NCBI RefSeq assembly: GCF_001424145.1
Contig: NZ_LMQM01000005.1
Coordinates: 1-62,272 of the forward strand
DNA length: 62,272 nucleotides
Reading direction: 5' to 3'
Source: Chryseobacterium sp. Leaf404
Lineage (GTDB): Bacteria > Bacteroidota > Bacteroidia > Flavobacteriales > Weeksellaceae
Made by a program: the position numbers and the translations under genes. Below, one piece after another: positions 1 to 62,272 of the stretch; within the stretch, counting starts at the first letter, position 1; every line of letters begins with the position of its first letter. A model generated the notes under the pieces. The model was not told the DNA's origin. It saw nothing but the letters and a program-made list of their open reading frames with translations, and made no database searches.

Positions 1-73
1 AGCGGAAGACGAGGGTCGAACTCGCGACATTCAGCTTGGAAGGCTGACGCTCTACCAACTGAGCTACTTCCGC
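1..73 (-). tRNA. tRNA-Gly (anticodon TCC)
   Basis: On the minus strand this folds as a complete 73-nt cloverleaf: 7-bp acceptor stem GCGGAAG/CTTCCGC, D-arm with AGCTCAGTTGG, anticodon loop CTTCCAA giving UCC, and T-arm with GTTCGACCC. CCA is not encoded. It is the last of three minus-strand tRNAs downstream of hpf and touches the left window edge. Confidence 0.95.
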
Positions 74-160
74 AATTTTGTTTCCAAAATTATTGGTAAC
101 GGTGTGCAAACTTAGAAAAATCTTCTGAGACCTGCAAGTTTTTTATTTGAATATAAACCG

Positions 161-239
161 TGGGGAGAGCAGGATTCGAACCTACGAAGCCGAAGCAACT
201 GAGTTACAGTCAGTCCCATTTAGCCACTCTGATCTCCCC
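161..239 (-). tRNA. tRNA-Tyr (anticodon GTA)
   Basis: Minus-strand cloverleaf with acceptor GGGGAGA/TCTCCCC and anticodon loop CTGTAAC (GUA). It has the extended variable arm (GCTTCGGCTTC region) that bacterial tRNA-Tyr carries, followed by T-arm GGTTCGAATCC. At 79 nt its length fits a class II tRNA. Confidence 0.93.
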
Positions 240-256
240 GAGTTTATATTAAAATG

Positions 257-330
257 AGCTTCCAGAGGGACTCGAACCCACGACCTGCTGATTACAAATC
301 AGCTGCTCTAGCCAACTGAGCTATGGAAGC
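257..330 (-). tRNA. tRNA-Thr (anticodon TGT)
   Basis: Minus-strand cloverleaf with acceptor GCTTCCA/TGGAAGC, D-arm AGCTCAGTTGG, anticodon loop TTTGTAA (UGU) and T-arm GGTTCGAGTCC. It is the first tRNA after hpf; Thr-Tyr-Gly probably form one transcript. Confidence 0.95.
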
Positions 331-439
331 CTAAATAAAAAAAGAATTCAAAAGATCGCTGTTCCTTTTTTGCGTGTGCAAATATAGAACGGATTTTTTG
401 AATTCTCAAACTTTTAGTATCTTTTTTTCAACTTTTTTA

Positions 440-730
440 TTAAGCCAGTTCTTTTTTCTTGATTAGCAGTTTCTTAGCTGTGTCTACGCACTGATCTAAA
501 CTTTCTTCAAATGTTGCGCAGGTCTTTTTCACAACAATATCGTCACCCGGAACAGCTAAAATAAGCTCTGTTGTTTTGTTTTCTCTGTCTGAAGCATTCT
601 CTACTTTCAAAAAAACCTTGCAATCGTGAATCTTGTCATAGAAAGTAGCAAGCTTGTTTACTTTTTTTTCGATGTGATCTTCTAGTGGCTCGTGTGGTGT
701 TAAACCAATTGACTGTACTGTGATCTTCAT
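440..730 (-). CDS. hpf: Ribosome hibernation/translation-inhibition factor, HPF/RaiA family (short form)
   Basis: 96-aa protein of the HPF/YfiA (RaiA) family, which binds the decoding region of idle 30S subunits and promotes hibernation in stationary phase. The start MKITVQSIGLTPHEPLEDHI, the central beta strand KVFLKVENAS and a lysine-rich C-terminal helix (AKKLLIKKKELA) fit the single-domain form. It lacks the C-terminal dimerisation domain of long HPF. Its start codon overlaps the xerC stop by 4 bp (ATGA), so the two genes are probably translationally coupled. Three tRNA genes follow on the same strand. Confidence 0.9.
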   Translation of the reverse strand: MKITVQSIGLTPHEPLEDHIEKKVNKLATFYDKIHDCKVFLKVENASDRENKTTELILAVPGDDIVVKKTCATFEESLDQCVDTAKKLLIKKKELA

Positions 731-1614
731 AATTCTTCTTTTTTTGCGGCTCGTGGATGAGCCAGATTAAACACTTTTTTTAGTTGCTCTATATTGGCAT
801 TCGTATAGACTTGAGTACTGGCAAGACTGGAATGGCCTAATATTTTTTTTACTTTTGAAATTTCTGCCCCATTATCTAAAACGTGTGTAGCAAAGCTGTG
901 TCTTAAAATATGCGGGCTTTTTTTCTCTTTGGATGTTACAAGACTAAGGTACTTATTAACGGTAAGGTAAACAAATTTTTCGGTGAGTTTTTTACCGTTT
1001 TTATTGACGAAAAAATAACTGCCAAAGTTTTCTTTTGGTTTTCTGATATTTAAATAATCAGATAAAAGTTGGGTAAGTTTATCCGAAATGGGAATGTAAC
1101 GTTCCTTGTTTCCTTTTCCTATGATCTTCAGCTCCTGTGCTCCTAAGTTTACATTTTCAAATATCAAGCCACAAAGTTCGGCTTTCCGTATGCCGGTTTG
1201 GTAAAGTATTTCGATGATGCAGTGTTCCAGCAGGTTGTCTGTTTCAAGAGAGATTTTCTCATCAAGATTTTTCATTTCATCACTTGAAATGGGAATTTGC
1301 TTTTCGGCATAAAACTTTAGCGAACTGATATTTTCTACAGGAGAGGTTGTAATTTCCTGAATCTTCAAAAAGAATTTATAGAAACTGCGCAGAGTGGAAA
1401 CTTTTCTGTTGATACTCCTTTTCGCGATATTTTTTTCGCTGAGCTCTACAATGAAATTACGGATGATTTTTTTGTCTGCTTTTAAAAGATTTTCTGAACC
1501 TTCTGTGCGAATATAAAATTCATAAAAATCTTCCAGATCTTTTTTGTAGCTCGTTACGGTGTGTGGAGAATAGCGTTTTTCGAACGATATGTACTGAAGA
1601 AATTTGTCAATCAT
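727..1614 (-). CDS. xerC: Chromosomal tyrosine recombinase, XerC/XerD family
   Basis: 295-aa site-specific recombinase expected to resolve chromosome dimers at dif. An N-terminal SAM-like DNA-binding domain (about residues 1-85; FEKRYSPHTVTSYKKDL) precedes the catalytic domain. The catalytic set is visible: Arg in TGIRKAEL, Lys in GKGNKERYIPI, His-Arg in HILRHSFATH, His in LGHSS and Tyr in QVYTNAN. An upstream in-frame ATG at 1641 exists, but MIDKFLQYI at 1614 matches the family N-terminus and was chosen. The gene overlaps hpf by 4 bp and lies 82 bp downstream of rpsU. This location is the ordinary chromosomal setting in flavobacteria, so it is not element-borne. XerC versus XerD cannot be decided here. 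Confidence 0.85.
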   Translation of the reverse strand: MIDKFLQYISFEKRYSPHTVTSYKKDLEDFYEFYIRTEGSENLLKADKKIIRNFIVELSEKNIAKRSINRKVSTLRSFYKFFLKIQEITTSPVENISSLKFYAEKQIPISSDEMKNLDEKISLETDNLLEHCIIEILYQTGIRKAELCGLIFENVNLGAQELKIIGKGNKERYIPISDKLTQLLSDYLNIRKPKENFGSYFFVNKNGKKLTEKFVYLTVNKYLSLVTSKEKKSPHILRHSFATHVLDNGAEISKVKKILGHSSLASTQVYTNANIEQLKKVFNLAHPRAAKKEEL

Positions 1615-1696
1615 AAAAAGGGGTGAAAACAAAAAATTCACTCAATAAATATAACTATTTAAAGAATGAATTTAGTATGCGAGTTAAGAAAATTTC

Positions 1697-1894
1697 TTAA
1701 GCCTGCTCTTCTTTGCTAAGATTTACTTGCTTGTAAGCAGCTTTAAGTCTTGCCTGTCTTAAAGTTACAGACGGCTTAATGAAGGCCTGTCTTGATCTTA
1801 ATTGACGAACAGTACCTGTTTTGTCAAATTTTCTCTTATATTTTTTAAGTGCTCTGTCGATAGACTCTCCGTCTTTTACTGGAATTATTAACAT
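1697..1894 (-). CDS. rpsU: 30S ribosomal protein S21
   Basis: 65-aa basic protein recognisable as bS21: MLIIPVKDGESIDRALKKYK, then RKFDKTGTVRQLR and the RQAFIKPSV segment. It is part of the 30S platform near the anti-Shine-Dalgarno end of 16S rRNA. It is first in the minus-strand group rpsU-xerC-hpf-tRNAs. Length and composition are normal for Bacteroidota S21. Confidence 0.93.
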   Translation of the reverse strand: MLIIPVKDGESIDRALKKYKRKFDKTGTVRQLRSRQAFIKPSVTLRQARLKAAYKQVNLSKEEQA

Positions 1895-2102
1895 AAATTA
1901 CATCTCATTTTGGATTGCAAAAATAGAAATTTATTATTGATTACCAAATTATTTCTAATTAAAAATTGATTTTATTTTAAATTCGTTTCAGATGTCTATT
2001 AAATTTAGCCTTCTATTAACCCCTAAACGTTATAATCTGATGAAATTCTCAAGATATTTTTAAGAAAGATAAATACGAATATTCGCCTTTGATTTTAACA
2101 GT

Positions 2103-2290
2103 AAAATCAACAGTTACTTTGTCATTCCGTAGGAAACCCAGCGAAGTGTTTCGAAGGAGTCAATCTAAAATGTTTTACTTAATCTATTGTTTACAATACT
2201 GACACTAAAATCAACAGTCAATCTGCCGTTCCGTAGGAAACCTAACGAAGTGTTTCGACGGAGTCAAACTAAACTGCTTTATCTCTATCA
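2103..2290. repeat. Two tandemly placed copies of a chromosomal intergenic repeat
   Basis: Two related segments begin at about 2103 and 2207, 104 bp apart. Each starts AATCAACAGT, then has CCGTAGGAAACC, then CGAAGTGTTTCG and GGAGTCAA. The CGAAGTGTTTCG part is nearly self-complementary. They look like dispersed flavobacterial intergenic repeats. The rest of the 571-bp gap between rpsU and ssrA holds no gene I can support. Confidence 0.6.
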
Positions 2291-2443
2291 TTTTTATGTT
2301 TCTTATGAAGTAACTATAAAATCAAGTTATAGCAAAGAGCTTATGCTCATAAAGTAATTGATTCAAAAAGTCTTTTTCAAATCAATTCTTTTGCCTGTTG
2401 TTCAAAGCTTTTTTAATATAAATAAAATGTAAACAAAAAATTG

Positions 2444-2451
2444 TATCTTTG
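2444..2451 (+). promoter_or_regulatory. Probable ssrA -7 promoter box
   Basis: TATCTTTG matches the Bacteroidota -7 consensus TAnnTTTG and lies 15 bp before the mature 5' end of tmRNA. Confidence 0.5.
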
Positions 2452-2466
2452 CCTTCACTTAAACAT

Positions 2467-2863
2467 GGGGTTGACTGGTTTCGACAGCAAGGTCAATGGG
2501 TAAGTAAGCATGCAGAGAACCGTAGCGCGATCTCTTAAATCCCTTGCTACAAAATTTTAACTGGCAACGAAGAGTTCGCTCTTGCAGCTTAATCCGAATA
2601 AAGTAAGATTCTAAGCGCTTTCCCGAAGATAGTAAGGAAGCAAGATGTCTCACAAATGCTCTGTTCTGCGGCGTTTGATTCTGAGATATAGTAATGCAGA
2701 AATAAGGTTTCGGAAGCTTCGGCTGAGACTCGAAAACCTCAGAAGATAAGCTGGAAGTTGGGTGTTTGCTCTCTGCCTCCAGTCTAAAACCAATAGTAAA
2801 ATAAGCATGTAGAAATCTTATGTATTGCTTGTTTGGACGAGGGTTCGAATCCCTCCAACTCCA
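2467..2863 (+). ncRNA. ssrA: tmRNA (ssrA), integration target
   Basis: One-piece tmRNA, about 397 nt, which rescues stalled ribosomes with SmpB. The 5' end GGGGTTGACTGGTTTCGACA pairs with 3' CAACTCC (2856-2862) to form the tRNA-like acceptor. The T-arm is GGGTTCGAATCC and CCA is not encoded. The tag reading frame starts with resume codon GGC at 2563 and runs to the TAA at 2590-2592, encoding GNEEFALAA. Its last bases, TCCCTCCAACTCCAC (2850-2864), are repeated at 27262-27276 and, with changes, at 54027-54039, so the gene is the attachment site for the elements to its right. The gene itself remains intact. Confidence 0.95.
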
Positions 2864-2864
2864 C
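2850..2864 (+). other. attL core of element 1 (tmRNA 3' end)
   Basis: 15-bp sequence TCCCTCCAACTCCAC, identical to 27262-27276. It marks the left boundary of the integrated array. The integrase gene and arm-like sites begin within 150 bp. Confidence 0.85.
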
Positions 2865-2877
2865 AACCCACGCAACA

Positions 2878-2906
2878 AAGCCACTTATCGCAAGTGGCTT
2901 TTTTAT
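2878..2906 (+). terminator. Intrinsic terminator directly after tmRNA
   Basis: A 9-bp perfect stem AAGCCACTT/AAGTGGCTT with a 5-nt loop is followed by TTTTATT. It lies inside element 1, so the element seems to supply the terminator that now ends ssrA. Confidence 0.85.
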
Positions 2907-3003
2907 TGCTTATAGTCTTCGAAAACCACACTCAAAGTACTATTAATAAAGCTTTTTATATTTGTTTCGGTTTTATGTTGTTTGTATTTGTTGCTGTAAT
3001 TAG

Positions 3004-3053
3004 TTACAAAATTTGCTACAAATACAAAACAAAACTATATTTGTAGTAAATAA
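3004..3053. promoter_or_regulatory. Integrase promoter overlapping arm-type repeats
   Basis: TTTG (3012-3015), a 20-bp gap and TATATTTG (3036-3043) form a good Bacteroidota promoter for the integrase. The same bases contain TACAAAATTTGCTACAA, repeated almost exactly near the right end (27205-27222), and an inverted ACTACAAATA. Integrase binding to these arm-type sites could repress its own promoter (inference). Confidence 0.55.
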
Positions 3054-3060
3054 TTCTGAT

Positions 3061-4359
3061 ATGGCTTTATCATTTTTCCTTAGAGGAACAAAAGATGTAA
3101 AAAAAATTTATGCATCTGTAAGCTACCTGCAGCATTCCATTAAAATTATCCGACCTACTCCATTTAGTGTGGATGTTGAGAACTGGAACCAAGAAGAGAA
3201 AAGAATGATTCTTTCAAAATCTGAAAAAGCCTTGCCTCGATATGACACGAACAAAAAGATCAAGGAAAATAAGATCTCTGACTTTAATACTAAATTTATT
3301 GAATACGAAGATAGTCTTTTAGATTACCTTGACCAATTAAAAAAAGAAGATTCCCTTACAGAAACTAAAATAAATCAATTCTTTGATGCAGATAAGGAAA
3401 GGAAAAACACACCTACTGATTTTAAAGGTTTTGTAGACTATTACTGTGAAATGAACATAGGAATTAAAGATGGTACAAAAAAAGTTTACAAAAGAACCAG
3501 AAACTTAGTCATGGCATTTAATCCTAAATTTAGAATTCAGGACATTGATGATCGATTCAAAAAAGATTTTGGAAATTTCCTTGACCATAATAATTATCAA
3601 AGATCATATATCCGCAAAACATTAAGTAATATCAGAGATTTTTGGAAGTATGCTAAAAGAAAAAAGATAAAAGTTTCAGATGATCCTGAATGGTGGGAAT
3701 TATCAAAAGATTTCCCCGATATAAACACTAATGATCCTGATGATCCATATTTAACGTGGAATGAGATCGAGTTATTAAAGAATATAGATTTACATACAGA
3801 TTATTTAGATAATGCCAGAGACTGGCTTCTTATAAGCTGTTGGACTGCTCAGAGAGTTTCTGATCTCATGAAATTTAATTTTGAAAAGGTTGTGACTGAT
3901 AGCAGCGGGGAAAAATATTTGAAAATTACGCAGGAAAAAACCAGTAAAGAGGTAACGATTCCATTATTTGCTGAAGTTGAAAGAATATTGAATAAGAGGA
4001 ATGGAAACTTTCCCAGAAAAATAAGTGATCAGAAATACAATGAATACATCAAAGAAGTTTGTGAAAAAGCACAAATTAATGATATTGTGTTTGCGCCCAA
4101 GTACAGACAGCCGGTTATTGTCAATAATAAGAAGGTTTACAGAAAAATAGTAGGTCATTTCCCAAAACACGAAGTGATTACTTCGCATGTTGGCCGCAGA
4201 ACATTTGTATCTCTATTTATAAATAATATTGATTTGGAATCTATAAGAAAGATCACCGGACATGGTCAAGATAAAATGATAGCTATTTACAATAAATTAA
4301 ATTCTTTAGAAAGAGCTGAATTTACAAAGGCTAAATTTAAAGATGCAGGTTTTCAATAG
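3061..4359 (+). CDS. Tyrosine integrase of element 1
   Basis: 432-aa phage-type tyrosine recombinase that should integrate and excise element 1 at the tmRNA 3' end. It has an N-terminal arm-binding region, a core-binding domain at about 130-210 (FKGFVDYYCEMN through NIRDFWKYAKRKK) and a catalytic domain. Catalytic residues visible are Arg in TAQRVSDL, Lys in TQEKTSKEVTIPL, His-x-x-Arg in SHVGRRTF, His in TGHGQ and Tyr in AIYNKLNS. A longer frame from a TTG at 3013 exists, but it would begin upstream of the TATATTTG promoter box, so ATG 3061 is used. The gene starts 197 bp from the att core and points into the element, the usual arrangement for tRNA/tmRNA-specific integrases. Confidence 0.9.
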   Translation: MALSFFLRGTKDVKKIYASVSYLQHSIKIIRPTPFSVDVENWNQEEKRMILSKSEKALPRYDTNKKIKENKISDFNTKFIEYEDSLLDYLDQLKKEDSLTETKINQFFDADKERKNTPTDFKGFVDYYCEMNIGIKDGTKKVYKRTRNLVMAFNPKFRIQDIDDRFKKDFGNFLDHNNYQRSYIRKTLSNIRDFWKYAKRKKIKVSDDPEWWELSKDFPDINTNDPDDPYLTWNEIELLKNIDLHTDYLDNARDWLLISCWTAQRVSDLMKFNFEKVVTDSSGEKYLKITQEKTSKEVTIPLFAEVERILNKRNGNFPRKISDQKYNEYIKEVCEKAQINDIVFAPKYRQPVIVNNKKVYRKIVGHFPKHEVITSHVGRRTFVSLFINNIDLESIRKITGHGQDKMIAIYNKLNSLERAEFTKAKFKDAGFQ

Positions 4360-4369
4360 TTTCTTAGTC

Positions 4370-4391
4370 GCGGAATCGCGGAAACGCGGAA
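4370..4391. repeat. Left copy of a 22-bp inverted repeat (GCGGAA-rich)
   Basis: Three consecutive CGCGGAA-like units; the 22 bases are an exact reverse complement of 27130-27151 near the other end of element 1. A further diverged unit lies at 4453-4467. The terminal location suggests binding sites for integrase, excisionase or a replication protein. Confidence 0.7.
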
Positions 4392-4590
4392 AAACAATAT
4401 AACATACTGTTAATCAGATTGTAATATTTCCGTATACTTCTCGGAATTAAAACGGAAAGCGCGGAAAACATTTATAAATTAAGAGACCCCATTTGTTAAC
4501 TACGGGTGTATATTGTTTGGTTTTGTGTAATAAAAACCGTTTTTAAACACAATAATTATTCATGCAACAAAAAATAACGCATTAAAACTG

Positions 4591-4825
4591 TTGCAAAATA
4601 AATTGTAGTAAAGTAACTTTGCTATCAAATAATTAGGAAGCCTTACTTCAAGTAAAGCTTTAAGTAAAAAAAAGCCCGACCTAAGCCGAGCGGAACAATT
4701 TAAAAATTGCGTTAGCGTATATTGCCTTGTAAAATCTCACCCTCACAAGTCAATATAAAAAGCAAAAGTACAAGTTTTTTCGCAAAGTCAAGGTAGGATA
4801 ATTGTTAAATCCAAACCAACCAAAA
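4591..4825 (+). promoter_or_regulatory. Promoter and structured leader upstream of HTH gene
   Basis: TTG (4591-4593) and TAACTTTG (4614-4621), 20 bp apart, form a promoter. The roughly 200-nt leader contains hairpins, for example AAGC-TTACT/AGTAA-GCTT (about 4637-4655) and CAATTT/AAATTG. The rest of the 466-bp gap (4360-4590) holds only the CGCGGAA repeats and an inverted TTGTAGTAAA. I see no gene. Confidence 0.45.
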
Positions 4826-5122
4826 ATGACTAAAGTACCTTTTGAGGAAATCCCAAGCATGTTACTTGTGATTAAAGAAACTCAACAATCAATTCAAAAA
4901 CAGCTTGCCGATTGGCAAAATGCTGTATCTCAAAATCTTCAAACCACTCAAAAAGAGTTCCTCACAAATGAGGAAACAGCTAATTTTCTTTCCATTGACA
5001 GAACAACACTTTGGAAGTGGGAAAAAAAAGGCTTAATACTATCCTGCCAAATTGAAGGCAGAAAGTATTACAAGTACGAGGACATTCGAAATCTTCTCAA
5101 TTCTACTCAGAGAAAGTCGTAA
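4826..5122 (+). CDS. Helix-turn-helix DNA-binding protein, excisionase-like
   Basis: 98-aa protein with an N-terminal helical region and a C-terminal MerR/AlpA-type winged HTH (NEETANFLSIDRTTLWKWEK, then GRKYYKYEDIRNLL). This is the helix_turn_helix_17/excisionase type that is common beside Bacteroidota integrases, where it acts as recombination directionality factor or regulator. A TTG 24 bp upstream extends the frame, but ATG 4826 gives the more natural start. It is first in the rightward gene series HTH-DUF3987-DUF6371-small-tape measure. A similar protein occurs in element 2 (51540-51842). Confidence 0.75.
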   Translation: MTKVPFEEIPSMLLVIKETQQSIQKQLADWQNAVSQNLQTTQKEFLTNEETANFLSIDRTTLWKWEKKGLILSCQIEGRKYYKYEDIRNLLNSTQRKS

Positions 5123-5200
5123 TAAATTTTGCAAATCTTCAGATTTTATTGATAAATAGAATCTCATGGTTTGTTGTAACAATAATCAAAAACGACTAAA

Positions 5201-6550
5201 ATGAGGGAAAACTTAAATTCTTTTGTATCTGAAATAAGAGATACACTTGAAAAAGACAGCTTTCCGACGGAAGTTTTCCGATGCAAAGTTATGCAGAGAA
5301 TATTTTCTGAAACGCGAAAGAACTGTTATAATGCCGATTATTCCGCAGGATACATATTGCCTGCATTCGGAACGCAAATAGGCAATTCATGTAAGCTTAG
5401 AATAAAAAGTGGTTATGAAGAGTGCGCTATAATTTACAGTATAGTTGTGGGTAATTCCGGCTCTGGGAAATCCACTCCTTCTGGATTCGCTCAAAAACCT
5501 TTTTTCAAAAAAGACAAGCAAAACATTATAGAATACAATGAAAGGTTTATCATTTACGAGGAAAACCAAGCACTTAAAAAAAATGACAGATTAGATATTC
5601 CTAAGCCTAAACTTGTGAAGACTTTAATGTCTGATTTTACTATTGAATCCGTTGCTGTAAGGCACTTAGATAATCCGAATGGGTTGTGGATTCATGTTGA
5701 TGAAATTCCGGGTTTATTTGGATCATTTGGAAAATATAGTCAAGGGCAAGGAAATGATCAGCAGGTGATCATGCAAATATTCAGTCAGCAAGCTATAAAT
5801 AAAGATAGGGTTTCGGGTGGTGCCATTCTGATAGAAAAGCCACATGTGTGCATTTCTGGGGGGATTCAAACCAAAGTATTTGAGAAAATTTTCAAGTCAC
5901 GAATCGACGATGGAATGATGGCTCGATTCTTAATCTTTAAACCAACAAATCAACACGTTCCAAAATTAACAGATGACGAAATGGATGTAAGTGTTAATGA
6001 TGATTGGGCGCGTATAATGCATAATATAACCTACATAAATGGATCTCCAGAAAACCCCTTTATGTTTGAATATTCGGCTGAAGCATGGGAGAAGGTAAAG
6101 TTTTTTATAAATTCTCGTGAATTAAGCGATAACGAAGCAATAGCTTCTATCGATGCGAAACTAAATACTTATGTTCATCGATTAGCTTTGATTTTACATG
6201 TTGCTAATGGAGCCTATGATTGCAGTTTTCCAAAACAAATACCAGAATATGTAATTGATGATGTTATTCTGCTTTATAAATATTTTAGAAACAATGCAGT
6301 GGGTATGTTGGATAAAATGGAAATGGTCAAGCCGTACGATAAGCTTTCCGATGAAAAAAAGGAATTGTTCACGCTTTTGCCTGATTCATTCACAAGAGCT
6401 CAGGGTGTAGAGATAGCGGAAGGTAAGAAACTTCTTAAAAAAACTGCTGCCTATGCATTTTTTAAAAATAAAGAATTTTTTACTTCTGAGAAGATTCATG
6501 ATGTGGAATTAATTAAGAAAATTGTTGATAATGGAAGCAGCAGTTTATAA
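5201..6550 (+). CDS. DUF3987-type P-loop ATPase (replication helicase-like)
   Basis: 449-aa protein of the DUF3987 type, found in phages and mobile elements next to primase genes and believed to work in element replication. Walker A is GNSGSGKST at about residues 85-93 (with SIVVGNSG before it), and a Walker B-like HVDEIPG lies at about 164-170. The C-terminal third is helical. It overlaps the next gene by 20 bp, so the two are probably co-translated. Family assignment rests on motif pattern and context. The exact activity (helicase versus other ATPase) cannot be read from sequence alone. Confidence 0.75.
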   Translation: MRENLNSFVSEIRDTLEKDSFPTEVFRCKVMQRIFSETRKNCYNADYSAGYILPAFGTQIGNSCKLRIKSGYEECAIIYSIVVGNSGSGKSTPSGFAQKPFFKKDKQNIIEYNERFIIYEENQALKKNDRLDIPKPKLVKTLMSDFTIESVAVRHLDNPNGLWIHVDEIPGLFGSFGKYSQGQGNDQQVIMQIFSQQAINKDRVSGGAILIEKPHVCISGGIQTKVFEKIFKSRIDDGMMARFLIFKPTNQHVPKLTDDEMDVSVNDDWARIMHNITYINGSPENPFMFEYSAEAWEKVKFFINSRELSDNEAIASIDAKLNTYVHRLALILHVANGAYDCSFPKQIPEYVIDDVILLYKYFRNNAVGMLDKMEMVKPYDKLSDEKKELFTLLPDSFTRAQGVEIAEGKKLLKKTAAYAFFKNKEFFTSEKIHDVELIKKIVDNGSSSL

Positions 6551-7811
6551 AATAGTTTTGGATTGGAGCGCGAAAAAATTTCATTGCCCAGATTGCAATA
6601 AGCAAACTTTTGTAAAATTTAGAGACAGAGAATCCGGAGAATATTTAAGTTCAGAATATGGCAGGTGTGACAGAGAAATAAAATGCGGCTATTTTCTTCA
6701 GCCGGAAAGTGATAAAATACAATTGGCGCCAAGAAATAGTATATCTACTGTAAAGTATTACATACCGGATGAAATTTTAAATAGAACAATTAATAGTTAT
6801 GATCAAAATACGTTCTACAAAGCAGCAATAAATAAAGGTATAGATTCTAAGAAACTTATTAATGCATTTAAAATTTTTAAGATTGGAACTTTAACGAAAG
6901 GCAACTATCAAGGCGCAATTTGTATTCCCGTTATTGATAGGTATGGATTGATTCATGCCGTACAATGTAAATTATTTGATGCAAATTTTCATACCGTATC
7001 TACATACTGGCTTCATTTAATATTAAAAAAAGCCTATAAAATAGAGCCTCAATGGCTGAAAAATTACTCTACCAATGAAAAGAATATTTCATGTTTGTTT
7101 GGTGAACACCAACTAACAAATGATAGAGAGAGTCCAGTAATAATTGTTGAATCTCCGAAAAATGCGATTTTAGGAAGTGTTTTAATGCCAGAGTACATTT
7201 GGTTAGCTTCAATGAGTTTAAGCATGCTGAAGGCTGAAAAGTTATCTGTATTGAAAGGCAGAAAAGTTATTTTAATTCCTGATACATCAGCAGATTCAAA
7301 AGCATTTGATATTTGGGAAATTGAAGCGGAAAAAGCCTCAAAACTTTATTCTACTAATTTTAAAGTTAGTCGAGTTCTGGAAGATAAAATTTCAGAGCAA
7401 CAAAAAGCTGAAGGATATGATATTGCAGATTTTATCATTGATAACTTGCATTCAATTTCGGTAGATACAGAATCTAAACTACAGGAAAGCATGGACGAAA
7501 CTCCGTCTGTCGATTATCAAAATAATACGGCTCCACAAAATGGTGGATTTATTACTAATCAAGACATTACGAAAATTGAAAGAGTTAAAGAAGGCTTGCA
7601 AATAGATTCGGCTGAATTATCAGAATTAGCAAAACTAATTATTCCAGAAAATGACAGCCGAACCCAAAGAGAATTACTTATTTCCTTGAATGAGCTTCAA
7701 GGATTCAGTAGTAATGATGGAAAAGATTTACTTCTGATAATGCAGATGAAGCAAATAATTGACTATTCAAAAGCAGGATATTATTTCCTTGCTGATTCAA
7801 CACCATATTGA
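6531..7811 (+). CDS. Primase/Toprim-like protein with N-terminal zinc finger (DUF6371 type)
   Basis: 426-aa protein. An N-terminal zinc-finger-like stretch (FHCPDCNKQTFVKF ... GRCDREIKCGYF, about residues 14-50) precedes a Toprim-like region: AICIPVIDRYGLIHAVQCK, VIIVESPKNAILGSVL and RKVILIPDTSADSKAF. These correspond to the Glu and Asp positions of Toprim proteins. This is the Bacteroidota DUF6371 layout, usually next to DUF3987, and suggests priming of element replication. The frame extends to a TTG at 6522, but ATG 6531 (MEAAVYKIV) is preferred. It overlaps the preceding gene by 20 bp. Confidence 0.7.
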   Translation: MEAAVYKIVLDWSAKKFHCPDCNKQTFVKFRDRESGEYLSSEYGRCDREIKCGYFLQPESDKIQLAPRNSISTVKYYIPDEILNRTINSYDQNTFYKAAINKGIDSKKLINAFKIFKIGTLTKGNYQGAICIPVIDRYGLIHAVQCKLFDANFHTVSTYWLHLILKKAYKIEPQWLKNYSTNEKNISCLFGEHQLTNDRESPVIIVESPKNAILGSVLMPEYIWLASMSLSMLKAEKLSVLKGRKVILIPDTSADSKAFDIWEIEAEKASKLYSTNFKVSRVLEDKISEQQKAEGYDIADFIIDNLHSISVDTESKLQESMDETPSVDYQNNTAPQNGGFITNQDITKIERVKEGLQIDSAELSELAKLIIPENDSRTQRELLISLNELQGFSSNDGKDLLLIMQMKQIIDYSKAGYYFLADSTPY

Positions 7812-7828
7812 TTTTTAAATAACAAACA

Positions 7829-8050
7829 ATGACACAAGAACAATTTGACCCGAAAAATGTAATGAATAATCCCGAAGTAAGGGAAATGATTTTAAATCGA
7901 TTATCTCCGTCAGAGAGAGAGGAATTGGTTAACGGAAAGACATCCAGTAGTGCAGTTATGTATAAACTGAATAAAGTTAAGAATGAAGTATTATCTGAGC
8001 TTTTTCCGGATAGATATTTTGATCCTTCCGATCTAAACGAAATGAATTAA
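7829..8050 (+). CDS. Small protein of unknown function
   Basis: 73-aa charged, helical protein (MTQEQFDPKNVMNNPEVREM, with LSPSEREELVNG in the middle). I recognise no family. It follows the DUF6371 gene by 17 bp on the same strand and is followed by a hairpin, so it probably ends the replication operon. Expression is inferred from spacing only. Confidence 0.55.
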   Translation: MTQEQFDPKNVMNNPEVREMILNRLSPSEREELVNGKTSSSAVMYKLNKVKNEVLSELFPDRYFDPSDLNEMN

Positions 8051-8058
8051 TAATAAAT

Positions 8059-8086
8059 CGCCGGTGCTGAAATCACGGTACCGGCG
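8059..8086 (+). terminator. Hairpin after the replication genes
   Basis: CGCCGGT/ACCGGCG stem around a 14-nt loop. GC-rich for this region but without a strong T run, so it may be a weak terminator or an RNA structure separating the replication genes from the tape measure gene. Confidence 0.5.
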
Positions 8087-8177
8087 TTCATCAATCTAAA
8101 TATTGTTTAACCCTAAAAGAATATAAAAGCATGTACAGAAACGCATAAGGAGAAATCTTTATGATAAAAATGAAACA

Positions 8178-11100
8178 ATGAACACAACAAGTCAGGGAGC
8201 CTTGCATTTTGGTGCGGGCATCGACTTAACACAATGGCGCAGGGATATTCAAACAATGCGTCGTGATATTTTGGGGCTTACCCGAGATACACAAAATCAA
8301 ACTCGGAATATGGATTCTGCATTTAAGAATCTTTCTTTAGGAATTGCAGGGTATTTTTCAGTTGGAGCAATAAGAAGTTTTATTACCGAATTGATTAATG
8401 TTCGAGGTGAATTTCAAAAAACTGAAATTGCCTTTTCTACAATGCTTAGAAGTGAGGGGAAAGCAGCCGAACTCATGGGGCAAATGGTTGACCTCGCCGC
8501 AAACACTCCATTTAGTTTGCAGGAAGTTTCGGCAGGTGCTAAACAATTACTCGCATTCCAAATTCCCGCAAATCAGGTCGTTGACACTTTAACCCGTATG
8601 GGGAACATTGCTGCAGGTCTTGGCGTTCCTCTTTCAAGAATTAACCTCGTTTACGGTCAAGTAAAAGCCAAAGGCAAACTAATGGGAGACGATCTTCGTC
8701 AGTTTACGGAAGCAGGAATTCCCATGGTCGCCGAACTCGCTAAAAAATTCAATACAACTACCGGAGCGATCACAGAAATGGTTTCCGCTGGTAAAATCGG
8801 ATTTAAAGATGTTCAAGATGTTCTTTTCAACATGACCAACGAGGGCGGAATGTTCTTTAATCTGATGGAAAAGCAATCTAAATCATTATCCGGACAAGTC
8901 TCGAATTTGGGTGACACATGGGATCAGATGCTAAACAAAATCGGTGAGGGTCAACAAGGTATTTTAACTGATGGAATTCAGGGCTTAACCTACTTGGTAG
9001 AACATTACGAAGATGTAGGAAAAGCAATCTTGACACTAATTGAAATTTATGGAGCTTATCGCGCAGCTTTAATTTTCACATCTGCACTACAAACACGAAT
9101 TGCCGCGCCTGCAATAATTCAAGGTTTTGCAAATCTTATCAAAATGATCAGAGGCGCAACGGTGGCGCAAACCGCTTTAAATACCGCATCATTAGCAAAT
9201 CCTTATGTTTTGTTGGGAACTGCCATTGTAGCCCTGATTGCGATCGTCTACAACTACAAAACTGAGTTAGGTGAACTGATCGGCATAATTGAAAAACAAA
9301 GCGTTGCCCAAAAGGCACAGCAGGCCGTAACAGAAGCTTATAATAATTCTTTCGGTAAAGGAGTTGCCGCAACTAAGGCGAACATATCTCAGTTAATTGC
9401 AATTATTCGAAATGAAAGTTCATCTTTAGAACAGAGAAAGCAGGCTTATGAAAGACTGATCGCAATAGATCCGGAATTCAGAGGAACCCTTGACGCTCAG
9501 TATAAATCAACTTTCAGGCTCGGAAATGCTTTAGAGTATGTTACTGGCAAAATTGATGCTTTTGCAATGGCTCAGGCAAAGGTGGCTGCTTCCAGAAAAG
9601 TTTTAGAAGAATCTTTCGAAGAATCTTTCAAAGCAGGAGGTTTAAAAACTCAGGTCATGGATGCCGATGAAGAGGCAAAGAAATGGCGAAAATTAGACGA
9701 AGAAGCGAGAAAGGCGGGAAAGGCCTCATTAGACTATAATAGAAAAGCTTTCGCAGCCGAACAGAAACGTGATGCTCTCGCTGAAAAATGGAGGGAGCAA
9801 CAGAGTACAGCCAACAGTAAAACAGCGCTTTCAAATGCTATAATCCGGAATAATAACAAGGAAATTTCCCAAAAAGAAAAACAATTACAGTTACTTGAAA
9901 AAGAAATCAAGTTAGGGAAAATGAATGGTGAGGCGTTGCAACTCAAAAAGAAACAAGCTGATAAACTGAGATATGAATTATCTGGTTTTAAACCTGAAGT
10001 TATTCCCGAGGAAGAAATAGCACCTGCAACCGGCGCAAAAAAAGGAACTCAAAGATGGTATGAGGAAGAAGTCCAAAGGCTTGAGGAAGCTAATAAAAAT
10101 CTTGTTCCACAAACTAAACAATGGATTGCGAATCATGCGCTTATTGAAAAATACAATAAGATAATCAATTACAACAAAGCAAAGCCGGATAACCGACAAC
10201 TTGCGGAAATATTTCCTGATGGTAGCATCAAAAAATTAGAGCAGGATGCCCAGTTAATTACTGATGCACTTCAAAGGGTTGAAAATGGCGTTGTAAAGCT
10301 TAGAAAACTTGATAAGTACGGGAATGACAAGGATGATAAAGGCAATACTTTGTACACTGGCGAAAAAGTGACTAAAGAAGAAGCTATGCGCCGACTTGCC
10401 GAGATCAATGCTCGATTAGCTGCTAAAAGAAGGGAGATCGAGGTAAAAACCTTTGAAGAAGATATAATTGAGACAAAAAGACAGATTGAAGTAAAGGATA
10501 AATTATTGAAATCCGGATACAGTAAAGAAACGACTGATGAAATGTTTCCCAAAGTTAAAGATCTCACTTTTCTTCAATATTTGAACAATCTTGGTAAATC
10601 ATTGGAAACAGTAAAAGGGATTGATGCAGCCGAAAATTTAATAAAACTTAAAAGTGTTCTTGCTGATTACACTGGTGAAGCAACTTTCATCGATAAAATT
10701 AATAAACAAATCGATGAATTTAAAGTAAAATTCAAGGGTGATGAACTTTTCGAAAAGTTGGAAGTTTTTAAAAATGCAAATGAAGAAGGAACCACGGGCG
10801 ATGAACTAAATTCAAAAAATATCCTGGTTAAAAAGGCTCAGGATGAAGAGCTGGAAAGACAGAAAACAGCATACAGAAATTTACTTGATCAAAACACTGC
10901 ATTTGCTCAAAAAAAGATTCAAATTGAGAAAGAAACTGCTGATGCAATCAAAAAAATAAATGCTGATGTTAATCTTACACCGGATCAGAAGAAGTTTACC
11001 GCTGGATCAGTAGATAGAAAATCGAAAGAAGAAATTTCACAGCTTGCAGTTGATGAATTGACACAATCACAAGCATGGATGTCTTTGTATGGCAATATTG

Positions 11101-12704
11101 AGGAACTGACGGCGTATCAGATGGATATTTTGCTCAAAGAACTTGAAGCAAAGCAGGGAAGCCTTTCGAAATTATTAACACCCGTTGATTTCAAGATTCT
11201 TTTGAAAAATTTCCGTGATGTGAAAGATAGGATTTCGGAAGAAAACCCATTTTTAGGACTTTTTAATTCGTTGCAGGATTTGTTTACGTCTTTCGGTGAA
11301 AAATCAGAAGTAGCAGGAGAGGAAAGTTATAATGCATTTGAAAAAGCATCTAAAGGTATTAAATCAACCAGTAAAGCGGCAAAGGGAATACTTGATACAT
11401 TAAGCCCAATTAGGGAATATCTTAGCGATGCTGCAAATGATGCTATTGATTTTATTGGGCAAGTTGCTACTGTTGGAATCGCAAGTATGGAGGTTATAGG
11501 CCAGACAGCAAAATTAGTTAATACCACAATTACAAAAGCTACATTTTCGAACTGGATCACGGCTTTAATTCAGATAATTTATACAGCCATCAAAGCTATT
11601 ATTTCCCTCTTTTCTTGGATTGCTGGAAACAAAACAAAAAAGATTAATCGAGAAATTAAATCTTGGCAGGCGGCGGTTGATGATTTGAAAACTTCTTATG
11701 AGGAATTACAGACAGTGATTGAGAAAACAGCCGGAGAGGCTCAATTATCAATGCAGCGCGGATTAATTCAGAATCTGCAGGAACAGCAAAAGATACTTGA
11801 GCAAATGAGAGCTGCTGAATCGAAAAAGAAAAAAGCAGATCAGCAAAAAATTGCAACTTACACAAACGACATTCGGGAAATTAATAATCAAATCCAGCAA
11901 TTAGCGGATGATTTTAAAGCTTCTGTACTTACAACTGATTTTAAAGATTTGGCTGACAACTTAGCGACTGCATTAATCGAGGCTTTTGGTAAAGGTGAAG
12001 ATGCCGCATTGTCCTTTGAAAAAGTTGCTGATGAGGTTATGAAAAATGCTGTTGTAAATGCATTGAAAATAAAATTCATTCAACCGGTAGCTGAAGAGTT
12101 TGTAGATAAACTTTATGCTTCAATGGGATTTGGTGGAACCGGAGGGGCAACAGCTAATCAATCAGCTTTAAAGCAACAATACGAAGCAGCTATTGCTGAT
12201 CTGGATGCAAAGCTAAAAAATGCAAATTCGTTAAATGCTGTCGCTTTAAATTCTACAAAAACATATTATCAGGAATTATTAAAAAAATTAAACGCTGATA
12301 TTGCGGCAAATGCAATGTCTGGGGCTTTCGATGGTTTAAGTCAAGAGGAAATTGATTTACTTAAAAATGATTACAAGAACGACCCTCGAATTCAAGGCTT
12401 CTTAGATGGTATAAAAAATATCAATGAACTATTTGATACAACCTTTGAAGCAGCAGAAGGAATGAAGGGAGGTTTTAAAGGAATTACTGAAAAGACAGCC
12501 GGAGCATTGGAAGCGCAGTTTAATGCAGTCAGAATAAATATAGGTGCCATTTTCCAATTAATGAAAAAGAATCACATTGTCGGAAATGCTCAAACTGTTT
12601 TGCTTTCCCAGATTGAGGTTAACACAAGGAATCTTCATCAGATTAGAAAAGATATTTCAGAGCTAAACCAGAAAACCAAGGGGAAATTAGCCGGGTTACC
12701 TTAA
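8178..12704 (+). CDS. Phage tape measure protein, without other virion genes
   Basis: 1508-aa protein. The N-terminus (GALHFGAGIDLTQWRRDIQ, about residues 7-25) and the following domain at about 70-260 (VRGEFQKTEIAFSTMLRS, NTPFSLQEVSAGAKQLLAF, LMGDDLRQFTEAGIPMV) match the tape measure N-terminal domain of Bacteroidota siphophages. A hydrophobic segment lies near 334-361 (ANPYVLLGTAIVALIAIVY). Long coiled coils rich in K/E/Q follow, and a second hydrophobic block lies near 1120-1150. Tape measure proteins set tail length and help DNA entry. No tail, capsid, terminase or portal gene is present in the element, so its role here is uncertain. A six-codon frame (ATG 8161, TGA overlapping the start) with AAGGAG upstream could couple translation. 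A terminator follows at 12770. Confidence 0.85.
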   Translation: MNTTSQGALHFGAGIDLTQWRRDIQTMRRDILGLTRDTQNQTRNMDSAFKNLSLGIAGYFSVGAIRSFITELINVRGEFQKTEIAFSTMLRSEGKAAELMGQMVDLAANTPFSLQEVSAGAKQLLAFQIPANQVVDTLTRMGNIAAGLGVPLSRINLVYGQVKAKGKLMGDDLRQFTEAGIPMVAELAKKFNTTTGAITEMVSAGKIGFKDVQDVLFNMTNEGGMFFNLMEKQSKSLSGQVSNLGDTWDQMLNKIGEGQQGILTDGIQGLTYLVEHYEDVGKAILTLIEIYGAYRAALIFTSALQTRIAAPAIIQGFANLIKMIRGATVAQTALNTASLANPYVLLGTAIVALIAIVYNYKTELGELIGIIEKQSVAQKAQQAVTEAYNNSFGKGVAATKANISQLIAIIRNESSSLEQRKQAYERLIAIDPEFRGTLDAQYKSTFRLGNALEYVTGKIDAFAMAQAKVAASRKVLEESFEESFKAGGLKTQVMDADEEAKKWRKLDEEARKAGKASLDYNRKAFAAEQKRDALAEKWREQQSTANSKTALSNAIIRNNNKEISQKEKQLQLLEKEIKLGKMNGEALQLKKKQADKLRYELSGFKPEVIPEEEIAPATGAKKGTQRWYEEEVQRLEEANKNLVPQTKQWIANHALIEKYNKIINYNKAKPDNRQLAEIFPDGSIKKLEQDAQLITDALQRVENGVVKLRKLDKYGNDKDDKGNTLYTGEKVTKEEAMRRLAEINARLAAKRREIEVKTFEEDIIETKRQIEVKDKLLKSGYSKETTDEMFPKVKDLTFLQYLNNLGKSLETVKGIDAAENLIKLKSVLADYTGEATFIDKINKQIDEFKVKFKGDELFEKLEVFKNANEEGTTGDELNSKNILVKKAQDEELERQKTAYRNLLDQNTAFAQKKIQIEKETADAIKKINADVNLTPDQKKFTAGSVDRKSKEEISQLAVDELTQSQAWMSLYGNIEELTAYQMDILLKELEAKQGSLSKLLTPVDFKILLKNFRDVKDRISEENPFLGLFNSLQDLFTSFGEKSEVAGEESYNAFEKASKGIKSTSKAAKGILDTLSPIREYLSDAANDAIDFIGQVATVGIASMEVIGQTAKLVNTTITKATFSNWITALIQIIYTAIKAIISLFSWIAGNKTKKINREIKSWQAAVDDLKTSYEELQTVIEKTAGEAQLSMQRGLIQNLQEQQKILEQMRAAESKKKKADQQKIATYTNDIREINNQIQQLADDFKASVLTTDFKDLADNLATALIEAFGKGEDAALSFEKVADEVMKNAVVNALKIKFIQPVAEEFVDKLYASMGFGGTGGATANQSALKQQYEAAIADLDAKLKNANSLNAVALNSTKTYYQELLKKLNADIAANAMSGAFDGLSQEEIDLLKNDYKNDPRIQGFLDGIKNINELFDTTFEAAEGMKGGFKGITEKTAGALEAQFNAVRINIGAIFQLMKKNHIVGNAQTVLLSQIEVNTRNLHQIRKDISELNQKTKGKLAGLP

Positions 12705-12769
12705 AAATAAATATTAACAATTACTAACAAAATTTACAAAATATAGGTTCATATTTTGAAACATTGTAT

Positions 12770-12802
12770 TCCCGACTTTTTTTCATGAGGTCGGGATTTT
12801 TA
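12770..12802 (+). terminator. Terminator after tape measure gene
   Basis: TCCCGAC/GTCGGGA stem with a 13-nt loop followed by a T-rich run. Confidence 0.8.
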
Positions 12803-12830
12803 TTGTAAATTACAGCCTAAAAATTTTTAT

Positions 12831-13106
12831 ATGAGAACAGAAATTCAAACTTATTTTCAAATTGAAAAAGATTTAAAATTAGACTTTCCTGATATGTCTG
12901 ATTATGAAAGGTTATCTTTGGCAGTACAGATTCAAAGAAATCAACTTATTGAGAATGGTCTTAACGTTAGCACAGACGACAGTCATCCATCAGCACTTGA
13001 AGCTATTGCTATATCATTGGGCTTTAATGAATCTAATGAAGATGTAGGAGTTGGAAGAACTTTAAAGGAAATGTTAGAGGTTCAGAGAATGAACACTACA
13101 GATTAA
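12831..13106 (+). CDS. Hypothetical protein
   Basis: 91-aa acidic, helical protein (MRTEIQTYFQIEKDLKLDFP, SLGFNESNEDVGVGRTLKEM). No recognisable family. It lies in its own unit between two terminators, facing a minus-strand gene. It has no Cys cluster, no signal peptide and no membrane segment. Function unknown. Confidence 0.55.
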   Translation: MRTEIQTYFQIEKDLKLDFPDMSDYERLSLAVQIQRNQLIENGLNVSTDDSHPSALEAIAISLGFNESNEDVGVGRTLKEMLEVQRMNTTD

Positions 13107-13109
13107 AAG

Positions 13110-13133
13110 AAAGCCTCATAATTTTGAGGCTTT
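13110..13133. terminator. Bidirectional terminator
   Basis: AAAGCCTCA/TGAGGCTTT stem between the convergent genes ending at 13106 and 13136; T runs are present on both sides. Confidence 0.8.
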
Positions 13134-13135
13134 AC

Positions 13136-13378
13136 TTATTTCTTTTCATGATATTTTACGGTTGCACCTTTAGGTGGCTCGCCTGTACCTTTAGCAGTGT
13201 AAAATTCCATGTATCCACACTCATTACAAAAATACATAAATGCAGGTGTACTGGTTTTTAGAAAATCTATAAAACCATCATTGATTTCAATATTTGGCAA
13301 TGCTATCAGTTGTTCGGCTTCTAATGGCTGATCAGGATGGTTCACGCAAACTAATTGACCTTGTTCATTTTTTGGCAT
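13136..13378 (-). CDS. Small zinc-ribbon-like protein of unknown function
   Basis: 80-aa protein with two putative metal-binding pairs, CVNH near residue 11 and CNEC near residue 52 (MYFCNECGYMEFYTAKGTGE), as in a zinc ribbon. No signal peptide. I do not recognise the family. It is convergent with 12831-13106. Its upstream region carries one copy of an 18-bp inverted repeat shared with the region upstream of 17509. Confidence 0.55.
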   Translation of the reverse strand: MPKNEQGQLVCVNHPDQPLEAEQLIALPNIEINDGFIDFLKTSTPAFMYFCNECGYMEFYTAKGTGEPPKGATVKYHEKK

Positions 13379-13449
13379 AATAAATTCTTTTTAGTGTTAG
13401 ATCACATAGATAAGAATAATTTTTCTTTTGGCAAATAGGAAAAATTAAA

Positions 13450-13467
13450 TTCCGTATTTATACGGAT
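13450..13467. repeat. Left arm of 18-bp inverted repeat around a cargo cassette
   Basis: TTCCGTATTTATACGGAT; its reverse complement with one mismatch lies at 17471-17488. The first 14 bases are identical. The two copies bracket 4.0 kb that holds the membrane proteins and the sce7726/sce7725 pair. Confidence 0.6.
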
Positions 13468-13507
13468 AATAAGTTAAGAAAATGAAGCCCTAATTAAGAG
13501 GATATTT

Positions 13508-14311
13508 TTATTTTATTCCTAAGTTTATTAATTGTTCAAATTCTTTAGCTTGTTCAATAGATGATATTGTTGCTACATTGCCAGTAATTATTTCATCGAT
13601 ATTGTTTAAAATTTTTGTTTCTAAAAGTCCAATTGTAGTGCTTAAAGAACCATTTTCCTTGCATTTAATAATAAATTCATACTCATCTGTACTTAAATAA
13701 TCCTTAAGTAGATTCATTGTAGGTTTATCGTAATGCCAATGGACTAACTGTTCATTAATAACACATTTTTCAACAAACATTATCAATCTACTATAAAATA
13801 TATTTGCTACAAGAATGCTTTTATGTAATTTTTTTCCTAAAAATGGACGATGATATGTTAGTTTTTTTTGCAAAGTTTTATAATAGTCAAAGAAAGTGCT
13901 TTTTTGCATTTCTTTTAACTCAAGAAGAAGTTGTTCTCTCTCACTTATTTGCTTTGACGATTTGTATAAATCATTTATTTCATCTTCAGTTAAGACATTA
14001 TAAATTATAGATATGGTATAGGGAAATTCAAAATTAAATTGCGTTATTAACTGCCAAACTTCTTCGATTGCTAAAATTCTTTTTTCTTGACTATAACCGT
14101 ATGTAGATTTCTGAACATCTATCATATTATTAATGAATGAAGATTTTTCAGAAAGCTGATTTTCAAGAGTTTTTAGTTTAGATTCCGTTTTAAATCTAAA
14201 TTTTTCACTTTTATTATTAATAACTAACTGACCAATTAAATAAGCTACTCCAGATATTATGACACTTGTACCTCCTGCCCAACCAACTACTTGTTGTAAA
14301 GTTAAATCCAT
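13508..14311 (-). CDS. Membrane-anchored coiled-coil protein of unknown function
   Basis: 267-aa protein starting MDLTLQQVVGWAGGTSVIIS, with one N-terminal membrane segment (about residues 8-30). A charged coiled coil (KTESKLKTLENQLSEKSSF, about 38-60) and a helical soluble part follow. An ATG 39 bp upstream extends the frame, but the start at 14311 places the membrane segment at the N-terminus. It lies 48 bp downstream of 14360-14725 on the same strand and probably shares its transcript. No enzyme motif is visible. Its place in a cassette with sce7725/7726 makes a defence or host-interaction role possible but unproven. Confidence 0.6.
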   Translation of the reverse strand: MDLTLQQVVGWAGGTSVIISGVAYLIGQLVINNKSEKFRFKTESKLKTLENQLSEKSSFINNMIDVQKSTYGYSQEKRILAIEEVWQLITQFNFEFPYTISIIYNVLTEDEINDLYKSSKQISEREQLLLELKEMQKSTFFDYYKTLQKKLTYHRPFLGKKLHKSILVANIFYSRLIMFVEKCVINEQLVHWHYDKPTMNLLKDYLSTDEYEFIIKCKENGSLSTTIGLLETKILNNIDEIITGNVATISSIEQAKEFEQLINLGIK

Positions 14312-14359
14312 AATTATAGTTTTCGCAAATATAATAAAAAGCCTTCTCAAAAAGCCAAA

Positions 14360-14725
14360 CTACAATGTAACTAAATACTTTCTGAAACTTCCATTATAAG
14401 CCAACTGCTGATCAGAAATTGCGACATTGCGCCAATACAGATAATTCTCAGCTTTGTATTTTTCATCATCCTTCCTGACTATTGGTTCTTTCAAGTAAAT
14501 TAAAAGGTTAATAAAGACGTTTGCGAGGTTCGGAAATCTCTGAGCATCCGTTCGCTTCAAAAGTTTCTCAATACGGTAAGAAAGCCTTTGAAATATGTGT
14601 GAGAGATAAGAATCATTGTAGAAGTGGAAACAGTAATATCTCAAATCCTTTTGTTCGGTGCCGAAAATCACATCTTCAACATATCCCATAAAAGTAGGCG
14701 TGAGAATTAAGAAGTCTGCTTCCAT
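14360..14725 (-). CDS. Hypothetical protein
   Basis: 121-aa soluble protein (MEADFLILTPTFMGYVEDVI ... RNVAISDQQLAYNGSFRKYL). No family recognised. It overlaps the upstream membrane-protein gene by 19 bp on the same strand, so the two are probably co-translated, which argues that it is real. Aromatic-rich and helical; no metal or nucleotide motif. Confidence 0.55.
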   Translation of the reverse strand: MEADFLILTPTFMGYVEDVIFGTEQKDLRYYCFHFYNDSYLSHIFQRLSYRIEKLLKRTDAQRFPNLANVFINLLIYLKEPIVRKDDEKYKAENYLYWRNVAISDQQLAYNGSFRKYLVTL

Positions 14726-15399
14726 GTTTTTTGTGAGACGTTCGTATTCGGTGTATTCATTTCATCAATTTTTACTACTAAAATTTCTCGGCTCGTATTT
14801 TCAGCTCTATAAAATAAGTATTGGTCGTTATAGTACAATAAAAATGATGTTGGATATTTTTCTCGCACTTTTTCAGTTGTTATTTTAACATTTCTTATTT
14901 CCTCATTTGGGTCAACACTCATTAGAGCATCTATTCCTATTACAGATACAAGAAGAAGTAAATATAATAAACCCTTCATCACTAGATCTTTATTTAGGAT
15001 TAAAGAAGTGTAAATAAAAATCAATACAAATATGTACATGATTGCATAAGCATAATTTTCCAGAATAAAATGCTTAGCAAAAGCAAATAGCCCAAATCCA
15101 ACTATAGTTGCAACCCATTCTATGATTAGTAAGTAAATATTTTTCTTAATAAATCTATCTGCAGCCAATTTATATAATGTCGAGCAAAATACTAAGAAAG
15201 CAAAAACAGCCGTTAATACAATCCCATCTGAAATCAATTGAGAAACCGAGAAGAAGGTTAAAACATTTCTATTTAAAATTAGCAATATTAATGATTGTTT
15301 TAATCCTGCAAAAATTGTTGGAAGCAAAATAAAAAATGAAGAATATTCTTTAAAAAATTGAATGTCTCTATTGCTGTTGATTTTTTCGTACAATGTCAT
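14707..15399 (-). CDS. Polytopic membrane protein of unknown function
   Basis: 230-aa protein with about five hydrophobic segments between residues 15 and 165 (for example FFILLPTIFAGLKQSLILLI, LITAVFAFLVF-type and IMYIFVLIFIYTSLIL stretches). A soluble C-terminal tail of about 60 residues follows (VREKYPTSFLLYYNDQYLFY), which may face the cytoplasm or periplasm. First gene of the leftward group 14707-14360-13508. I do not recognise the family. Confidence 0.6.
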   Translation of the reverse strand: MTLYEKINSNRDIQFFKEYSSFFILLPTIFAGLKQSLILLILNRNVLTFFSVSQLISDGIVLTAVFAFLVFCSTLYKLAADRFIKKNIYLLIIEWVATIVGFGLFAFAKHFILENYAYAIMYIFVLIFIYTSLILNKDLVMKGLLYLLLLVSVIGIDALMSVDPNEEIRNVKITTEKVREKYPTSFLLYYNDQYLFYRAENTSREILVVKIDEMNTPNTNVSQKTWKQTS

Positions 15400-15823
15400 G
15401 ATCTATTAGTTTTCTTGTCGAATTTACAAAAGATTAATCATTCAATAGTTACGTTTTTTATCTCAACACTAAACTCTTGCAGTATTTCTAAAATATTTTG
15501 TTTTTATCTTGGCGTGAATTTCCTTCCTTGTACTCCTTTCAATTTGTTGCTGATTATTAGTCAGGGTACTGTTGCCTTTATTAAGTTTGTCGGCAATATT
15601 AGGAACTAAAAACCATGTGTGAAGCCTGAAAACAATTCTCAACATACGCGATCGGAATTTTAAATCTTGGATCTGGAATTTCAGTTTTGGTAGAAGTGGA
15701 TTTCATTAGTGGCACCAGAGCTGTTGAAAGTATAGTTTTAAAAAGACTTTATCCGAAAAGGTCTTGTTATGATTTTGAAAAGTGGGATGATAAGTTTTAA
15801 GATAATATGTATATTTGTCCGGT
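15400..15823. other. Gap between divergent cassette genes; possible gene remnant
   Basis: 424 bp without an acceptable gene. A plus-strand frame from about 15640 to the TAA at about 15800 reads IGILNLGSGISVLVEVDFIS and then RLYPKRSCYDFEKWDDKF. It has no start codon and has a stop just upstream, so it may be the 3' remnant of a lost gene. TATATTTG at 15810-15817 looks like the promoter of the next gene. Confidence 0.3.
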
Positions 15824-16390
15824 ATGAATGACTATAAAATTCGAACAGCTATAAAAAATATAGAATTCATTAATCATTTCTCAGAGCCAGATACAAAGGT
15901 TATTGATGAGATGGGATTAAATTTAGGAAGTTCTATAATAGATATCGCGGTAATAAATGGTACAATGGTGGGATATGAAATTAAATCTGATCATGATACC
16001 CTTAATAGACTTGCCGGACAGATATTAGAATATAACAAAGTTTTCGATTTTTTAAATATTGTAACATCGAAAAAATTTGCTTCTTCAATTAAAGAACATG
16101 TACCGCAATGGTGGGGTATTATAGAAGTTGAAGAAAAGGACAGCGAAATTAAAATCCATCAAAGACGTAAGGCTAGAATTAATAAAAGCGTATCATCATT
16201 TTCTCTCCTACAGTTGTTGTGGAAAGAAGAATTAGGAATAATGATCGATAGATATGCTCTTCCGAGATCATTAAAATATAAGTCCAAAAAAACTATCTGG
16301 ACTTATATTTCTGAAGTATTAGATATTGATATTATAAAAAATGATGTTAGATCTTTTTTAAAATTACGAACTAGTTGGAAATCTGTTTAA
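15824..16390 (+). CDS. sce7726 family protein, PD-(D/E)xK-like
   Basis: 188-aa protein of the sce7726 family. Its core, KVIDEMGLNLGSSIIDIAVI followed by GYEIKSDHDTLNRL, has the D...ExK pattern of PD-(D/E)xK nuclease folds (Asp in IDIAVI, Glu-x-Lys in YEIKSD). The family is named from Sorangium and often sits beside sce7725 ('beta family') genes in accessory islands; its biological role is not settled. A TTG 9 bp upstream could extend it. ATG 15824 follows a TATATTTG box by only 6 bp, so the mRNA may be nearly leaderless. Its 3' end overlaps the convergent sce7725-like gene by 20 bp. Confidence 0.8.
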   Translation: MNDYKIRTAIKNIEFINHFSEPDTKVIDEMGLNLGSSIIDIAVINGTMVGYEIKSDHDTLNRLAGQILEYNKVFDFLNIVTSKKFASSIKEHVPQWWGIIEVEEKDSEIKIHQRRKARINKSVSSFSLLQLLWKEELGIMIDRYALPRSLKYKSKKTIWTYISEVLDIDIIKNDVRSFLKLRTSWKSV

Positions 16391-17429
16391 CAACAAAGGT
16401 TATGTGATGATTTGTTCCTATTTGTCGCCAAGTAGTTGAGTTTCCTGGTCCCCCAATATCATTTGCCTTGTCCTTTATCTGTTTATCTCCCCATGAAAAA
16501 AATTCGCCACTAAAAATGCCACTGTTTAAGATATTTCGACTTAGTTCATAATATTGTTCTGAACCGTGTTTTTTAATCGACGCACCTTTAAAAATATACC
16601 AAGTGTTTTCATCTGTATATCTTATAGAAGCACCTATTGTCATCAATCTAGGATCCATTCCTTCTATATCAGGATTTGAAATGACATAATCTGAAAACTT
16701 CGGCATTCGAGTTAGTTTGTCTGCCTGCAGCTCGAAATACCTATACAACACAACTTCTATTCTATCAATTTGTGTTGTAGAATTAGTTTTACAGCTACTA
16801 AGATTCATAGGAAAACTTGTAGAAGCAAAATAAAAATCTTTAAATTGATTTAAATTGTTAATTGAATTGATTAATGCCTTTGATGATACTTGGGCCATGT
16901 GAATATTCTGTGGAAGTAGATAATTCATATCTAACAATAATATCACGTTTGATAATTTGCAACCCACACTTTCTAGTATTCTTTTAATCTGATCATTGAT
17001 GTCAAATTCCTCTTGGTCTTCAAAATTCACCCTTATGCAGATATTTTCTTGATAAACTAACTGCTGCAAAATATCATCTGATGTATTGATATGAATAACT
17101 GGTATTGGAGAATATTCCTCTTCTATGAGACCATCCATCAAAGCATTTATTGTTAATTTATTTCCGTTAAATCTTTCATCTAAATTATTAGTATCTAGAA
17201 GAATTGCGTCACTACTATCCCAAACACTTACAATACTTTTTACCGTTGATGCTATCTGTTTTTCTATTGTTGAATTTTCTCTATCATTGACATAATCCCA
17301 AGGAACAGAAGGAACTTCAATTAATGGTAGAATTAAAGATTTTACATCTATTCCAAGTGTTTTTAATGCATCGAATTCTCTTTTTTGCCTTTTAAAATAG
17401 GCATGTAAATTTTGTTTTCCATAATAAAT
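16371..17429 (-). CDS. sce7725/'beta family' protein with non-standard start
   Basis: The C-terminal part (from ATG 17141, 256 aa) matches the beta family paired with sce7726 proteins: FYFASTSFPMNL, RIEVVLYRYFEL, MTIGASIRYTDENTWYIFKG, then WRQIGTNHHITFVV. The same frame is open and family-like a further 96 codons upstream (IYYGKQNLHAYFKRQKREFD, then LGIDVKSLILPLIEVPS). That restores the usual length of about 350 aa. The extension contains no ATG, GTG or TTG near its beginning; the only fitting initiator is ATT at 17427-17429, directly after an in-frame TAA. Either ATT is used, or the start codon has been lost and the gene is decaying. Function unknown; paired with 15824-16390 tail to tail. 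Confidence 0.65.
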   Translation of the reverse strand: MYYGKQNLHAYFKRQKREFDALKTLGIDVKSLILPLIEVPSVPWDYVNDRENSTIEKQIASTVKSIVSVWDSSDAILLDTNNLDERFNGNKLTINALMDGLIEEEYSPIPVIHINTSDDILQQLVYQENICIRVNFEDQEEFDINDQIKRILESVGCKLSNVILLLDMNYLLPQNIHMAQVSSKALINSINNLNQFKDFYFASTSFPMNLSSCKTNSTTQIDRIEVVLYRYFELQADKLTRMPKFSDYVISNPDIEGMDPRLMTIGASIRYTDENTWYIFKGASIKKHGSEQYYELSRNILNSGIFSGEFFSWGDKQIKDKANDIGGPGNSTTWRQIGTNHHITFVVKQISN

Positions 17430-17470
17430 GTTTTAAATATGCCAATGTATAATTACTTACTAATATTTTA

Positions 17471-17488
17471 ATCAGTATAAATACGGAA
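17471..17488. repeat. Right arm of 18-bp inverted repeat
   Basis: ATCAGTATAAATACGGAA is the reverse complement of 13450-13467 with one mismatch. It lies 20 bp before the start of the 17509 gene, so it may also act as a promoter or operator element. Confidence 0.55.
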
Positions 17489-17508
17489 CTTTTTAATACA
17501 CTCGCAAA

Positions 17509-17781
17509 ATGGAAATCACTGGAATAGTTTTAAAGATAAAAAAGCGTCATACAAGGATAATGATGGAGGACGGTGCTGAAGTAGATCTCGTTTATAGAAA
17601 AAGTGATAACTACATTGTGAGCCATTTAAAAAAGGGAGATAAATTTAGAGGAACTGTTAAGTTCAATTCTTGTAAAATAGGAGATAGCAGATTTGTGATT
17701 TTCGATCTGTTTATAGTTCATGAGCCAGATCCAGAGAGGTTGCCGGAACCTTTCGGAAAAGCTTCAAAAAGCGGTGAATAA
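17509..17781 (+). CDS. Small beta-rich protein of unknown function
   Basis: 90-aa basic protein (MEITGIVLKIKKRHTRIMME ... HLKKGDKFRGTVKFNSCKIG). The alternating beta pattern resembles an OB-fold or SH3-like nucleic-acid-binding barrel, but I cannot name a family. It is a single gene just outside the inverted-repeat cassette. Confidence 0.5.
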   Translation: MEITGIVLKIKKRHTRIMMEDGAEVDLVYRKSDNYIVSHLKKGDKFRGTVKFNSCKIGDSRFVIFDLFIVHEPDPERLPEPFGKASKSGE

Positions 17782-18509
17782 ATTTTGGTACAATTTGTAT
17801 CAAAAAATATTTGGCTATCGATACAGATTGTTTCAGATTTGCAAAATGAACATTTTATTATGCGATGAGGTTTTACATACCCGCAATTCCGTGCATCTAA
17901 AATGTACCTAAAAAAATGTACAACTAAACCAACATGTTAATTTCCTGCATAAAAATTAAACTGATAATTTGATTTTATCGATATACCGTTTTGTTATGTC
18001 GCTTGATTTACAGTAAGTTAAGAGTGTAGAATCTGAGGTTCTCCACAGTTACAAATGAACCTTTTGAACTTAAATGAACCTTTGCAATTTCGCAAAGCTA
18101 CTATAAATAAAGGCTTTCGGATTATAAAGGTTCAGAAGTTCAAAAAGACCAATATTTATAAATAGGCATGCTCAAAATTGAGCAGGGGTATAATGTCGCC
18201 AAAAACGATATTATACTTTATCCTAAATTTCGGATAAACCCAATCGATTAGGACTGCACAAAATTGTGCAATCTTAATGTGAGTTCAAATCACATTTAAA
18301 TACGGTTAAAAACCGTTTTATAGTTTTTGCCATTTTGGGCAATAACTCAATAGTGGTAAAATCCCACTTTTAAATATTTACATAACAAATGATATGTATT
18401 TCATTATCTCCACAATTTGGTAAAAAAGTTAATAATCAGTATATTATGAAAATAAAAAATCCCTTCTCGATTGAAAAAGGATTTTAAAAGTGGTTTAAAA
18501 CCACTTTGA
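17782..18509. other. Non-coding tract with an array of short hairpins
   Basis: 728 bp between convergent genes without a credible ORF. From 18169 to 18507 there are at least nine short inverted repeats with different stems and A/T-rich centres: 18170-18183 (GCTCA/TGAGC), 18189-18215, 18217-18238 (TTTATCC/GGATAAA), 18255-18270 (TGCAC/GTGCA), 18276-18296 (AATGTGA/TCACATT), 18302-18316 (ACGGTT/AACCGT), 18327-18342 (TTGCC/GGCAA), 18352-18368 (AGTGG/CCACT) and 18487-18507 (AAAGTGG/CCACTTT). The last probably ends the leftward operon. The others have no assigned role. Confidence 0.6.
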
Positions 18510-19154
18510 TTATTGATAGCGATTCAAGTATGATTCTGGGTATTGGTATAAATCCAGATATAAATCTCTAAATTGTACGCCTGCATAATGCCCTAAACCA
18601 TGGTCTTTAAACATTAATAGGCCTGCACCCTGATAGTCTATATCTGAGCCTTCCCAAGCTTCATGCATACCGAATTCATGTTTAAAAGGGAATTCCTGAT
18701 CTGAATTATAGAAACCTAATGGGTAGAAAGTCACGTAATTATTTCTACCTTCATATTCCGGCTCCCAACCTTCATTTAATACTTTTGTAATTATTATCAA
18801 TTTGTACATTGCAACCAGTCTTATTTGCATTGATGACGGCAATATTGAATAATCTGGTACGACGTCTGGTATTTTCAATATTGAGCATGCATCTTTGAAA
18901 GTTCTCACTTTTTTGCATATCTCTGTGCATCCACATGTTGAACAATTCCAAATATCTAAAAAATCTTTAGAAATTTGTCGGATAATTAAATTATGATTTT
19001 TTACCAACTGGTTAAACTTTACTTTCGACGTGGTGAAAATGTCGCCCAAATCACCTTTTAAAGTTTCGATTAGTGCAGCACTTAATTTTTTATTGTAAGG
19101 GGTAGTAACTCTAATACCTTTACAATCCGGGCAATATCCTATTAAAAAATTCAT
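18510..19154 (-). CDS. Phage-type protein with two CxxC pairs, unknown function
   Basis: 214-aa protein. An N-terminal CPDC (GYCPDCKGIRV) and a second CSTCGC near residue 73 suggest a bound zinc. The C-terminal half (VLNEGWEPEYEGRNNYVTFY ... HYAGVQFRDLYLDLYQY) resembles a conserved protein of Bacteroidota phage early regions. The frame extends upstream, but MNFLIGYCPDC at 19154 is chosen because the longer form would overlap the upstream gene by 80 bp. Last gene of the leftward operon starting at 21718; a 7-bp-stem terminator (18487-18507) follows. Confidence 0.6.
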   Translation of the reverse strand: MNFLIGYCPDCKGIRVTTPYNKKLSAALIETLKGDLGDIFTTSKVKFNQLVKNHNLIIRQISKDFLDIWNCSTCGCTEICKKVRTFKDACSILKIPDVVPDYSILPSSMQIRLVAMYKLIIITKVLNEGWEPEYEGRNNYVTFYPLGFYNSDQEFPFKHEFGMHEAWEGSDIDYQGAGLLMFKDHGLGHYAGVQFRDLYLDLYQYPESYLNRYQ

Positions 19155-19173
19155 ACTGATTATTTTATGGTTC

Positions 19174-19581
19174 TTAGTTTCTTGAAAGTCCGTGAGCATA
19201 GAGAAATGCTTTTTGCTTGAATGTAAGTTTGTAATTTGCTTTTGGCAGTCCATGATGTTTGAAAAGTTCTGATCTTAAATTCATGGTGAAAATTTTGTAA
19301 TGAGGTGGGTTTTTGTCGTTATATCTGGCTAATGCAAACAATCTCTCATCAGAAAGTTTTTCCATTTCTTTTTTTGAATAATTTGTAATCTTCACTTGAA
19401 GCCATCTGAAAACCACAGAATCAAAATTATTTTCGTGTTCTCTAATCGATGAGGTAAGCTGTTTCAAATCATCTTCAGTAAGTATAATTTTCTTCTTACT
19501 GAAATTAATTTCAATGCTCTCGCCATCGACAATATTTAAGCCTATATTTTCGCCGTTTTCTGTTTTAATGAGTGTATTCAT
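19174..19581 (-). CDS. Hypothetical protein of the leftward operon
   Basis: 135-aa protein. The N-terminal half is beta-rich (MNTLIKTENGENIGLNIVDG, then EINFSKKKIILTEDDLKQL) and the C-terminal half is helical and basic (LTFKQKAFLYAHGLSRN). No family recognised. Co-oriented with its neighbours; a 106-bp gap precedes it. Confidence 0.5.
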   Translation of the reverse strand: MNTLIKTENGENIGLNIVDGESIEINFSKKKIILTEDDLKQLTSSIREHENNFDSVVFRWLQVKITNYSKKEMEKLSDERLFALARYNDKNPPHYKIFTMNLRSELFKHHGLPKANYKLTFKQKAFLYAHGLSRN

Positions 19582-19687
19582 GTAAAATTTGTTTTGATTG
19601 AAAATTTGCCCTTTGTAATTCTTTAATTCTCAACGCCTGCAAGCTTGTTTTTAAATTATTATGAAACGAACGCCGGGCAAAATTTTA

Positions 19688-20050
19688 TTATTCATTCTTT
19701 ATTATTTCTCGCATTATCTGTTGCCACTCTGAGTGAATAGATTTTGCAAGTTCTTCAGTATCACCATTGATTATTTGAGAGAAAGTATAAAGCTGGATCT
19801 TTCGGTTAAAAATGTTCATCAATATTTGAAAATGATTCTCAATTTTTCTTTCTGGGTGCGCTTCTATTTCTGGCAGGCAGAAAAACACATTATAAAGACT
19901 AATCAATGAAAATTTAGAAATCTTCTCTTCATTCACACCACCAATAAGCCGACTTAATTCGATTAACTTATGTTGAAATGCAACGAAAATAATATTGTCT
20001 TGAATCGCTTTTATCAATTTGTCGGCTGTTTTTCGGTTTTCTGGTGTCAT
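19688..20050 (-). CDS. Hypothetical protein of the leftward operon
   Basis: 120-aa helical protein (MTPENRKTADKLIKAIQDNI ... LAKSIHSEWQQIMREIIKNE). No recognisable domain. 17 bp from the upstream gene, so very likely co-transcribed. Confidence 0.5.
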   Translation of the reverse strand: MTPENRKTADKLIKAIQDNIIFVAFQHKLIELSRLIGGVNEEKISKFSLISLYNVFFCLPEIEAHPERKIENHFQILMNIFNRKIQLYTFSQIINGDTEELAKSIHSEWQQIMREIIKNE

Positions 20051-20067
20051 AACCTCATTTTTTTAGA

Positions 20068-20310
20068 TTAGTTTCTGTTCTGTGGCTTTAGCTGTTCAAT
20101 TTGAAATTCAAGCATTGTAGGACTTAAATCGCTCTTTTGTGGTGATGCGTGACCATTGAGCATATTTTCTAAATGGGCGGCCATACTCAAACTATTTTTG
20201 ATAAATCTTTTTTTATCGATTTTTTTAGCATTAAAAAGTGCTTCATTCTGATCAATCAAAAATTTAACATTCTGATAATCGCTCTTTTGGATGGTTTTAA
20301 ATGTTCTCAT
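20068..20310 (-). CDS. Hypothetical small protein of the leftward operon
   Basis: 80-aa basic helical protein (MRTFKTIQKSDYQNVKFLID). Starts 2 bp after the stop of the upstream gene, indicating translational coupling. No family recognised. Confidence 0.5.
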   Translation of the reverse strand: MRTFKTIQKSDYQNVKFLIDQNEALFNAKKIDKKRFIKNSLSMAAHLENMLNGHASPQKSDLSPTMLEFQIEQLKPQNRN

Positions 20311-20312
20311 GT

Positions 20313-20798
20313 TTAATTTTCAATAGTTAATGCCGCAAGGTCTGCACGAAGTCTGTTAAGGCTATTTTTGTTAATTCTGTTTGTCTCAGCTAAATGTTTC
20401 ATGTAAGAATTTCTCAATGTTCTAAACTTTTGCTGAAACTTTGACCGAACTGTTAAAAACATTGAAACAAATTCGTTGTTAGACAGCATTTTAGCATCAT
20501 GCAATAGTTTAGCTTCTGAAAGAATTACCGTTAACGATATTAAAGATGATTTCATGTAATTTGACATCAGACCGTTTTCAATAGCATCAAAGGCAAGTTC
20601 TTTATCACTATTAAACTCGCGGCATTCGTTAATTGAAATCAATCCGCAAACCATAGGTTGAGCGTTTAAATCCACACAAAAAATACCTATTGAGAAAACG
20701 AAATTTTCATCATGGGTTACTGGTTTTATGTTGTACAGTCTACCAGTTAGTTTTTTATCTGAGGTTTGGTTTTGTATTTTTTGAATATTTGCTATCAT
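20313..20798 (-). CDS. Hypothetical protein of the leftward operon
   Basis: 161-aa protein with a beta-rich first half (GRLYNIKPVTHDENFVFSIG) and a helical second half ending NRLRADLAALTIEN. No motif recognised. Tightly spaced with both neighbours. Confidence 0.5.
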   Translation of the reverse strand: MIANIQKIQNQTSDKKLTGRLYNIKPVTHDENFVFSIGIFCVDLNAQPMVCGLISINECREFNSDKELAFDAIENGLMSNYMKSSLISLTVILSEAKLLHDAKMLSNNEFVSMFLTVRSKFQQKFRTLRNSYMKHLAETNRINKNSLNRLRADLAALTIEN

Positions 20799-20811
20799 GA
20801 TTTTTTTATTT

Positions 20812-21051
20812 TTAAAGATTGAATAATTTTCTGAAAAAGTTTTCGTGATTTGGTTTTACTCTTTGCTCAAAAGATTGCCTTTCATTATCGATAAAAGCCT
20901 TAATCTGATAAAGTTTTTTACTGTCTTTGCAATCGGTTATCTGATCGTATATTTCTGATCTGGGTGCTTCTTTTAAGACCTCGCACAATTTCAGATAAGA
21001 AACATAAGTCTCGTTTTGCATCTGAATTATGATACATTGATGTTTTTCCAT
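20812..21051 (-). CDS. Hypothetical small protein of the leftward operon
   Basis: 79-aa protein (MEKHQCIIIQMQNETYVSYL ... FEQRVKPNHENFFRKLFNL). Unknown. It begins 1 bp after the end of the upstream gene. Confidence 0.5.
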   Translation of the reverse strand: MEKHQCIIIQMQNETYVSYLKLCEVLKEAPRSEIYDQITDCKDSKKLYQIKAFIDNERQSFEQRVKPNHENFFRKLFNL

Positions 21052-21052
21052 T

Positions 21053-21718
21053 TTATGCGCTTTTTAGGTGTGCTCTTCTGATTCTGATTAATTTTGCCGG
21101 GGTTTTCTTCAAAACTGCAGTTGCTTTCACTTCTGGGGTTCTCGGTTGCTCTACCATCATAAAGTTTTCAATCTTAAAACTTCTGAAAGAGTTTGCTTCG
21201 ATATCGAAATATGTAAAAGTTGTTACTTTCGGCTGATTGTCTGTTTTAAATTCGTAATTGATAGAATCCATTTTCAAACTGCCTACTGCTTTTCTAAGCG
21301 AACCATCATTTTTCTCAAAGTAGAAAGTAACTTCGCCTTTGTGCATTTCTTTGTTAAGGCGGTAAAGTTGCCACGCCTTCTTTAGACAGATAGCCCATTC
21401 TTTACCAGTTGTGGCCATAATGTGATAAGCTCTAAGCATTACTGTTTTTCTGAATGATGTAGTAGGTGTTTTCATATCTTCTGTTTTTGTTAATTCTTCT
21501 TTGTTAAGTCCGAAAAATGCGGCTTCAGCATCGTTACATAATTGAGCGATCATCAATTTATCTTCTTGAGAAAGTGTAGAAAGAATTTCTCTCAATTGCT
21601 TTTCTAATTTTGAAAAGAATCTGTAAGTTCTCATATCGTCACTATAGTTATAGTTCAAGTCCATTGCGTTAATGTTTCTTGCGATTTTTTCTGCTCTTGA
21701 AGTTGATACTGTTGCCAT
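21053..21718 (-). CDS. First gene of leftward operon; protein with SH3-like/WYL_2-type segment
   Basis: 221-aa protein. N-terminal half helical (MATVSTSRAEKIARNINAMD). The region at about 125-190 (GEVTFYFEKNDGSLRKAVGS, then TYFDIEANSFRSFKIENFMM) resembles the small SH3-like beta-barrel domain of WYL_2 or phage single-strand-binding-associated proteins. The C-terminal tail is very basic (RIRRAHLKSA). It is driven leftward from the control region at 21719-21905, so it is the early gene opposite the repressor. DNA or RNA binding is an inference. Confidence 0.55.
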   Translation of the reverse strand: MATVSTSRAEKIARNINAMDLNYNYSDDMRTYRFFSKLEKQLREILSTLSQEDKLMIAQLCNDAEAAFFGLNKEELTKTEDMKTPTTSFRKTVMLRAYHIMATTGKEWAICLKKAWQLYRLNKEMHKGEVTFYFEKNDGSLRKAVGSLKMDSINYEFKTDNQPKVTTFTYFDIEANSFRSFKIENFMMVEQPRTPEVKATAVLKKTPAKLIRIRRAHLKSA

Positions 21719-21905
21719 GATTTCTGATGTTTGAGTTATACTGATTGTTTAATTATCTATTGCAAATATACAGATAGTTTAATTATAAACAATAGTCAAA
21801 GTGTTAAAGTTTTGTTAAAATTTATACAGTTAGTATATTTTTAACTTTCAATTATACAATTAGTAAAGAATCTTGTATATTTGCACTTATAGAAATAGTA
21901 TAACT
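21719..21905. promoter_or_regulatory. Divergent promoter region with two operator pairs
   Basis: Each direction has a TATATTTG -7 box: plus strand at 21876-21883 for the XRE gene, minus strand at about 21762-21769 for the leftward operon. Four near-copies of TATACARWTAGTWW lie at 21737-21750 (two changes), 21767-21780, 21823-21836 and 21853-21866. They form two pairs, each with 30-bp spacing and one pair per promoter. This is what a lysogeny-type switch would look like. Confidence 0.7.
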
Positions 21906-22166
21906 ATGAAATTAAGAATTAAAGAAATCTGCGATGAAAAGGGAATCATGCAGCGTGAATTAGCAGAAATGATAAATATTACTGAGGTAGGTTTATCTAA
22001 GTCATTAAACGGCAATCCTACACTTCATAGGTTGATTGAAATAGCCGATGCTTTAAAAGTTCCTTTCCTAGAATTATTCGAGAAGAACCCAAACCATGGC
22101 GAGCCGATTTATAAGAAAGATTCAAACGGAAATGAAATCGTAATAGGGTATTTAAAAAATAAATGA
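21906..22166 (+). CDS. XRE-family repressor of element 1
   Basis: 86-aa HTH_XRE protein (MKLRIKEICDEKGIMQRELA, AEMINITEVGLSKSLNGNPT, IADALKVPFLELF), a lambda-Cro/C1-type fold. ATG 21906 follows the TATATTTG box by 22 bp; a longer frame from 21873 would start inside the promoter. It most likely binds the repeats at 21737-21866 and controls both itself and the leftward operon. The next gene overlaps its stop by 4 bp. Confidence 0.8.
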   Translation: MKLRIKEICDEKGIMQRELAEMINITEVGLSKSLNGNPTLHRLIEIADALKVPFLELFEKNPNHGEPIYKKDSNGNEIVIGYLKNK

Positions 22167-22348
22167 TGACTGTTTCAAGCAAAAAAATATTAGATCAAAT
22201 ACCATTAGCACACATCTACAAGTATTTGAGTGACAAAGAAAACGCTTCCAAAAAGCAAAATGGCGGTGAACGAGTGGGATCGAACGCCGCCAGCCGAAAG
22301 GCTAAAATAGATGCGATAATCGCAATGACCAGAGAATTAGCAAAATAA
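22163..22348 (+). CDS. Small protein co-translated with the repressor
   Basis: 61-aa basic protein (MMTVSSKKILDQIPLAHIYK ... ASRKAKIDAIIAMTRELAK). It overlaps the repressor stop (ATGA-type overlap), so it is probably part of the same unit. A stretch rich in G, S and N separates two helices. Function unknown. Confidence 0.5.
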   Translation: MMTVSSKKILDQIPLAHIYKYLSDKENASKKQNGGERVGSNAASRKAKIDAIIAMTRELAK

Positions 22349-22437
22349 TGCACAGTCAAAAACAATTTTTTTTCTCTTTTGCAGAAAACCGTAATCCTCA
22401 GTAGGTGAAAAGCATTATTTTAGCGAAAACTTTAAAA

Positions 22438-22998
22438 ATGAATAGAATAATTACTTTTATACTGGTATTCCTGAGCATTGGAATGGTTCAGGCTCAATTA
22501 GATGTGAAAAGAAATAAGATCATAAGTTTTAAAGCATCCAACACTATCGAATACAAAGTAGGAGACACAATCACATTAGGACAAGGAACCGCTCCGGATG
22601 GTAAGTTTAATTATCTGCAAATGGGTGGATTTGGAAATACAATGTCTTTGGTATCTAATGCCATGGGTAATTTTAACGACGGGTACGGAATGGGAGCAGA
22701 TAGAAACATGTCCGGCCAAACCGTTATAATTAAAAAGATCAAGGTAGAGAAAAACAAAAGAGGCGGTGAAAAGGTCTTCTTTGTAGTAGGTATGGGTAAC
22801 TTCACAAATGGGAATCTATTTATAGAGGATGCAATCCAGACCTGCGAAATAAAAGACTGCATTCAAAAGATTCAAGATGTAAATGTAGTTAGCCAGGAAT
22901 CAAAATATGATACACTTAAGAAGTTGCAACAGCTTAAAGATGCCGGTACACTTACGCCTGAAGAATTTGAGATTGAAAAAGCTAAAATATTGAAGTGA
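22438..22998 (+). CDS. Secreted protein with C-terminal SHOCT domain
   Basis: 186-aa protein with a signal peptide (MNRIITFILVFLSIGMVQAQ), a beta/glycine-rich middle part, and a C-terminal SHOCT motif at about 155-186 (LKKLQQLKDAGTLTPEEFEI). SHOCT domains are short oligomerisation modules common on exported proteins. The frame extends to a GTG at 22405, but ATG 22438 puts the signal peptide at the N-terminus. Cargo gene; role unknown. Confidence 0.65.
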   Translation: MNRIITFILVFLSIGMVQAQLDVKRNKIISFKASNTIEYKVGDTITLGQGTAPDGKFNYLQMGGFGNTMSLVSNAMGNFNDGYGMGADRNMSGQTVIIKKIKVEKNKRGGEKVFFVVGMGNFTNGNLFIEDAIQTCEIKDCIQKIQDVNVVSQESKYDTLKKLQQLKDAGTLTPEEFEIEKAKILK

Positions 22999-23019
22999 AA
23001 ATTTTTAAAGAATGGTAAT

Positions 23020-23181
23020 ATGAGCAATGCGAACTACATCACAGCAAAAACAATCCTCAATATATTAACTGAGGAAGAGAAAAGAAAACTTTGTACTGAG
23101 GTTTTAGAAGGTCTTAAACCCGATACTAAGAAAAGTAAAAATAGAGTAAAGGAAAATATACAGTGGCTTTCTAAAAAGTAG
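23020..23181 (+). CDS. Small hypothetical protein
   Basis: 53-aa frame starting ATG 23020 (MSNANYITAKTILNILTEEE) and ending with the basic KENIQWLSKK. It is charged and helical and lies between two same-strand genes with 21- and 30-bp gaps. No family recognised; coding status is inferred from composition and spacing. Confidence 0.45.
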   Translation: MSNANYITAKTILNILTEEEKRKLCTEVLEGLKPDTKKSKNRVKENIQWLSKK

Positions 23182-23211
23182 TAAGTTCCTTAATAATTTA
23201 GGTTTCAAACG

Positions 23212-23805
23212 ATGCCACGGATTAAACAGTATTTAGATTATGTTGAAGATTTAAGAAGTCTTTCAATAAAAGATATAAAGCGATATTTAAAAGCAAATAC
23301 CCACTCTGATAATGGGGTATTATCGTACTATAGAGGCGGTGAGCGTACCGGATCAATCGGTATAGAATCCCAAATATTTAATAATGAGGGGATAATTATT
23401 CTATCTTACAAATACCGGCAGGAATTAAATATCAGATATGAAATCCAGCTGATTTCTAAGCCTTCAAACCTGGGAAAAGGTATTGTTTGGTATTTTGTAT
23501 GTCCTAAAACTGAAAAAATCTGCAGAACCTTACATTTGAAAGATGGTTATTATTACCATAGATCTGCATTTTCGGAGCTTTATTATGAAAATCAGGTTTT
23601 ATCTAAGAACTGGCGCAAAGTTCAAAAAGCTATGGAAATAGAACTATCAGAAAAGGTTTTTGAGGAATATTATAAAAAGCATCGGAAGAAGACTTACCGA
23701 GGAATACCAACAAAGGAAGAATCTAAACTAAAACGATTGATATCGATTAAAGAAGAGTATATTCCAGATTTAAGTATTTTGGATTTTATGATTGATAGAA
23801 AATAA
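23212..23805 (+). CDS. Hypothetical zinc-ribbon-like protein
   Basis: 197-aa protein. The middle part (GIVWYFVCPKTEKICRTLHL, then YYYHRSAFSELYYENQV) follows the pattern of a family with WxFxCP, a second Cys, an LYL-type strand and a later Y-x-x-Q. Some of the usual metal ligands are replaced here. The C-terminus is very basic. Function unknown. A terminator-like hairpin (23809-23824, then TTTTT) follows directly. Confidence 0.5.
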   Translation: MPRIKQYLDYVEDLRSLSIKDIKRYLKANTHSDNGVLSYYRGGERTGSIGIESQIFNNEGIIILSYKYRQELNIRYEIQLISKPSNLGKGIVWYFVCPKTEKICRTLHLKDGYYYHRSAFSELYYENQVLSKNWRKVQKAMEIELSEKVFEEYYKKHRKKTYRGIPTKEESKLKRLISIKEEYIPDLSILDFMIDRK

Positions 23806-24118
23806 GATTGTCCAAAATTGGACAGTCCTTTTTCACACGAAATATAGCGAAACATTTTTTATCTTCGAACCCCATAAAAGGAAATTTGGTGGCGGAAAAT
23901 TCGGCAGCCAAATTTCGGTTCCACAACTTTATGGAAACGATTGTAACGAGCAAACTTTTGCGCTAGTTAATTATCGAAGTCCATGTAAAAAATATATCAA
24001 CAAATCATTTCAATTTTATCGAAGCGCTTAAATTAAATCAAAGTCAGATTGACAAATATTTATTATACTAATGACAAGTATTGTATTGCATAATGGCAAA
24101 TGTATGTTATATAATTAA
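23806..24118. other. Non-coding stretch with a long imperfect palindrome
   Basis: Contains the terminator hairpin TGTCC/GGACA (23809-23824) and a larger inverted repeat at 23881-23916 (GAAATTTGG ... CCAAATTTC with an inner GC pair). A frame at 23792-24031 overlaps these structures and lacks family features, so I do not call it a gene. Confidence 0.45.
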
Positions 24119-24241
24119 GCAAATAATTTAGTGCTATAATATGTTATAAAACCTTGCTTATAGGTGCTTTATTGAAATTGTTTGCAAATAATTTTTTTAT
24201 TTTAAGCAAATAATTATTTACTTTGTTGCAAATAATTTTAT
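24119..24241 (+). promoter_or_regulatory. Four GCAAATAATT operator repeats before the Fic gene
   Basis: GCAAATAATT occurs at 24119, 24184, 24206 and 24228. The last three are spaced exactly 22 bp (two helical turns), and the final copy ends 2 bp before the ATG. This is typical of cooperative binding by an autoregulator, here plausibly the Fic protein with its C-terminal winged helix. Confidence 0.65.
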
Positions 24242-25402
24242 ATGTCTGCAAAGTTTAATCATTATGATTTAACATCTATACAACCCGATTTTGATTCTCC
24301 AATTACGGATCTTATTATAGAACTTGAATATTTGAGAAAAAAAGACTTAGGTGGTTCAACTCATCCGGAAGTTTTTTTTCAATTAAGAAATGTATTTCAC
24401 TGGCTAGAAAGTATGGGTTCTGCAAGAATAGAAGGTAACAATACAACTATAGCAGAGTATGTTGAAACGAAAATAGATAGTACTCCCAAAAATTATAGTT
24501 CCAAATTATTAGAAATTGATAATATTGATGAAGCTATGGAGTATATAGAGGAGAATGTCAGAGATTATCCTATAGACAAAAGATTTATAAGTGATTTACA
24601 TAAAATTGCAGTAAAGGATTTGCCGCCCCCTCCAAAAGGTGAAGGTGATCTTACACCTGGCAAATATAGAAATCACAATCTGATTATTAGTAACTCTTTG
24701 CACATACCTCCTGATTCCCTAACAGTAGACACATATATGGAAGAACTTTTTTCTTATATTAATTTGGAGCAACCTACTAAGTATGATCTTTTAAAAGCGG
24801 CTATTGCGCATCACAGATTTGTATGGATACATCCGTTTGGAAATGGAAATGGTAGAACAGTGAGGCTATTCACATATGCGATGTTGGTAAAAAATGGTTT
24901 GAACATCAATGCAGGAAGAATTGTTAATCCTACAGCTGTTTTTTGCAGTAATAGAAACGTTTATTATGACATGCTCTCCAAAGCTGATACTGGAGATAAT
25001 AGGGGAATACTAGAATGGTGTGAATATGTACTTAAAGGCCTCAAAGAAGAAATTGAAAAAGTTGACAAACTTTCAGATTATAACTATCTTAAAACAAAGA
25101 TTCTTAATCCTGCAATTAGTTATTCACTTGAAAGAAAATTCATAACAGATATTGAAGCCAAAATTTTAAAGAAAGCGGTGGATTTACAAGTTGTTAAAAA
25201 TGAAGATTTGAAAGAGATTCTTGCGGGTAAAAATACGTCCCAGATTTCAAGGGAAATAAAGAAGTTAGTTGATAAAAAGATGCTAATTCCCGAAGAAGAG
25301 GGAGCGAGAAGGTATATCTTGATGTTTGAAAACAACCACCTTTTAAGAGGAGTAATACATTTATTGGATTTAGAAGGATTTCTACCAGTAAAAGATCTAT
25401 AA
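24242..25402 (+). CDS. Fic family AMP-transferase-like protein with inhibitory helix
   Basis: 386-aa Fic protein. The active-site loop is IHPFGNGNGRTVRLF (about residue 197): the His, the GNGR and the final Arg are intact, but the usual Asp/Glu after HPFx is replaced by Asn. An N-terminal inhibitory motif (S/T)xxxE(G/N) is present as SARIEGN (about residue 60), which makes it a class II Fic with built-in autoinhibition. The C-terminal quarter (about 300-386) looks like a winged helix (DLKEILAGKNTSQISREIKK). Fic enzymes AMPylate target proteins; some with HTH domains control their own promoter. The upstream repeats fit that. Whether the D/E-to-N change lowers activity is open. Confidence 0.85.
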   Translation: MSAKFNHYDLTSIQPDFDSPITDLIIELEYLRKKDLGGSTHPEVFFQLRNVFHWLESMGSARIEGNNTTIAEYVETKIDSTPKNYSSKLLEIDNIDEAMEYIEENVRDYPIDKRFISDLHKIAVKDLPPPPKGEGDLTPGKYRNHNLIISNSLHIPPDSLTVDTYMEELFSYINLEQPTKYDLLKAAIAHHRFVWIHPFGNGNGRTVRLFTYAMLVKNGLNINAGRIVNPTAVFCSNRNVYYDMLSKADTGDNRGILEWCEYVLKGLKEEIEKVDKLSDYNYLKTKILNPAISYSLERKFITDIEAKILKKAVDLQVVKNEDLKEILAGKNTSQISREIKKLVDKKMLIPEEEGARRYILMFENNHLLRGVIHLLDLEGFLPVKDL

Positions 25403-25506
25403 ATTTATTATTACTCTATAATTTAAGGCGATTAGAAGTCTCTGTTAATCAACTTTTTTCCCATTTGGGAAATATTAAAATAATGCTGATAAACAGAGGC
25501 TTTGAA

Positions 25507-26130
25507 GATTTTATTCAGGTCACTACACGTGCGTAGGAAATCAAGTGTTTGTTAGGGCTTATCGGATTTTTTGGAAGTCAATACATACGCGTGAGAAATC
25601 CTGCTTTAAACTATGCTCAAAGATTTTTTTGGAATCACAACGCGTGTACAGGAAAAGCCCGTTTAAACACCATGGGAAGATTTTTGGGCAGTCACAACAC
25701 GTGCGTGTGGATTCTTGTTTTAAATGAACTGTGAAGATTTTTTCGAGGTCATACACGCATGCGCGAAAATCTGGAAAATTCATATTTCAATAAAAGCGAC
25801 TTTTCCCGTATTCATAGTGCTTCTTTAGATTTTTTGGAAGTCATACGCGTGTGCGTGTGATATGGAAAAAATCTTGCTGCGCTCTGAGGCCTGATATGAG
25901 TATTATTCACATCTGGTGTAAGAATTAATTACTTCAGGTTTCTTTGCTTTCCCAAACGGGAAAGCGAACAAGGGTTATTGCTCAAAATGGCAAAAAGTAA
26001 ATACGATGATTGTCGTTTTTATAAATCCATCAATTCATGTTTTTATCGCTTAAAAATGGATAAATTAAAACTCCCTATTCATAGTACATTGAAGATTTTA
26101 TTGAGGTCACAACGTACGCGCGTGTGAGAG
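25507..26130. repeat. Seven degenerate repeats with strictly alternating purine-pyrimidine cores
   Basis: Units start at 25507, 25565, 25622, 25679, 25736, 25828 and 26094; the first five are spaced 57-58 bp. Each reads GATTTT, about 10 bp, GTCA, then a tract alternating purine and pyrimidine for 11-18 bases, often followed by GAAATC. The tracts differ: TACACGTGCGTA, ATACATACGCGTG, ACGCGTGTACA, ACACGTGCGTGTG, CATACACGCATGCGCG, CATACGCGTGTGCGTGTG and ACGTACGCGCGTGTG. Alternation is kept while sequence is not. Confidence 0.8.
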
Positions 26131-26139
26131 GGTCTGTTT

Positions 26140-26577
26140 GCTTCATCAAAAACCGAAGCAAAATCTGAGGGTACGAACATTTTTCTTTACCTATAAAACT
26201 GAACGAAATGAACGCCTTAAAATTAAACGAAGGTAACTACTTAAAAAGGGGAATTCCCATCTTTAAAAATCTGATTCAATTCACTGAGCGTAAAATTTCG
26301 TCCAGTGAGGAATTAGTTTATATTAGTTAATATGCTTCCGGCGGTAAAAGCGGAAATTCCCGTTTTTATGGAAATGAATATTTTCAGACGTTCGTCATTG
26401 AGAGGAGAGGGATAACTTTACTTTTAGGCTTGCCCAATTTTGGGCAGGGTTCACCATCATGGTGAAGGGTGGAAAATCAATTATAATATTTACAACATCA
26501 CTTACAACAAATTTTAATTAGGGAGAATTTTGCCTATTTAGAATACCTCATAAATTTGCTTCGGTTTTTGATGAAGC
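26140..26577. repeat. 438-bp segment bounded by exact 23-bp inverted repeats
   Basis: GCTTCATCAAAAACCGAAGC plus AAA at 26140-26162 is the exact reverse complement of 26555-26577. Inside is a 40-codon frame (ATG 26208, MNALKLNEGNYLKRGIPIFK) that meets TAA at 26328 and continues open in the same frame for about 45 more codons (SRFYGNEYFQTFVIERRGI). No transposase and no clear target duplication are visible. Confidence 0.6.
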
Positions 26578-27129
26578 GAGTAAAGGTCGCTGTGTTTTAT
26601 GTTACCCACCCCAACTTTGGGGAGGCCTAATCGGACGATATTCCGGCCAAATTAAAAAGGGTTGCTTACTATTTCATGGAGGTGGATGATTGTCCAGATT
26701 TGGACAATCCTGACTGATGAAGTTAATCATAGAATTACGAACAACCTGAGCCATTATTTTATGGAGCAGGTTTTCCCTAGATGCGGTGAAAACTAAATGC
26801 CCGTAATTCCGTGTGTTTTATAGCCCTAACGATTTGTTAGGTCTGTTTTTATCTGCCATCGGCATTACCGATATTATAAAAGTGCAGATTTGCAGGTTTA
26901 TCAATTCGGCCAATATTCCGTCCGATCGCTTCAGAAATTGATTTTGGGCATAAAAAAAAGCCTAAGCAAAATGCTACAGGCTCAAAAATGACTGATCAAA
27001 TATAGTGATATTTCAATGATTATCAAAGTGTTAACTTTTTATTATTGATAATATTTCCGCTATTTCAGTTTCTAATTCGGAAGCGTGGCGGAAGTGTAAA
27101 GGATTGGAAATCATCATGATATAGTAATA

Positions 27130-27151
27130 TTCCGCGTTTCCGCGATTCCGC
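27130..27151. repeat. Right copy of the 22-bp inverted repeat
   Basis: Exact reverse complement of 4370-4391. It lies 111 bp inside the right att core and is preceded by a diverged GCGGAAG unit near 27084-27092. Confidence 0.7.
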
Positions 27152-27261
27152 CCTGAATAATGTGTATATTTGAATAAGCAAACAATAAATAAAATAAGGT
27201 TTTACTACAATATTTGCTACAATATAGATGTAACTATCTGATTATCAATATTTATATGTAG

Positions 27262-27276
27262 TCCCTCCAACTCCAC
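27262..27276 (+). other. Internal att core: right end of element 1, left end of element 2
   Basis: TCCCTCCAACTCCAC, identical to 2850-2864. TACAATATTTGCTACAA (27205-27221), a near copy of the left arm-type site, lies about 40 bp away. Confidence 0.85.
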
Positions 27277-27278
27277 TT

Positions 27279-27317
27279 AAAACCCTGTAAATTACTGATT
27301 TACAGGGTTTTATTTTT
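27279..27317 (+). terminator. Terminator following the internal att
   Basis: 14-bp perfect stem AAAACCCTGTAAAT/ATTTACAGGGTTTT, 5-nt loop, then ATTTTT. It is positioned to terminate ssrA if element 1 is absent. Confidence 0.85.
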
Positions 27318-27326
27318 AAAGATGCT

Positions 27327-27339
27327 AGTGTAGGTGCTA
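27327..27339 (+). repeat. Left TAGGTGCTA arm-type repeat of element 2
   Basis: AGTGTAGGTGCTA matches AGTTTAGGTGCTA at 53895-53907 (one mismatch) near the other end of element 2. Direct orientation, so a candidate integrase arm site. Confidence 0.5.
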
Positions 27340-27483
27340 TATTAAATTCTATTTTATTAAGAATTATCAAATAATTACCATCATACTTTGCCAATGATAA
27401 CAAATCTAGCTCTCTTATTGCATTTACTTAAATAAAATAATCATATTATAACTATCAAAAAGAAATAATTTCATAATTTTGTT

Positions 27484-27876
27484 GTGTTGAAAACTTTTAG
27501 TAAACATATCAGCTTTATTATCTTACTATGTTTGGGCTTTTTTCTAATTCCAAGCTTAAGCTATGCTTGTGCAAAAAAAACAGCTAATACAGAACAGAAA
27601 AGTTGCTCTAAAGATCAATATTCAAAATCAGAACATAAAAGCAGATGTAAGAATCAGTCCTGTACTAAGTGCAACGATGGTCACGACTGCAACGGTAAGT
27701 GTAAACACAGTTCTTGCAAATGTAGCACTTCTTCATCTTCATTAAGTTTACCTATACTGGTAGATATAAAAACAGAAAACCACTTTGCAGAAATTAAAAC
27801 GCAAAAATTCGGTTTCAAACAAACCTATTATTCTTCGGGTTACCATTCTTTTTGGCAACCGCCTAAAATAGGATAA
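27484..27876 (+). CDS. Exported Cys/His-rich protein, DUF6660-like
   Basis: 130-aa exported protein. After a signal peptide (ISFIILLCLGFFLIPSLSYA) comes a Cys-rich block at about 35-80 (CTKCNDGHDCNGKCKHSSCK), and the protein ends SFWQPPKIG. The same WQPPKI end occurs in the protein at 46214-46540, and such proteins sit beside metal-efflux genes in Bacteroidota. A periplasmic metal-binding or sensing role is likely but unproven. The start is GTG 27484 or TTG 27487; TAATTTTG at 27474-27481 directly before it looks like a -7 box, so the annotated start is uncertain. First gene of the copper operon. Confidence 0.6.
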   Translation: MLKTFSKHISFIILLCLGFFLIPSLSYACAKKTANTEQKSCSKDQYSKSEHKSRCKNQSCTKCNDGHDCNGKCKHSSCKCSTSSSSLSLPILVDIKTENHFAEIKTQKFGFKQTYYSSGYHSFWQPPKIG

Positions 27877-27971
27877 AACTATGGCTTGTTAGCCACAGTT
27901 ACGTCTTGTCGAGAACTAAATCCGGTTTTCGCAATCCTTTTATATATCTTATTAATTTTAAAATTTTCAAA

Positions 27972-28841
27972 ATGAAGTCAATATCAAAAATATTGATGGT
28001 AATCACCGTATTACTATCAGCAGTAAACAGTTTTGCACAAATCAAAAATGCAAAAACAGAAACCGTAAAAATATATGGTAACTGTGATATGTGTAAAACC
28101 ACAATTGAAAAAGCAGGAAACGTAAAAAATGTAGCCACAGTAGAATGGAATAAAGACACCAAAATGGCTACACTTAAATACGATGATAAAAAAACAAGCC
28201 AGGATGAAATACTGAAACGTATTGCTTTAGCAGGGTACGACAGCGAGAAATTTTTAGCTCCAGATGATGTATATGCTAAACTATCCGGATGCTGCCAATA
28301 CAACAGAGAATTAAAACCAGTTGCAAAAGTTGAAGTTGCAAATATGGATATGAAAGCAGAACACGGTAACCACAACTCAAAAGAAATGACAACTACCCAA
28401 AATGCACCACAACTGAAAGCAGTTTTCGATAATTATTTTTCTGTGAAAGATGCTTTGGTGAAAACCGACGCAGGTACTTCATCCGCAAAAGCTTCTGAAC
28501 TGATAAAAGCAATTAAAGCAGTAGAAATGACAAAACTTTCCAACGAAGAACATACCGTTTGGATGAAAGTAATGAAAGATTTAACTGCTAATTCAGAAAA
28601 AATTGCAGTAGCAAAAGATGTTACCAAACAAAGAGAAATTTTCGCTTTACTGGCTAATAATATGTACGAATTAGCCAAAGTTTCAAAACAAGAAACACCT
28701 GTTTATTATCAGCATTGCCCAATGTACAATAATGGTAAAGGAGCAAATTGGCTAAGCAAAGAAGAAGCAATTAAAAATCCGTATTACGGCTCCAAAATGC
28801 TTACTTGCGGAAGCGTACAGGAAACTATTAATAACAAATAA
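27972..28841 (+). CDS. Exported HMA plus DUF3347 copper-binding protein
   Basis: 289-aa exported protein: signal peptide (MKSISKILMVITVLLSAVNS), then a heavy-metal-associated domain (VKIYGNCDMCKTTIEKAGNV, CxxC ligands). A linker follows and then a C-terminal DUF3347 domain with the signature HCPMYNNGKGANWLSKEEAI and NPYYGSKMLTCGSV. DUF3347 proteins act with copper resistance systems in Bacteroidota. An in-frame extension upstream has no signal peptide at its start, so ATG 27972 is used. The DUF3347 domain is repeated in 29415-30074. Confidence 0.85.
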   Translation: MKSISKILMVITVLLSAVNSFAQIKNAKTETVKIYGNCDMCKTTIEKAGNVKNVATVEWNKDTKMATLKYDDKKTSQDEILKRIALAGYDSEKFLAPDDVYAKLSGCCQYNRELKPVAKVEVANMDMKAEHGNHNSKEMTTTQNAPQLKAVFDNYFSVKDALVKTDAGTSSAKASELIKAIKAVEMTKLSNEEHTVWMKVMKDLTANSEKIAVAKDVTKQREIFALLANNMYELAKVSKQETPVYYQHCPMYNNGKGANWLSKEEAIKNPYYGSKMLTCGSVQETINNK

Positions 28842-28853
28842 AACGCAATTGTT

Positions 28854-29375
28854 ATGGAAAGTATGGAAAACCAACACGAAATACAACACAATCATAAGAA
28901 TGAAAAGCATAATACTAATCATTCTTTAGCAATGTACAAACGCTTTACTGTAATGGCTGTTGCTATGTTCATAGCTATGTACTTCATTATGTATGCTATG
29001 ATTGACGGCTTACAGAACCTTATCCTGAACATCAATAATTTATATATGACATTGCTGATGATTTCTGCAATGTTGATCATAGAACTATTGATAATGAAAG
29101 GAATGTATGAAAACAAAAAAATCAACTGGGCAATCATAACGGTTTCCTTTGCGATTGGCATCTTTTCTTGGTTTGGTATTCGGGAGCAAATAAATGTGGG
29201 CGATAAGGAATTTGTAAAAGGGATGATACCGCATCACGCAGCCGCATTATTAATGTCTGAAAAAGCAAAGCTTACCGACCCCGAATTGATACAGTTACAA
29301 AAAAACATACTGGAAACACAGGCACAAGAAATCGAATTTATGAAGCATAAGCTAAATGAATTTGAAAACAAATAA
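28854..29375 (+). CDS. DUF305 family membrane-anchored protein
   Basis: 173-aa protein. His-rich N-terminus (HEIQHNHKNEKHNTNHS), three hydrophobic segments at about 30-105, then a DUF305 domain with the GMIPHHAAALLMSEKA signature and a C-terminal amphipathic helix. DUF305 proteins are ferritin-like and are frequently found in copper-resistance clusters. 12 bp after the previous gene, so one operon. Confidence 0.8.
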   Translation: MESMENQHEIQHNHKNEKHNTNHSLAMYKRFTVMAVAMFIAMYFIMYAMIDGLQNLILNINNLYMTLLMISAMLIIELLIMKGMYENKKINWAIITVSFAIGIFSWFGIREQINVGDKEFVKGMIPHHAAALLMSEKAKLTDPELIQLQKNILETQAQEIEFMKHKLNEFENK

Positions 29376-29414
29376 ATAAGATAAAGTTCTTCAATAATAT
29401 CAAAAGTAAATAAA

Positions 29415-30074
29415 ATGAAAAATATAATTTTCTCAATCATTACATTAGTAACAATTGCAACGGTAACAATTTCCTGCAATCAATCTTCAAATAAAAATAG
29501 CGACCAGCAAGCTAATGATAGCACAACAATTGCTGCAACTCCGGAGTTACAATCACCTATACACAATGATACGGTAGCAACTGTTACTTCAACGGATACG
29601 TCTTCTCAAGAGGCAGAAAAATCCGATGTGAAGCAAACTCAAAAGTTTACTATCGCACCTATAATTAAGGATTATTTGGCTTTAAAAAATGCACTTGTTG
29701 CAGATAATGACAAAACAGCTGCTAATGCAGGAAAGCAATTGTTTACTACCTTAAAAAATGTGGATATGAACGCTATCCCAGCAAATAAACATAAAGAATA
29801 TATGGAAATAGCTGAAGATGCCAAGGAAAATGCAGAACATATTGGCGACAACGCAGGAAAGGTAGACCACCAAAGAGAACATTTCGCATCCTTAAGTAAA
29901 GATGTTTCCGACCTTATTACCTTGTTTGGAACTACACAAAAGCTGTATCAGGACTTCTGCCCAATGTACAATGACGGCAAAGGTGCTATTTGGATTAGCG
30001 AAGCTAAGGCAATTAAAAATCCTTATTACGGTAGCCAAATGCTTACCTGCGGTTCTGTGAAAAAGGATTTATAA
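29415..30074 (+). CDS. DUF3347 lipoprotein
   Basis: 219-aa lipoprotein: lipobox TISC at about residues 18-21, a low-complexity Ser/Thr/Asn linker, then a DUF3347 domain ending FCPMYNDGKGAIWISEAKAI and NPYYGSQMLTCGSV. The conserved Cys and Met residues are candidate copper ligands. It is a paralogue of the C-terminal domain of 27972-28841 without the HMA domain. Confidence 0.82.
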   Translation: MKNIIFSIITLVTIATVTISCNQSSNKNSDQQANDSTTIAATPELQSPIHNDTVATVTSTDTSSQEAEKSDVKQTQKFTIAPIIKDYLALKNALVADNDKTAANAGKQLFTTLKNVDMNAIPANKHKEYMEIAEDAKENAEHIGDNAGKVDHQREHFASLSKDVSDLITLFGTTQKLYQDFCPMYNDGKGAIWISEAKAIKNPYYGSQMLTCGSVKKDL

Positions 30075-30075
30075 A

Positions 30076-30546
30076 ATGAAAAAAGTAATAAAGATAATTT
30101 TGGCAATAGTACTGTTTTTTTTTATTGCTATACAATTATATCAGCCTGCCCTCAATGTAAATAAGGGGCAGGTTGACAAAACCGATTTTGCAAAAGTTTA
30201 TACCGTTCCGGAAAATGTGCAAAACATTTTACAAAATGCCTGTTACGATTGTCATAGCAATAATACCAAAAATACGTGGTATTCCAACATACAGCCTATG
30301 GCGTGGATGATGAAAAGGCATATTGATAATGGCAAAGAAAAATTAAACTTTAGTGAGTTTGGCAGTATTAGTAGTCGAAGGCAAATAAGTAAATTGAAAG
30401 GAATAGCAAACCAAATTAAAGACGATGAAATGCCTTTAGCTTCATATAAAATAATGCACAGCTACGCAAAGCTCTCAAAAGAGCAAAAAAGTTTGATAAT
30501 GGATTGGATGAACAAAAAAGCAGACAGCCTTTCAATAGAAAATTAA
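30076..30546 (+). CDS. Haem-binding-domain protein (c-type, CxxCH)
   Basis: 156-aa protein with one N-terminal membrane anchor (IIKIILAIVLFFFIAIQLYQ) and a single CYDCH haem c attachment site near residue 56 within the haem-binding domain pattern (NNTKNTWYSNIQPMAWMMKR). Likely a periplasmic electron carrier tied to the copper oxidase step. It starts 1 bp after the preceding stop. Confidence 0.8.
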   Translation: MKKVIKIILAIVLFFFIAIQLYQPALNVNKGQVDKTDFAKVYTVPENVQNILQNACYDCHSNNTKNTWYSNIQPMAWMMKRHIDNGKEKLNFSEFGSISSRRQISKLKGIANQIKDDEMPLASYKIMHSYAKLSKEQKSLIMDWMNKKADSLSIEN

Positions 30547-30631
30547 AAGCAGTGGACAAAAAAAATATTAATCACCATTCTTAAAACAATCTATATTCGC
30601 AAAAAGGATTGTTGCAAATAAAATTATTTAT

Positions 30632-32671
30632 ATGGAACATCAACATACAGAAAATAAAGAAATCCATACAGGGCATGACATGAGCAATATGCAGCATGGA
30701 GCAAACCCATCAATGGGCATGGCAGGACATAACCACCATGCCATGATGATTGCCGATTTTAAAAAAAGGTTTTATGTTGTGCTCATCCTAACCATTCCAA
30801 TCATGTTGCTATCAACCATGATACAACATTTTATGAAAGTTGATTGGCAGTTTGCAGGTTCGCAATACATACTCTTTGCATTGTCAACCGTTGTGTTTTT
30901 TTATGGCGGCTTTCCATTTTTAAAAGGATTGGTTGACGAAGTAAAAGCAAAGAACCCCGGCATGATGTTTTTAATCGGCTTCGCCATAACAGTTGCTTAC
31001 ATCTACAGCGTTGCAATTGTGTTTGGGTTACAGGGTATGGATTTCTTTTGGGAATTGGCAACCCTAATACTCATAATGCTTTTGGGGCATTGGATAGAAA
31101 TGAAATCCGTTGCAGGAGCTTCAAAAGAATTAGAATTATTGGTGCAGTTAATGCCAGCCGATGCACACATGGTAATGCCAAACATGGTGCATGATGTGAA
31201 GACCGACACATTAAAAAAGAATGATATTATTTTAGTAAAGCCGGGTGAAAAAGTAGCAGCAGATGGAATAATATTAGAAGGCGAAAGTTATCTGAATGAA
31301 AGTATGCTTACAGGCGAGAGCAAACCTGTACAAAAAGTAAAAGGCGATAAAGTAATTGCAGGTGCGATCAACGGTAATGGCTCAATAAAGGTTACCGTTT
31401 CTCATGCTGCAAAAGACTCTTATTTATCGCAGGTTATAAAGTTGGTTGATGATGCACAAAAATCTAAATCACAAACGCAGCTACTGGCAGACAAAGCGGC
31501 AAGGTGGTTAACCATCATTGCATTGGTTACAGGCGTGGCCACATTTTTATATTGGTATCTCACAGGCCAATCATTGGCCTTTGCAATGGAAAGAATGGTA
31601 ACCGTAATTGTTATTTGCTGCCCTCATGCTTTGGGTTTGGCAGTACCATTGGTTGTTGCAAAATCAACAGCATTATCAGCTAAGAATGGTTTACTTATTA
31701 AAAATCGTACAGTGTTTGAAAATTCAAGAAAAATAACCACTATCGTTTTTGACAAGACAGGAACATTAACTGTTGGAAGATTTGAAGTGTCAAAAATTGT
31801 ATCGCTGCAAAAAGAGTTCAATGAAAATGAAATCATTCGTCTTGCGTCTGCATTAGAACAAAAATCAGAACATCCTATTGCAACAGGCATTTTGCAAAAA
31901 GCAAAAGCCCTATCGATCACCATTCCTGAAACGGAAAACTTTAATGCCATAACAGGCAAAGGAGTTGAAGCAATGGTTGAAGGCGAAAAAATATTGATAG
32001 TCAGTCCGGGATATTTAAAAGAAAATAATTTAGCAATTCCCGAAGGCTTTAATGCCAAAGACACAGAAACGGTTGTGTTTGTAATCGTAAATAATGAGTT
32101 GGCAGGTTATATTGCTTTGTCAGATGAAATTCGACCTGAAGCTGCCGAAGCAATAAAGACCTTGAAAGAAAATAATATCAAATCTATTTTACTTACCGGT
32201 GATAATAACAAGGTAGCAAAAAGTGTAAGCGATACGTTGGGCATGGATAGTTTTATTGCCGAAGTATTACCACATCAAAAATTAGAAAAGATAAAAGACC
32301 TGCAAAGCAATGGCGAATTCGTAGCTATGACAGGTGATGGCGTAAACGATGCACCAGCATTGGCAATTGCAGATGTTGGTATTGCAGTTGGAAGCGGTAG
32401 TGATATTGCAGCCGAAACCGCAGGTATTGTTTTAGTAAACAGTAACCCTAAGGATGTTGTAAATCTTATTTTATTTGGCAAAGCCACCTATCGTAAAATG
32501 ATACAGAATTTAATTTGGGCTACGGGTTACAATGTAATCTCATTGCCTTTGGCAGCAGGTGTTTTGTACAAGCAAGGCATATTGTTAAGCCCAGCCGCAG
32601 GTGCGGTTTTAATGACGGTTAGCACAGTTGTAGTTGCAATCAATGCAAGTTTTTTAAAAGTAAAAAAATAA
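30632..32671 (+). CDS. copB: Copper-translocating P1B-type ATPase, CopB type (CPH)
   Basis: 679-aa P1B ATPase. A His/Met-rich N-terminus (HDMSNMQHGANPSMGMAGHN) replaces HMA domains. The transmembrane metal site is CPH (VIVICCPHALGLAVPLVV), which defines the CopB subgroup for Cu(I)/Cu(II) or Ag export. DKTGTLTVG (phosphorylation), SEHPIATGI (HP nucleotide site), TGES (actuator) and GDGVNDAPALAIADVG are all intact. Length is normal. Middle of the copper operon; 85 bp separate it from the haem protein. Confidence 0.92.
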   Translation: MEHQHTENKEIHTGHDMSNMQHGANPSMGMAGHNHHAMMIADFKKRFYVVLILTIPIMLLSTMIQHFMKVDWQFAGSQYILFALSTVVFFYGGFPFLKGLVDEVKAKNPGMMFLIGFAITVAYIYSVAIVFGLQGMDFFWELATLILIMLLGHWIEMKSVAGASKELELLVQLMPADAHMVMPNMVHDVKTDTLKKNDIILVKPGEKVAADGIILEGESYLNESMLTGESKPVQKVKGDKVIAGAINGNGSIKVTVSHAAKDSYLSQVIKLVDDAQKSKSQTQLLADKAARWLTIIALVTGVATFLYWYLTGQSLAFAMERMVTVIVICCPHALGLAVPLVVAKSTALSAKNGLLIKNRTVFENSRKITTIVFDKTGTLTVGRFEVSKIVSLQKEFNENEIIRLASALEQKSEHPIATGILQKAKALSITIPETENFNAITGKGVEAMVEGEKILIVSPGYLKENNLAIPEGFNAKDTETVVFVIVNNELAGYIALSDEIRPEAAEAIKTLKENNIKSILLTGDNNKVAKSVSDTLGMDSFIAEVLPHQKLEKIKDLQSNGEFVAMTGDGVNDAPALAIADVGIAVGSGSDIAAETAGIVLVNSNPKDVVNLILFGKATYRKMIQNLIWATGYNVISLPLAAGVLYKQGILLSPAAGAVLMTVSTVVVAINASFLKVKK

Positions 32672-32674
32672 AAA

Positions 32675-35224
32675 ATGAAAAAGATAACATTAATAATATT
32701 CATCGTTGCAACGTACACCTTTGCACAAGCACAGGATATGAAAGGTATGGATATGAGTAAAAAAGAACAGGTTCAACAGGCAACTTATACTTGCTCGATG
32801 CATCCCGAAATCCACGCCACAAAACCAGGCAACTGCCCAAAGTGTGGTATGAAATTGATAAAAGAAAAGGCTAAAACGGTAAAGCAGTCATCAAACAAAA
32901 AAAATGATGAAATGCAGATACCTCCAAAAGAGCAGCCGAAAAAGGTGGACAAAATGAACAATATGTCTATGCCAAAAGAAAAGCCTCAAACCGTAAAAAG
33001 AATTGTAAACACAAAACCTCCAAAAACAGTTCGATACGAATTATATGTAACAGATACACTAGTAAACTATGCAGGTAAAGAAAAGAGAGCCATTGCCGTA
33101 AATGGTCAAATACCTATGCCCACGTTGACATTTACTGAAGGCGATACAGCCGAAATTGTCGTACATAACCAATTAAAAGAAAGTACATCACTGCATTGGC
33201 ATGGTGTGTTCTTGCCCAATAAAGAGGATGGTGTGCCTTGGCTTACACAAAAGCCAATTAAGGCGGGCGACACTTATACCTATCGTTTTCCGATTATCCA
33301 ACATGGCACGCATTGGTACCACTCACATTCGGGTTTGCAGGAGCAGATCGGTATGTATGGCAGTTTTGTAATGAAAAAGCGTGAGGATGATAAAAATTTT
33401 AGAGAAGGAATTGATGATTTGCCAACCGAACCCATCATTTTAAGTGAGTGGACAAACCTTAATCCTGATAACATTAACAGGATGTTGCACAACGCCAATG
33501 ATTGGGCGGCTATCAAAAAAAATGCTACACAATCTTACGCAGAAGCTATCAAAGAAGGTCATTTCAAAACAAAAGTAACCAACGAATGGAAACGTATGCT
33601 GGCAATGGATGTTAGCGATGTGTATTACGATAAAATATTAATCAACGGAAATAATGCTACCGACTTAAAAACAGTTGATGGAAAAACACTGAAAGCAGGC
33701 GATAAAGTGCGGTTGCGAATATCAAATGGTGGGGCATCTTCTTACTTTTGGTTGCGTTATGCGGGTGGTAAAATTACTGTAGTAGCCAATGATGGTAATG
33801 ATGTAGAACCAGTAGAGGTCGATAGATTAATCATTGCAGTTTCCGAAACTTACGATATTGTTGTCACAATTCCTGAAGATGGTGTTGCTTATGAATTTTT
33901 AGCTACAACCGAAGACCGGACACAATCCGCAAGTTATTTTGTAGGCAACGGCATAAAGCAGTTAATTTCCCCGCTCCCTAGATTGAAATATTTTGAGGGG
34001 ATGAAGATGATGAATGATATGATGAAGATGAACGGAGATCTGGATGATATGGGAATGAAAATGAGCTTGAACCAAATGGATATGAACGTAGTAATGTATC
34101 CTGAAATCACAGGAGATAGTAAGCAGAAAGAAGACCATAGCCAACACAATATGAATATGAATATGAATATGGAAAATGATCCCAACCGTTATAATGCAAA
34201 TGCTTTGGGAGAAATCAAAACCCTTAACTATGCAATGTTACAATCACCGAATAGTACTTCACTTCCTAAAGATGCACCTGTAAAAGAATTAAAATTTACG
34301 CTTACAGGAAATATGAACCGCTATGTGTGGAGTATGGATAACAAAATCCTATCAGAAGTTGATAAAATCCCTGTTAAGAAAGGAGAAATTTTACGCATCA
34401 CAATGTACAATAACTCAATGATGAGACATCCAATGCACCTACACGGCTTCGATTTTAGAGTTATTAATGGCAAAGGTGAAAAATCTCCCCTTAAAAATGT
34501 TTTAGATATAATGCCGATGGAAACTGACACTATTGAGTTTTTAGCAAACGAAGAAGGAGATTGGTTTTTCCACTGTCATATCCTTTATCACATGATGTCA
34601 GGAATGAATAGGGTATTTGCAGTTGACGATTATCAAAATCCAAATTTGCCTGATAAAAGGCAAGCATATAATATGTTGCAAAGAGAAAGCAATATGCCAC
34701 ACTTTATGGCTCAGAACGATTTTGCTACCAATGGAAATGATGGTGATGCAATGTTTCAGAATGCAAGATGGAGCTTAGGTACAGAATGGCGTTTAGGTTA
34801 TAATGATATGCATGGTTATGAAGTAGAAACTCATTTAGGACGATATATTGGTAAAATGCAATGGTTTATGCCATTCATCGGTTTTGACTGGAGGTATCGT
34901 AAAATGGGTATGGATGAACACGAAACCAATTTATTTGGACAGAAAAATGAAAAAGATACACGTAGAGCCATAAGTTTAGGTTTGATGTACACTTTGCCAA
35001 TGCTAGTAAACTTTCAGGCGGAAGTCTATCACGATGGTATTGTACGTCTTTCCTTAATGCGTGAAGACATCCCCATTACAAAAAGATTGAGAGCAGGTTT
35101 TATGGTCAACACCGATATGGAATATATGACAGAACTAAAATATATTATTAATAAAAATGTGGGCATTCGTACACATTATGACAGTGATATGGGATGGGGA
35201 TTTGGTATTTCGATTAATTATTAA
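32675..35224 (+). CDS. Multicopper oxidase with N-terminal metal-binding domain and C-terminal beta-barrel-like tail
   Basis: 849-aa exported fusion. Signal peptide (MKKITLIIFIVATYTFAQAQ), then a heavy-metal-binding domain at about 37-66 (YTCSMHPEIHATKPGNCPKC), a Met/Lys-rich linker, and a multicopper oxidase of about 115-635. The copper motifs are HWHGVFLP, HWYHSHSG, HPMHLHGFDF and HCHILYHMMSGM. The last 190 residues (RWSLGTEWRLGYNDMHGYEV ... GWGFGISINY) have the alternating pattern and C-terminal aromatic of an outer-membrane barrel and resemble CopB of the cop systems. So CopA-like oxidase and CopB-like outer-membrane parts seem fused. Likely oxidises Cu(I). It starts 3 bp after the ATPase stop. 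Confidence 0.85.
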   Translation: MKKITLIIFIVATYTFAQAQDMKGMDMSKKEQVQQATYTCSMHPEIHATKPGNCPKCGMKLIKEKAKTVKQSSNKKNDEMQIPPKEQPKKVDKMNNMSMPKEKPQTVKRIVNTKPPKTVRYELYVTDTLVNYAGKEKRAIAVNGQIPMPTLTFTEGDTAEIVVHNQLKESTSLHWHGVFLPNKEDGVPWLTQKPIKAGDTYTYRFPIIQHGTHWYHSHSGLQEQIGMYGSFVMKKREDDKNFREGIDDLPTEPIILSEWTNLNPDNINRMLHNANDWAAIKKNATQSYAEAIKEGHFKTKVTNEWKRMLAMDVSDVYYDKILINGNNATDLKTVDGKTLKAGDKVRLRISNGGASSYFWLRYAGGKITVVANDGNDVEPVEVDRLIIAVSETYDIVVTIPEDGVAYEFLATTEDRTQSASYFVGNGIKQLISPLPRLKYFEGMKMMNDMMKMNGDLDDMGMKMSLNQMDMNVVMYPEITGDSKQKEDHSQHNMNMNMNMENDPNRYNANALGEIKTLNYAMLQSPNSTSLPKDAPVKELKFTLTGNMNRYVWSMDNKILSEVDKIPVKKGEILRITMYNNSMMRHPMHLHGFDFRVINGKGEKSPLKNVLDIMPMETDTIEFLANEEGDWFFHCHILYHMMSGMNRVFAVDDYQNPNLPDKRQAYNMLQRESNMPHFMAQNDFATNGNDGDAMFQNARWSLGTEWRLGYNDMHGYEVETHLGRYIGKMQWFMPFIGFDWRYRKMGMDEHETNLFGQKNEKDTRRAISLGLMYTLPMLVNFQAEVYHDGIVRLSLMREDIPITKRLRAGFMVNTDMEYMTELKYIINKNVGIRTHYDSDMGWGFGISINY

Positions 35225-35586
35225 TTACTAATTACGGCGAGTTATGCTGTAATGTAAAGATATTAGCACACCTTTATTTTACGTTAAAACAAAATCCATC
35301 TTTTTGAGATGGATTTTGTTGCTATAATTTACAGCAATCATTAACAATCCCTCCTTTCTTTACTTTAGATTAACTCTTCTTTTTCAAATGCGTGATGCGG
35401 TGATGAAACCATGATAATCTAAATAAAGAAAGAACTTAGTCCAGAATTTCACTAATAAAAAATACCGATGATAATCGGTATTTTATTCATTTATAGTTTA
35501 AAAAATTGTTCGAGAGTAATTTTTCTATCCTCTTTTCGTCAAAATTAAAAATTTCCTTTAGAGAAATTACAACTATTCAGAATTTT
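35225..35586. other. Gap with two bidirectional terminators
   Basis: 35290-35318 forms an 11-bp perfect stem (CAAAATCCATC/GATGGATTTTG) ending the copper operon. 35461-35482 forms AATACCGAT/ATCGGTATT followed by TTTA. No gene is seen here. Confidence 0.7.
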
Positions 35587-35820
35587 TTAGTCAATTTTAA
35601 AGTTCAGCAAATCTTTAGGAGACACATTTAAACCTTTAGCTAAGTCGATTAAAGTAGTAAAAGCAAAATTTCTTTTCCCATTTTCAATATCACTTACTGT
35701 ACCTTTAGTAATTTTACTACTATTTAGCACAACCTCGTCTTGGGTAAGTCCTGATTTAATTCTTAAATCTTTAACGTGTTCACCAAATTTTTTTAGTATT
35801 TCATCTTTTAAAACATCCAT
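35587..35820 (-). CDS. XRE-family regulator divergent from the sigma-dCas12f locus
   Basis: 77-aa XRE HTH protein (LRIKSGLTQDEVVLNSSKIT, then KGTVSDIENGKRNFAFTTLI) with a short acidic tail. It is divergently oriented to the RNA/sigma/Cas12f-like unit. A perfect palindrome between them (35864-35885) overlaps the -33 side of the rightward promoter, so this protein is the obvious candidate repressor of the system (inference). Confidence 0.8.
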   Translation of the reverse strand: MDVLKDEILKKFGEHVKDLRIKSGLTQDEVVLNSSKITKGTVSDIENGKRNFAFTTLIDLAKGLNVSPKDLLNFKID

Positions 35821-35863
35821 TTGCTAACATTTTATACAAAGGGCGTAATTTTATTTGCAAATT

Positions 35864-35885
35864 TTGTTACAAGTTCTTGTAACAA
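35864..35885. promoter_or_regulatory. Perfect 22-bp palindrome, probable XRE operator
   Basis: Half-sites TTGTTACAAG and CTTGTAACAA around TT. It covers the TTG (35877-35879) that lies 19 bp before the TATATTTG box at 35899. Confidence 0.7.
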
Positions 35886-35898
35886 ATTGGAAATTTCT

Positions 35899-35906
35899 TA
35901 TATTTG
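35899..35906 (+). promoter_or_regulatory. -7 box of the sigma-dCas12f locus
   Basis: TATATTTG with a TTG 19 bp upstream. Transcription would start near 35913 and read the structured leader and then the sigma gene. Confidence 0.65.
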
Positions 35907-35912
35907 AACAAA

Positions 35913-36145
35913 TTAGTTATAAAGGTAATTTTGTGATAGTCAAAGAAATATAGAAGCTATTGCTTTAGATTCTCGACTGGAAAACTGGCACTTTTCAAAA
36001 AGCAACGAGTTATTAAGTAAATGTGCCCACGACCTCGGCAAGGGCTCACTTATCGTTGCTCGGTATGCCAGTACCACCAGTCGGTAAGTTGAGTTCCACG
36101 CATTCTTTTTGGCAATATGTAGTGAGATAATGTTTGAATGTTGCA
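35913..36145 (+). ncRNA. Candidate tracrRNA-like scaffold RNA upstream of the sigma gene
   Basis: Non-coding, highly structured leader. AGCAACGA (36001-36008) pairs with TCGTTGCT (36053-36060), enclosing inner pairs AAGT/ACTT and GCCC/GGGC. GGTA/TACC (36062-36075) forms the next hairpin. At its 3' end, TATGTAGTGAG (36116-36126) can pair with CTCACTAAATA in the lone repeat downstream of the Cas12f-like gene (10 of 11 positions). After a 4-nt bulge, TGTT (36131-36134) pairs with AACA. This is the layout of a Cas12f tracrRNA with a 3' anti-repeat. Boundaries are predictions. Confidence 0.6.
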
Positions 36146-36207
36146 GATAATTCATATAAAGATCTAAACAATTCCTTCAGCAATAATTTAATTAAAATTC
36201 GCTGTTT

Positions 36208-37023
36208 ATGAAAAGAACAAACTCTTTGCCCCGAAAGTTGACCAATCTTCAGTTGTATGAACTGCTAAAAAAAAGCAATCCGACCGCTTTGGAACATCTT
36301 CATCTGCGTTACAAAAGACTTCTTTTTTGGGTTGGATGGCAGGTGCTTAAAGATGATTTTGTAGTGGACACTATTGTTCAGGATACCTTCCTCAAATTGT
36401 GGCTGCACCGCGACACCATTGAAACGCCTGATCATATTACAGGATTTTTACGGTTTGTAATGAAAAGGGATTGTATATCGTATGTTACTGCTCCAAGAAA
36501 TAAATTCAACCGCTTAATGGCTTCTCTTGACAGTTTTGAGAATTATCAGGATTATCTTGCAGGTTATGACCCGCTAAAAGATAAAGAGTATCTTCTCAGT
36601 CAGGAATCCGATCAGAAAAATTTCGATGAAGTTAAAAAGGTTTTACCCGTTCTGGATCCCAAAAGAAAACACCTGATTGAACTTTGCTTGGAATATGGCT
36701 TTCAGCACAAACCAATCGCAGAAGCAATGGGAAGCAGTGTGAAAGATATCAGCAATGAGGTGAGCAGAGCTATAAATGACCTTCGGAAAATTCTTAATAG
36801 AAGTTCTTCTGAGCAGCCAAAGGGAAAAGCTCTCGATAATAAAAAGCAGTCAGAAAAACTCAGTAGTCAACAACTCGATATTTTGAAAAGAAGGTTTGAG
36901 CAGAAATCTTCATTTGCAGTTATTGCCCAAGAACTCAAATTACCTGAAAAGGAAGTACATCGGGAATTTCTGTATGCATATCAACATTTACAAAATCAAA
37001 ACACTTCTGAAATACCTCTTTAA
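36208..37023 (+). CDS. ECF-type sigma factor partnered with dCas12f-like protein
   Basis: 271-aa sigma-70 family protein. Region 2 lies at about 30-90 (RYKRLLFWVGWQVLKDDFVV, VQDTFLKLWLHRDTIETPDH). Region 4 HTH lies at about 150-195 (LDPKRKHLIELCLEYGFQHK, IAEAMGSSVKDISNEVSRAI). A C-terminal extension at about 220-271 carries a second HTH-like segment (LDILKRRFEQKSSFAVIAQE), unusual for ECF factors. No anti-sigma gene is adjacent. The Cas12f-like gene starts 1 bp after the stop (TAAAATG), so the two are made together. Inferred role: recruited by the RNA-guided partner to open promoters at guide-matched sites. Confidence 0.85.
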   Translation: MKRTNSLPRKLTNLQLYELLKKSNPTALEHLHLRYKRLLFWVGWQVLKDDFVVDTIVQDTFLKLWLHRDTIETPDHITGFLRFVMKRDCISYVTAPRNKFNRLMASLDSFENYQDYLAGYDPLKDKEYLLSQESDQKNFDEVKKVLPVLDPKRKHLIELCLEYGFQHKPIAEAMGSSVKDISNEVSRAINDLRKILNRSSSEQPKGKALDNKKQSEKLSSQQLDILKRRFEQKSSFAVIAQELKLPEKEVHREFLYAYQHLQNQNTSEIPL

Positions 37024-37024
37024 A

Positions 37025-38119
37025 ATGGAAAAATCCACGATGACATTGACCCGAAGAATTCAGCTACTGATTGATCTTCCTGCAAATGAACAAAAAGAGA
37101 TGTGGGAAAAACTCTACCGGTATCAGAACCGCTGTTTCAGAGCTGCTAATTTTATTGTTTCCCATCTGTATGTTCAGGAAATGATCAAAGATTTCTTTTA
37201 CCTCACAGAAGATATCCAATACAAACTTGCTGATGAAAACAAAGATAAAATGGGAATATTCACCCGTTCGAAAACACACACAACTGCACGTATGGTTTTT
37301 GATCGCTTCAAAGGAGAAATTCCTACAGATATTCTGGGAAGCCTGAACAATACGATTCAATCAACCTTCTCTAAAACTAAAGCCGACTATTGGCAGGGAA
37401 CAAAATCATTGCGAAACTTTAAGAAAGATATTCCAATTCCGCTTCCGGTCAAATGCATCAGCAAAATGAAGTATGATCCCGAAAAGAAAGCATATAGCTT
37501 CAATATGTTTGCTATTCCTGTTAAAACGTATTTGGGAAACGACTACTCTGATAAGCGAGTGATAATGGAACGCCTCTTAAGAGAAGAGATAAAGCTTTGC
37601 ACATCGCAGATCCAGCTGAAAGCCGGAAAGATCTATTGGCTTGCAGTATTTGAATTTGAAAAAGAAGAACATAAATTAAAACCCGAAATCATTGCAGAGG
37701 CTTCCCTGTCTTTGGAACACCCGATAGTGGTAAAGACCAACAATGTGCGAATCAATATTGGCTCGAAAGAGGAGTTCCTGTATCGCAGGCTTGCTATTCA
37801 GGCAAGTCAGAAAAGGATTCAAGACGGTATCGCCTATACCCGTTCAGGAAATGGAGTTAAACGCAAACAGAAAGCATTGTATAAGACAGAGAATCTGGAA
37901 AGCAGATATGTAAGTCATCGGCTTCACCTTTATAGCCGTAAACTTATCGATTTCTGTATCCAGCAACAGGCAGGCACATTGATTCTTAAAAATCAGGAAG
38001 ATAAAATAGGCATTGCAAGAGAACAGGAATTTGTGCTTCGCAACTGGAGTTATTATGAATTGCAGACCAAAATAAAATACAAAGCAGAAAAAGCAGGAAT
38101 TGAATTGATCATTGGATAG
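37025..38119 (+). CDS. Nuclease-dead Cas12f/TnpB-like RNA-guided protein
   Basis: 364-aa Cas12f homologue. The N-terminal REC/WED-type part includes YRYQNRCFRAANFIVSHLYV and the family segment SLRNFKKDIPIPLPVKCISK. The RuvC part has INIGSKEEFLYRRLAIQASQ, HRLHLYSRKLIDFCIQQQAG and the C-terminal NWSYYELQTKIKYKAEKAGI. The catalytic Asp of RuvC-I is missing (ASLSLEHPIVV where VDLGI is expected). The RuvC-II Glu is Lys (TLILKNQEDKI). The protein stops before the zinc finger and RuvC-III Asp, so it cannot cut DNA. An upstream in-frame extension overlaps the sigma gene and is rejected; ATG 37025 is used. Known relatives in Bacteroidota pair with ECF sigma factors for RNA-guided transcription. Confidence 0.85.
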   Translation: MEKSTMTLTRRIQLLIDLPANEQKEMWEKLYRYQNRCFRAANFIVSHLYVQEMIKDFFYLTEDIQYKLADENKDKMGIFTRSKTHTTARMVFDRFKGEIPTDILGSLNNTIQSTFSKTKADYWQGTKSLRNFKKDIPIPLPVKCISKMKYDPEKKAYSFNMFAIPVKTYLGNDYSDKRVIMERLLREEIKLCTSQIQLKAGKIYWLAVFEFEKEEHKLKPEIIAEASLSLEHPIVVKTNNVRINIGSKEEFLYRRLAIQASQKRIQDGIAYTRSGNGVKRKQKALYKTENLESRYVSHRLHLYSRKLIDFCIQQQAGTLILKNQEDKIGIAREQEFVLRNWSYYELQTKIKYKAEKAGIELIIG

Positions 38120-38161
38120 GAAAAAAATAACGAGGGTGCTTGTACACCCGCAGGGTGAGGT
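38120..38161 (+). ncRNA. Hairpins between dCas12f gene and lone repeat
   Basis: GGGTG/CACCC (38134-38149) and the overlapping CACCC-GCA-GGGTG fold, then GTGAG pairing with CTCAC inside the repeat. Probably the 5' side of the crRNA-like transcript. Confidence 0.45.
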
Positions 38162-38199
38162 GTTGAACACTCACTAAATACTCAGTGAGTATATACAAC
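38162..38199 (+). CRISPR. Single CRISPR-like repeat (38 nt)
   Basis: Begins GTTGAACAC and ends ATACAAC, with an internal ATACTC-AGT-GAGTAT hairpin just before the end. The GTTG...CAAC termini are typical of type II/V repeats. There is only one copy, so this is a minimal guide locus rather than an array. Its 5' half pairs with the anti-repeat at 36116-36134. Confidence 0.7.
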
Positions 38200-38220
38200 G
38201 GCGTGGGCTCTTTTTTTACT
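38200..38220 (+). ncRNA. Guide-like sequence after the repeat
   Basis: GGCGTGGGCTCTTTTTTTAC follows the repeat where a Cas12f guide would lie. The T7 run could end a short guide of about 11-18 nt. I find no perfect match elsewhere in the window by eye; the target is presumably elsewhere. Confidence 0.55.
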
Positions 38221-38286
38221 TATGTTTTAAAATACTTCAAACGCTCATTAATAAATTAAACGATTACTTCAGGGTAATAACTTTTA

Positions 38287-38322
38287 TATTTAAGGCTCAA
38301 CCATCTAGTTGAGCCTTAAATA
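38287..38322. terminator. Strong bidirectional terminator
   Basis: 15-bp perfect stem (TATTTAAGGCTCAAC and its complement) around CATCTA. It separates the guide-RNA locus from the convergent P-type ATPase gene. Confidence 0.75.
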
Positions 38323-38382
38323 TGAAATTATAAATATACTTTTACAGCATCTCTGTTTTTTAAATACTTATAAATAGCATTA

Positions 38383-40434
38383 TTAAAAAGTCATTCTTTG
38401 AATTCTGACAGCATTTAATATAGCTAATAGAGCAACTCCTACGTCAGCAAAAACTGCTTCCCACATTGTTGCTAATCCACCAGCTCCCAAAACCAGTACA
38501 ATCGCTTTTACAGCAAAGGCTAGAAAAATATTTTGCCAAACGATCTTGCGGGTTTGCTTTCCGATATTGATCGCCATCGGTATTTTGCTTGGCTTATCAT
38601 CTTGAATGACTACATCAGCGGTCTCAATGGTTGCATCACTTCCCAATCCGCCCATTGCAATACCTACGTCGCTCAAGGCAACAACAGGGGCATCATTGAC
38701 GCCGTCTCCTACAAAGGCAACTGTTTCATTTTGTGATTTGATCTCTTTTACTTTGTTGACCTTATCTTCCGGTAACAGATCGCCAAAGGCGTTAGTTATT
38801 CCCAGTTGATTTGCAACAAATTGTACAACAGTGCTCTTGTCTCCGCTTAACATCGTAGTTTTTACACCTAAAGCTTTAAGTTTATCAATGCTCAGCTGTG
38901 CATCGGCTTTTATACTGTCTGCAATAGTAATGTAGCCTGCAAATTTTCCGTCATATGCGATTGCAATTATTGTATAAACGATCTGCGTAGGGTCAAGATC
39001 ATATTTGATATTGAATTTATCCATCAATTTAAAATTTCCCACAAGCAGATCTTTTCCGTTGATACTGGCTCTCAATCCGTGCCCAGCAATTTCTTCTGTA
39101 TTTTCTAATTGTATAGAATGGTCGATTTCGCCGACATATTGATGGATTGCCGTAGCGACCGGATGGGTACTTTTGCTTTCTAAAGCATTTACCATCTTCA
39201 GAATTTCATCCTTATTAAATTCAGATTTTAAAGTAACTTCCTGAACTTTAAAGACGCCCTCGGTCATTGTTCCAGTCTTGTCCATTACCACATTTTTAAT
39301 ATTGGCGATAATGTCTAAAAAATTACTTCCTTTAAACAGTATACCGTTCTTTGAAGCTGCGCCAATTCCGCCGAAATAACCTAGAGGAATGCTAATAACC
39401 AAAGCGCAAGGACAAGAGATAACTAAGAACACTAATGCTCTGTAAAGCCAGTCACGGAAAACATAATTTTCCACGAACAGATATGGTAGTAGGCATATCA
39501 GTACTGCGAGTCCGACGACAATGGGTGTATAAATCCTTGCGAATTTTCGGATAAAAAGTTCGGTAGGTGCCTTCTGAGCCGTCGCATTTTGTACTAATTC
39601 CAGAATTTTGCTCAACTTACTGTCTTCGTAAGCAGTTGTCACTTTTACCTGAGCAATAGTCTGTAGATTGATCATTCCGGCAAGCACGCTCTCACCTTTG
39701 TTTTTGGTATCAGGCTTACTCTCACCAGTTAATGCAGCGGTATTGAACGATGCGGATTCACTTACCAACTCTCCGTCCAGAGCCAGCTTCTCTCCTGATT
39801 TTAGCTGTACAATATCCCCAACTTTCGCCTGCTTGGCAGGGATGGTCTTTGGTTGGTTACCTTCAAGAATGGTCACCTCATCAGGACGCTGATCCAACAA
39901 TGCTTTGATATTATTCTTTGCTCTGGAAACAGCAAGTGTCTGGAAAACCTCTCCTACACTGTAGAATAACATAACAGCAACCCCTTCCGGATATTCTCCG
40001 ATTGCAAATGCGCCTATAGTAGCAATGCCCATTAGAAAAAATTCCGAAAAAACGTCACCTTTGGCAATGCTTTCATACGCTTCTTTTAGAACGGGTAGAC
40101 CCACAGGCAAATAAGCCACCGCATACCATACGATCCGTACCCAGCCTTGAAACCACTCCTGCGGAAAAAAGTTATCCAGTACGATGCCTATCAACAGAAT
40201 AACCAAAGAAACAATTGCTGGTAAAAACATTTGAAATGTATTTTTCTCACCAATGCTATGGTCGTGGTCGTGCCCGTCGTCCTCGCTGTGCGTTTCAGCT
40301 TTGTTATTCTTGGTAGAACAGCATTTGTCATCCTCAAGTAATTTTTTGGCACCAGCATCATTGTAGATTTTGCCTTCCTGTGCTGTGCAGCAAAGCTGAT
40401 TTCCTTCCTTGTCGTAAATATGTTTGTGTTCCAT
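38383..40434 (-). CDS. zntA: Cd/Zn/Pb-type P1B ATPase (CPC)
   Basis: 683-aa heavy-metal P1B-type ATPase. The N-terminus has CCTAQEGKIYNDAGA, a second CC pair and a His/Asp block (DDGHDHDH) instead of a classical HMA domain. Membrane motif CPC (LVISCPCALVISIPLGYFGG), DKTGTMTEG, SKSTHPVATAI and GDGVNDAPVVALSDVG are intact. The CPC type with these flanks fits Zn/Cd/Co export. It ends the leftward operon after the CzcB-type adaptor (17-bp gap). Confidence 0.9.
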   Translation of the reverse strand: MEHKHIYDKEGNQLCCTAQEGKIYNDAGAKKLLEDDKCCSTKNNKAETHSEDDGHDHDHSIGEKNTFQMFLPAIVSLVILLIGIVLDNFFPQEWFQGWVRIVWYAVAYLPVGLPVLKEAYESIAKGDVFSEFFLMGIATIGAFAIGEYPEGVAVMLFYSVGEVFQTLAVSRAKNNIKALLDQRPDEVTILEGNQPKTIPAKQAKVGDIVQLKSGEKLALDGELVSESASFNTAALTGESKPDTKNKGESVLAGMINLQTIAQVKVTTAYEDSKLSKILELVQNATAQKAPTELFIRKFARIYTPIVVGLAVLICLLPYLFVENYVFRDWLYRALVFLVISCPCALVISIPLGYFGGIGAASKNGILFKGSNFLDIIANIKNVVMDKTGTMTEGVFKVQEVTLKSEFNKDEILKMVNALESKSTHPVATAIHQYVGEIDHSIQLENTEEIAGHGLRASINGKDLLVGNFKLMDKFNIKYDLDPTQIVYTIIAIAYDGKFAGYITIADSIKADAQLSIDKLKALGVKTTMLSGDKSTVVQFVANQLGITNAFGDLLPEDKVNKVKEIKSQNETVAFVGDGVNDAPVVALSDVGIAMGGLGSDATIETADVVIQDDKPSKIPMAINIGKQTRKIVWQNIFLAFAVKAIVLVLGAGGLATMWEAVFADVGVALLAILNAVRIQRMTF

Positions 40435-40451
40435 TGTTGTAGATTTTAAAA

Positions 40452-41708
40452 TTAATGTTCGTGTTCCCCGGAATTACTCAGTTTAGCATTGACAAAAAAT
40501 GCACCTTTAATAACAACTTCCGCATTTGCAGAAATTTCATTAACGGTTGTAATTGCAGTATATCCCATATCGGAAGAACCTTTTACAACTTCTATTTTTT
40601 CAAAATTTGTCATTTTTTCTTCTTTCTCAGGTATCTTCTTCTCATTTAAATGTTCACCTTCCACCTCTTCGTGATGTTCTTCAGCTTTTTTGTCTGTTCT
40701 GACAAAAATGAAATATTTGCTGTCCGCTTCTACAATGGCTTCATTGGGAACCGCCGGTGTTGTACTTTTATCGAGACTTACGATTCCTGTGATATTCATT
40801 CCGTCGATCAATCCGGATTTGTTTCCGGTTACAGAACAGTGAACCGAAATTGTTTTGCTGTCGTTTTCAAAGGATGAACCAATGCTGTAGATTTTTGCAT
40901 CGTACTCGGTTTCAGGATTATTTGTTAATTTAAAATGGACGATTTGCCCCACTTTCATTTTTGGCAAATCCTTTTCAAAAACCTGCAAATCGAGATGCAG
41001 GGAACCGTTATCTATGATTTCTGCAACAGGTGATGAGATGTCAACGTAACTTCCAATCTGTGCAGAAATAGTACTGATCGTTCCACTGATTGGTGACGTT
41101 ATCACTAAACCCGATCGCAAATTTCCATTATTGACATTGGCGGGATTGATTCCCATAATCTGAAGCTGTCTTTGCAAAGAAGATCTTTGTGTTCTCAGGG
41201 TTTTCAGTTCGGCATCTGAACTTTGAAGGTTCTTCTTTGCGCCGGCATCATTATCAAATAATTCCTTCTGTCTCCTGTATTCCTGTTCTGCAAATGCAAT
41301 CCTGCTTTTAACGGTCAGGTATTGCTCTTGCAACTGAATGTATTCCGGATTTGAAATGGAGGCAATTACCTGTCCTTTTCTTACAAAATCCCCGATCTGC
41401 ACATTCAAAGTTTTAATAATTCCGCCATACATCGACGTGACAGTCGCTTTATTATTATTGGGAACTCTCAGTGCTCCATTTGCTTTGATGGTAGAAGTCA
41501 GTTCTTTCATCTCGATTTTGCCCAGAGTGATGCCCACCGCTTTCATTTGCTCTTCAGTCAAGCTAGCGATAGTCTGTGGGGCTTCTTCGCCGTGCTCTTC
41601 GGCTTGTTCGGTTTTCACTTCGCCCTCCACTTCAGTTGAAGCATCCTTTTTTCCACAGCCTACGAAAAAAACCAAGACAAAGGCGATGAAGATGATATGT
41701 TGTTTCAT
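40452..41708 (-). CDS. czcB: RND efflux periplasmic adaptor, CzcB/CusB type
   Basis: 418-aa membrane-fusion lipoprotein: signal with lipobox FVGC, a biotinyl-lipoyl half-motif near 90-115 (IKTLNVQIGDFVRKGQVIAS), an alpha-hairpin (YLTVKSRIAFAEQEYRRQKE), and a beta-barrel. A His/Glu-rich insert lies near the end (KKAEEHHEEVEGEHLNEKKI), as in metal-type adaptors. It bridges the inner-membrane pump and outer-membrane channel. It starts 1 bp after the pump gene's stop. Confidence 0.9.
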   Translation of the reverse strand: MKQHIIFIAFVLVFFVGCGKKDASTEVEGEVKTEQAEEHGEEAPQTIASLTEEQMKAVGITLGKIEMKELTSTIKANGALRVPNNNKATVTSMYGGIIKTLNVQIGDFVRKGQVIASISNPEYIQLQEQYLTVKSRIAFAEQEYRRQKELFDNDAGAKKNLQSSDAELKTLRTQRSSLQRQLQIMGINPANVNNGNLRSGLVITSPISGTISTISAQIGSYVDISSPVAEIIDNGSLHLDLQVFEKDLPKMKVGQIVHFKLTNNPETEYDAKIYSIGSSFENDSKTISVHCSVTGNKSGLIDGMNITGIVSLDKSTTPAVPNEAIVEADSKYFIFVRTDKKAEEHHEEVEGEHLNEKKIPEKEEKMTNFEKIEVVKGSSDMGYTAITTVNEISANAEVVIKGAFFVNAKLSNSGEHEH

Positions 41709-41709
41709 A

Positions 41710-44700
41710 TTATTTATTGATTAAAGAGTTAATGTTGATCACAGACTGATTGACCTGCTGAATTGATTCCAGATATTTGAGCTGAATATTGGTTGCGGTC
41801 TGCAATGCAAAAAGATATTCAACGTAGGAGATTTCTCCTGTTTTATAACCGAGCTGACCAGCTTTCACAATTTTTTCTGCATTTGGCAAAGCCTGACCGA
41901 CATAATATTCATATTGCAGAACATCCTGTTTGTATTGGTTCAATACGTTTTCAAGTTGGGCGGACAATTGTTTTTGCTGAAGTTTCGCATTGGATTCTGC
42001 CATTTGCTTCTGATAATCCAAGGACTGAATTCTTGCTTTGGTTGCTCCAAACGTCAACGGTATTGATATACCAATGTTGGCAACATTAAACCGGTTCCCT
42101 GCATTATAATATTTTTCCTGCCCATTCACGGTATGAAAACCAATGATCGATTGATTCGTATAACCCAAACTGAATTCAGGTAAGCCCTGCGATTTTTCTA
42201 CATTTTTATTTCTCTCGGCAATTTCCACTTCCTGATAAAATGCTTTGACGGTTGGATGATTGGCAATTGTATTGCTGTCCAATATATATTCAATTTTCAG
42301 TGGCTGATAATTTTTACTAAGCGGAATCTCGATTTGATCATCTGTATTTAAAAGCGTTTTCAAATTTTTGTAAGCATTATCAAGATAGATTTTATTCTGA
42401 TTTAATAAAAGATTGATCTCACCTTTCTGTGTTTCTGCTGTACTGATTTCTATTTTCTTAATGTCACCAGCATTAAATCTGACGGTTGCAATCCTGATAA
42501 AATCCTGATACAGACTATCGAGTTTCATTAGTTTCTTCTGATTGTAGTGTAGATATTCAATCTGATAAAAATACGTTCTGACCTGTTTTGCAAGCTCATT
42601 AACAGTAAGTTCTCTGCTGATCTGTTTCCCTTTTATTTCCTGAGCAATAAGTTCCTTTCTTGCCTTAAACAAAGTCGGAAACGGAATACTTTGAGAAATG
42701 GAAAACGACTGGTCAAACTTCGGACTGTTGTATTGTCCAAGCTGCGCACTGAAATTCATTTTTGGAAGTTCATTGGCTGTGGGTTTTAAGGCTTCAGAAA
42801 CTTTAATATCTAAATCTTTCGTTTTTACTGAATAATTATTACTCAAAGCCATTTCTGTCGCCTGCTCCACCGATAATGTTTTTATATTTTGAGCATTAAA
42901 AGTTTGCCCTACAAGTAAAAATCCTACAACGACAATCGTGGTCAAAGATTTCATTTTAAAATGATTCTTTCTGAATTTTGTATTGAAAATAATGTACAAC
43001 ATTGGCAAAACAAATAACGTCAGGAAAGTTGCAGTGATCAAGCCACCTATAACCACTGTCGCCAAAGGTTTCTGAACTTCTGCTCCGGCTCCTGTTGAAA
43101 TTGCCATTGGAAGAAATCCTAAAGAAGCTACGGCTGCGGTCATCAGAACTGGTCTTAGCCTCGTTTTTGTGCCTTCAAAAACCCGCTTTAGAATATCTGT
43201 TTCGCCGTCTTTCTCCAATTGATTGAATGTTCCTATTAAAACAATCCCATTAAGAACGGCAACGCCAAACAAAGCGATAAAACCAATCCCAGCGCTGATA
43301 CTAAATGGCATATCTCTTATCAATAATGCGAAAATTCCGCCAATTGCACTCATCGGTATCGCAGTAAAAATTAATGCAGCCTGCTTAAATGAGCGGAATG
43401 TGAAGTATAACAAGAAAAATATCAGGAGTAAAGAAACCGGAACCGCAATCATCAGTCTTTTGCTTGCGGCCTGGAGATTTTCAAACTGACCGCCATAAGT
43501 AAAGTAATACCCTGAAGGTAATTTCACTTGCTTATCCAACTTAGTTTGAATATCTTCCACTACACTTTCCACATCCCGGTCTTTCACATTGAATCCAATA
43601 ACAATCCTGCGTTTTCCTTCATCTCGGCTGATCTGTGACGGGCCGAGTTTGTAGCTGATATTCGCTACTTGTGAAAGTGGGATCTGATTCCCGGTACCAG
43701 TTGAGATCATCAAATTATTGACGTCATCGATATTGGTTCGGTGAAGACTGTCGAGTCTCACGACCAGATCAAAACGTCTTTCGTTTTCAAAAACCTGACC
43801 AGCAGATTTTCCTGCAAAAGCTGTACTTAAAGTGTTATTAACATCCTCAATACTCAATCCATAGTTTGCCATTCTTGTACGGTCGTACTCTACATTGATC
43901 TGTGGCAGCCCGCTGATGCGTTCAATTTGTGGAGCGGTAACCCCGTCAACAGATTGAATGACTTTACCAACCTTATCTGCGTAAATTGCAAGCGAATCCA
44001 AATTTTCACCAAAGATTTTCACCGCCACATCCTGACGGATTCCAGTCATCAGTTCATTAAAGCGCATTTGTATAGGCTGGTTCTTTTCGAAAAATACACC
44101 GGGAATCAATTCTAATTTTTCTGAAATTTCATCTGCCAGCTCATCATAAGACTTTTTACTTTTCCACTCATCCTGTGGCTTTAAAACAATGATCAGATCA
44201 GTCGCTTCCGGAGGCATTGGGTCAGTGGGAACTTCGGCAGCCCCTGTTTTTCCCACTACCATTTTCACTTCATCAAAACCTTTGATGATTCGGGATGCCT
44301 GCATAGACGTTTCAATACTTTGCGATAGTGAACTTCCCTGGGGCAATATGCAATGAAATGCAAAATCTCCTTCCTGTAATTGCGGGATGAATTCTCCTCC
44401 CATCCTGCTAAAAATAATGAGGCTCAATGCAAATAAAGCAATAGTCACGGAAACAATCACTCCTTTAATTTTTACCGCTTTTTGCAATATTGGCTGGTAG
44501 ATACCTTGCAGTTTATCCATCAGCTTATCAGAGAAACTTGCTTTTGTCGAAATCTTTTTAGATAAGAACAAAGCGCTCATCATAGGAATATAGGTCAACG
44601 ATAGTATCAAAGCTCCTAAAATTGCAAAGCCAACTGTCTTTGCCATAGGCGTAAACATTTTACCTTCAACACCTACCAAAGTTAGAATCGGAATATAAAC

Positions 44701-46074
44701 GATCAGGATAATAATTTCTCCGAATGCCGCGCTGTTTCTGATTTTAGAAGCGGAAAGGAAAACCTCTTCATCCATCTCTGACTGTGTCAGTTTTTGAGTA
44801 GATTTTCTAAGTCCCAAATGATGGAGTGTAGCCTCCACGATGATCACGGCACCATCAACGATCAACCCAAAATCTATCGCACCTAAACTCATCAAATTGG
44901 CACTGACTCCGAAAACATTCATCATCCCTAACGCAAAAAGGAGTGATAATGGAATTGCCGAGGCAACGATCAATCCTGCTCTGAAATTCCCTAAGAATAC
45001 GACCAGTACAAAAATTACGATGAGTGCACCTTCAATAAGATTTTTCTCAACTGTGTTGATGGCCCTTCCAACAAGATCACTCCTGTCTAAAAACGGTTCA
45101 ATCAGCACATCGTCTGGCAGTGACTTCTGGATTGTCGGAATTTTATCCTTAATTAAATTGACAACCTCGTTACTGTTCGCGCCTTTCAGCATCATTACAA
45201 TGCCACCAACAGCATCTACCTGACCATTATAGGTCATTGCTCCATAGCGAACTGCACTTCCCAGGCGGACTTCCGCAACATCTTTTACAAAAATGGGAAC
45301 ACTGCCCGCTTTATTATCAATGGCAATATTTCTAATATCCTCAAGAGAAGTTACAACGCCTATTCCACGAATGAAATAAGCATTTGGTTTTTTATCAATA
45401 TAAGCCCCTCCCGTATTCTGATTGTTTTTTTCCAATGCAGTGAAAAGGTCTGTGATGCTGATTCCCATTGCCCTAAGACGGTTGGGATCAACAGCCACTT
45501 CATACTGTTTCAGTTCTCCTCCAAAGCTGTTGACTTCTGCAACACCGGGAGTTCCGTTCAGTTGTCTTCTTACGATCCAGTCTTGCATTGTTCGCAGTTC
45601 TTTGGAGGAATACTTTTTCTCGCTACCTTTTTTCGGGCGAAGAATATATTGATAAATATCTCCTAAGCCAGTACTAACCGGAGCAAGTTCAGGCGTTCCA
45701 ACACCTTTCGGGATTTCTTCGGAAGCTTCCTTCAGTTTTTCGCTGATTAGTTGACGTGCAAAATAGACATCAACATTTTCCTTAAACACAACGGTAATAA
45801 CCGATAGTCCGAATCTTGAAATACTTCGGGTTTCTTCAATATCGGGAATATTGGCAATGCTCTGTTCAATTGGGAACGTTACCAGCTGCTCTACTTCTTG
45901 TCCCGCCAATGTCGGGCAAACTGTAATGATCTGAACCTGATTGTTGGTAATATCCGGTACAGCATCAATGGGTAATCTCGTTGCACTCCACGAGCCCCAT
46001 ATAATCAACAACAAGGTCATTACGCCAATGACAATCTTGTTCTTGATGCTAAATTTTATGATTTTATCTAACAC
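41710..46074 (-). CDS. czcA: CzcA/CusA RND pump fused to a TolC-type outer-membrane channel
   Basis: 1454-aa fusion. Residues 1 to about 1040 are a heavy-metal RND pump (LPIDAVPDITNNQVQIITV, GAIDFGLIVDGAVIIVEATL in TM4 with the Asp proton-relay residues, PMSAIGGIFALL). Residues from about 1041 are a CzcC/TolC-like channel (MKSLTTIVVVGFLLVGQTFN, then LSVEQATEMALSNNYSVKTK and the helical repeats). The channel part keeps its own signal-peptide-like sequence and an internal ATG at 42954, so separate translation or processing is conceivable. Such pump-channel fusions recur in Bacteroidota. Exports divalent cations (Co/Zn/Cd) or Cu/Ag; exact metal not decidable. Confidence 0.9.
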   Translation of the reverse strand: MLDKIIKFSIKNKIVIGVMTLLLIIWGSWSATRLPIDAVPDITNNQVQIITVCPTLAGQEVEQLVTFPIEQSIANIPDIEETRSISRFGLSVITVVFKENVDVYFARQLISEKLKEASEEIPKGVGTPELAPVSTGLGDIYQYILRPKKGSEKKYSSKELRTMQDWIVRRQLNGTPGVAEVNSFGGELKQYEVAVDPNRLRAMGISITDLFTALEKNNQNTGGAYIDKKPNAYFIRGIGVVTSLEDIRNIAIDNKAGSVPIFVKDVAEVRLGSAVRYGAMTYNGQVDAVGGIVMMLKGANSNEVVNLIKDKIPTIQKSLPDDVLIEPFLDRSDLVGRAINTVEKNLIEGALIVIFVLVVFLGNFRAGLIVASAIPLSLLFALGMMNVFGVSANLMSLGAIDFGLIVDGAVIIVEATLHHLGLRKSTQKLTQSEMDEEVFLSASKIRNSAAFGEIIILIVYIPILTLVGVEGKMFTPMAKTVGFAILGALILSLTYIPMMSALFLSKKISTKASFSDKLMDKLQGIYQPILQKAVKIKGVIVSVTIALFALSLIIFSRMGGEFIPQLQEGDFAFHCILPQGSSLSQSIETSMQASRIIKGFDEVKMVVGKTGAAEVPTDPMPPEATDLIIVLKPQDEWKSKKSYDELADEISEKLELIPGVFFEKNQPIQMRFNELMTGIRQDVAVKIFGENLDSLAIYADKVGKVIQSVDGVTAPQIERISGLPQINVEYDRTRMANYGLSIEDVNNTLSTAFAGKSAGQVFENERRFDLVVRLDSLHRTNIDDVNNLMISTGTGNQIPLSQVANISYKLGPSQISRDEGKRRIVIGFNVKDRDVESVVEDIQTKLDKQVKLPSGYYFTYGGQFENLQAASKRLMIAVPVSLLLIFFLLYFTFRSFKQAALIFTAIPMSAIGGIFALLIRDMPFSISAGIGFIALFGVAVLNGIVLIGTFNQLEKDGETDILKRVFEGTKTRLRPVLMTAAVASLGFLPMAISTGAGAEVQKPLATVVIGGLITATFLTLFVLPMLYIIFNTKFRKNHFKMKSLTTIVVVGFLLVGQTFNAQNIKTLSVEQATEMALSNNYSVKTKDLDIKVSEALKPTANELPKMNFSAQLGQYNSPKFDQSFSISQSIPFPTLFKARKELIAQEIKGKQISRELTVNELAKQVRTYFYQIEYLHYNQKKLMKLDSLYQDFIRIATVRFNAGDIKKIEISTAETQKGEINLLLNQNKIYLDNAYKNLKTLLNTDDQIEIPLSKNYQPLKIEYILDSNTIANHPTVKAFYQEVEIAERNKNVEKSQGLPEFSLGYTNQSIIGFHTVNGQEKYYNAGNRFNVANIGISIPLTFGATKARIQSLDYQKQMAESNAKLQQKQLSAQLENVLNQYKQDVLQYEYYVGQALPNAEKIVKAGQLGYKTGEISYVEYLFALQTATNIQLKYLESIQQVNQSVININSLINK

Positions 46075-46213
46075 AGAATTTAATTTAATTTTTTATAGAA
46101 ATTGCTGTTGAATAATGAGCAGAACCTGTCCGAATATCATTAAAATTGCAGCAAACATAATATTGAAGACAATGCATCAATTGCAGTGTCTTGCAAAAAA
46201 TCTCGGTAAAAAA

Positions 46214-46540
46214 TTAAATTTTGGGAGGTTGCCAAATGTGGTCATAAACCTGATAGGCAATGTTATTCTTGTGAAAAAGAATCTTTTCTGAAAGATAGAA
46301 GGAAATCTTTGTTGGAATTTCTAATAAAGGTTCAACCTTAAATGCGATAACCGTAATCTGACAACAGCTACAAAAGCAGAAAGGAGAACAAGTATCATCA
46401 CTTTCGTCGGAATGAGTATCCGCAGTCTGCATTGAAGTTTTAGCAGAATGATTTGATAAAGACTTTGCATTGATATCACTACACGGCATTACCAGTAATG
46501 CGATGAAATAGAATGTCAATATGAGTCTTAAAATTTTCAC
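46214..46540 (-). CDS. Exported Cys-rich DUF6660-like protein
   Basis: 108-aa exported protein: signal peptide (ILRLILTFYFIALLVMPCSD), a CSPFCFCSCC cluster near residue 52, and the family end DHIWQPPKI shared with 27484-27876. It is the first gene of the czc-type operon. TACTTTTG on the minus strand (46545-46552) ends 4 bp before the ATG, as in the copper-side homologue. Possibly a metal-binding or sensing protein. Confidence 0.65.
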   Translation of the reverse strand: MKILRLILTFYFIALLVMPCSDINAKSLSNHSAKTSMQTADTHSDESDDTCSPFCFCSCCQITVIAFKVEPLLEIPTKISFYLSEKILFHKNNIAYQVYDHIWQPPKI

Positions 46541-46599
46541 TTTACAAAAGTATTAAATTTTAAATTATGTTTTTACTTTTGGTAGAAACTATCTTATAA

Positions 46600-46697
46600 G
46601 GAGTTGGAGGTGTAATTCACAAAGAACTCAAATAGCCTATACAACACATTACCTCATTTTTTTTCTTAATTACCCAAATTAACTTAACCCTCCAACT
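46600..46697. repeat. Two degenerate att-like cores at the cargo/mob junction
   Basis: 46600-46610 is GGAGTTGGAGG, the reverse complement of CCTCCAACTCC. 46688-46697 is CCCTCCAACT in direct orientation. Both match the tmRNA att core and both lie in the gap between the metal cargo and the mobilization genes. Confidence 0.55.
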
Positions 46698-46709
46698 GCT
46701 TGATATTTT

Positions 46710-47321
46710 TTAATGATTTTCCTTACTTGCGTTATATCCATCTTTAAACCTCAGAAAATCTTCCGCTTTTTTAGGATTATTTTTAATCCATAATTGCATT
46801 ATTTGAGTGTTTTCTCTCAAAATTGTTATCTCATTTTCATCGTAGATTTTTTTTCCTTCATCAGCAATTTCATTTAAAATATCTTGGCGTAGTTCACTTT
46901 TAGCTTTGATGCTTTCTTTGTACCAATTGGTTGAGAAATTAATGGAGGCGATCAGTACTAAAACCGCAAAGACAAAAACTCCAATTCCGCTCCAAATAAA
47001 TTTCTTCTGCCATCGTATATCCTTTCCTAAACCATCCAAATAATCTTTAGTTTCTTTCGAAAGAACCATTTCTGTCTGGGCAGGAATACTGGCAATTAAT
47101 TCAGTTATTTTGGCTTGCACTAATTTGAAAAAGACCACAGTTTCATTATTGATTGACTGTCCGTCTTCCAAGCATATCTTTAAGTCATTTAATAGAGTCG
47201 TATGATCTTCAATGGCAAACTGAAGTTTGATATTTTGTTCAATATTTTCCATATTTGATTTGATCACGTTTTCTAAAAGCTCCATTCCGTTACTTGTAGA
47301 TTCTTTATTTTCATTTTCCAT
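46710..47321 (-). CDS. Membrane-anchored protein linked to the relaxase
   Basis: 203-aa protein with one membrane segment near 128-150 (KFIWSGIGVFVFAVLVLIAS) and long coiled-coil stretches on both sides (KSNMENIEQNIKLQFAIEDH). Similar small TM/coil proteins follow relaxase genes in Bacteroidota mobilizable elements. The last gene of the mob operon; 22 bp from the relaxase gene. Confidence 0.65.
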   Translation of the reverse strand: MENENKESTSNGMELLENVIKSNMENIEQNIKLQFAIEDHTTLLNDLKICLEDGQSINNETVVFFKLVQAKITELIASIPAQTEMVLSKETKDYLDGLGKDIRWQKKFIWSGIGVFVFAVLVLIASINFSTNWYKESIKAKSELRQDILNEIADEGKKIYDENEITILRENTQIMQLWIKNNPKKAEDFLRFKDGYNASKENH

Positions 47322-47343
47322 ATTTATTGTTTTAAAATTTTAA

Positions 47344-48492
47344 TTATCTTCTTAATTTTCGCTTCTTTTTAGAGAGTTCATCTTCGTCCTGAGAAACATA
47401 GGTTGGATTAAGTAAGTCACTTATTAATCCGCCTGCAATATCTATTAAGCTTTCATTTGGGTCTGATTTCAAATGATTACTAGCATCATTATTTACACTA
47501 TTTTGACTTAATGATTTTACCAGATCATCCAGACCAGAATCTATTGCTGACAGAGAGAACCCGACATTTTTCCGGAAGAAGAATCCGTTTTTCTCTTTAC
47601 TACTATTAATTTCATTTATCCAAATATCTTTAACTTGATTTTTTTGCCCAGCTTTAAAGTCTCCGTTATATTGGATCTTTACAGAAAATCCTTTTTGTTG
47701 TATATTTTCCCGAAATTCCTTTAAGTTGCTAGCGTATTTTTGTGCTTCCTTAACCGCAGTTTTAACCTCAAACAAAGATTTTATTTCAGAGATTTTCAAT
47801 TGATTTGAAATTTCAGACAATTTGTAACCAGCTTTATAAATCCTTTCAGTTTGATGATTTTTGTCCTTTTCCATCAATATTCGCATTCCCGAAATCCCGT
47901 CTTTCACATTTGAAGATAATTGGACGTCAAAACCTTTTTTCTTCATTCTTAGGATTAGATCATCAAAATTATCTTCTGCCCTGATAGTTTCGGTCAAGCT
48001 TTTCAACATCTCGGCTTTTTTTTGCGCTCCAATTTCTATATCGGTCAATAATCCTTTCTCTTTACAAACTTCTCTGACAGCTTCACCAAATCTCTTTCCG
48101 ATATCGTGTGATTTCACGGTACACTTTCCCGAAATATCAATCCTGTTCACGATAAAATGAATGTGCTTATGTTTGGTGCTATTATGAATATCAAGCCGAA
48201 ACTGGTTGTTTGCCGTCACACCGACTTTATCTAAAGCTTTTGTGGCGATTTCTAAAAATTCTTCATCCTTCAATTTTCTGCCAATTTCGTCTGGTTGAGA
48301 AATATATCCTGTCAATGCCCATTTCTTCACTTTGGAATTTCTTTCAGCTACGGTTTTCATTTCGTGAAATTGACCTTCAGCAATGTCACTCAAAAGATAG
48401 TTTGAAGCCACCATTTCTGCTGTTCCTTTATCGTTGCCATTATATTCCAAAGCAATTTTTGTAATGGTTCTTGTGGTTGCGGAATTATTCAT
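47344..48492 (-). CDS. mobB: Relaxase/mobilization nuclease (MobB type)
   Basis: 382-aa relaxase of the relaxase/mobilization nuclease (VirD2-like) family. The metal-binding His triad is in RLDIHNSTKHKHIHFIVNRI (about residue 100-119), followed by VKSHDIGKRFGEAVREVCKE. The candidate catalytic Tyr near the N-terminus is in KIALEYNGN. It should nick at oriT and be transferred with the strand by a helper conjugation system, since no type IV secretion genes are present. It overlaps the upstream mobC by 8 bp. Confidence 0.88.
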   Translation of the reverse strand: MNNSATTRTITKIALEYNGNDKGTAEMVASNYLLSDIAEGQFHEMKTVAERNSKVKKWALTGYISQPDEIGRKLKDEEFLEIATKALDKVGVTANNQFRLDIHNSTKHKHIHFIVNRIDISGKCTVKSHDIGKRFGEAVREVCKEKGLLTDIEIGAQKKAEMLKSLTETIRAEDNFDDLILRMKKKGFDVQLSSNVKDGISGMRILMEKDKNHQTERIYKAGYKLSEISNQLKISEIKSLFEVKTAVKEAQKYASNLKEFRENIQQKGFSVKIQYNGDFKAGQKNQVKDIWINEINSSKEKNGFFFRKNVGFSLSAIDSGLDDLVKSLSQNSVNNDASNHLKSDPNESLIDIAGGLISDLLNPTYVSQDEDELSKKKRKLRR

Positions 48493-48934
48493 TTTTCTGA
48501 ATTTTTGAATATAAATATTGATGAATCAATTCGATCAGATTTTCGATTTTCACTAAAATTTCTTTCTTATTTTCAAAAACATTCCATTCTCGATTTCGCA
48601 AAAGATTAGTGATTTTTTTGAAATGAGTTCCATATTGAAGCAACACCTCATCAGTTTGGAATTCATTAATTTTTAGTTCTTTTTCGAACAAAACATTTCG
48701 GATATAGGTTGATAATTTTAATGGATATTTTTTCTGTTTTTGAATCAGGATTTCATATTCAGAATTGGTCATTCGTATTGAAATAACTTTGTCCAATTTT
48801 TTATTTTCTTTGGTTTTCAAACCACCTTTACGACCTAATTCCTGAAAATATTTTTTTCTCTTTTCCTGAGCAATTTTGACTTCATTTTCTTTGGTGGCTT
48901 GCTGTATGAATTCTTGTAAAAAGTCTTTCTCCAT
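48485..48934 (-). CDS. mobC: Relaxosome accessory protein MobC (ribbon-helix-helix)
   Basis: 149-aa protein: GRKGGLKTKENKKLDKVISI, then RMTNSEYEILIQKQKKYPLK and LSTYIRNVLFEKEL, the MobC/RHH pattern that binds oriT. A longer frame starts at 48964, but ATG 48934 (MEKDFLQEFIQQ) is better. It overlaps the relaxase gene. Confidence 0.82.
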   Translation of the reverse strand: MEKDFLQEFIQQATKENEVKIAQEKRKKYFQELGRKGGLKTKENKKLDKVISIRMTNSEYEILIQKQKKYPLKLSTYIRNVLFEKELKINEFQTDEVLLQYGTHFKKITNLLRNREWNVFENKKEILVKIENLIELIHQYLYSKIQKNE

Positions 48935-48964
48935 TGTATTAATTTTAGCGCATTTAAAAAACAT

Positions 48965-49082
48965 TTCTGACGATAGGAAGAAATCAAAAATCCCAATTTT
49001 GCAATTAGCGGATACGCTTATTGTAAACTTTGGGTACTTTTTGCACTAACTTACCACCATATTTTACCTGTGTTTATTTTAC
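48965..49082. other. Candidate oriT upstream of mobC
   Basis: Non-coding stretch just before the mob genes. Imperfect inverted repeat TTGCAATTAGCG/CGCTTATTGTAA at 48999-49026 (10 of 12 pairs, 4-nt loop), followed by GGGTACTTTTTGCAC. oriT regions of Bacteroidota mobilizable elements usually lie here. The nick site is unknown. Confidence 0.45.
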
Positions 49083-49961
49083 TCACCTTCGCCTGTATTT
49101 CACTTGTCTTTCAGGTGATGGATTTTTGTGAATCATCCAATCATTTAGGTCTTTAAAATCTGAATATAAAACCCGACAATCTTCTGCGTTTTTGTTTTCA
49201 TTTTTAATCATTTCAACGGCACGATTTCCTGCTTCATCATTATCAAAATAAAGCTCAATATTTTCATAATTTTCAATTGAATTTTTAATCTTAGAAATCA
49301 TCGAAACGGAATTCAAAACGAGATAATCGACAGGTTCTTTTTCTAAAAATTTCTCTACATTTTTAAAGGAAATAAAATCGAAAAAGCCTTCGAAAATCCG
49401 AAGCGATTCTGATCTGTTTTTTATGGTTGAAATATCTTTTTTGCCCAAACAAATTTTCGAATATTTATTGCGGATTTCATAACCGCCAGAATCGTTCTTG
49501 AAGCCAATTCCGAAATAGTTTTTATCTTTCATTCGGTAATGAATTTCGTCTAAAAACTGAGTTTGATTTCCAACTTTTCTTTCTCTTAAATATTCCAAAA
49601 GTGCAGGATGCTGAACTTTCTTAATTTCAATGATCTCATATTGCTTAGATAAATTTTCTGCTTTCTGATTTGAAATACTTTGCTGTTGAAAAGAAGAAAA
49701 ACTCTGCTTCTCAACCCACGCTAAAACTTCATTGACCGAAGCGTTCAAGTATTTCTTTATAAAGTCGGTATTCGTTCCACCAATTCCTTCTGAAAATAAA
49801 TACCAATAGTTTAGACTTTTATTGATTTTAAAAGAGGCTTGGGATTCGTTGGCAAAAGGGTTGAGATACCAAGCTTCTTTTTCATTTTGTTTCGTTGGAA
49901 GGTGTCCGAGAGAAAGGAGGACTTCTTCCAACGATATGCTGTTGAATTGTTTGCAGTTCAT
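49083..49961 (-). CDS. DNA primase-like Toprim protein
   Basis: 292-aa protein. The N-terminal part resembles the CHC2-like domain without a clear zinc set (NPFANESQASFKINKSLNYW, FSEGIGGTNTDFIKKYL). The C-terminal Toprim has IFEGFFDFISF (Glu) and ELYFDNDEAGNRAVEMI (DxD-type metal site), ending DFKDLNDWMIHKNPSPER. Common in Bacteroidota mobilizable elements, where it primes replication after transfer. Confidence 0.8.
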   Translation of the reverse strand: MNCKQFNSISLEEVLLSLGHLPTKQNEKEAWYLNPFANESQASFKINKSLNYWYLFSEGIGGTNTDFIKKYLNASVNEVLAWVEKQSFSSFQQQSISNQKAENLSKQYEIIEIKKVQHPALLEYLRERKVGNQTQFLDEIHYRMKDKNYFGIGFKNDSGGYEIRNKYSKICLGKKDISTIKNRSESLRIFEGFFDFISFKNVEKFLEKEPVDYLVLNSVSMISKIKNSIENYENIELYFDNDEAGNRAVEMIKNENKNAEDCRVLYSDFKDLNDWMIHKNPSPERQVKYRRR

Positions 49962-50040
49962 TGTTGTACTTTTTTAATGTTTTTAGTAATAATCGTATGA
50001 ATTTTGATGGGTAAAGTAGACGGATTTAGTTTTGTCTAAT

Positions 50041-50250
50041 GTTTGATGAATTGATGAGAAAGCCTTGTAAAAAATTGATTAACAATAATTTAAGCTCTCA
50101 TCAAAGTCTCATCACCTCATCAAAGTGGAAATATTCTTCTCATCATCCTCTCATCAAAAATCAAGGTTTAAAAGTTTGATGAGGCTTTTGATGAGAGATA
50201 ACACATTGATTTTCTTTTTATTATCTATTAATTCATCATTTCATCAAATT
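50041..50250. repeat. Iteron-like CTCATCAAA/TTTGATGAG cluster, candidate replication origin
   Basis: Direct copies CTCATCAAA at about 50097, 50117 and 50149, with variants CTCATCAC (50108) and CTCATCATC (50139). Inverted copies TTTGATGAG lie at 50175 and 50188; TTTGATGAATTGATGAGAA is at 50042 and TTCATCATTTCATCAAA at 50232. They lie between the primase and the helicase genes and fill this 266-bp gap. Confidence 0.6.
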
Positions 50251-51466
50251 TTTGGAGAATAAAATTCCTTTCTATTGTAAAATACCGCCCTGTTTTATTC
50301 TGTTGGAAAAAACTTAACCCATAATCTAGGTCGTATTTGATATAGGCTAATGAATTGTTTTGAGGCTCGAGCTTCCAGATTTCTTTCAGCAGTTTCCGGA
50401 CATCGTTAACTGTCCAATATTGTTTGCTGAACATTTTACCAAGCATATTGAAAATATCCTGCGGAATACAGTTGATATTTTCGTCCTCGATACTTTGGAA
50501 AAACTCATATAAAAGTTCGATGATCTTAGATTCCAGTTTATTGTTATTTTTCCAAACCAATCTTTGAAGAGCCTTTGTTCTGATCTGTGAATCTGTGAAC
50601 CACATTCTTGTCTCCTTACGGCTGTGAAAAGGTCTTTGGATTAGGTAACGAAGGAAATAGGAAATCTCCTTGTTGAGATTGCGTAGAAATTCAGTGTTCT
50701 CGCTTTTGATTGATCTTACTTTAATAATCCAGAATCGGATCTCATTTTCATCGATCTGAATGAAGTTGTCTTCATTATTGGAACAGAGAATGAATTTTCC
50801 AAAAAATTCCACTTCTTCACGATCTTTTCCTTTTGCCTCCTTCTTGTCTTTATCAGTCGTTGAAAGATATTTTAATCGTTCTGTAATTTCCTTTTTGTCA
50901 AAGAATACTTCATCAATAGCAACTATAAGCATCGATGTCCAATCCGAATTGAACTGACTGCTGAAGGAATCTCCTTTGATGTAGGTCATATTAAGCCCGA
51001 AAATGGATTTCAGCCATTTTATGAAAGTGGATTTTCCGGTAGATCTTTCTTTGCTTACAAGACAAAGAATCGGAAGTATCTGTGTTGGATATTGCAGTAA
51101 GATCTTGATATAATCCAATCCTAATTCCAACTGTTCTGCGAAAATATGCTCCATAAATCTAAGTGAAAATGGAATCTTCTCTTTTAGGCTTGTTTGCTCC
51201 GGTGTTTCTTTAATCGGCTGATAAGGAATCTCATTGTAAACATTATAGAATCCTTGAATAATTTGTTGGTATTGCAAATGGGAAGGAATACAACAGAAGC
51301 CGTCATACTTGGGAACTTTTGAGACGTATATCTTTCCGTGATCACTGATAATGGTTTCACGATTCCATCGAGTTAGTATCGAGATTTTATCTCCTGAGAT
51401 TAACGGTTTCTCAATAGTTTTATAGTAGGTGGTTCCTACTCTTAGATAAGGGATGTTTTCGCTCAT
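50228..51466 (-). CDS. Primase-helicase family P-loop ATPase
   Basis: 412-aa protein with Walker A SKERSTGKSTFIKWL (about residue 142), Walker B-like MLIVAIDEVFFDKKE and a sensor-like FILCSNNEDNFIQID, the DUF5906/VapE-like SF3 helicase pattern. A C-terminal winged-helix-like part (VNDVRKLLKEIWKLEPQNNS) follows. It probably unwinds at the iteron cluster that lies just beyond its 3' end. Confidence 0.8.
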   Translation of the reverse strand: MSENIPYLRVGTTYYKTIEKPLISGDKISILTRWNRETIISDHGKIYVSKVPKYDGFCCIPSHLQYQQIIQGFYNVYNEIPYQPIKETPEQTSLKEKIPFSLRFMEHIFAEQLELGLDYIKILLQYPTQILPILCLVSKERSTGKSTFIKWLKSIFGLNMTYIKGDSFSSQFNSDWTSMLIVAIDEVFFDKKEITERLKYLSTTDKDKKEAKGKDREEVEFFGKFILCSNNEDNFIQIDENEIRFWIIKVRSIKSENTEFLRNLNKEISYFLRYLIQRPFHSRKETRMWFTDSQIRTKALQRLVWKNNNKLESKIIELLYEFFQSIEDENINCIPQDIFNMLGKMFSKQYWTVNDVRKLLKEIWKLEPQNNSLAYIKYDLDYGLSFFQQNKTGRYFTIERNFILQKFDEMMN

Positions 51467-51539
51467 ATTTAAAAGGTTTGATTCTGTACAGGAAATACAG
51501 AAGGGTGAATTGGAATGCTTGATAAATAAAAGTCTCTAT

Positions 51540-51842
51540 CTATCTTCTATACTTAAGCGACTTGACTTCGTTTAAAGCATCCATAAGATCAAAATGGTTG
51601 ACTCTGTAGAATCTTCCAATTTGTTCCGCCTTAATGTTACCTTTTAAAATATGTGAGCGTACGGTTTGATAATCGAGTTTTAGAATTTCTGAACACTCTT
51701 TGATAGAGTATAGTTTCTTTTTCAACTCAATTTCAGGTTCTTTTTTGAGAGAATAGAGTAAGTCTTTCACTTCCCCTAATTCGTCGAGAATGGTTTGGAA
51801 TGGATTTGTTGTCTGCATAATCTGATATTTATTTGCAGACAA
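51540..51842 (-). CDS. HTH excisionase-like protein of element 2
   Basis: 100-aa protein with N-terminal coil and C-terminal helix-turn-helix (LYSIKECSEILKLDYQTVRS, then GNIKAEQIGRFYRVNHFDLM), the excisionase/HTH_17 type. Located between the helicase and integrase side, as in many Bacteroidota IMEs. Functional analogue of 4826-5122. Confidence 0.78.
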   Translation of the reverse strand: MSANKYQIMQTTNPFQTILDELGEVKDLLYSLKKEPEIELKKKLYSIKECSEILKLDYQTVRSHILKGNIKAEQIGRFYRVNHFDLMDALNEVKSLKYRR

Positions 51843-51894
51843 AATTGTATGATTGGAATAACTAATAATGCAATTCTATTCAATTGCGTAAAGT

Positions 51895-52629
51895 TTAATG
51901 CTTGATATTAAACAGCTTAGATAATTCGTGATAGATAGTTTCCTCAAAATCATTAGGTTTCACAGTTATTGCCCGTGAAAATGTTCCTTTGTCAAAATTG
52001 GAATTATATTCGTTTTCCATAGCCTCAATAATAGTGGTGTCTTGAAAATCCGGATTTATAATATGATAGTCTTTTAAGAATCGGTGGATTCTGATGAAAG
52101 AAGATTTCTGATCCACGAGCAGATTGTGATTTTCATCGATGAATTTTTTGTCTTTTAAAAAAGCGATGAAAATTTTAGAACTATTATCACCAATCATAAT
52201 ATCTGATAAACGAACTTCTCTATTTGTTTTGCTTTGTAAAGCAAAATATAGAAAAAGCGTGGTTTCGGCGCCACTTAGAAAATTGCCCTGCAACTTCATT
52301 AAATTACTTGAACTTATCAGGCTGTTTGATTCTTTCTTATATTGATCTAAACAATATCGAATTTTGTCTTCAAAATTATGATTTCGTGATGTATCAATAT
52401 CTTTGAAATGAAAACTGAAGAAGTTGTCTAATTTTTCATATCTAATCAAATACTCATTCCTCAATTTTTCATTGAGTACAATTTTAGAGGATTTTTGCTT
52501 GGCTTTTTCAATTCTCCTGTGAAACCGCTCCTGAATCTTTTCTCGTTTTATCAAATGATAAAACATCATCGGATAGCCGACAAATTCCTCCCAAAAATTC
52601 CAACGTCCGTAAAGTTTTTTATGATCCAT
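51895..52629 (-). CDS. Hypothetical protein of the integrase module
   Basis: 244-aa charged protein (MDHKKLYGRWNFWEEFVGYP, then FHRRIEKAKQKSSKIVL). Mostly helical, with a possible winged-helix segment at about 150-200 (VRLSDIMIGDNSSKIFIAFL). I considered RteC and found no clear match. 15 bp downstream of the integrase gene on the same strand, so probably co-expressed. Confidence 0.55.
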   Translation of the reverse strand: MDHKKLYGRWNFWEEFVGYPMMFYHLIKREKIQERFHRRIEKAKQKSSKIVLNEKLRNEYLIRYEKLDNFFSFHFKDIDTSRNHNFEDKIRYCLDQYKKESNSLISSSNLMKLQGNFLSGAETTLFLYFALQSKTNREVRLSDIMIGDNSSKIFIAFLKDKKFIDENHNLLVDQKSSFIRIHRFLKDYHIINPDFQDTTIIEAMENEYNSNFDKGTFSRAITVKPNDFEETIYHELSKLFNIKH

Positions 52630-52644
52630 AATTTATAATAATAA

Positions 52645-53886
52645 TTATTTAAAAACCTCATTCATATAGTTGATTTTATCATCTTCGCTTGGTCTGTAGT
52701 AGGCATTAAACACTTCTAAGCTGGTATGACCCGTGTAGCTCATAATTACCTTATCCGGAACTCGTTTGTTCTTCATTATAGTAATAAAACTTCTTCTTGC
52801 AGTATGCGAGGAAATTCTCGTCCAAAATTCAGCTTTTTGGTCTACCAGCTCATCACCATATTTCATAGTTTTTTTTATTTCATCGGTAAACTCTAACTTT
52901 TTAAAAACCTCTTTAATATATTCATTCATCTTTTGATTTGTAATACTTGGCAGATTATAATCATACTTTTCAAGTATTGATTTAGAAATACTGTTTAAAG
53001 GAATTGCTAAGTTTTTAGATTTACTTTTTAAATCAATAACCCGTATGAAATTTCCGTCAACATCACTTCTGGAAATCGTACTGTAATTGCCAAACCTCAT
53101 TCCGGTAGTACAACCAAAAACAAAAAGATCACGAACCTTTTCTAATCTTTTGTTTTCACTGAGATTGTAATTATATATGAGTTCAACTTGTTCATAATTC
53201 AAAGCTATTTCATCAGTTGTAAATTTCGCAGGTTTCTTGAAAGCAATAAAATTGTTATTGTAAGTATATTTTTTATTTAGAGCCCAAAGAAGAAAAGTCT
53301 TGAGCAGACCAACATTTCTATGTAATGTATTTGCAGAATGTTTCTTTTCTTCAATACAATATTTTAGAAATTTGTTATAAAGTTTATTGTCAAATTTTCC
53401 TAAGCTGATCTTTACTTTGCTATATCTTTCAAAATCTTCGAGTAAATTCTTATTGCATTTGTAACGCTTTAGAGTTGAGTTTGAAATCGAATTACCCGTA
53501 TAGTCGTTTTCCTTCTCATTTAAAAACTCCTGATAAATTCTAAAGAAATCACTTTTAACTGTTATTTTTTTGAATTTTTCATCAAATCTTTGTTTAAGAA
53601 CATCAACGGTAAGTTCTTCATTTATGTTCTTATATCGATTAACAATCTCTGTAAAAAAACTACTATATCTATCCAACTGCATTTTAACACTTCGATGAAT
53701 CTCTGCCCTTTTAGTTCTTCCGTTTAGGTCATTAGGTTGCCTACCTTCAAAATCCCATTCGGTTGGTTTTATTTTCTCACCAGTAGAATAGATAAAATTC
53801 TTACTTTCATTGTTGAAAAATGAACGGAAATAAATCAGAGTTTCCTTTGTACCATTGGGTTGCTTAAGTTTAAAAGTGTAATTCAT
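52645..53886 (-). CDS. Tyrosine integrase of element 2
   Basis: 413-aa Bacteroidota-type tyrosine recombinase. N-terminal arm-binding domain (about 1-100), core-binding SAM-like domain (FRIYQEFLNEKENDYTGNSI), catalytic domain with Arg in TTGMRFGNYST, His-x-x-Arg in SHTARRSF, His in YTGHTSLE and Tyr in NAYYRPSE. It starts about 140 bp from the att core at 54027 and faces leftward into the element. It is only distantly similar to the element 1 integrase though both use the tmRNA 3' end. Confidence 0.9.
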   Translation of the reverse strand: MNYTFKLKQPNGTKETLIYFRSFFNNESKNFIYSTGEKIKPTEWDFEGRQPNDLNGRTKRAEIHRSVKMQLDRYSSFFTEIVNRYKNINEELTVDVLKQRFDEKFKKITVKSDFFRIYQEFLNEKENDYTGNSISNSTLKRYKCNKNLLEDFERYSKVKISLGKFDNKLYNKFLKYCIEEKKHSANTLHRNVGLLKTFLLWALNKKYTYNNNFIAFKKPAKFTTDEIALNYEQVELIYNYNLSENKRLEKVRDLFVFGCTTGMRFGNYSTISRSDVDGNFIRVIDLKSKSKNLAIPLNSISKSILEKYDYNLPSITNQKMNEYIKEVFKKLEFTDEIKKTMKYGDELVDQKAEFWTRISSHTARRSFITIMKNKRVPDKVIMSYTGHTSLEVFNAYYRPSEDDKINYMNEVFK

Positions 53887-53894
53887 CAGGTGCC

Positions 53895-53907
53895 AGTTTA
53901 GGTGCTA
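53895..53907 (+). repeat. Right TAGGTGCTA arm-type repeat
   Basis: AGTTTAGGTGCTA, a direct repeat of 27327-27339 (one mismatch); GGTGCCA lies 8 bp before it, directly upstream of the integrase start. Confidence 0.5.
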
Positions 53908-53983
53908 CTTCTTCTATATTTAGACATAAAATCTAAGTATATTAGTTTATACAAATATAGTTAAAATGCTGATAAATAGAGAA

Positions 53984-54017
53984 CTTACATATTTTAAGTT
54001 ATGTTAAAATATGTAAG
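53984..54017. repeat. 14-bp perfect inverted repeat beside attR
   Basis: CTTACATATTTTAA (53984-53997) and TTAAAATATGTAAG (54004-54017) with a 6-nt loop, ending 9 bp before the att core. Candidate integrase core or excisionase site, or a cruciform. Confidence 0.65.
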
Positions 54018-54040
54018 GTTCGAAAACCTCCAACTCCACA
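54018..54040 (+). other. att core at the right end of the array
   Basis: GGTTCGAAAACCTCCAACTC followed by CAC matches the tmRNA T-arm and 3' end (GGTTCGAATCCCTCCAACTC and CAC) with two differences. It is the right boundary of the integrated DNA. Confidence 0.82.
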
Positions 54041-54045
54041 GGAAT

Positions 54046-54081
54046 AAAATAAACCACTGAATTTCAGTGGTTTATTTTTGT
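54046..54081 (+). terminator. Terminator after the right att, probably the native ssrA terminator
   Basis: Long stem AAAATAAACCACTGA/TCAGTGGTTTATTTT followed by T-rich DNA. It would directly follow ssrA in an empty chromosome. Confidence 0.8.
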
Positions 54082-54223
54082 TTATCTAATAAGGTTTTGA
54101 ATATGAAAAGTGTAGATCTTCTTTAAAATGTAAATTTTTTATTTTTACTTCCAATATTCGGTGAATTAATTATGTCAATTTTAAATCAATTTCTCATTTA
54201 TAACAAGATCTGCAGTTAAATTT

Positions 54224-57200
54224 TTAATCAACAGACATTTTTGCAGATTCCTTCCATAAATAGTTAGGTATAGGCTCATTAAGCACCCATTTGATACTCA
54301 TTGGCTTTGAGCCTTCTGTTTCTTTAAAAGTACCTTCTCCTATAAATACATATCCAAGTGTATTACCATTTTCGTCATTTGCTCGCTCTCTTACAAAAAG
54401 CAATATTATTTTTTCATTTTCTACATGACTGACGTATGATTTTCCTTTAGTAGTTTCCGGACCGTATGCATTGTGAGATTGCCAATGAAACAGTGTCTCG
54501 CTAATTGCGTAATCATCATACATTGTAGTAGGTGAGAAATCCTCTTCAGATTTGATGAGATTAATAAACAGTATTTCTGTATTCAAATTTTTATTCTCTG
54601 CCGCTCCCTCTCTATTTGAAGATTTTTTTTCAAATGTTGACATTTCAAATGCAACTAAAATTTGATCTCTGGTATATCGCGAATGTAACTTTAATGGTTG
54701 TTCATAAGGCAAATAAATATCCAGTTCCTTGAACCCAATCTTATCAATTAAAATTTCCAGAACCTCTATAATTTCATTTATCAAAGTCTGATTTTTTCCT
54801 ATTTGTCTGATACTTTCTTCTAAACTTCCGAAACCTCCTGCGTTTTGCCAAATGTCATAATGAAGCATTAAAAGCATTGTTTTTTCTTTCTCAGTAAAAT
54901 CCTTAATTCGAATATCGAAGGACCGTTTTGCGATTTCTAAAATAAAATTAAAGTAACTCACAGAATTAGTTGATAACCATTTCTTGCTAATTGCTGAGTA
55001 AATTTGTTTCTCATCGCCATCCTCAAAATCTTCGATGACACCAGCTCTTTGGCAAAGTCTACACCAACTTCCTTTTTTATAAATAACTTCAAGCGGAATA
55101 TGATACAGTTCTGTAAAATTCCTAAGTGTCAATGGCAAAGTAGTCTGATGCTGAAAATTTATTATTTTGGTAATAATTTGATTAATATTGAGAGAAGTGG
55201 CTTTCCTGATATTTGTAAGAATTACTTCTTTCGTTTTTTTCTCTAAAACTATTGAGCAACCTAAAGGCAAGTGTGGGAAATCGTCTTCAATTTCCTTTTG
55301 TACGGAAGTTGTGGTCTTCCCTATTAGGGCCCGGAATTTATTTTCAAAATCATATTCAGGTCTTGCGTTTCCAACAAAATCTAATACTGTTAAACAATCT
55401 TTTCCTTCTGCTAAGCGAAGACCACGACCTAACTGCTGAAGAAAAACAGTTAAGCTTTCAGTAGGTCTCAAAAACAAAACAGTATCAATTTCCGGAATAT
55501 CAACACCTTCATTGAATATATCAACTACAAACAAGTAGTTGAACTCTTTTTTTCTAAATCTTTCTCGAAGTACATCTCTGTCGCTAGCATTTTTAGAGGT
55601 TAGAAATTCAGCTTTTAGATCAGCTTGATTGAATTTTTGAGACATATACTCAGCATGATCAATATTTACACAAAAACCTATTGCCTGAACATCCTTCAAA
55701 TCTGTTGTATACTTCTGTAGATTATTAATGATTTCACCTACTCGCGCTTCATTTTTTATATACAGGCCAGCGAGCTCACTGACTGCATATTTTCCTTTCT
55801 CCCATTTCACACTTGTTAAATCGATGCTGTCTGTAATACCAAAATATTGAAAAGGAGTTAATAATTTTTTATTCAGAGCCTCGGGAAGTCTAATTTCCGC
55901 TGCGACACGGTTACAAAAATCTTCAAGAATATTTTCATTATCCATTCTCTCTGGTGTAGCTGTCAATCCAAGCAAGACTTTTGGCTGGAAGTAATCTAAA
56001 AATGGTCTGTAACTGGAAGCTGGACCGTGATGTGCTTCATCTAATATGATAAAATCAAAATATTCCTTTGAGAGATTTAGATCTTTTAACCTATTATTCA
56101 AAGTCTGTACAGAAACAAATAAATACTCATGCGATCTTGGCTCGAGGCCGTCAACCCACAAATCACCAAAATTATTATCCTTCAACACACCTTGAAATGT
56201 TGCTCTTGCCTGTTGCAGGATTTCTTTTCGATGTGCAACAAAAAGCAATTTTGCTGATGTATTATTTTTTCTGAAGTTTTTGTAATCAAATGCCGAAATA
56301 ACAGTTTTTCCAGTACCTGTTGCAGCAACTAATAAATTTCTGTTTCTGTGGTGTACAGTACGTTCAACCTCCAGCTTTTCGAGTATTTCACTTTGATAAT
56401 GAAAAGGTTTAAGATCGAAATATGATGTTGTAAAATTATATTCTTTTGAAAATTTTCCTTGCTTCAATGCATCAACTAATTTTACAAAATGAGCGTCTTG
56501 TTGATAAGATTCAAACTCTGAATTCTGCCAATAAGCTTCAAAAGTCTTTTTAAATTTATCGATGATATGGCTAACTTCTCTGGTTGTGATTTTTAAGTTC
56601 CACTCCAAACCATCAGTTAATGCTGATCGCGAAAAATTAGATGAACCGATATAGCCTGTATGAAAACCTGTATTGCGTTGAAACAAATAAGCTTTCGCGT
56701 GCAATCTTTCATTTCCAGTATTGTAAGAAACTTTGACTTCCGTATTTTTTAACGATGAAAGGAATTCTACTGCCTTTGCATCTGTTGCTCCTATATAAGT
56801 TGTAGTAATGACTCTTAAGATTCCACCTCTGTCAGTAAACTCTCTCAACTCACGCTCAAGAATTCTTATACCTTTCCACTTTATGAATGAAACTAAAAGA
56901 TCAATTTTATTCGACGATAGTATTTCTTTCCGGAGCTCACTTTCTAAAGTTGTGCCTGAGTTTCCGCCAGTAAAAAGTTCGCTGTGAATTAATCTGGTAT
57001 AAGGAGTAATTTCTTTTAAATGAAGATCTAAGTCTGTAAAATGAGCATCAACGTTTGTAAAAACTGCTTTCAGAATCTTACCTTCAGTTTCAATTAAATC
57101 ATCTTCAAACTCTTCTTTTTTCAGTTCTTCTTTTAAAAATAGAATGATTTTGTTTGCAATCTCAATTTGAATTTCTAAAATGTCTTCGCCTTTTATCAAA

Positions 57201-57364
57201 TTAAAGGCCTGTTTAATTGTTTTACCAATATGCTGAGATAATAAGTGAGCTGCCTCTGCTTTGTCAATCGAAATTTTCTTCACCTGAAAATGATCTTTCT
57301 CAAGCGCATTTAATTTTGTACTGATGAGTTGCGTCACTAACTCCTCATAAATTCCCTGATTCAT
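54224..57364 (-). CDS. PLD-nuclease/DEAD-box helicase/DUF3427 protein
   Basis: 1046-aa three-part protein. A phospholipase-D-type nuclease domain at about 120-280 has the HxK motif (NERLHAKAYLFQRNTGFHTG, then YIGSSNFSRSAL). An SF2 helicase at about 310-700 has Walker A LVAATGTGKTVI, DEAH in FIILDEAHHG, LLGLTATPERMD and motif VI FLQQLGRGLRLAEG. A C-terminal DUF3427 domain at about 850-1040 (RYTRDQILVAFEM, GKSYVSHVENEKIILLFV) follows. This architecture is widespread but patchy and is often found in defence islands; its substrate is not known to me. It sits alone just outside the att site and may itself be an accessory gene. Confidence 0.88.
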   Translation of the reverse strand: MNQGIYEELVTQLISTKLNALEKDHFQVKKISIDKAEAAHLLSQHIGKTIKQAFNLIKGEDILEIQIEIANKIILFLKEELKKEEFEDDLIETEGKILKAVFTNVDAHFTDLDLHLKEITPYTRLIHSELFTGGNSGTTLESELRKEILSSNKIDLLVSFIKWKGIRILERELREFTDRGGILRVITTTYIGATDAKAVEFLSSLKNTEVKVSYNTGNERLHAKAYLFQRNTGFHTGYIGSSNFSRSALTDGLEWNLKITTREVSHIIDKFKKTFEAYWQNSEFESYQQDAHFVKLVDALKQGKFSKEYNFTTSYFDLKPFHYQSEILEKLEVERTVHHRNRNLLVAATGTGKTVISAFDYKNFRKNNTSAKLLFVAHRKEILQQARATFQGVLKDNNFGDLWVDGLEPRSHEYLFVSVQTLNNRLKDLNLSKEYFDFIILDEAHHGPASSYRPFLDYFQPKVLLGLTATPERMDNENILEDFCNRVAAEIRLPEALNKKLLTPFQYFGITDSIDLTSVKWEKGKYAVSELAGLYIKNEARVGEIINNLQKYTTDLKDVQAIGFCVNIDHAEYMSQKFNQADLKAEFLTSKNASDRDVLRERFRKKEFNYLFVVDIFNEGVDIPEIDTVLFLRPTESLTVFLQQLGRGLRLAEGKDCLTVLDFVGNARPEYDFENKFRALIGKTTTSVQKEIEDDFPHLPLGCSIVLEKKTKEVILTNIRKATSLNINQIITKIINFQHQTTLPLTLRNFTELYHIPLEVIYKKGSWCRLCQRAGVIEDFEDGDEKQIYSAISKKWLSTNSVSYFNFILEIAKRSFDIRIKDFTEKEKTMLLMLHYDIWQNAGGFGSLEESIRQIGKNQTLINEIIEVLEILIDKIGFKELDIYLPYEQPLKLHSRYTRDQILVAFEMSTFEKKSSNREGAAENKNLNTEILFINLIKSEEDFSPTTMYDDYAISETLFHWQSHNAYGPETTKGKSYVSHVENEKIILLFVRERANDENGNTLGYVFIGEGTFKETEGSKPMSIKWVLNEPIPNYLWKESAKMSVD

Positions 57365-57755
57365 AGTTTTTATTTACATTTAAATCTCCTATTAATAAAT
57401 AGGTAAAAGGATTCAATAGAATGCAATATAGAAAAATTTGAGGCATTTTGCTTAGCAATTATTTTATAAAAACCTAAATGTCTCAATTTGTTTACAAAGT
57501 ATGATAAATTGCCAAGTGTATCTATAAGTAAATAGGTAATATTAAACTAGTTCTAATTCATTTCACGAATTATGTGAATGTTTTAATTTCGCAATCTAGA
57601 AAAAAAAACAATAATTCTAATCCCCTGATTAAGAAAACACTAAAACCCACGGCGATAAAATAACGATAGTCTACCGACAAAAAAGACTAAAAAAATGTTT
57701 TATCGTAAAGAATTTTATATATTTGCACCATCTAACAATAAAAAAATAATTTACT
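57365..57755. promoter_or_regulatory. Gap upstream of acpP with its promoter
   Basis: 391 bp without a gene. TATATTTG at 57718-57725 is a good -7 box for the acpP-fabF-rnc unit, about 30 bp before the acpP ATG. Nothing else stands out. Confidence 0.6.
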
Positions 57756-57995
57756 ATGTCAGACATTGCATCAAGAGTGAAAGCTATCATCGCTGATAAG
57801 CTTGACGTTGAAGAAACAGAAGTGACTCCTGAGGCTAGCTTCACAAACGATTTAGGAGCAGACTCACTAGATACAGTTGAGTTAATCATGGAATTTGAAA
57901 AAGAATTCAATATTCAAATCCCTGATGATCAAGCTGAAAAAATTACTACTGTAGGTCACGCTATCGCTTATATCGAAGAAGTAGTAAATAAATAA
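57756..57995 (+). CDS. acpP: Acyl carrier protein
   Basis: 79-aa acidic protein with the phosphopantetheine attachment serine in [18 protein letters not shown]. Carries acyl chains in type II fatty acid synthesis. Followed by fabF and rnc, the standard flavobacterial order. Confidence 0.97.
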
Positions 57996-58029
57996 TATTC
58001 TTCAACAAAAGGAAATTTAAACAGAATTT

Positions 58030-59274
58030 ATGGAATTAAAAAGAGTAGTTGTAACAGGATTCGGAGCATTAACGCCTATTGGCAATAATGTACAGGAATA
58101 CTGGGAAAATCTTGTAAAAGGTGAGAGCGGTGCCGCTCCGATTACTCTTTTTGATGCCACAAATTTTAAAACAAAATTTGCCTGCGAGGTAAAAAACTTC
58201 GATCCTCTTCAGCACTTCGATAAAAAGGAGGCCAAGAAGATGGATAGAAACACTCAGCTGGGTTTGGTTGCTGCCAGAGAAGCAGTTTCTCATTCCCGCA
58301 TTATGGAGGATAACGTAGACAAGAATAGGGTAGGCGTAATCTGGGGTTCAGGTATTGGCGGTCTTGAGACTTTTGAAACAGAAGTTCTGGGCTGGGCAAA
58401 TACAGATATTCCAAGATTTAACCCTTTTTTTATTCCTAAAATGATTGCGGACATCACACCGGGACATATTTCTATTGAATATGGTTTCCATGGTCCCAAT
58501 TATACTACGGTTTCAGCTTGTGCTTCTTCTGCCAATGCATTAATCGATTCTAAAATGCTGATCCAATTAGGAAAAGCAGATGTAATTGTGTGCGGAGGTT
58601 CTGAAGCTGCAGTCACTGCAAGTGGAGTGGGAGGCTTTAATGCCATGATGGCACTTTCTACAAGAAATGAAGATCCTACGACGGCTTCAAGACCTTTCGA
58701 TAAAGACAGAGATGGTTTTGTTTTAGGTGAAGGAGCAGGATGTATCATCCTTGAAGAATATGAGCATGCGGTAAAACGTGGAGCTACAATTTATGCAGAA
58801 TTATTGGGTGGAGGGATGAGTGCAGATGCACATCACATGACCGCACCGCATCCTGAAGGTCTGGGAGCTTATCTGGTAATGAAAAATTGTCTGGAAGACG
58901 CAGGGTTAACTGCTGATGAAGTAGATCACATCAATATGCATGGGACATCTACTCCATTAGGAGACTTTGCAGAATCTAATGCAATTTCAAAATTATTTGG
59001 TGAGCACGCATTTGATATTCAGATCAATTCTACAAAATCTATGACCGGTCACCTCTTAGGCGCTGCTGGAGTTATAGAAGCTATTGCTGCCTTAGGAACG
59101 ATCATACACGGTATCGTTCCCCCGACGATTAATCATTTTACTGATGATGAAAAAATCGACAGCAGACTGAACTTCACTTTTAACGAAGCTGTTAAGAAAA
59201 ATGTGGAGGTTGCCATGAGCAATACCTTCGGATTTGGTGGTCATAACGCTTGCGTTCTTTTTAAGAAAATCTAA
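58030..59274 (+). CDS. fabF: 3-oxoacyl-ACP synthase II
   Basis: 414-aa condensing enzyme. Catalytic triad Cys in TVSACASSANAL (about residue 164), His in NMHGTSTPLGD (about 303) and His in SMTGHLLGAAG (about 340). The ending NTFGFGGHNACVLF is typical of KAS II. Elongates acyl-ACP; works with the adjacent acpP. Confidence 0.97.
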   Translation: MELKRVVVTGFGALTPIGNNVQEYWENLVKGESGAAPITLFDATNFKTKFACEVKNFDPLQHFDKKEAKKMDRNTQLGLVAAREAVSHSRIMEDNVDKNRVGVIWGSGIGGLETFETEVLGWANTDIPRFNPFFIPKMIADITPGHISIEYGFHGPNYTTVSACASSANALIDSKMLIQLGKADVIVCGGSEAAVTASGVGGFNAMMALSTRNEDPTTASRPFDKDRDGFVLGEGAGCIILEEYEHAVKRGATIYAELLGGGMSADAHHMTAPHPEGLGAYLVMKNCLEDAGLTADEVDHINMHGTSTPLGDFAESNAISKLFGEHAFDIQINSTKSMTGHLLGAAGVIEAIAALGTIIHGIVPPTINHFTDDEKIDSRLNFTFNEAVKKNVEVAMSNTFGFGGHNACVLFKKI

Positions 59275-59282
59275 ATTTACTA

Positions 59283-60047
59283 ATGGAGTTACAGAAATAT
59301 TTTTCTAAATTCCTACTCAAACAAAGAAAAAGAAAACTCACCGAGAGAGACTTTTTCCTCAGTACAGAATTATACAAAATTTTAGGTGCTGAGGTTAATA
59401 ATGTCGACTTATACCGTGAGGCTTTTTCGCTGAAAAGTTCTTCTAAAAACAGCGACAGAAATTATGAAAGACTGGAGTTTTTAGGCGATTCTGTTTTGGG
59501 AACGATCATTTCCTGTCATTTATTTCAAACCTATCCTCAGGCAAATGAAGGATATCTAACGCAGATGAAATCCAAAATCGTTAACCGTAAGAATCTCAAT
59601 AAACTTGGTGAAGATCTGAAACTTACACAGCTTCTGCAGAAGCAGAATGTAGTAATGGCTCTGGGAGAAAATATCTGCGGAAACCTGTTTGAAGCGTTAG
59701 TTGGAGCTGTCTATCTTGATTTTCAGTATGATACCTGTAAAAGAATCATATTGGAAAGACTCTTAACACCTTCAGAGATTATCAAGCTTGAAAATAAAAT
59801 TGTAAGCTACAAAGGTCTTCTTCTGGAGTGGGCTCAAAAGAAGAAGCTCAATATAAAATACGAAACCTGCGAAGAGGTGCAGCCGAATAAAGCGGTTGTT
59901 TTCAGATGTCATGTCTGCTTTGGTGACGAGAGAATTGCCAATGCTACAGAGACTTCAAAGAAAAAAGCCGAAGAAAAAGCAGCGCAGCGGGCATTTTATA
60001 TTTTAAACAAAAAAGAAAATATTCTTGGAAGTACAAAAACTTTATGA
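59283..60047 (+). CDS. rnc: Ribonuclease III
   Basis: 254-aa dsRNA endonuclease. Signature ERLEFLGDSVLGTIIS (about 59-74), second acidic site ENICGNLFEALVGAVYLD, then a C-terminal dsRNA-binding domain ending ETSKKKAEEKAAQRAFYIL. It is 8 bp downstream of fabF. It overlaps the next gene by 23 bp. Confidence 0.95.
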   Translation: MELQKYFSKFLLKQRKRKLTERDFFLSTELYKILGAEVNNVDLYREAFSLKSSSKNSDRNYERLEFLGDSVLGTIISCHLFQTYPQANEGYLTQMKSKIVNRKNLNKLGEDLKLTQLLQKQNVVMALGENICGNLFEALVGAVYLDFQYDTCKRIILERLLTPSEIIKLENKIVSYKGLLLEWAQKKKLNIKYETCEEVQPNKAVVFRCHVCFGDERIANATETSKKKAEEKAAQRAFYILNKKENILGSTKTL

Positions 60048-60498
60048 TCTTGATGAGATAGAATCCGAAGATATCACCATTGGTTTGGTGAGGTTGGTAA
60101 AATCTATGTATGATCATGAATTTTTCTTCAAAATAAATCAAAATTCCAATCTGAGTTTTTCCAGAATAAAGGATCTCGTAATTCACGGTTCTTACTATGA
60201 TTACTGCTTTCCCCGTTTTGAAGCCTATCACAAATTTACAAAAACATGCTACACTTTCATCTCAAACAGATCATGTGAAAGTAAGCTGAAAAAAATTCAG
60301 ACCGAACTCTTTACGGAAGAAGATAACATTAAGTTTTTATTAAATAATCAGCCTGATGTGGAATATATTCTTCACAGTTCAGAACAATATGCTGATTTTT
60401 CCGTAATTTTGCTCCCTGAAAATCTTGTATTTCCTGTACAGGAATATATTTTAAGTTCTGATGAAGAACTTTATCAAATAATACAGTATTATGAATAA
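60025..60498 (+). CDS. IPExxxVDY family protein, TTG start
   Basis: 157-aa protein of the IPExxxVDY family, a Bacteroidota family of unknown function usually between rnc and pyk. The start must be TTG 60025 (MEVQKLYDLDEIESEDITIG), because the only nearby ATG is in another frame. It overlaps rnc by 23 bp and pyk by 8 bp, implying translational coupling. The conserved segments HGSYYDYCFPRFEAYHKFTK and DVEYILHSSEQYADF are visible. Confidence 0.82.
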   Translation: MEVQKLYDLDEIESEDITIGLVRLVKSMYDHEFFFKINQNSNLSFSRIKDLVIHGSYYDYCFPRFEAYHKFTKTCYTFISNRSCESKLKKIQTELFTEEDNIKFLLNNQPDVEYILHSSEQYADFSVILLPENLVFPVQEYILSSDEELYQIIQYYE

Positions 60499-61936
60499 GT
60501 ATTTAAAGAAGACAAAAATCATTGCAACACTTGGCCCTGCTTCATCTTCGAAGGAGGTTATGCTTGGATTAATGAGAGCGGGTGTTGATATTTTCAGAAT
60601 CAATTTTTCGCACGCAGACTACGATTTAGTTCGTTCCAATATAGAAATAATAAGAGAGCTTAATGCAGAATATGGCTATTCTGTAGGTATTCTGGGAGAT
60701 TTACAGGGTCCAAAATTAAGAGTTGGGGTAGTGAAAGAGGGCTCTTACCTTAATCCCGGAGATGTACTTACGTTTACCAACGAAAAAATTGAAGGAGATT
60801 CTACCAGAGTCTATATGACGTATCAGCAGTTTCCTATGGATGTGAAAGTAGGAGAAAGAATTCTGATTGACGACGGTAAACTGATGTTGGAAGTTCTGGA
60901 AACTAACCAGATTGATACCGTGAAGGCAAAAACAATTCAGGGAGGACCTTTGAGTTCCAAAAAAGGAGTCAACCTTCCCAATACAAATGTTTCTCTGCCG
61001 GCTTTAACTGAAAAAGATGTTCAGGATGCCAATTTCATGATGGATATGGAGGTAGATTGGATCGCCCTTTCATTCGTCCGTCATGCACAGGACATTATTG
61101 ATCTGAAAGAATTAATTGCGAAGCATCCTAACGGTAAATTCAAAACTCCGATTATTGCAAAGATTGAAAAGCCTGAAGGTGTAAAAAATATAGATGAAAT
61201 TCTGTTGGAATGTGACGGATTGATGGTTGCACGTGGCGATCTTGGTGTGGAAGTTCCGATGGAAGAAGTTCCTGCTATCCAGAAAAACCTGGTGGAGAGA
61301 GCAAGATTCTTTTCAAAACCGGTAATCATTGCAACACAGATGATGGAAACTATGATCAACAGCCTTACACCTACAAGAGCAGAGGTGAATGACGTTGCCA
61401 ACTCTGTACTGGATGGTGCTGATGCTGTAATGCTTTCCGGTGAAACTTCTGTGGGCAGATATCCTATTCAGGTAGTGGAAAACATGGCTAAAATTGTGAA
61501 GAATATTGAAATGACCAATTTCTATCAGCGGAAGAATGAGCCTATTGAAAAAGATTATAACTGTATCGACGAGAGATTTATCACCAACCGTGTATGTCTT
61601 GCAGCAGTGAGAATAGCTAAGACAACCAACGTTTCTGCGATTGTCACTTTAACGAATTCAGGATACACCGCTTTCCAGCTTTCAGCACACAGACCCAATT
61701 CTCACATCATAGTTTACAGCGGAAACAGAAGGGTGATTAATATGCTGAATCTTCTTTGGGGAGTACGGGCGTACTATTACGATATGAATAAGTCTACTGA
61801 CGAAACCATTATCCAGGTTAATATGCTTACACATAACTATGGTTACATTGAGACTGGCGATTTTGTAATCAACATCAATGCGACACCATCTTACGAGGGC
61901 GGAAAAACAAATACTTTAAGACTGACGACTATTTAA
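60491..61936 (+). CDS. pyk: Pyruvate kinase
   Basis: 481-aa enzyme converting PEP and ADP to pyruvate and ATP. Motifs KIIATLGPASSSKEVM, the active-site region PIIAKIEKPEGVKNIDEILL with VARGDLGVEVPMEEVP, and TRAEVNDVANSVLDGADAVM are present. The C-terminal allosteric domain is complete. Overlaps the preceding gene by 8 bp. Confidence 0.96.
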   Translation: MNKYLKKTKIIATLGPASSSKEVMLGLMRAGVDIFRINFSHADYDLVRSNIEIIRELNAEYGYSVGILGDLQGPKLRVGVVKEGSYLNPGDVLTFTNEKIEGDSTRVYMTYQQFPMDVKVGERILIDDGKLMLEVLETNQIDTVKAKTIQGGPLSSKKGVNLPNTNVSLPALTEKDVQDANFMMDMEVDWIALSFVRHAQDIIDLKELIAKHPNGKFKTPIIAKIEKPEGVKNIDEILLECDGLMVARGDLGVEVPMEEVPAIQKNLVERARFFSKPVIIATQMMETMINSLTPTRAEVNDVANSVLDGADAVMLSGETSVGRYPIQVVENMAKIVKNIEMTNFYQRKNEPIEKDYNCIDERFITNRVCLAAVRIAKTTNVSAIVTLTNSGYTAFQLSAHRPNSHIIVYSGNRRVINMLNLLWGVRAYYYDMNKSTDETIIQVNMLTHNYGYIETGDFVININATPSYEGGKTNTLRLTTI

Positions 61937-61972
61937 ATCAAGCTTAGAGCGTGTTTAAAAATGATTAAAAAT

Positions 61973-62034
61973 AAATTTTCAAGTCATTTTACTTTTCCCG
62001 AAACCTAAAAGGTGGAAAAATGTCTTGAAAATTT
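61973..62034. repeat. Long imperfect hairpin, MITE-like
   Basis: AAATTTTCAAG (61973-61983) and CTTGAAAATTT (62024-62034), with further pairing CATTTT/AAATG and TTCC/GGAA inside. Outer sequences GAGCG (61948) and CGCTC (62046) are also complementary. The following TCATCCTGAGCTTGTCGAAG (62055-62074) is a sequence commonly dispersed in Bacteroidota intergenic regions. Confidence 0.5.
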
Positions 62035-62139
62035 CATCAAAATTCGCTCCCATGTCATCCTGAGCTTGTCGAAGGAAGGGTCGGGGGAAAATAATTTAGA
62101 TAAAATTTAAAATCAACTTAGTCTGAAAATTAAAAGAAT

Positions 62140-62170
62140 CCGTCTCACAACTGAGGCGGTTTTTTTTTGT
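62140..62170 (+). terminator. Intrinsic terminator
   Basis: CCGTCTCA/TGAGGCGG stem (one G-T pair), 4-nt loop, then eight T. Probably ends the acpP-pyk transcription unit. Confidence 0.8.
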
Positions 62171-62221
62171 TAATTATTGCAGGATTTCGTATATTTATAT
62201 CTGATAATCAGACAGTTGTTT

Positions 62222-62272
62222 ATGAATTTTAAGCATTATAATCAAAATCAGTTAGTGCTGTTTCCTTATAGT
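62222..62272 (+). CDS. Start of a probable IS transposase, cut by the window edge
   Basis: Seventeen codons, MNFKHYNQNQLVLFPYS. This opening resembles IS1182-type transposases of flavobacteria, which often begin with FKHYNQNQ. Only the N-terminus is visible, so the family call is tentative. Confidence 0.45.
   Translation, partial: MNFKHYNQNQLVLFPYS

Follow-up and report, generated by a model that had tools for sequence, protein, structure and literature searches.

The extracytoplasmic-function (ECF) sigma factor and the adjacent nuclease-dead Cas12f (dCas12f) encoded in the window, meaning the whole 62,272-nucleotide stretch of DNA analyzed here, probably act with a guide RNA as an RNA-guided transcription activator of leader-controlled operons such as susCD. 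Both genes sit on what is predicted to be a mobile element, which also carries metal-resistance-type genes; the host is Chryseobacterium-like.

The sigma factor gene (36208–37023, + strand; 271 aa) is separated by 1 bp from the dCas12f gene (37025–38119, + strand; 364 aa), which was identified by sequence, profile and fold searches. Pfam places sigma region 2 at residues 33–94, a region 4 match at 141–189 and a second region-4-like match at 217–252; the last corresponds to the extra C-terminal HTH that the first-pass annotation had seen in this protein, and the sigma factor matches PDB chain 9n9q_C, ‘RpoE’, with E 3e-78. DCas12f aligns over its whole length with PDB chain 9n9c_A, ‘Nuclease-deactivated Cas12f’ (E 4e-159), and is ~57–60% identical to the PDB chains so named. 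Both the coordinates and these closest chains agree with the initial description of a 364-aa Cas12f homologue 1 bp after the sigma gene. Matches to dCas12f and RpoE chains fall in PDB entries 9n9c/9n9m/9n9q, and the titles of the dCas12f relatives include ‘dCas12f-gRNA complex’ and ‘dCas12f-gRNA-DNA complex (partial R-Loop)’. The loss of catalytic residues proposed at the outset is borne out by HMMER alignment with Cas12f chain 9nzo, in which VGVDLGINIPLY stands opposite AEASLSLEHPIV at RuvC-I (Asp to Ser) and IQMER stands opposite LILKN at RuvC-II (Glu to Lys). In a below-cut-off match to the 60-position TNB domain PF07282, dCas12f ends within the first 20 positions. RuvC-III and the zinc finger are therefore missing, as is the active RuvC nuclease that is a criterion of Type V-F CRISPR-Cas. 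In a fold search, dCas12f-type chains came top of the list, as expected for a Cas12f fold; the fold model of the protein itself is weak (pLDDT 61.6), and its identification therefore rests on sequence. A dCas12f of 100% identity (rounded) is present in genome G082, and copies with internal stops or split frames occur elsewhere (L048, G024:C15 and G063:C5), the system decaying in some genomes.

Downstream of dCas12f lies a predicted guide RNA. Its scaffold (38131–38199, + strand), which ends in TATACAAC, is conserved among related loci, confirming the guide locus as real, and is directly followed by the guide GGCGTGGGCTCTTTTTTT (38200–38217, + strand), which from 38200 reads GGCGTGGGCTC. The locus set comprises 64 loci, the window and 63 related ones, and the scaffold alignment A5 was built from 21 of them. 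The scaffold end and guide are present in 62 of the 64; at L031 the scaffold stops short of the guide, and at L058 neither scaffold nor guide was found. Nucleotides 1–8 of the guide, GGCGTGGG, are identical in 58 of the 62 guide RNAs, upstream of which stand 53 distinct 69-nt scaffold strings, both counts ignoring kinship. At two loci, L019 and L033, three successive guide RNAs have differing guides on similar scaffolds, which identifies the stretch as a variable guide and not as scaffold. The solved dCas12f/RpoE relatives, the lost catalytic residues and the guide locus together support the original reading of the pair as a putative RNA-guided transcription system.

A feature added to the earlier annotation is a structured leader RNA element of ~155 nt before the sigma gene (35950–36103, + strand), here called family 1, which matches the leader covariance models R1/R2 with E 2e-29/1e-28, the window itself being among the sequences used to build the model. 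Divergent from it is an XRE/HTH_3 regulator gene (35587–35820, − strand; Pfam HTH_3 E 5e-11), in keeping with the regulator that had been assigned to the system. The leader has a box TAATTTTG (35926–35933, + strand) that fits TAnnTTTG, the Bacteroidota-type −7 motif. Within the leader follow the 5′ arm GTGCCCACG of a predicted three-strand switch (36023–36031, + strand; pairing class P_A), the switch strand with a decayed guide match, GGCAAGGGCTC (36037–36047, + strand; 2 mismatches in 11 against GGCGTGGGCTC), and the terminator-like 3′ arm GAGTTCCACGCA with its T-rich tract (36091–36110, + strand; pairing class P_T). Relatives have an intact guide match at the switch strand; in the window it is lost, and by eye both the P_A and P_T helices are weakened. 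The leaders of L002–L004 are decayed likewise, and that of L005 is intact. By sequence, then, the local leader copy of the window is decayed and a chromosomal copy before susCD is the intact one.

That chromosomal copy was reached through the guide. The full guide 12-mer has a sole other perfect match in the genome, at G000:C3:17573–17584 (− strand), 426 bp before susC, with susD behind susC. An 11/12 match at C2:51692 looks coding by eye, and the shorter pattern GGCGTGGGYT occurs five times in the source genome, one occurrence being the guide itself. Across 60 genomes of the genus the 12-mer GGCGTGGGCTYT occurs 109 times: 85 occurrences lie within the leader, all on the same strand and at offset 76–91, 9 are guide RNAs and 15 are elsewhere. 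The reversed-pattern control gave 17 occurrences in the same genomes (sum of control columns); with 85 of 109 in the leader, the excess above chance is confined to one RNA. Beyond nucleotide 12, in the U-rich tail of the guide, targets match poorly. No match was found in plasmids, nor in viral contigs scanned with one 22-nt pattern and one protein.

The leader forms a rod that covaries: in 24 sequences the paired share of cells is 92.0%, slid versions reaching 40.9% at most, and 12 of 37 pairs are changed on both sides, the structure having been set by hand since RNAalifold gave a mixed fold on alignment A1. R2 rests on this hand-set structure, and alignments A2 and A4 lean to R2. The rod shape led 6S-Flavo to be considered for the leader; its match in the genome sits elsewhere. 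The guide-matched strand, GGCGTGGGCTC, can pair either with the upstream arm (P_A) or with the downstream arm and T tract (P_T). In 100 copies (99 distinct), P_A has 98.8% of cells paired against at most 74.4% when slid, with 6 of 7 pairs changed on both sides, and P_T has 96.0% against at most 59.6%, with 8 of 11 changed on both sides; the switch alignment A4 was fitted to R2, which includes the P_A and not the P_T pairs and whose outer helix includes bases 1–3 of the P_T 3′ arm. The two predicted helices cannot form together, an attenuator-like arrangement, and P_T makes a putative terminator-like stem of which the guide-matched strand is the 5′ half. The stem between match and downstream arm is strong in the eight leaders folded (−26.7 to −41.5 kcal/mol). 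Transcription attenuation leaders of the trp type are also three-strand switches. They share with the present leaders mutually exclusive helices before an operon, one of them terminator-like, whereas here the switch strand doubles as the DNA match of a guide RNA, and Rfam scans of the window region and six loci returned no family for either the family-1 leader or the guide RNA (5 weak, unrelated hits in one scan, 0 in the other).

This layout raises the alternative that control acts on RNA, the guide RNA pairing with an arm of the nascent leader and so setting terminator against antiterminator, with dCas12f as RNA carrier. The guide has the sequence of the switch strand and could pair with either covarying arm, and the match is 11–12 nt long and ends at the U tract; such a scheme, however, leaves no role for the adjacent sigma factor, and in 9n9m the solved relative is bound to DNA in an R-loop, so that we regard it as unlikely. 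A different alternative is repression, in which the complex would sit on leader DNA and block transcription from the XRE-linked promoter. The predicted leader promoter is upstream of the target, and a precedent exists in TldR, described in an excerpt of PMC13418256 as a RuvC-dead TnpB relative with a guide RNA that controls a surface-structure gene and for which short guides, of 6 nt, are enough. TldR represses and, in that excerpt, is mentioned with no sigma partner, whereas here the matched site is a leader and a sigma factor related to the RpoE chain of 9n9q is encoded 1 bp away; repression by this complex thus seems improbable to us.

Activation of leader-controlled operons by sigma-dCas12f, the reading we prefer, draws on what surrounds the leaders. 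With R1, 147 leader copies were found in 52 of 60 genomes of the genus; for 14 copies the distance to dCas12f is no more than 2.5 kb. DCas12f itself is present in 15 of these genomes; leaders occur in 37 of the 45 that are without it, and so have a function of their own. With R2, the leader was found in 33 of 296 Bacteroidota genomes and 17 of 139 genera. Upstream of the sigma gene in the 64 dCas12f loci stand 46 full and 2 partial family-1 leaders and 4 leaders of a second family; none was found at 12, two of which have no upstream DNA in the data. GGCGTGGGYT is kept in 31 of the 46 linked full leaders and lost in 15, the window among them.

Flanks were surveyed for a non-random set of 40 leaders (L149, L200–L238), 36 from dCas12f-bearing genomes, which by score comprise 29 core and 11 divergent members. 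SusC follows within 3.3 kb at 18 of the 29 core leaders, a 174-aa protein alone accompanies 10, and neither is found at 1; within 1.95 kb downstream, susC is present at 16/29 and the 174-aa protein at 13/29, and upstream on the opposite strand each is present at 0/29. The conserved 174-aa protein (for example at L151:3574–4098, L204, L206 and L214, among others) matches no Pfam family above cut-off. Neither susC nor this protein lies behind any of the 11 divergent leaders (L208, L210, L211, L217, L220, L222, L223, L225, L229, L230 and L231); several of these are followed by short proteins that look secreted by eye. A small HTH-type gene is often divergent from and upstream of the leader and varies between copies, seemingly without relationship, as if regulators had been swapped in front of a constant RNA; the XRE/HTH_3 type adjoins the stand-alone leaders L201, L214 and L226 by eye. 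TAnnTTTG occurs at most ~75 nt upstream of 37 of the 40 leaders, a count made without control, as is that of an inverted repeat near the −7 box in 28 of the 40.

The loci with guide RNAs in series lead to the second leader family. The middle guide GGGGCGGTTTTC has two matches in the L033 genome, the guide RNA itself and L243:5001, against 0 for the reversed control; in the L019 genome the same guide matches the guide RNA alone. L243:5001 lies in a family-2 leader, where the match stands between a 5′ arm and a 3′ arm with T tract. Upstream of it is a divergent HTH gene with a weak HTH_31 match, and from 2.7 kb past it thioredoxin-like, TonB-plug (SusC-type) and SusD proteins are encoded. Family-2 leaders precede the sigma gene in L021, L029, L034 and L061, all four of which are without family 1. 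That two leaders of no evident likeness each accompany susCD as well as sigma-dCas12f operons, and each have a matching guide, speaks for leaders being the targets. Among the remaining guides, the first of L033, GAGCGCCTTTC, matches itself only, and the best match of the first L019 guide is an ordinary terminator; a pattern covering these two first guides hit 21 sites. Two were the guide RNAs themselves; of 14 others examined, 13 lie in ORFs and 1 in an ordinary terminator, and at two more no leader was seen. With up to 3 mismatches allowed, the L056 guide had 109 matches and its reversed control 78, and no match made a convincing target.

These observations bear on the possibility that guide and leader merely share descent, the guide tail having been copied from a leader and serving another, unseen target or none. 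Leaders occur without dCas12f, many local matches are decayed, and no leader target was found for several guides, all of which would suit that account. Against it, scaffolds (53 variants) and linked leaders drift and the guide does not, and the second leader family, alike in layout, has its match in another guide of one array; we accordingly give common descent little credence. The invariance of the guide despite such drift fits targets in trans.

We propose the following course for activation by the sigma-dCas12f complex. DCas12f with its guide RNA would open the leader DNA at the guide-matched strand, the bound sigma factor would bring RNA polymerase to the leader, and transcription would begin a fixed distance downstream of the guide match; in a 2025 preprint, the R-loop and the transcription start are reportedly separated by a set distance. 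A transcript starting past the switch strand would lack the terminator-like stem's 5′ half and should read through into susCD, which would thereby escape the XRE-linked promoter and the terminator of its leader. Removal of the first 20 nt left all five family-1 examples, whose stems had been at −26.7 to −33.8 kcal/mol, with −7.3 kcal/mol or weaker; the three family-2 examples kept −16.0 to −23.8 kcal/mol at 20 nt and −4.8 to −13.0 kcal/mol at 50 nt removed. In this modelling, a start 20 bp or more downstream would abolish the stem in family 1 and do so only partially in family 2. As a leader stands before most sigma-dCas12f operons, positive feedback would follow. Target-adjacent motifs of dCas12f-sigmaE systems are a 5′-G. 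The family-2 match is preceded by GCATG; the bases just 5′ of the family-1 match are A, C or others, with none in common and so no clear motif, though the match itself begins with a G. A 12-nt match may be enough for targeting, given that 6-nt guides suffice for the TldR repressor (excerpt of PMC13418256). A bolder version of the proposal, which we put forward tentatively and with some doubt, is an RNA-guided terminator bypass: a universal guide would place sigma-dCas12f on the terminator 5′ arm of every such susCD operon, transcription would start between the arms with terminator and XRE control ignored, and the element would command the outer-membrane uptake repertoire of its host at once.

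The element in question has as its ends direct repeats of the tmRNA end. The tmRNA gene lies at 2467–2864 of the window, and its terminal bases at 2850 recur at 27262 and 54027, so that two elements appear to stand in tandem within the tmRNA end. The second is a mobilizable integrated element with boundaries deduced from the repeats (~27262–54040) and carries two P-type ATPases, a multicopper oxidase, a CusB/AcrB-type efflux set and the sigma-dCas12f set. Its mobility genes encode a MobA/VirD2-type relaxase (47347–48492, − strand), a NikA-like mobilization protein (48488–48964, − strand) and a phage-integrase-family integrase (52648–53886, − strand). Repeats, mobility genes and cargo fit the label of mobilizable metal-resistance element that it had been given. 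The first element (~2865–27262) contains an integrase, DUF3987, a phage tape-measure protein and a Fic protein, and just beyond the second, at 54227–57364 (− strand), lies a gene for a large PLD-like/ResIII helicase/DUF3427 protein, possibly a restriction or defence gene. With at most 13 kb compared per locus, the mobilization and primase region of the window (46.7–51.5 kb) has similarity in 19 of the 63 related loci, and metal-resistance flanks are common to 5 of the 63 (L002–L005 and L009). An element-borne copy, in which the first-pass annotation had located the novelty, is thus not rare.

Hoffmann et al. and Xiao et al. reportedly describe dCas12f-sigmaE RNA-guided transcription systems in 2025 preprints, and the kind of system found here is, by its PDB dCas12f/RpoE relatives, already known. 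The apparent new part is the target, a near-invariant guide matching a multi-copy, XRE-linked leader before susCD operons, although those preprints may already report such targets. Like the dCas12f-sigmaE systems of PDB entries 9n9c, 9n9m, 9n9o and 9n9q, the present one combines a nuclease-dead Cas12f, an adjacent RpoE-like sigma factor and a downstream guide RNA; unlike them, it has a guide that is common to nearly all loci found and matches a multi-copy leader family, and a predicted mobilizable, tmRNA-integrated element carries it as cargo. Among the literature matches listed, none dealt with dCas12f-sigma or with the family-1 leader, and an excerpt of PMC9723704 contained neither XRE nor SusD. 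Two structured leader families with guide matches are described here, the negative Rfam result covering family 1. The proposed start of transcription past the 5′ half of a terminator would be a new mode of switching on an operon. If true, the finding would give a protein pair of a known kind its place in a regulatory circuit whose regulon can be named, with one guide, many leaders and defined downstream operons.
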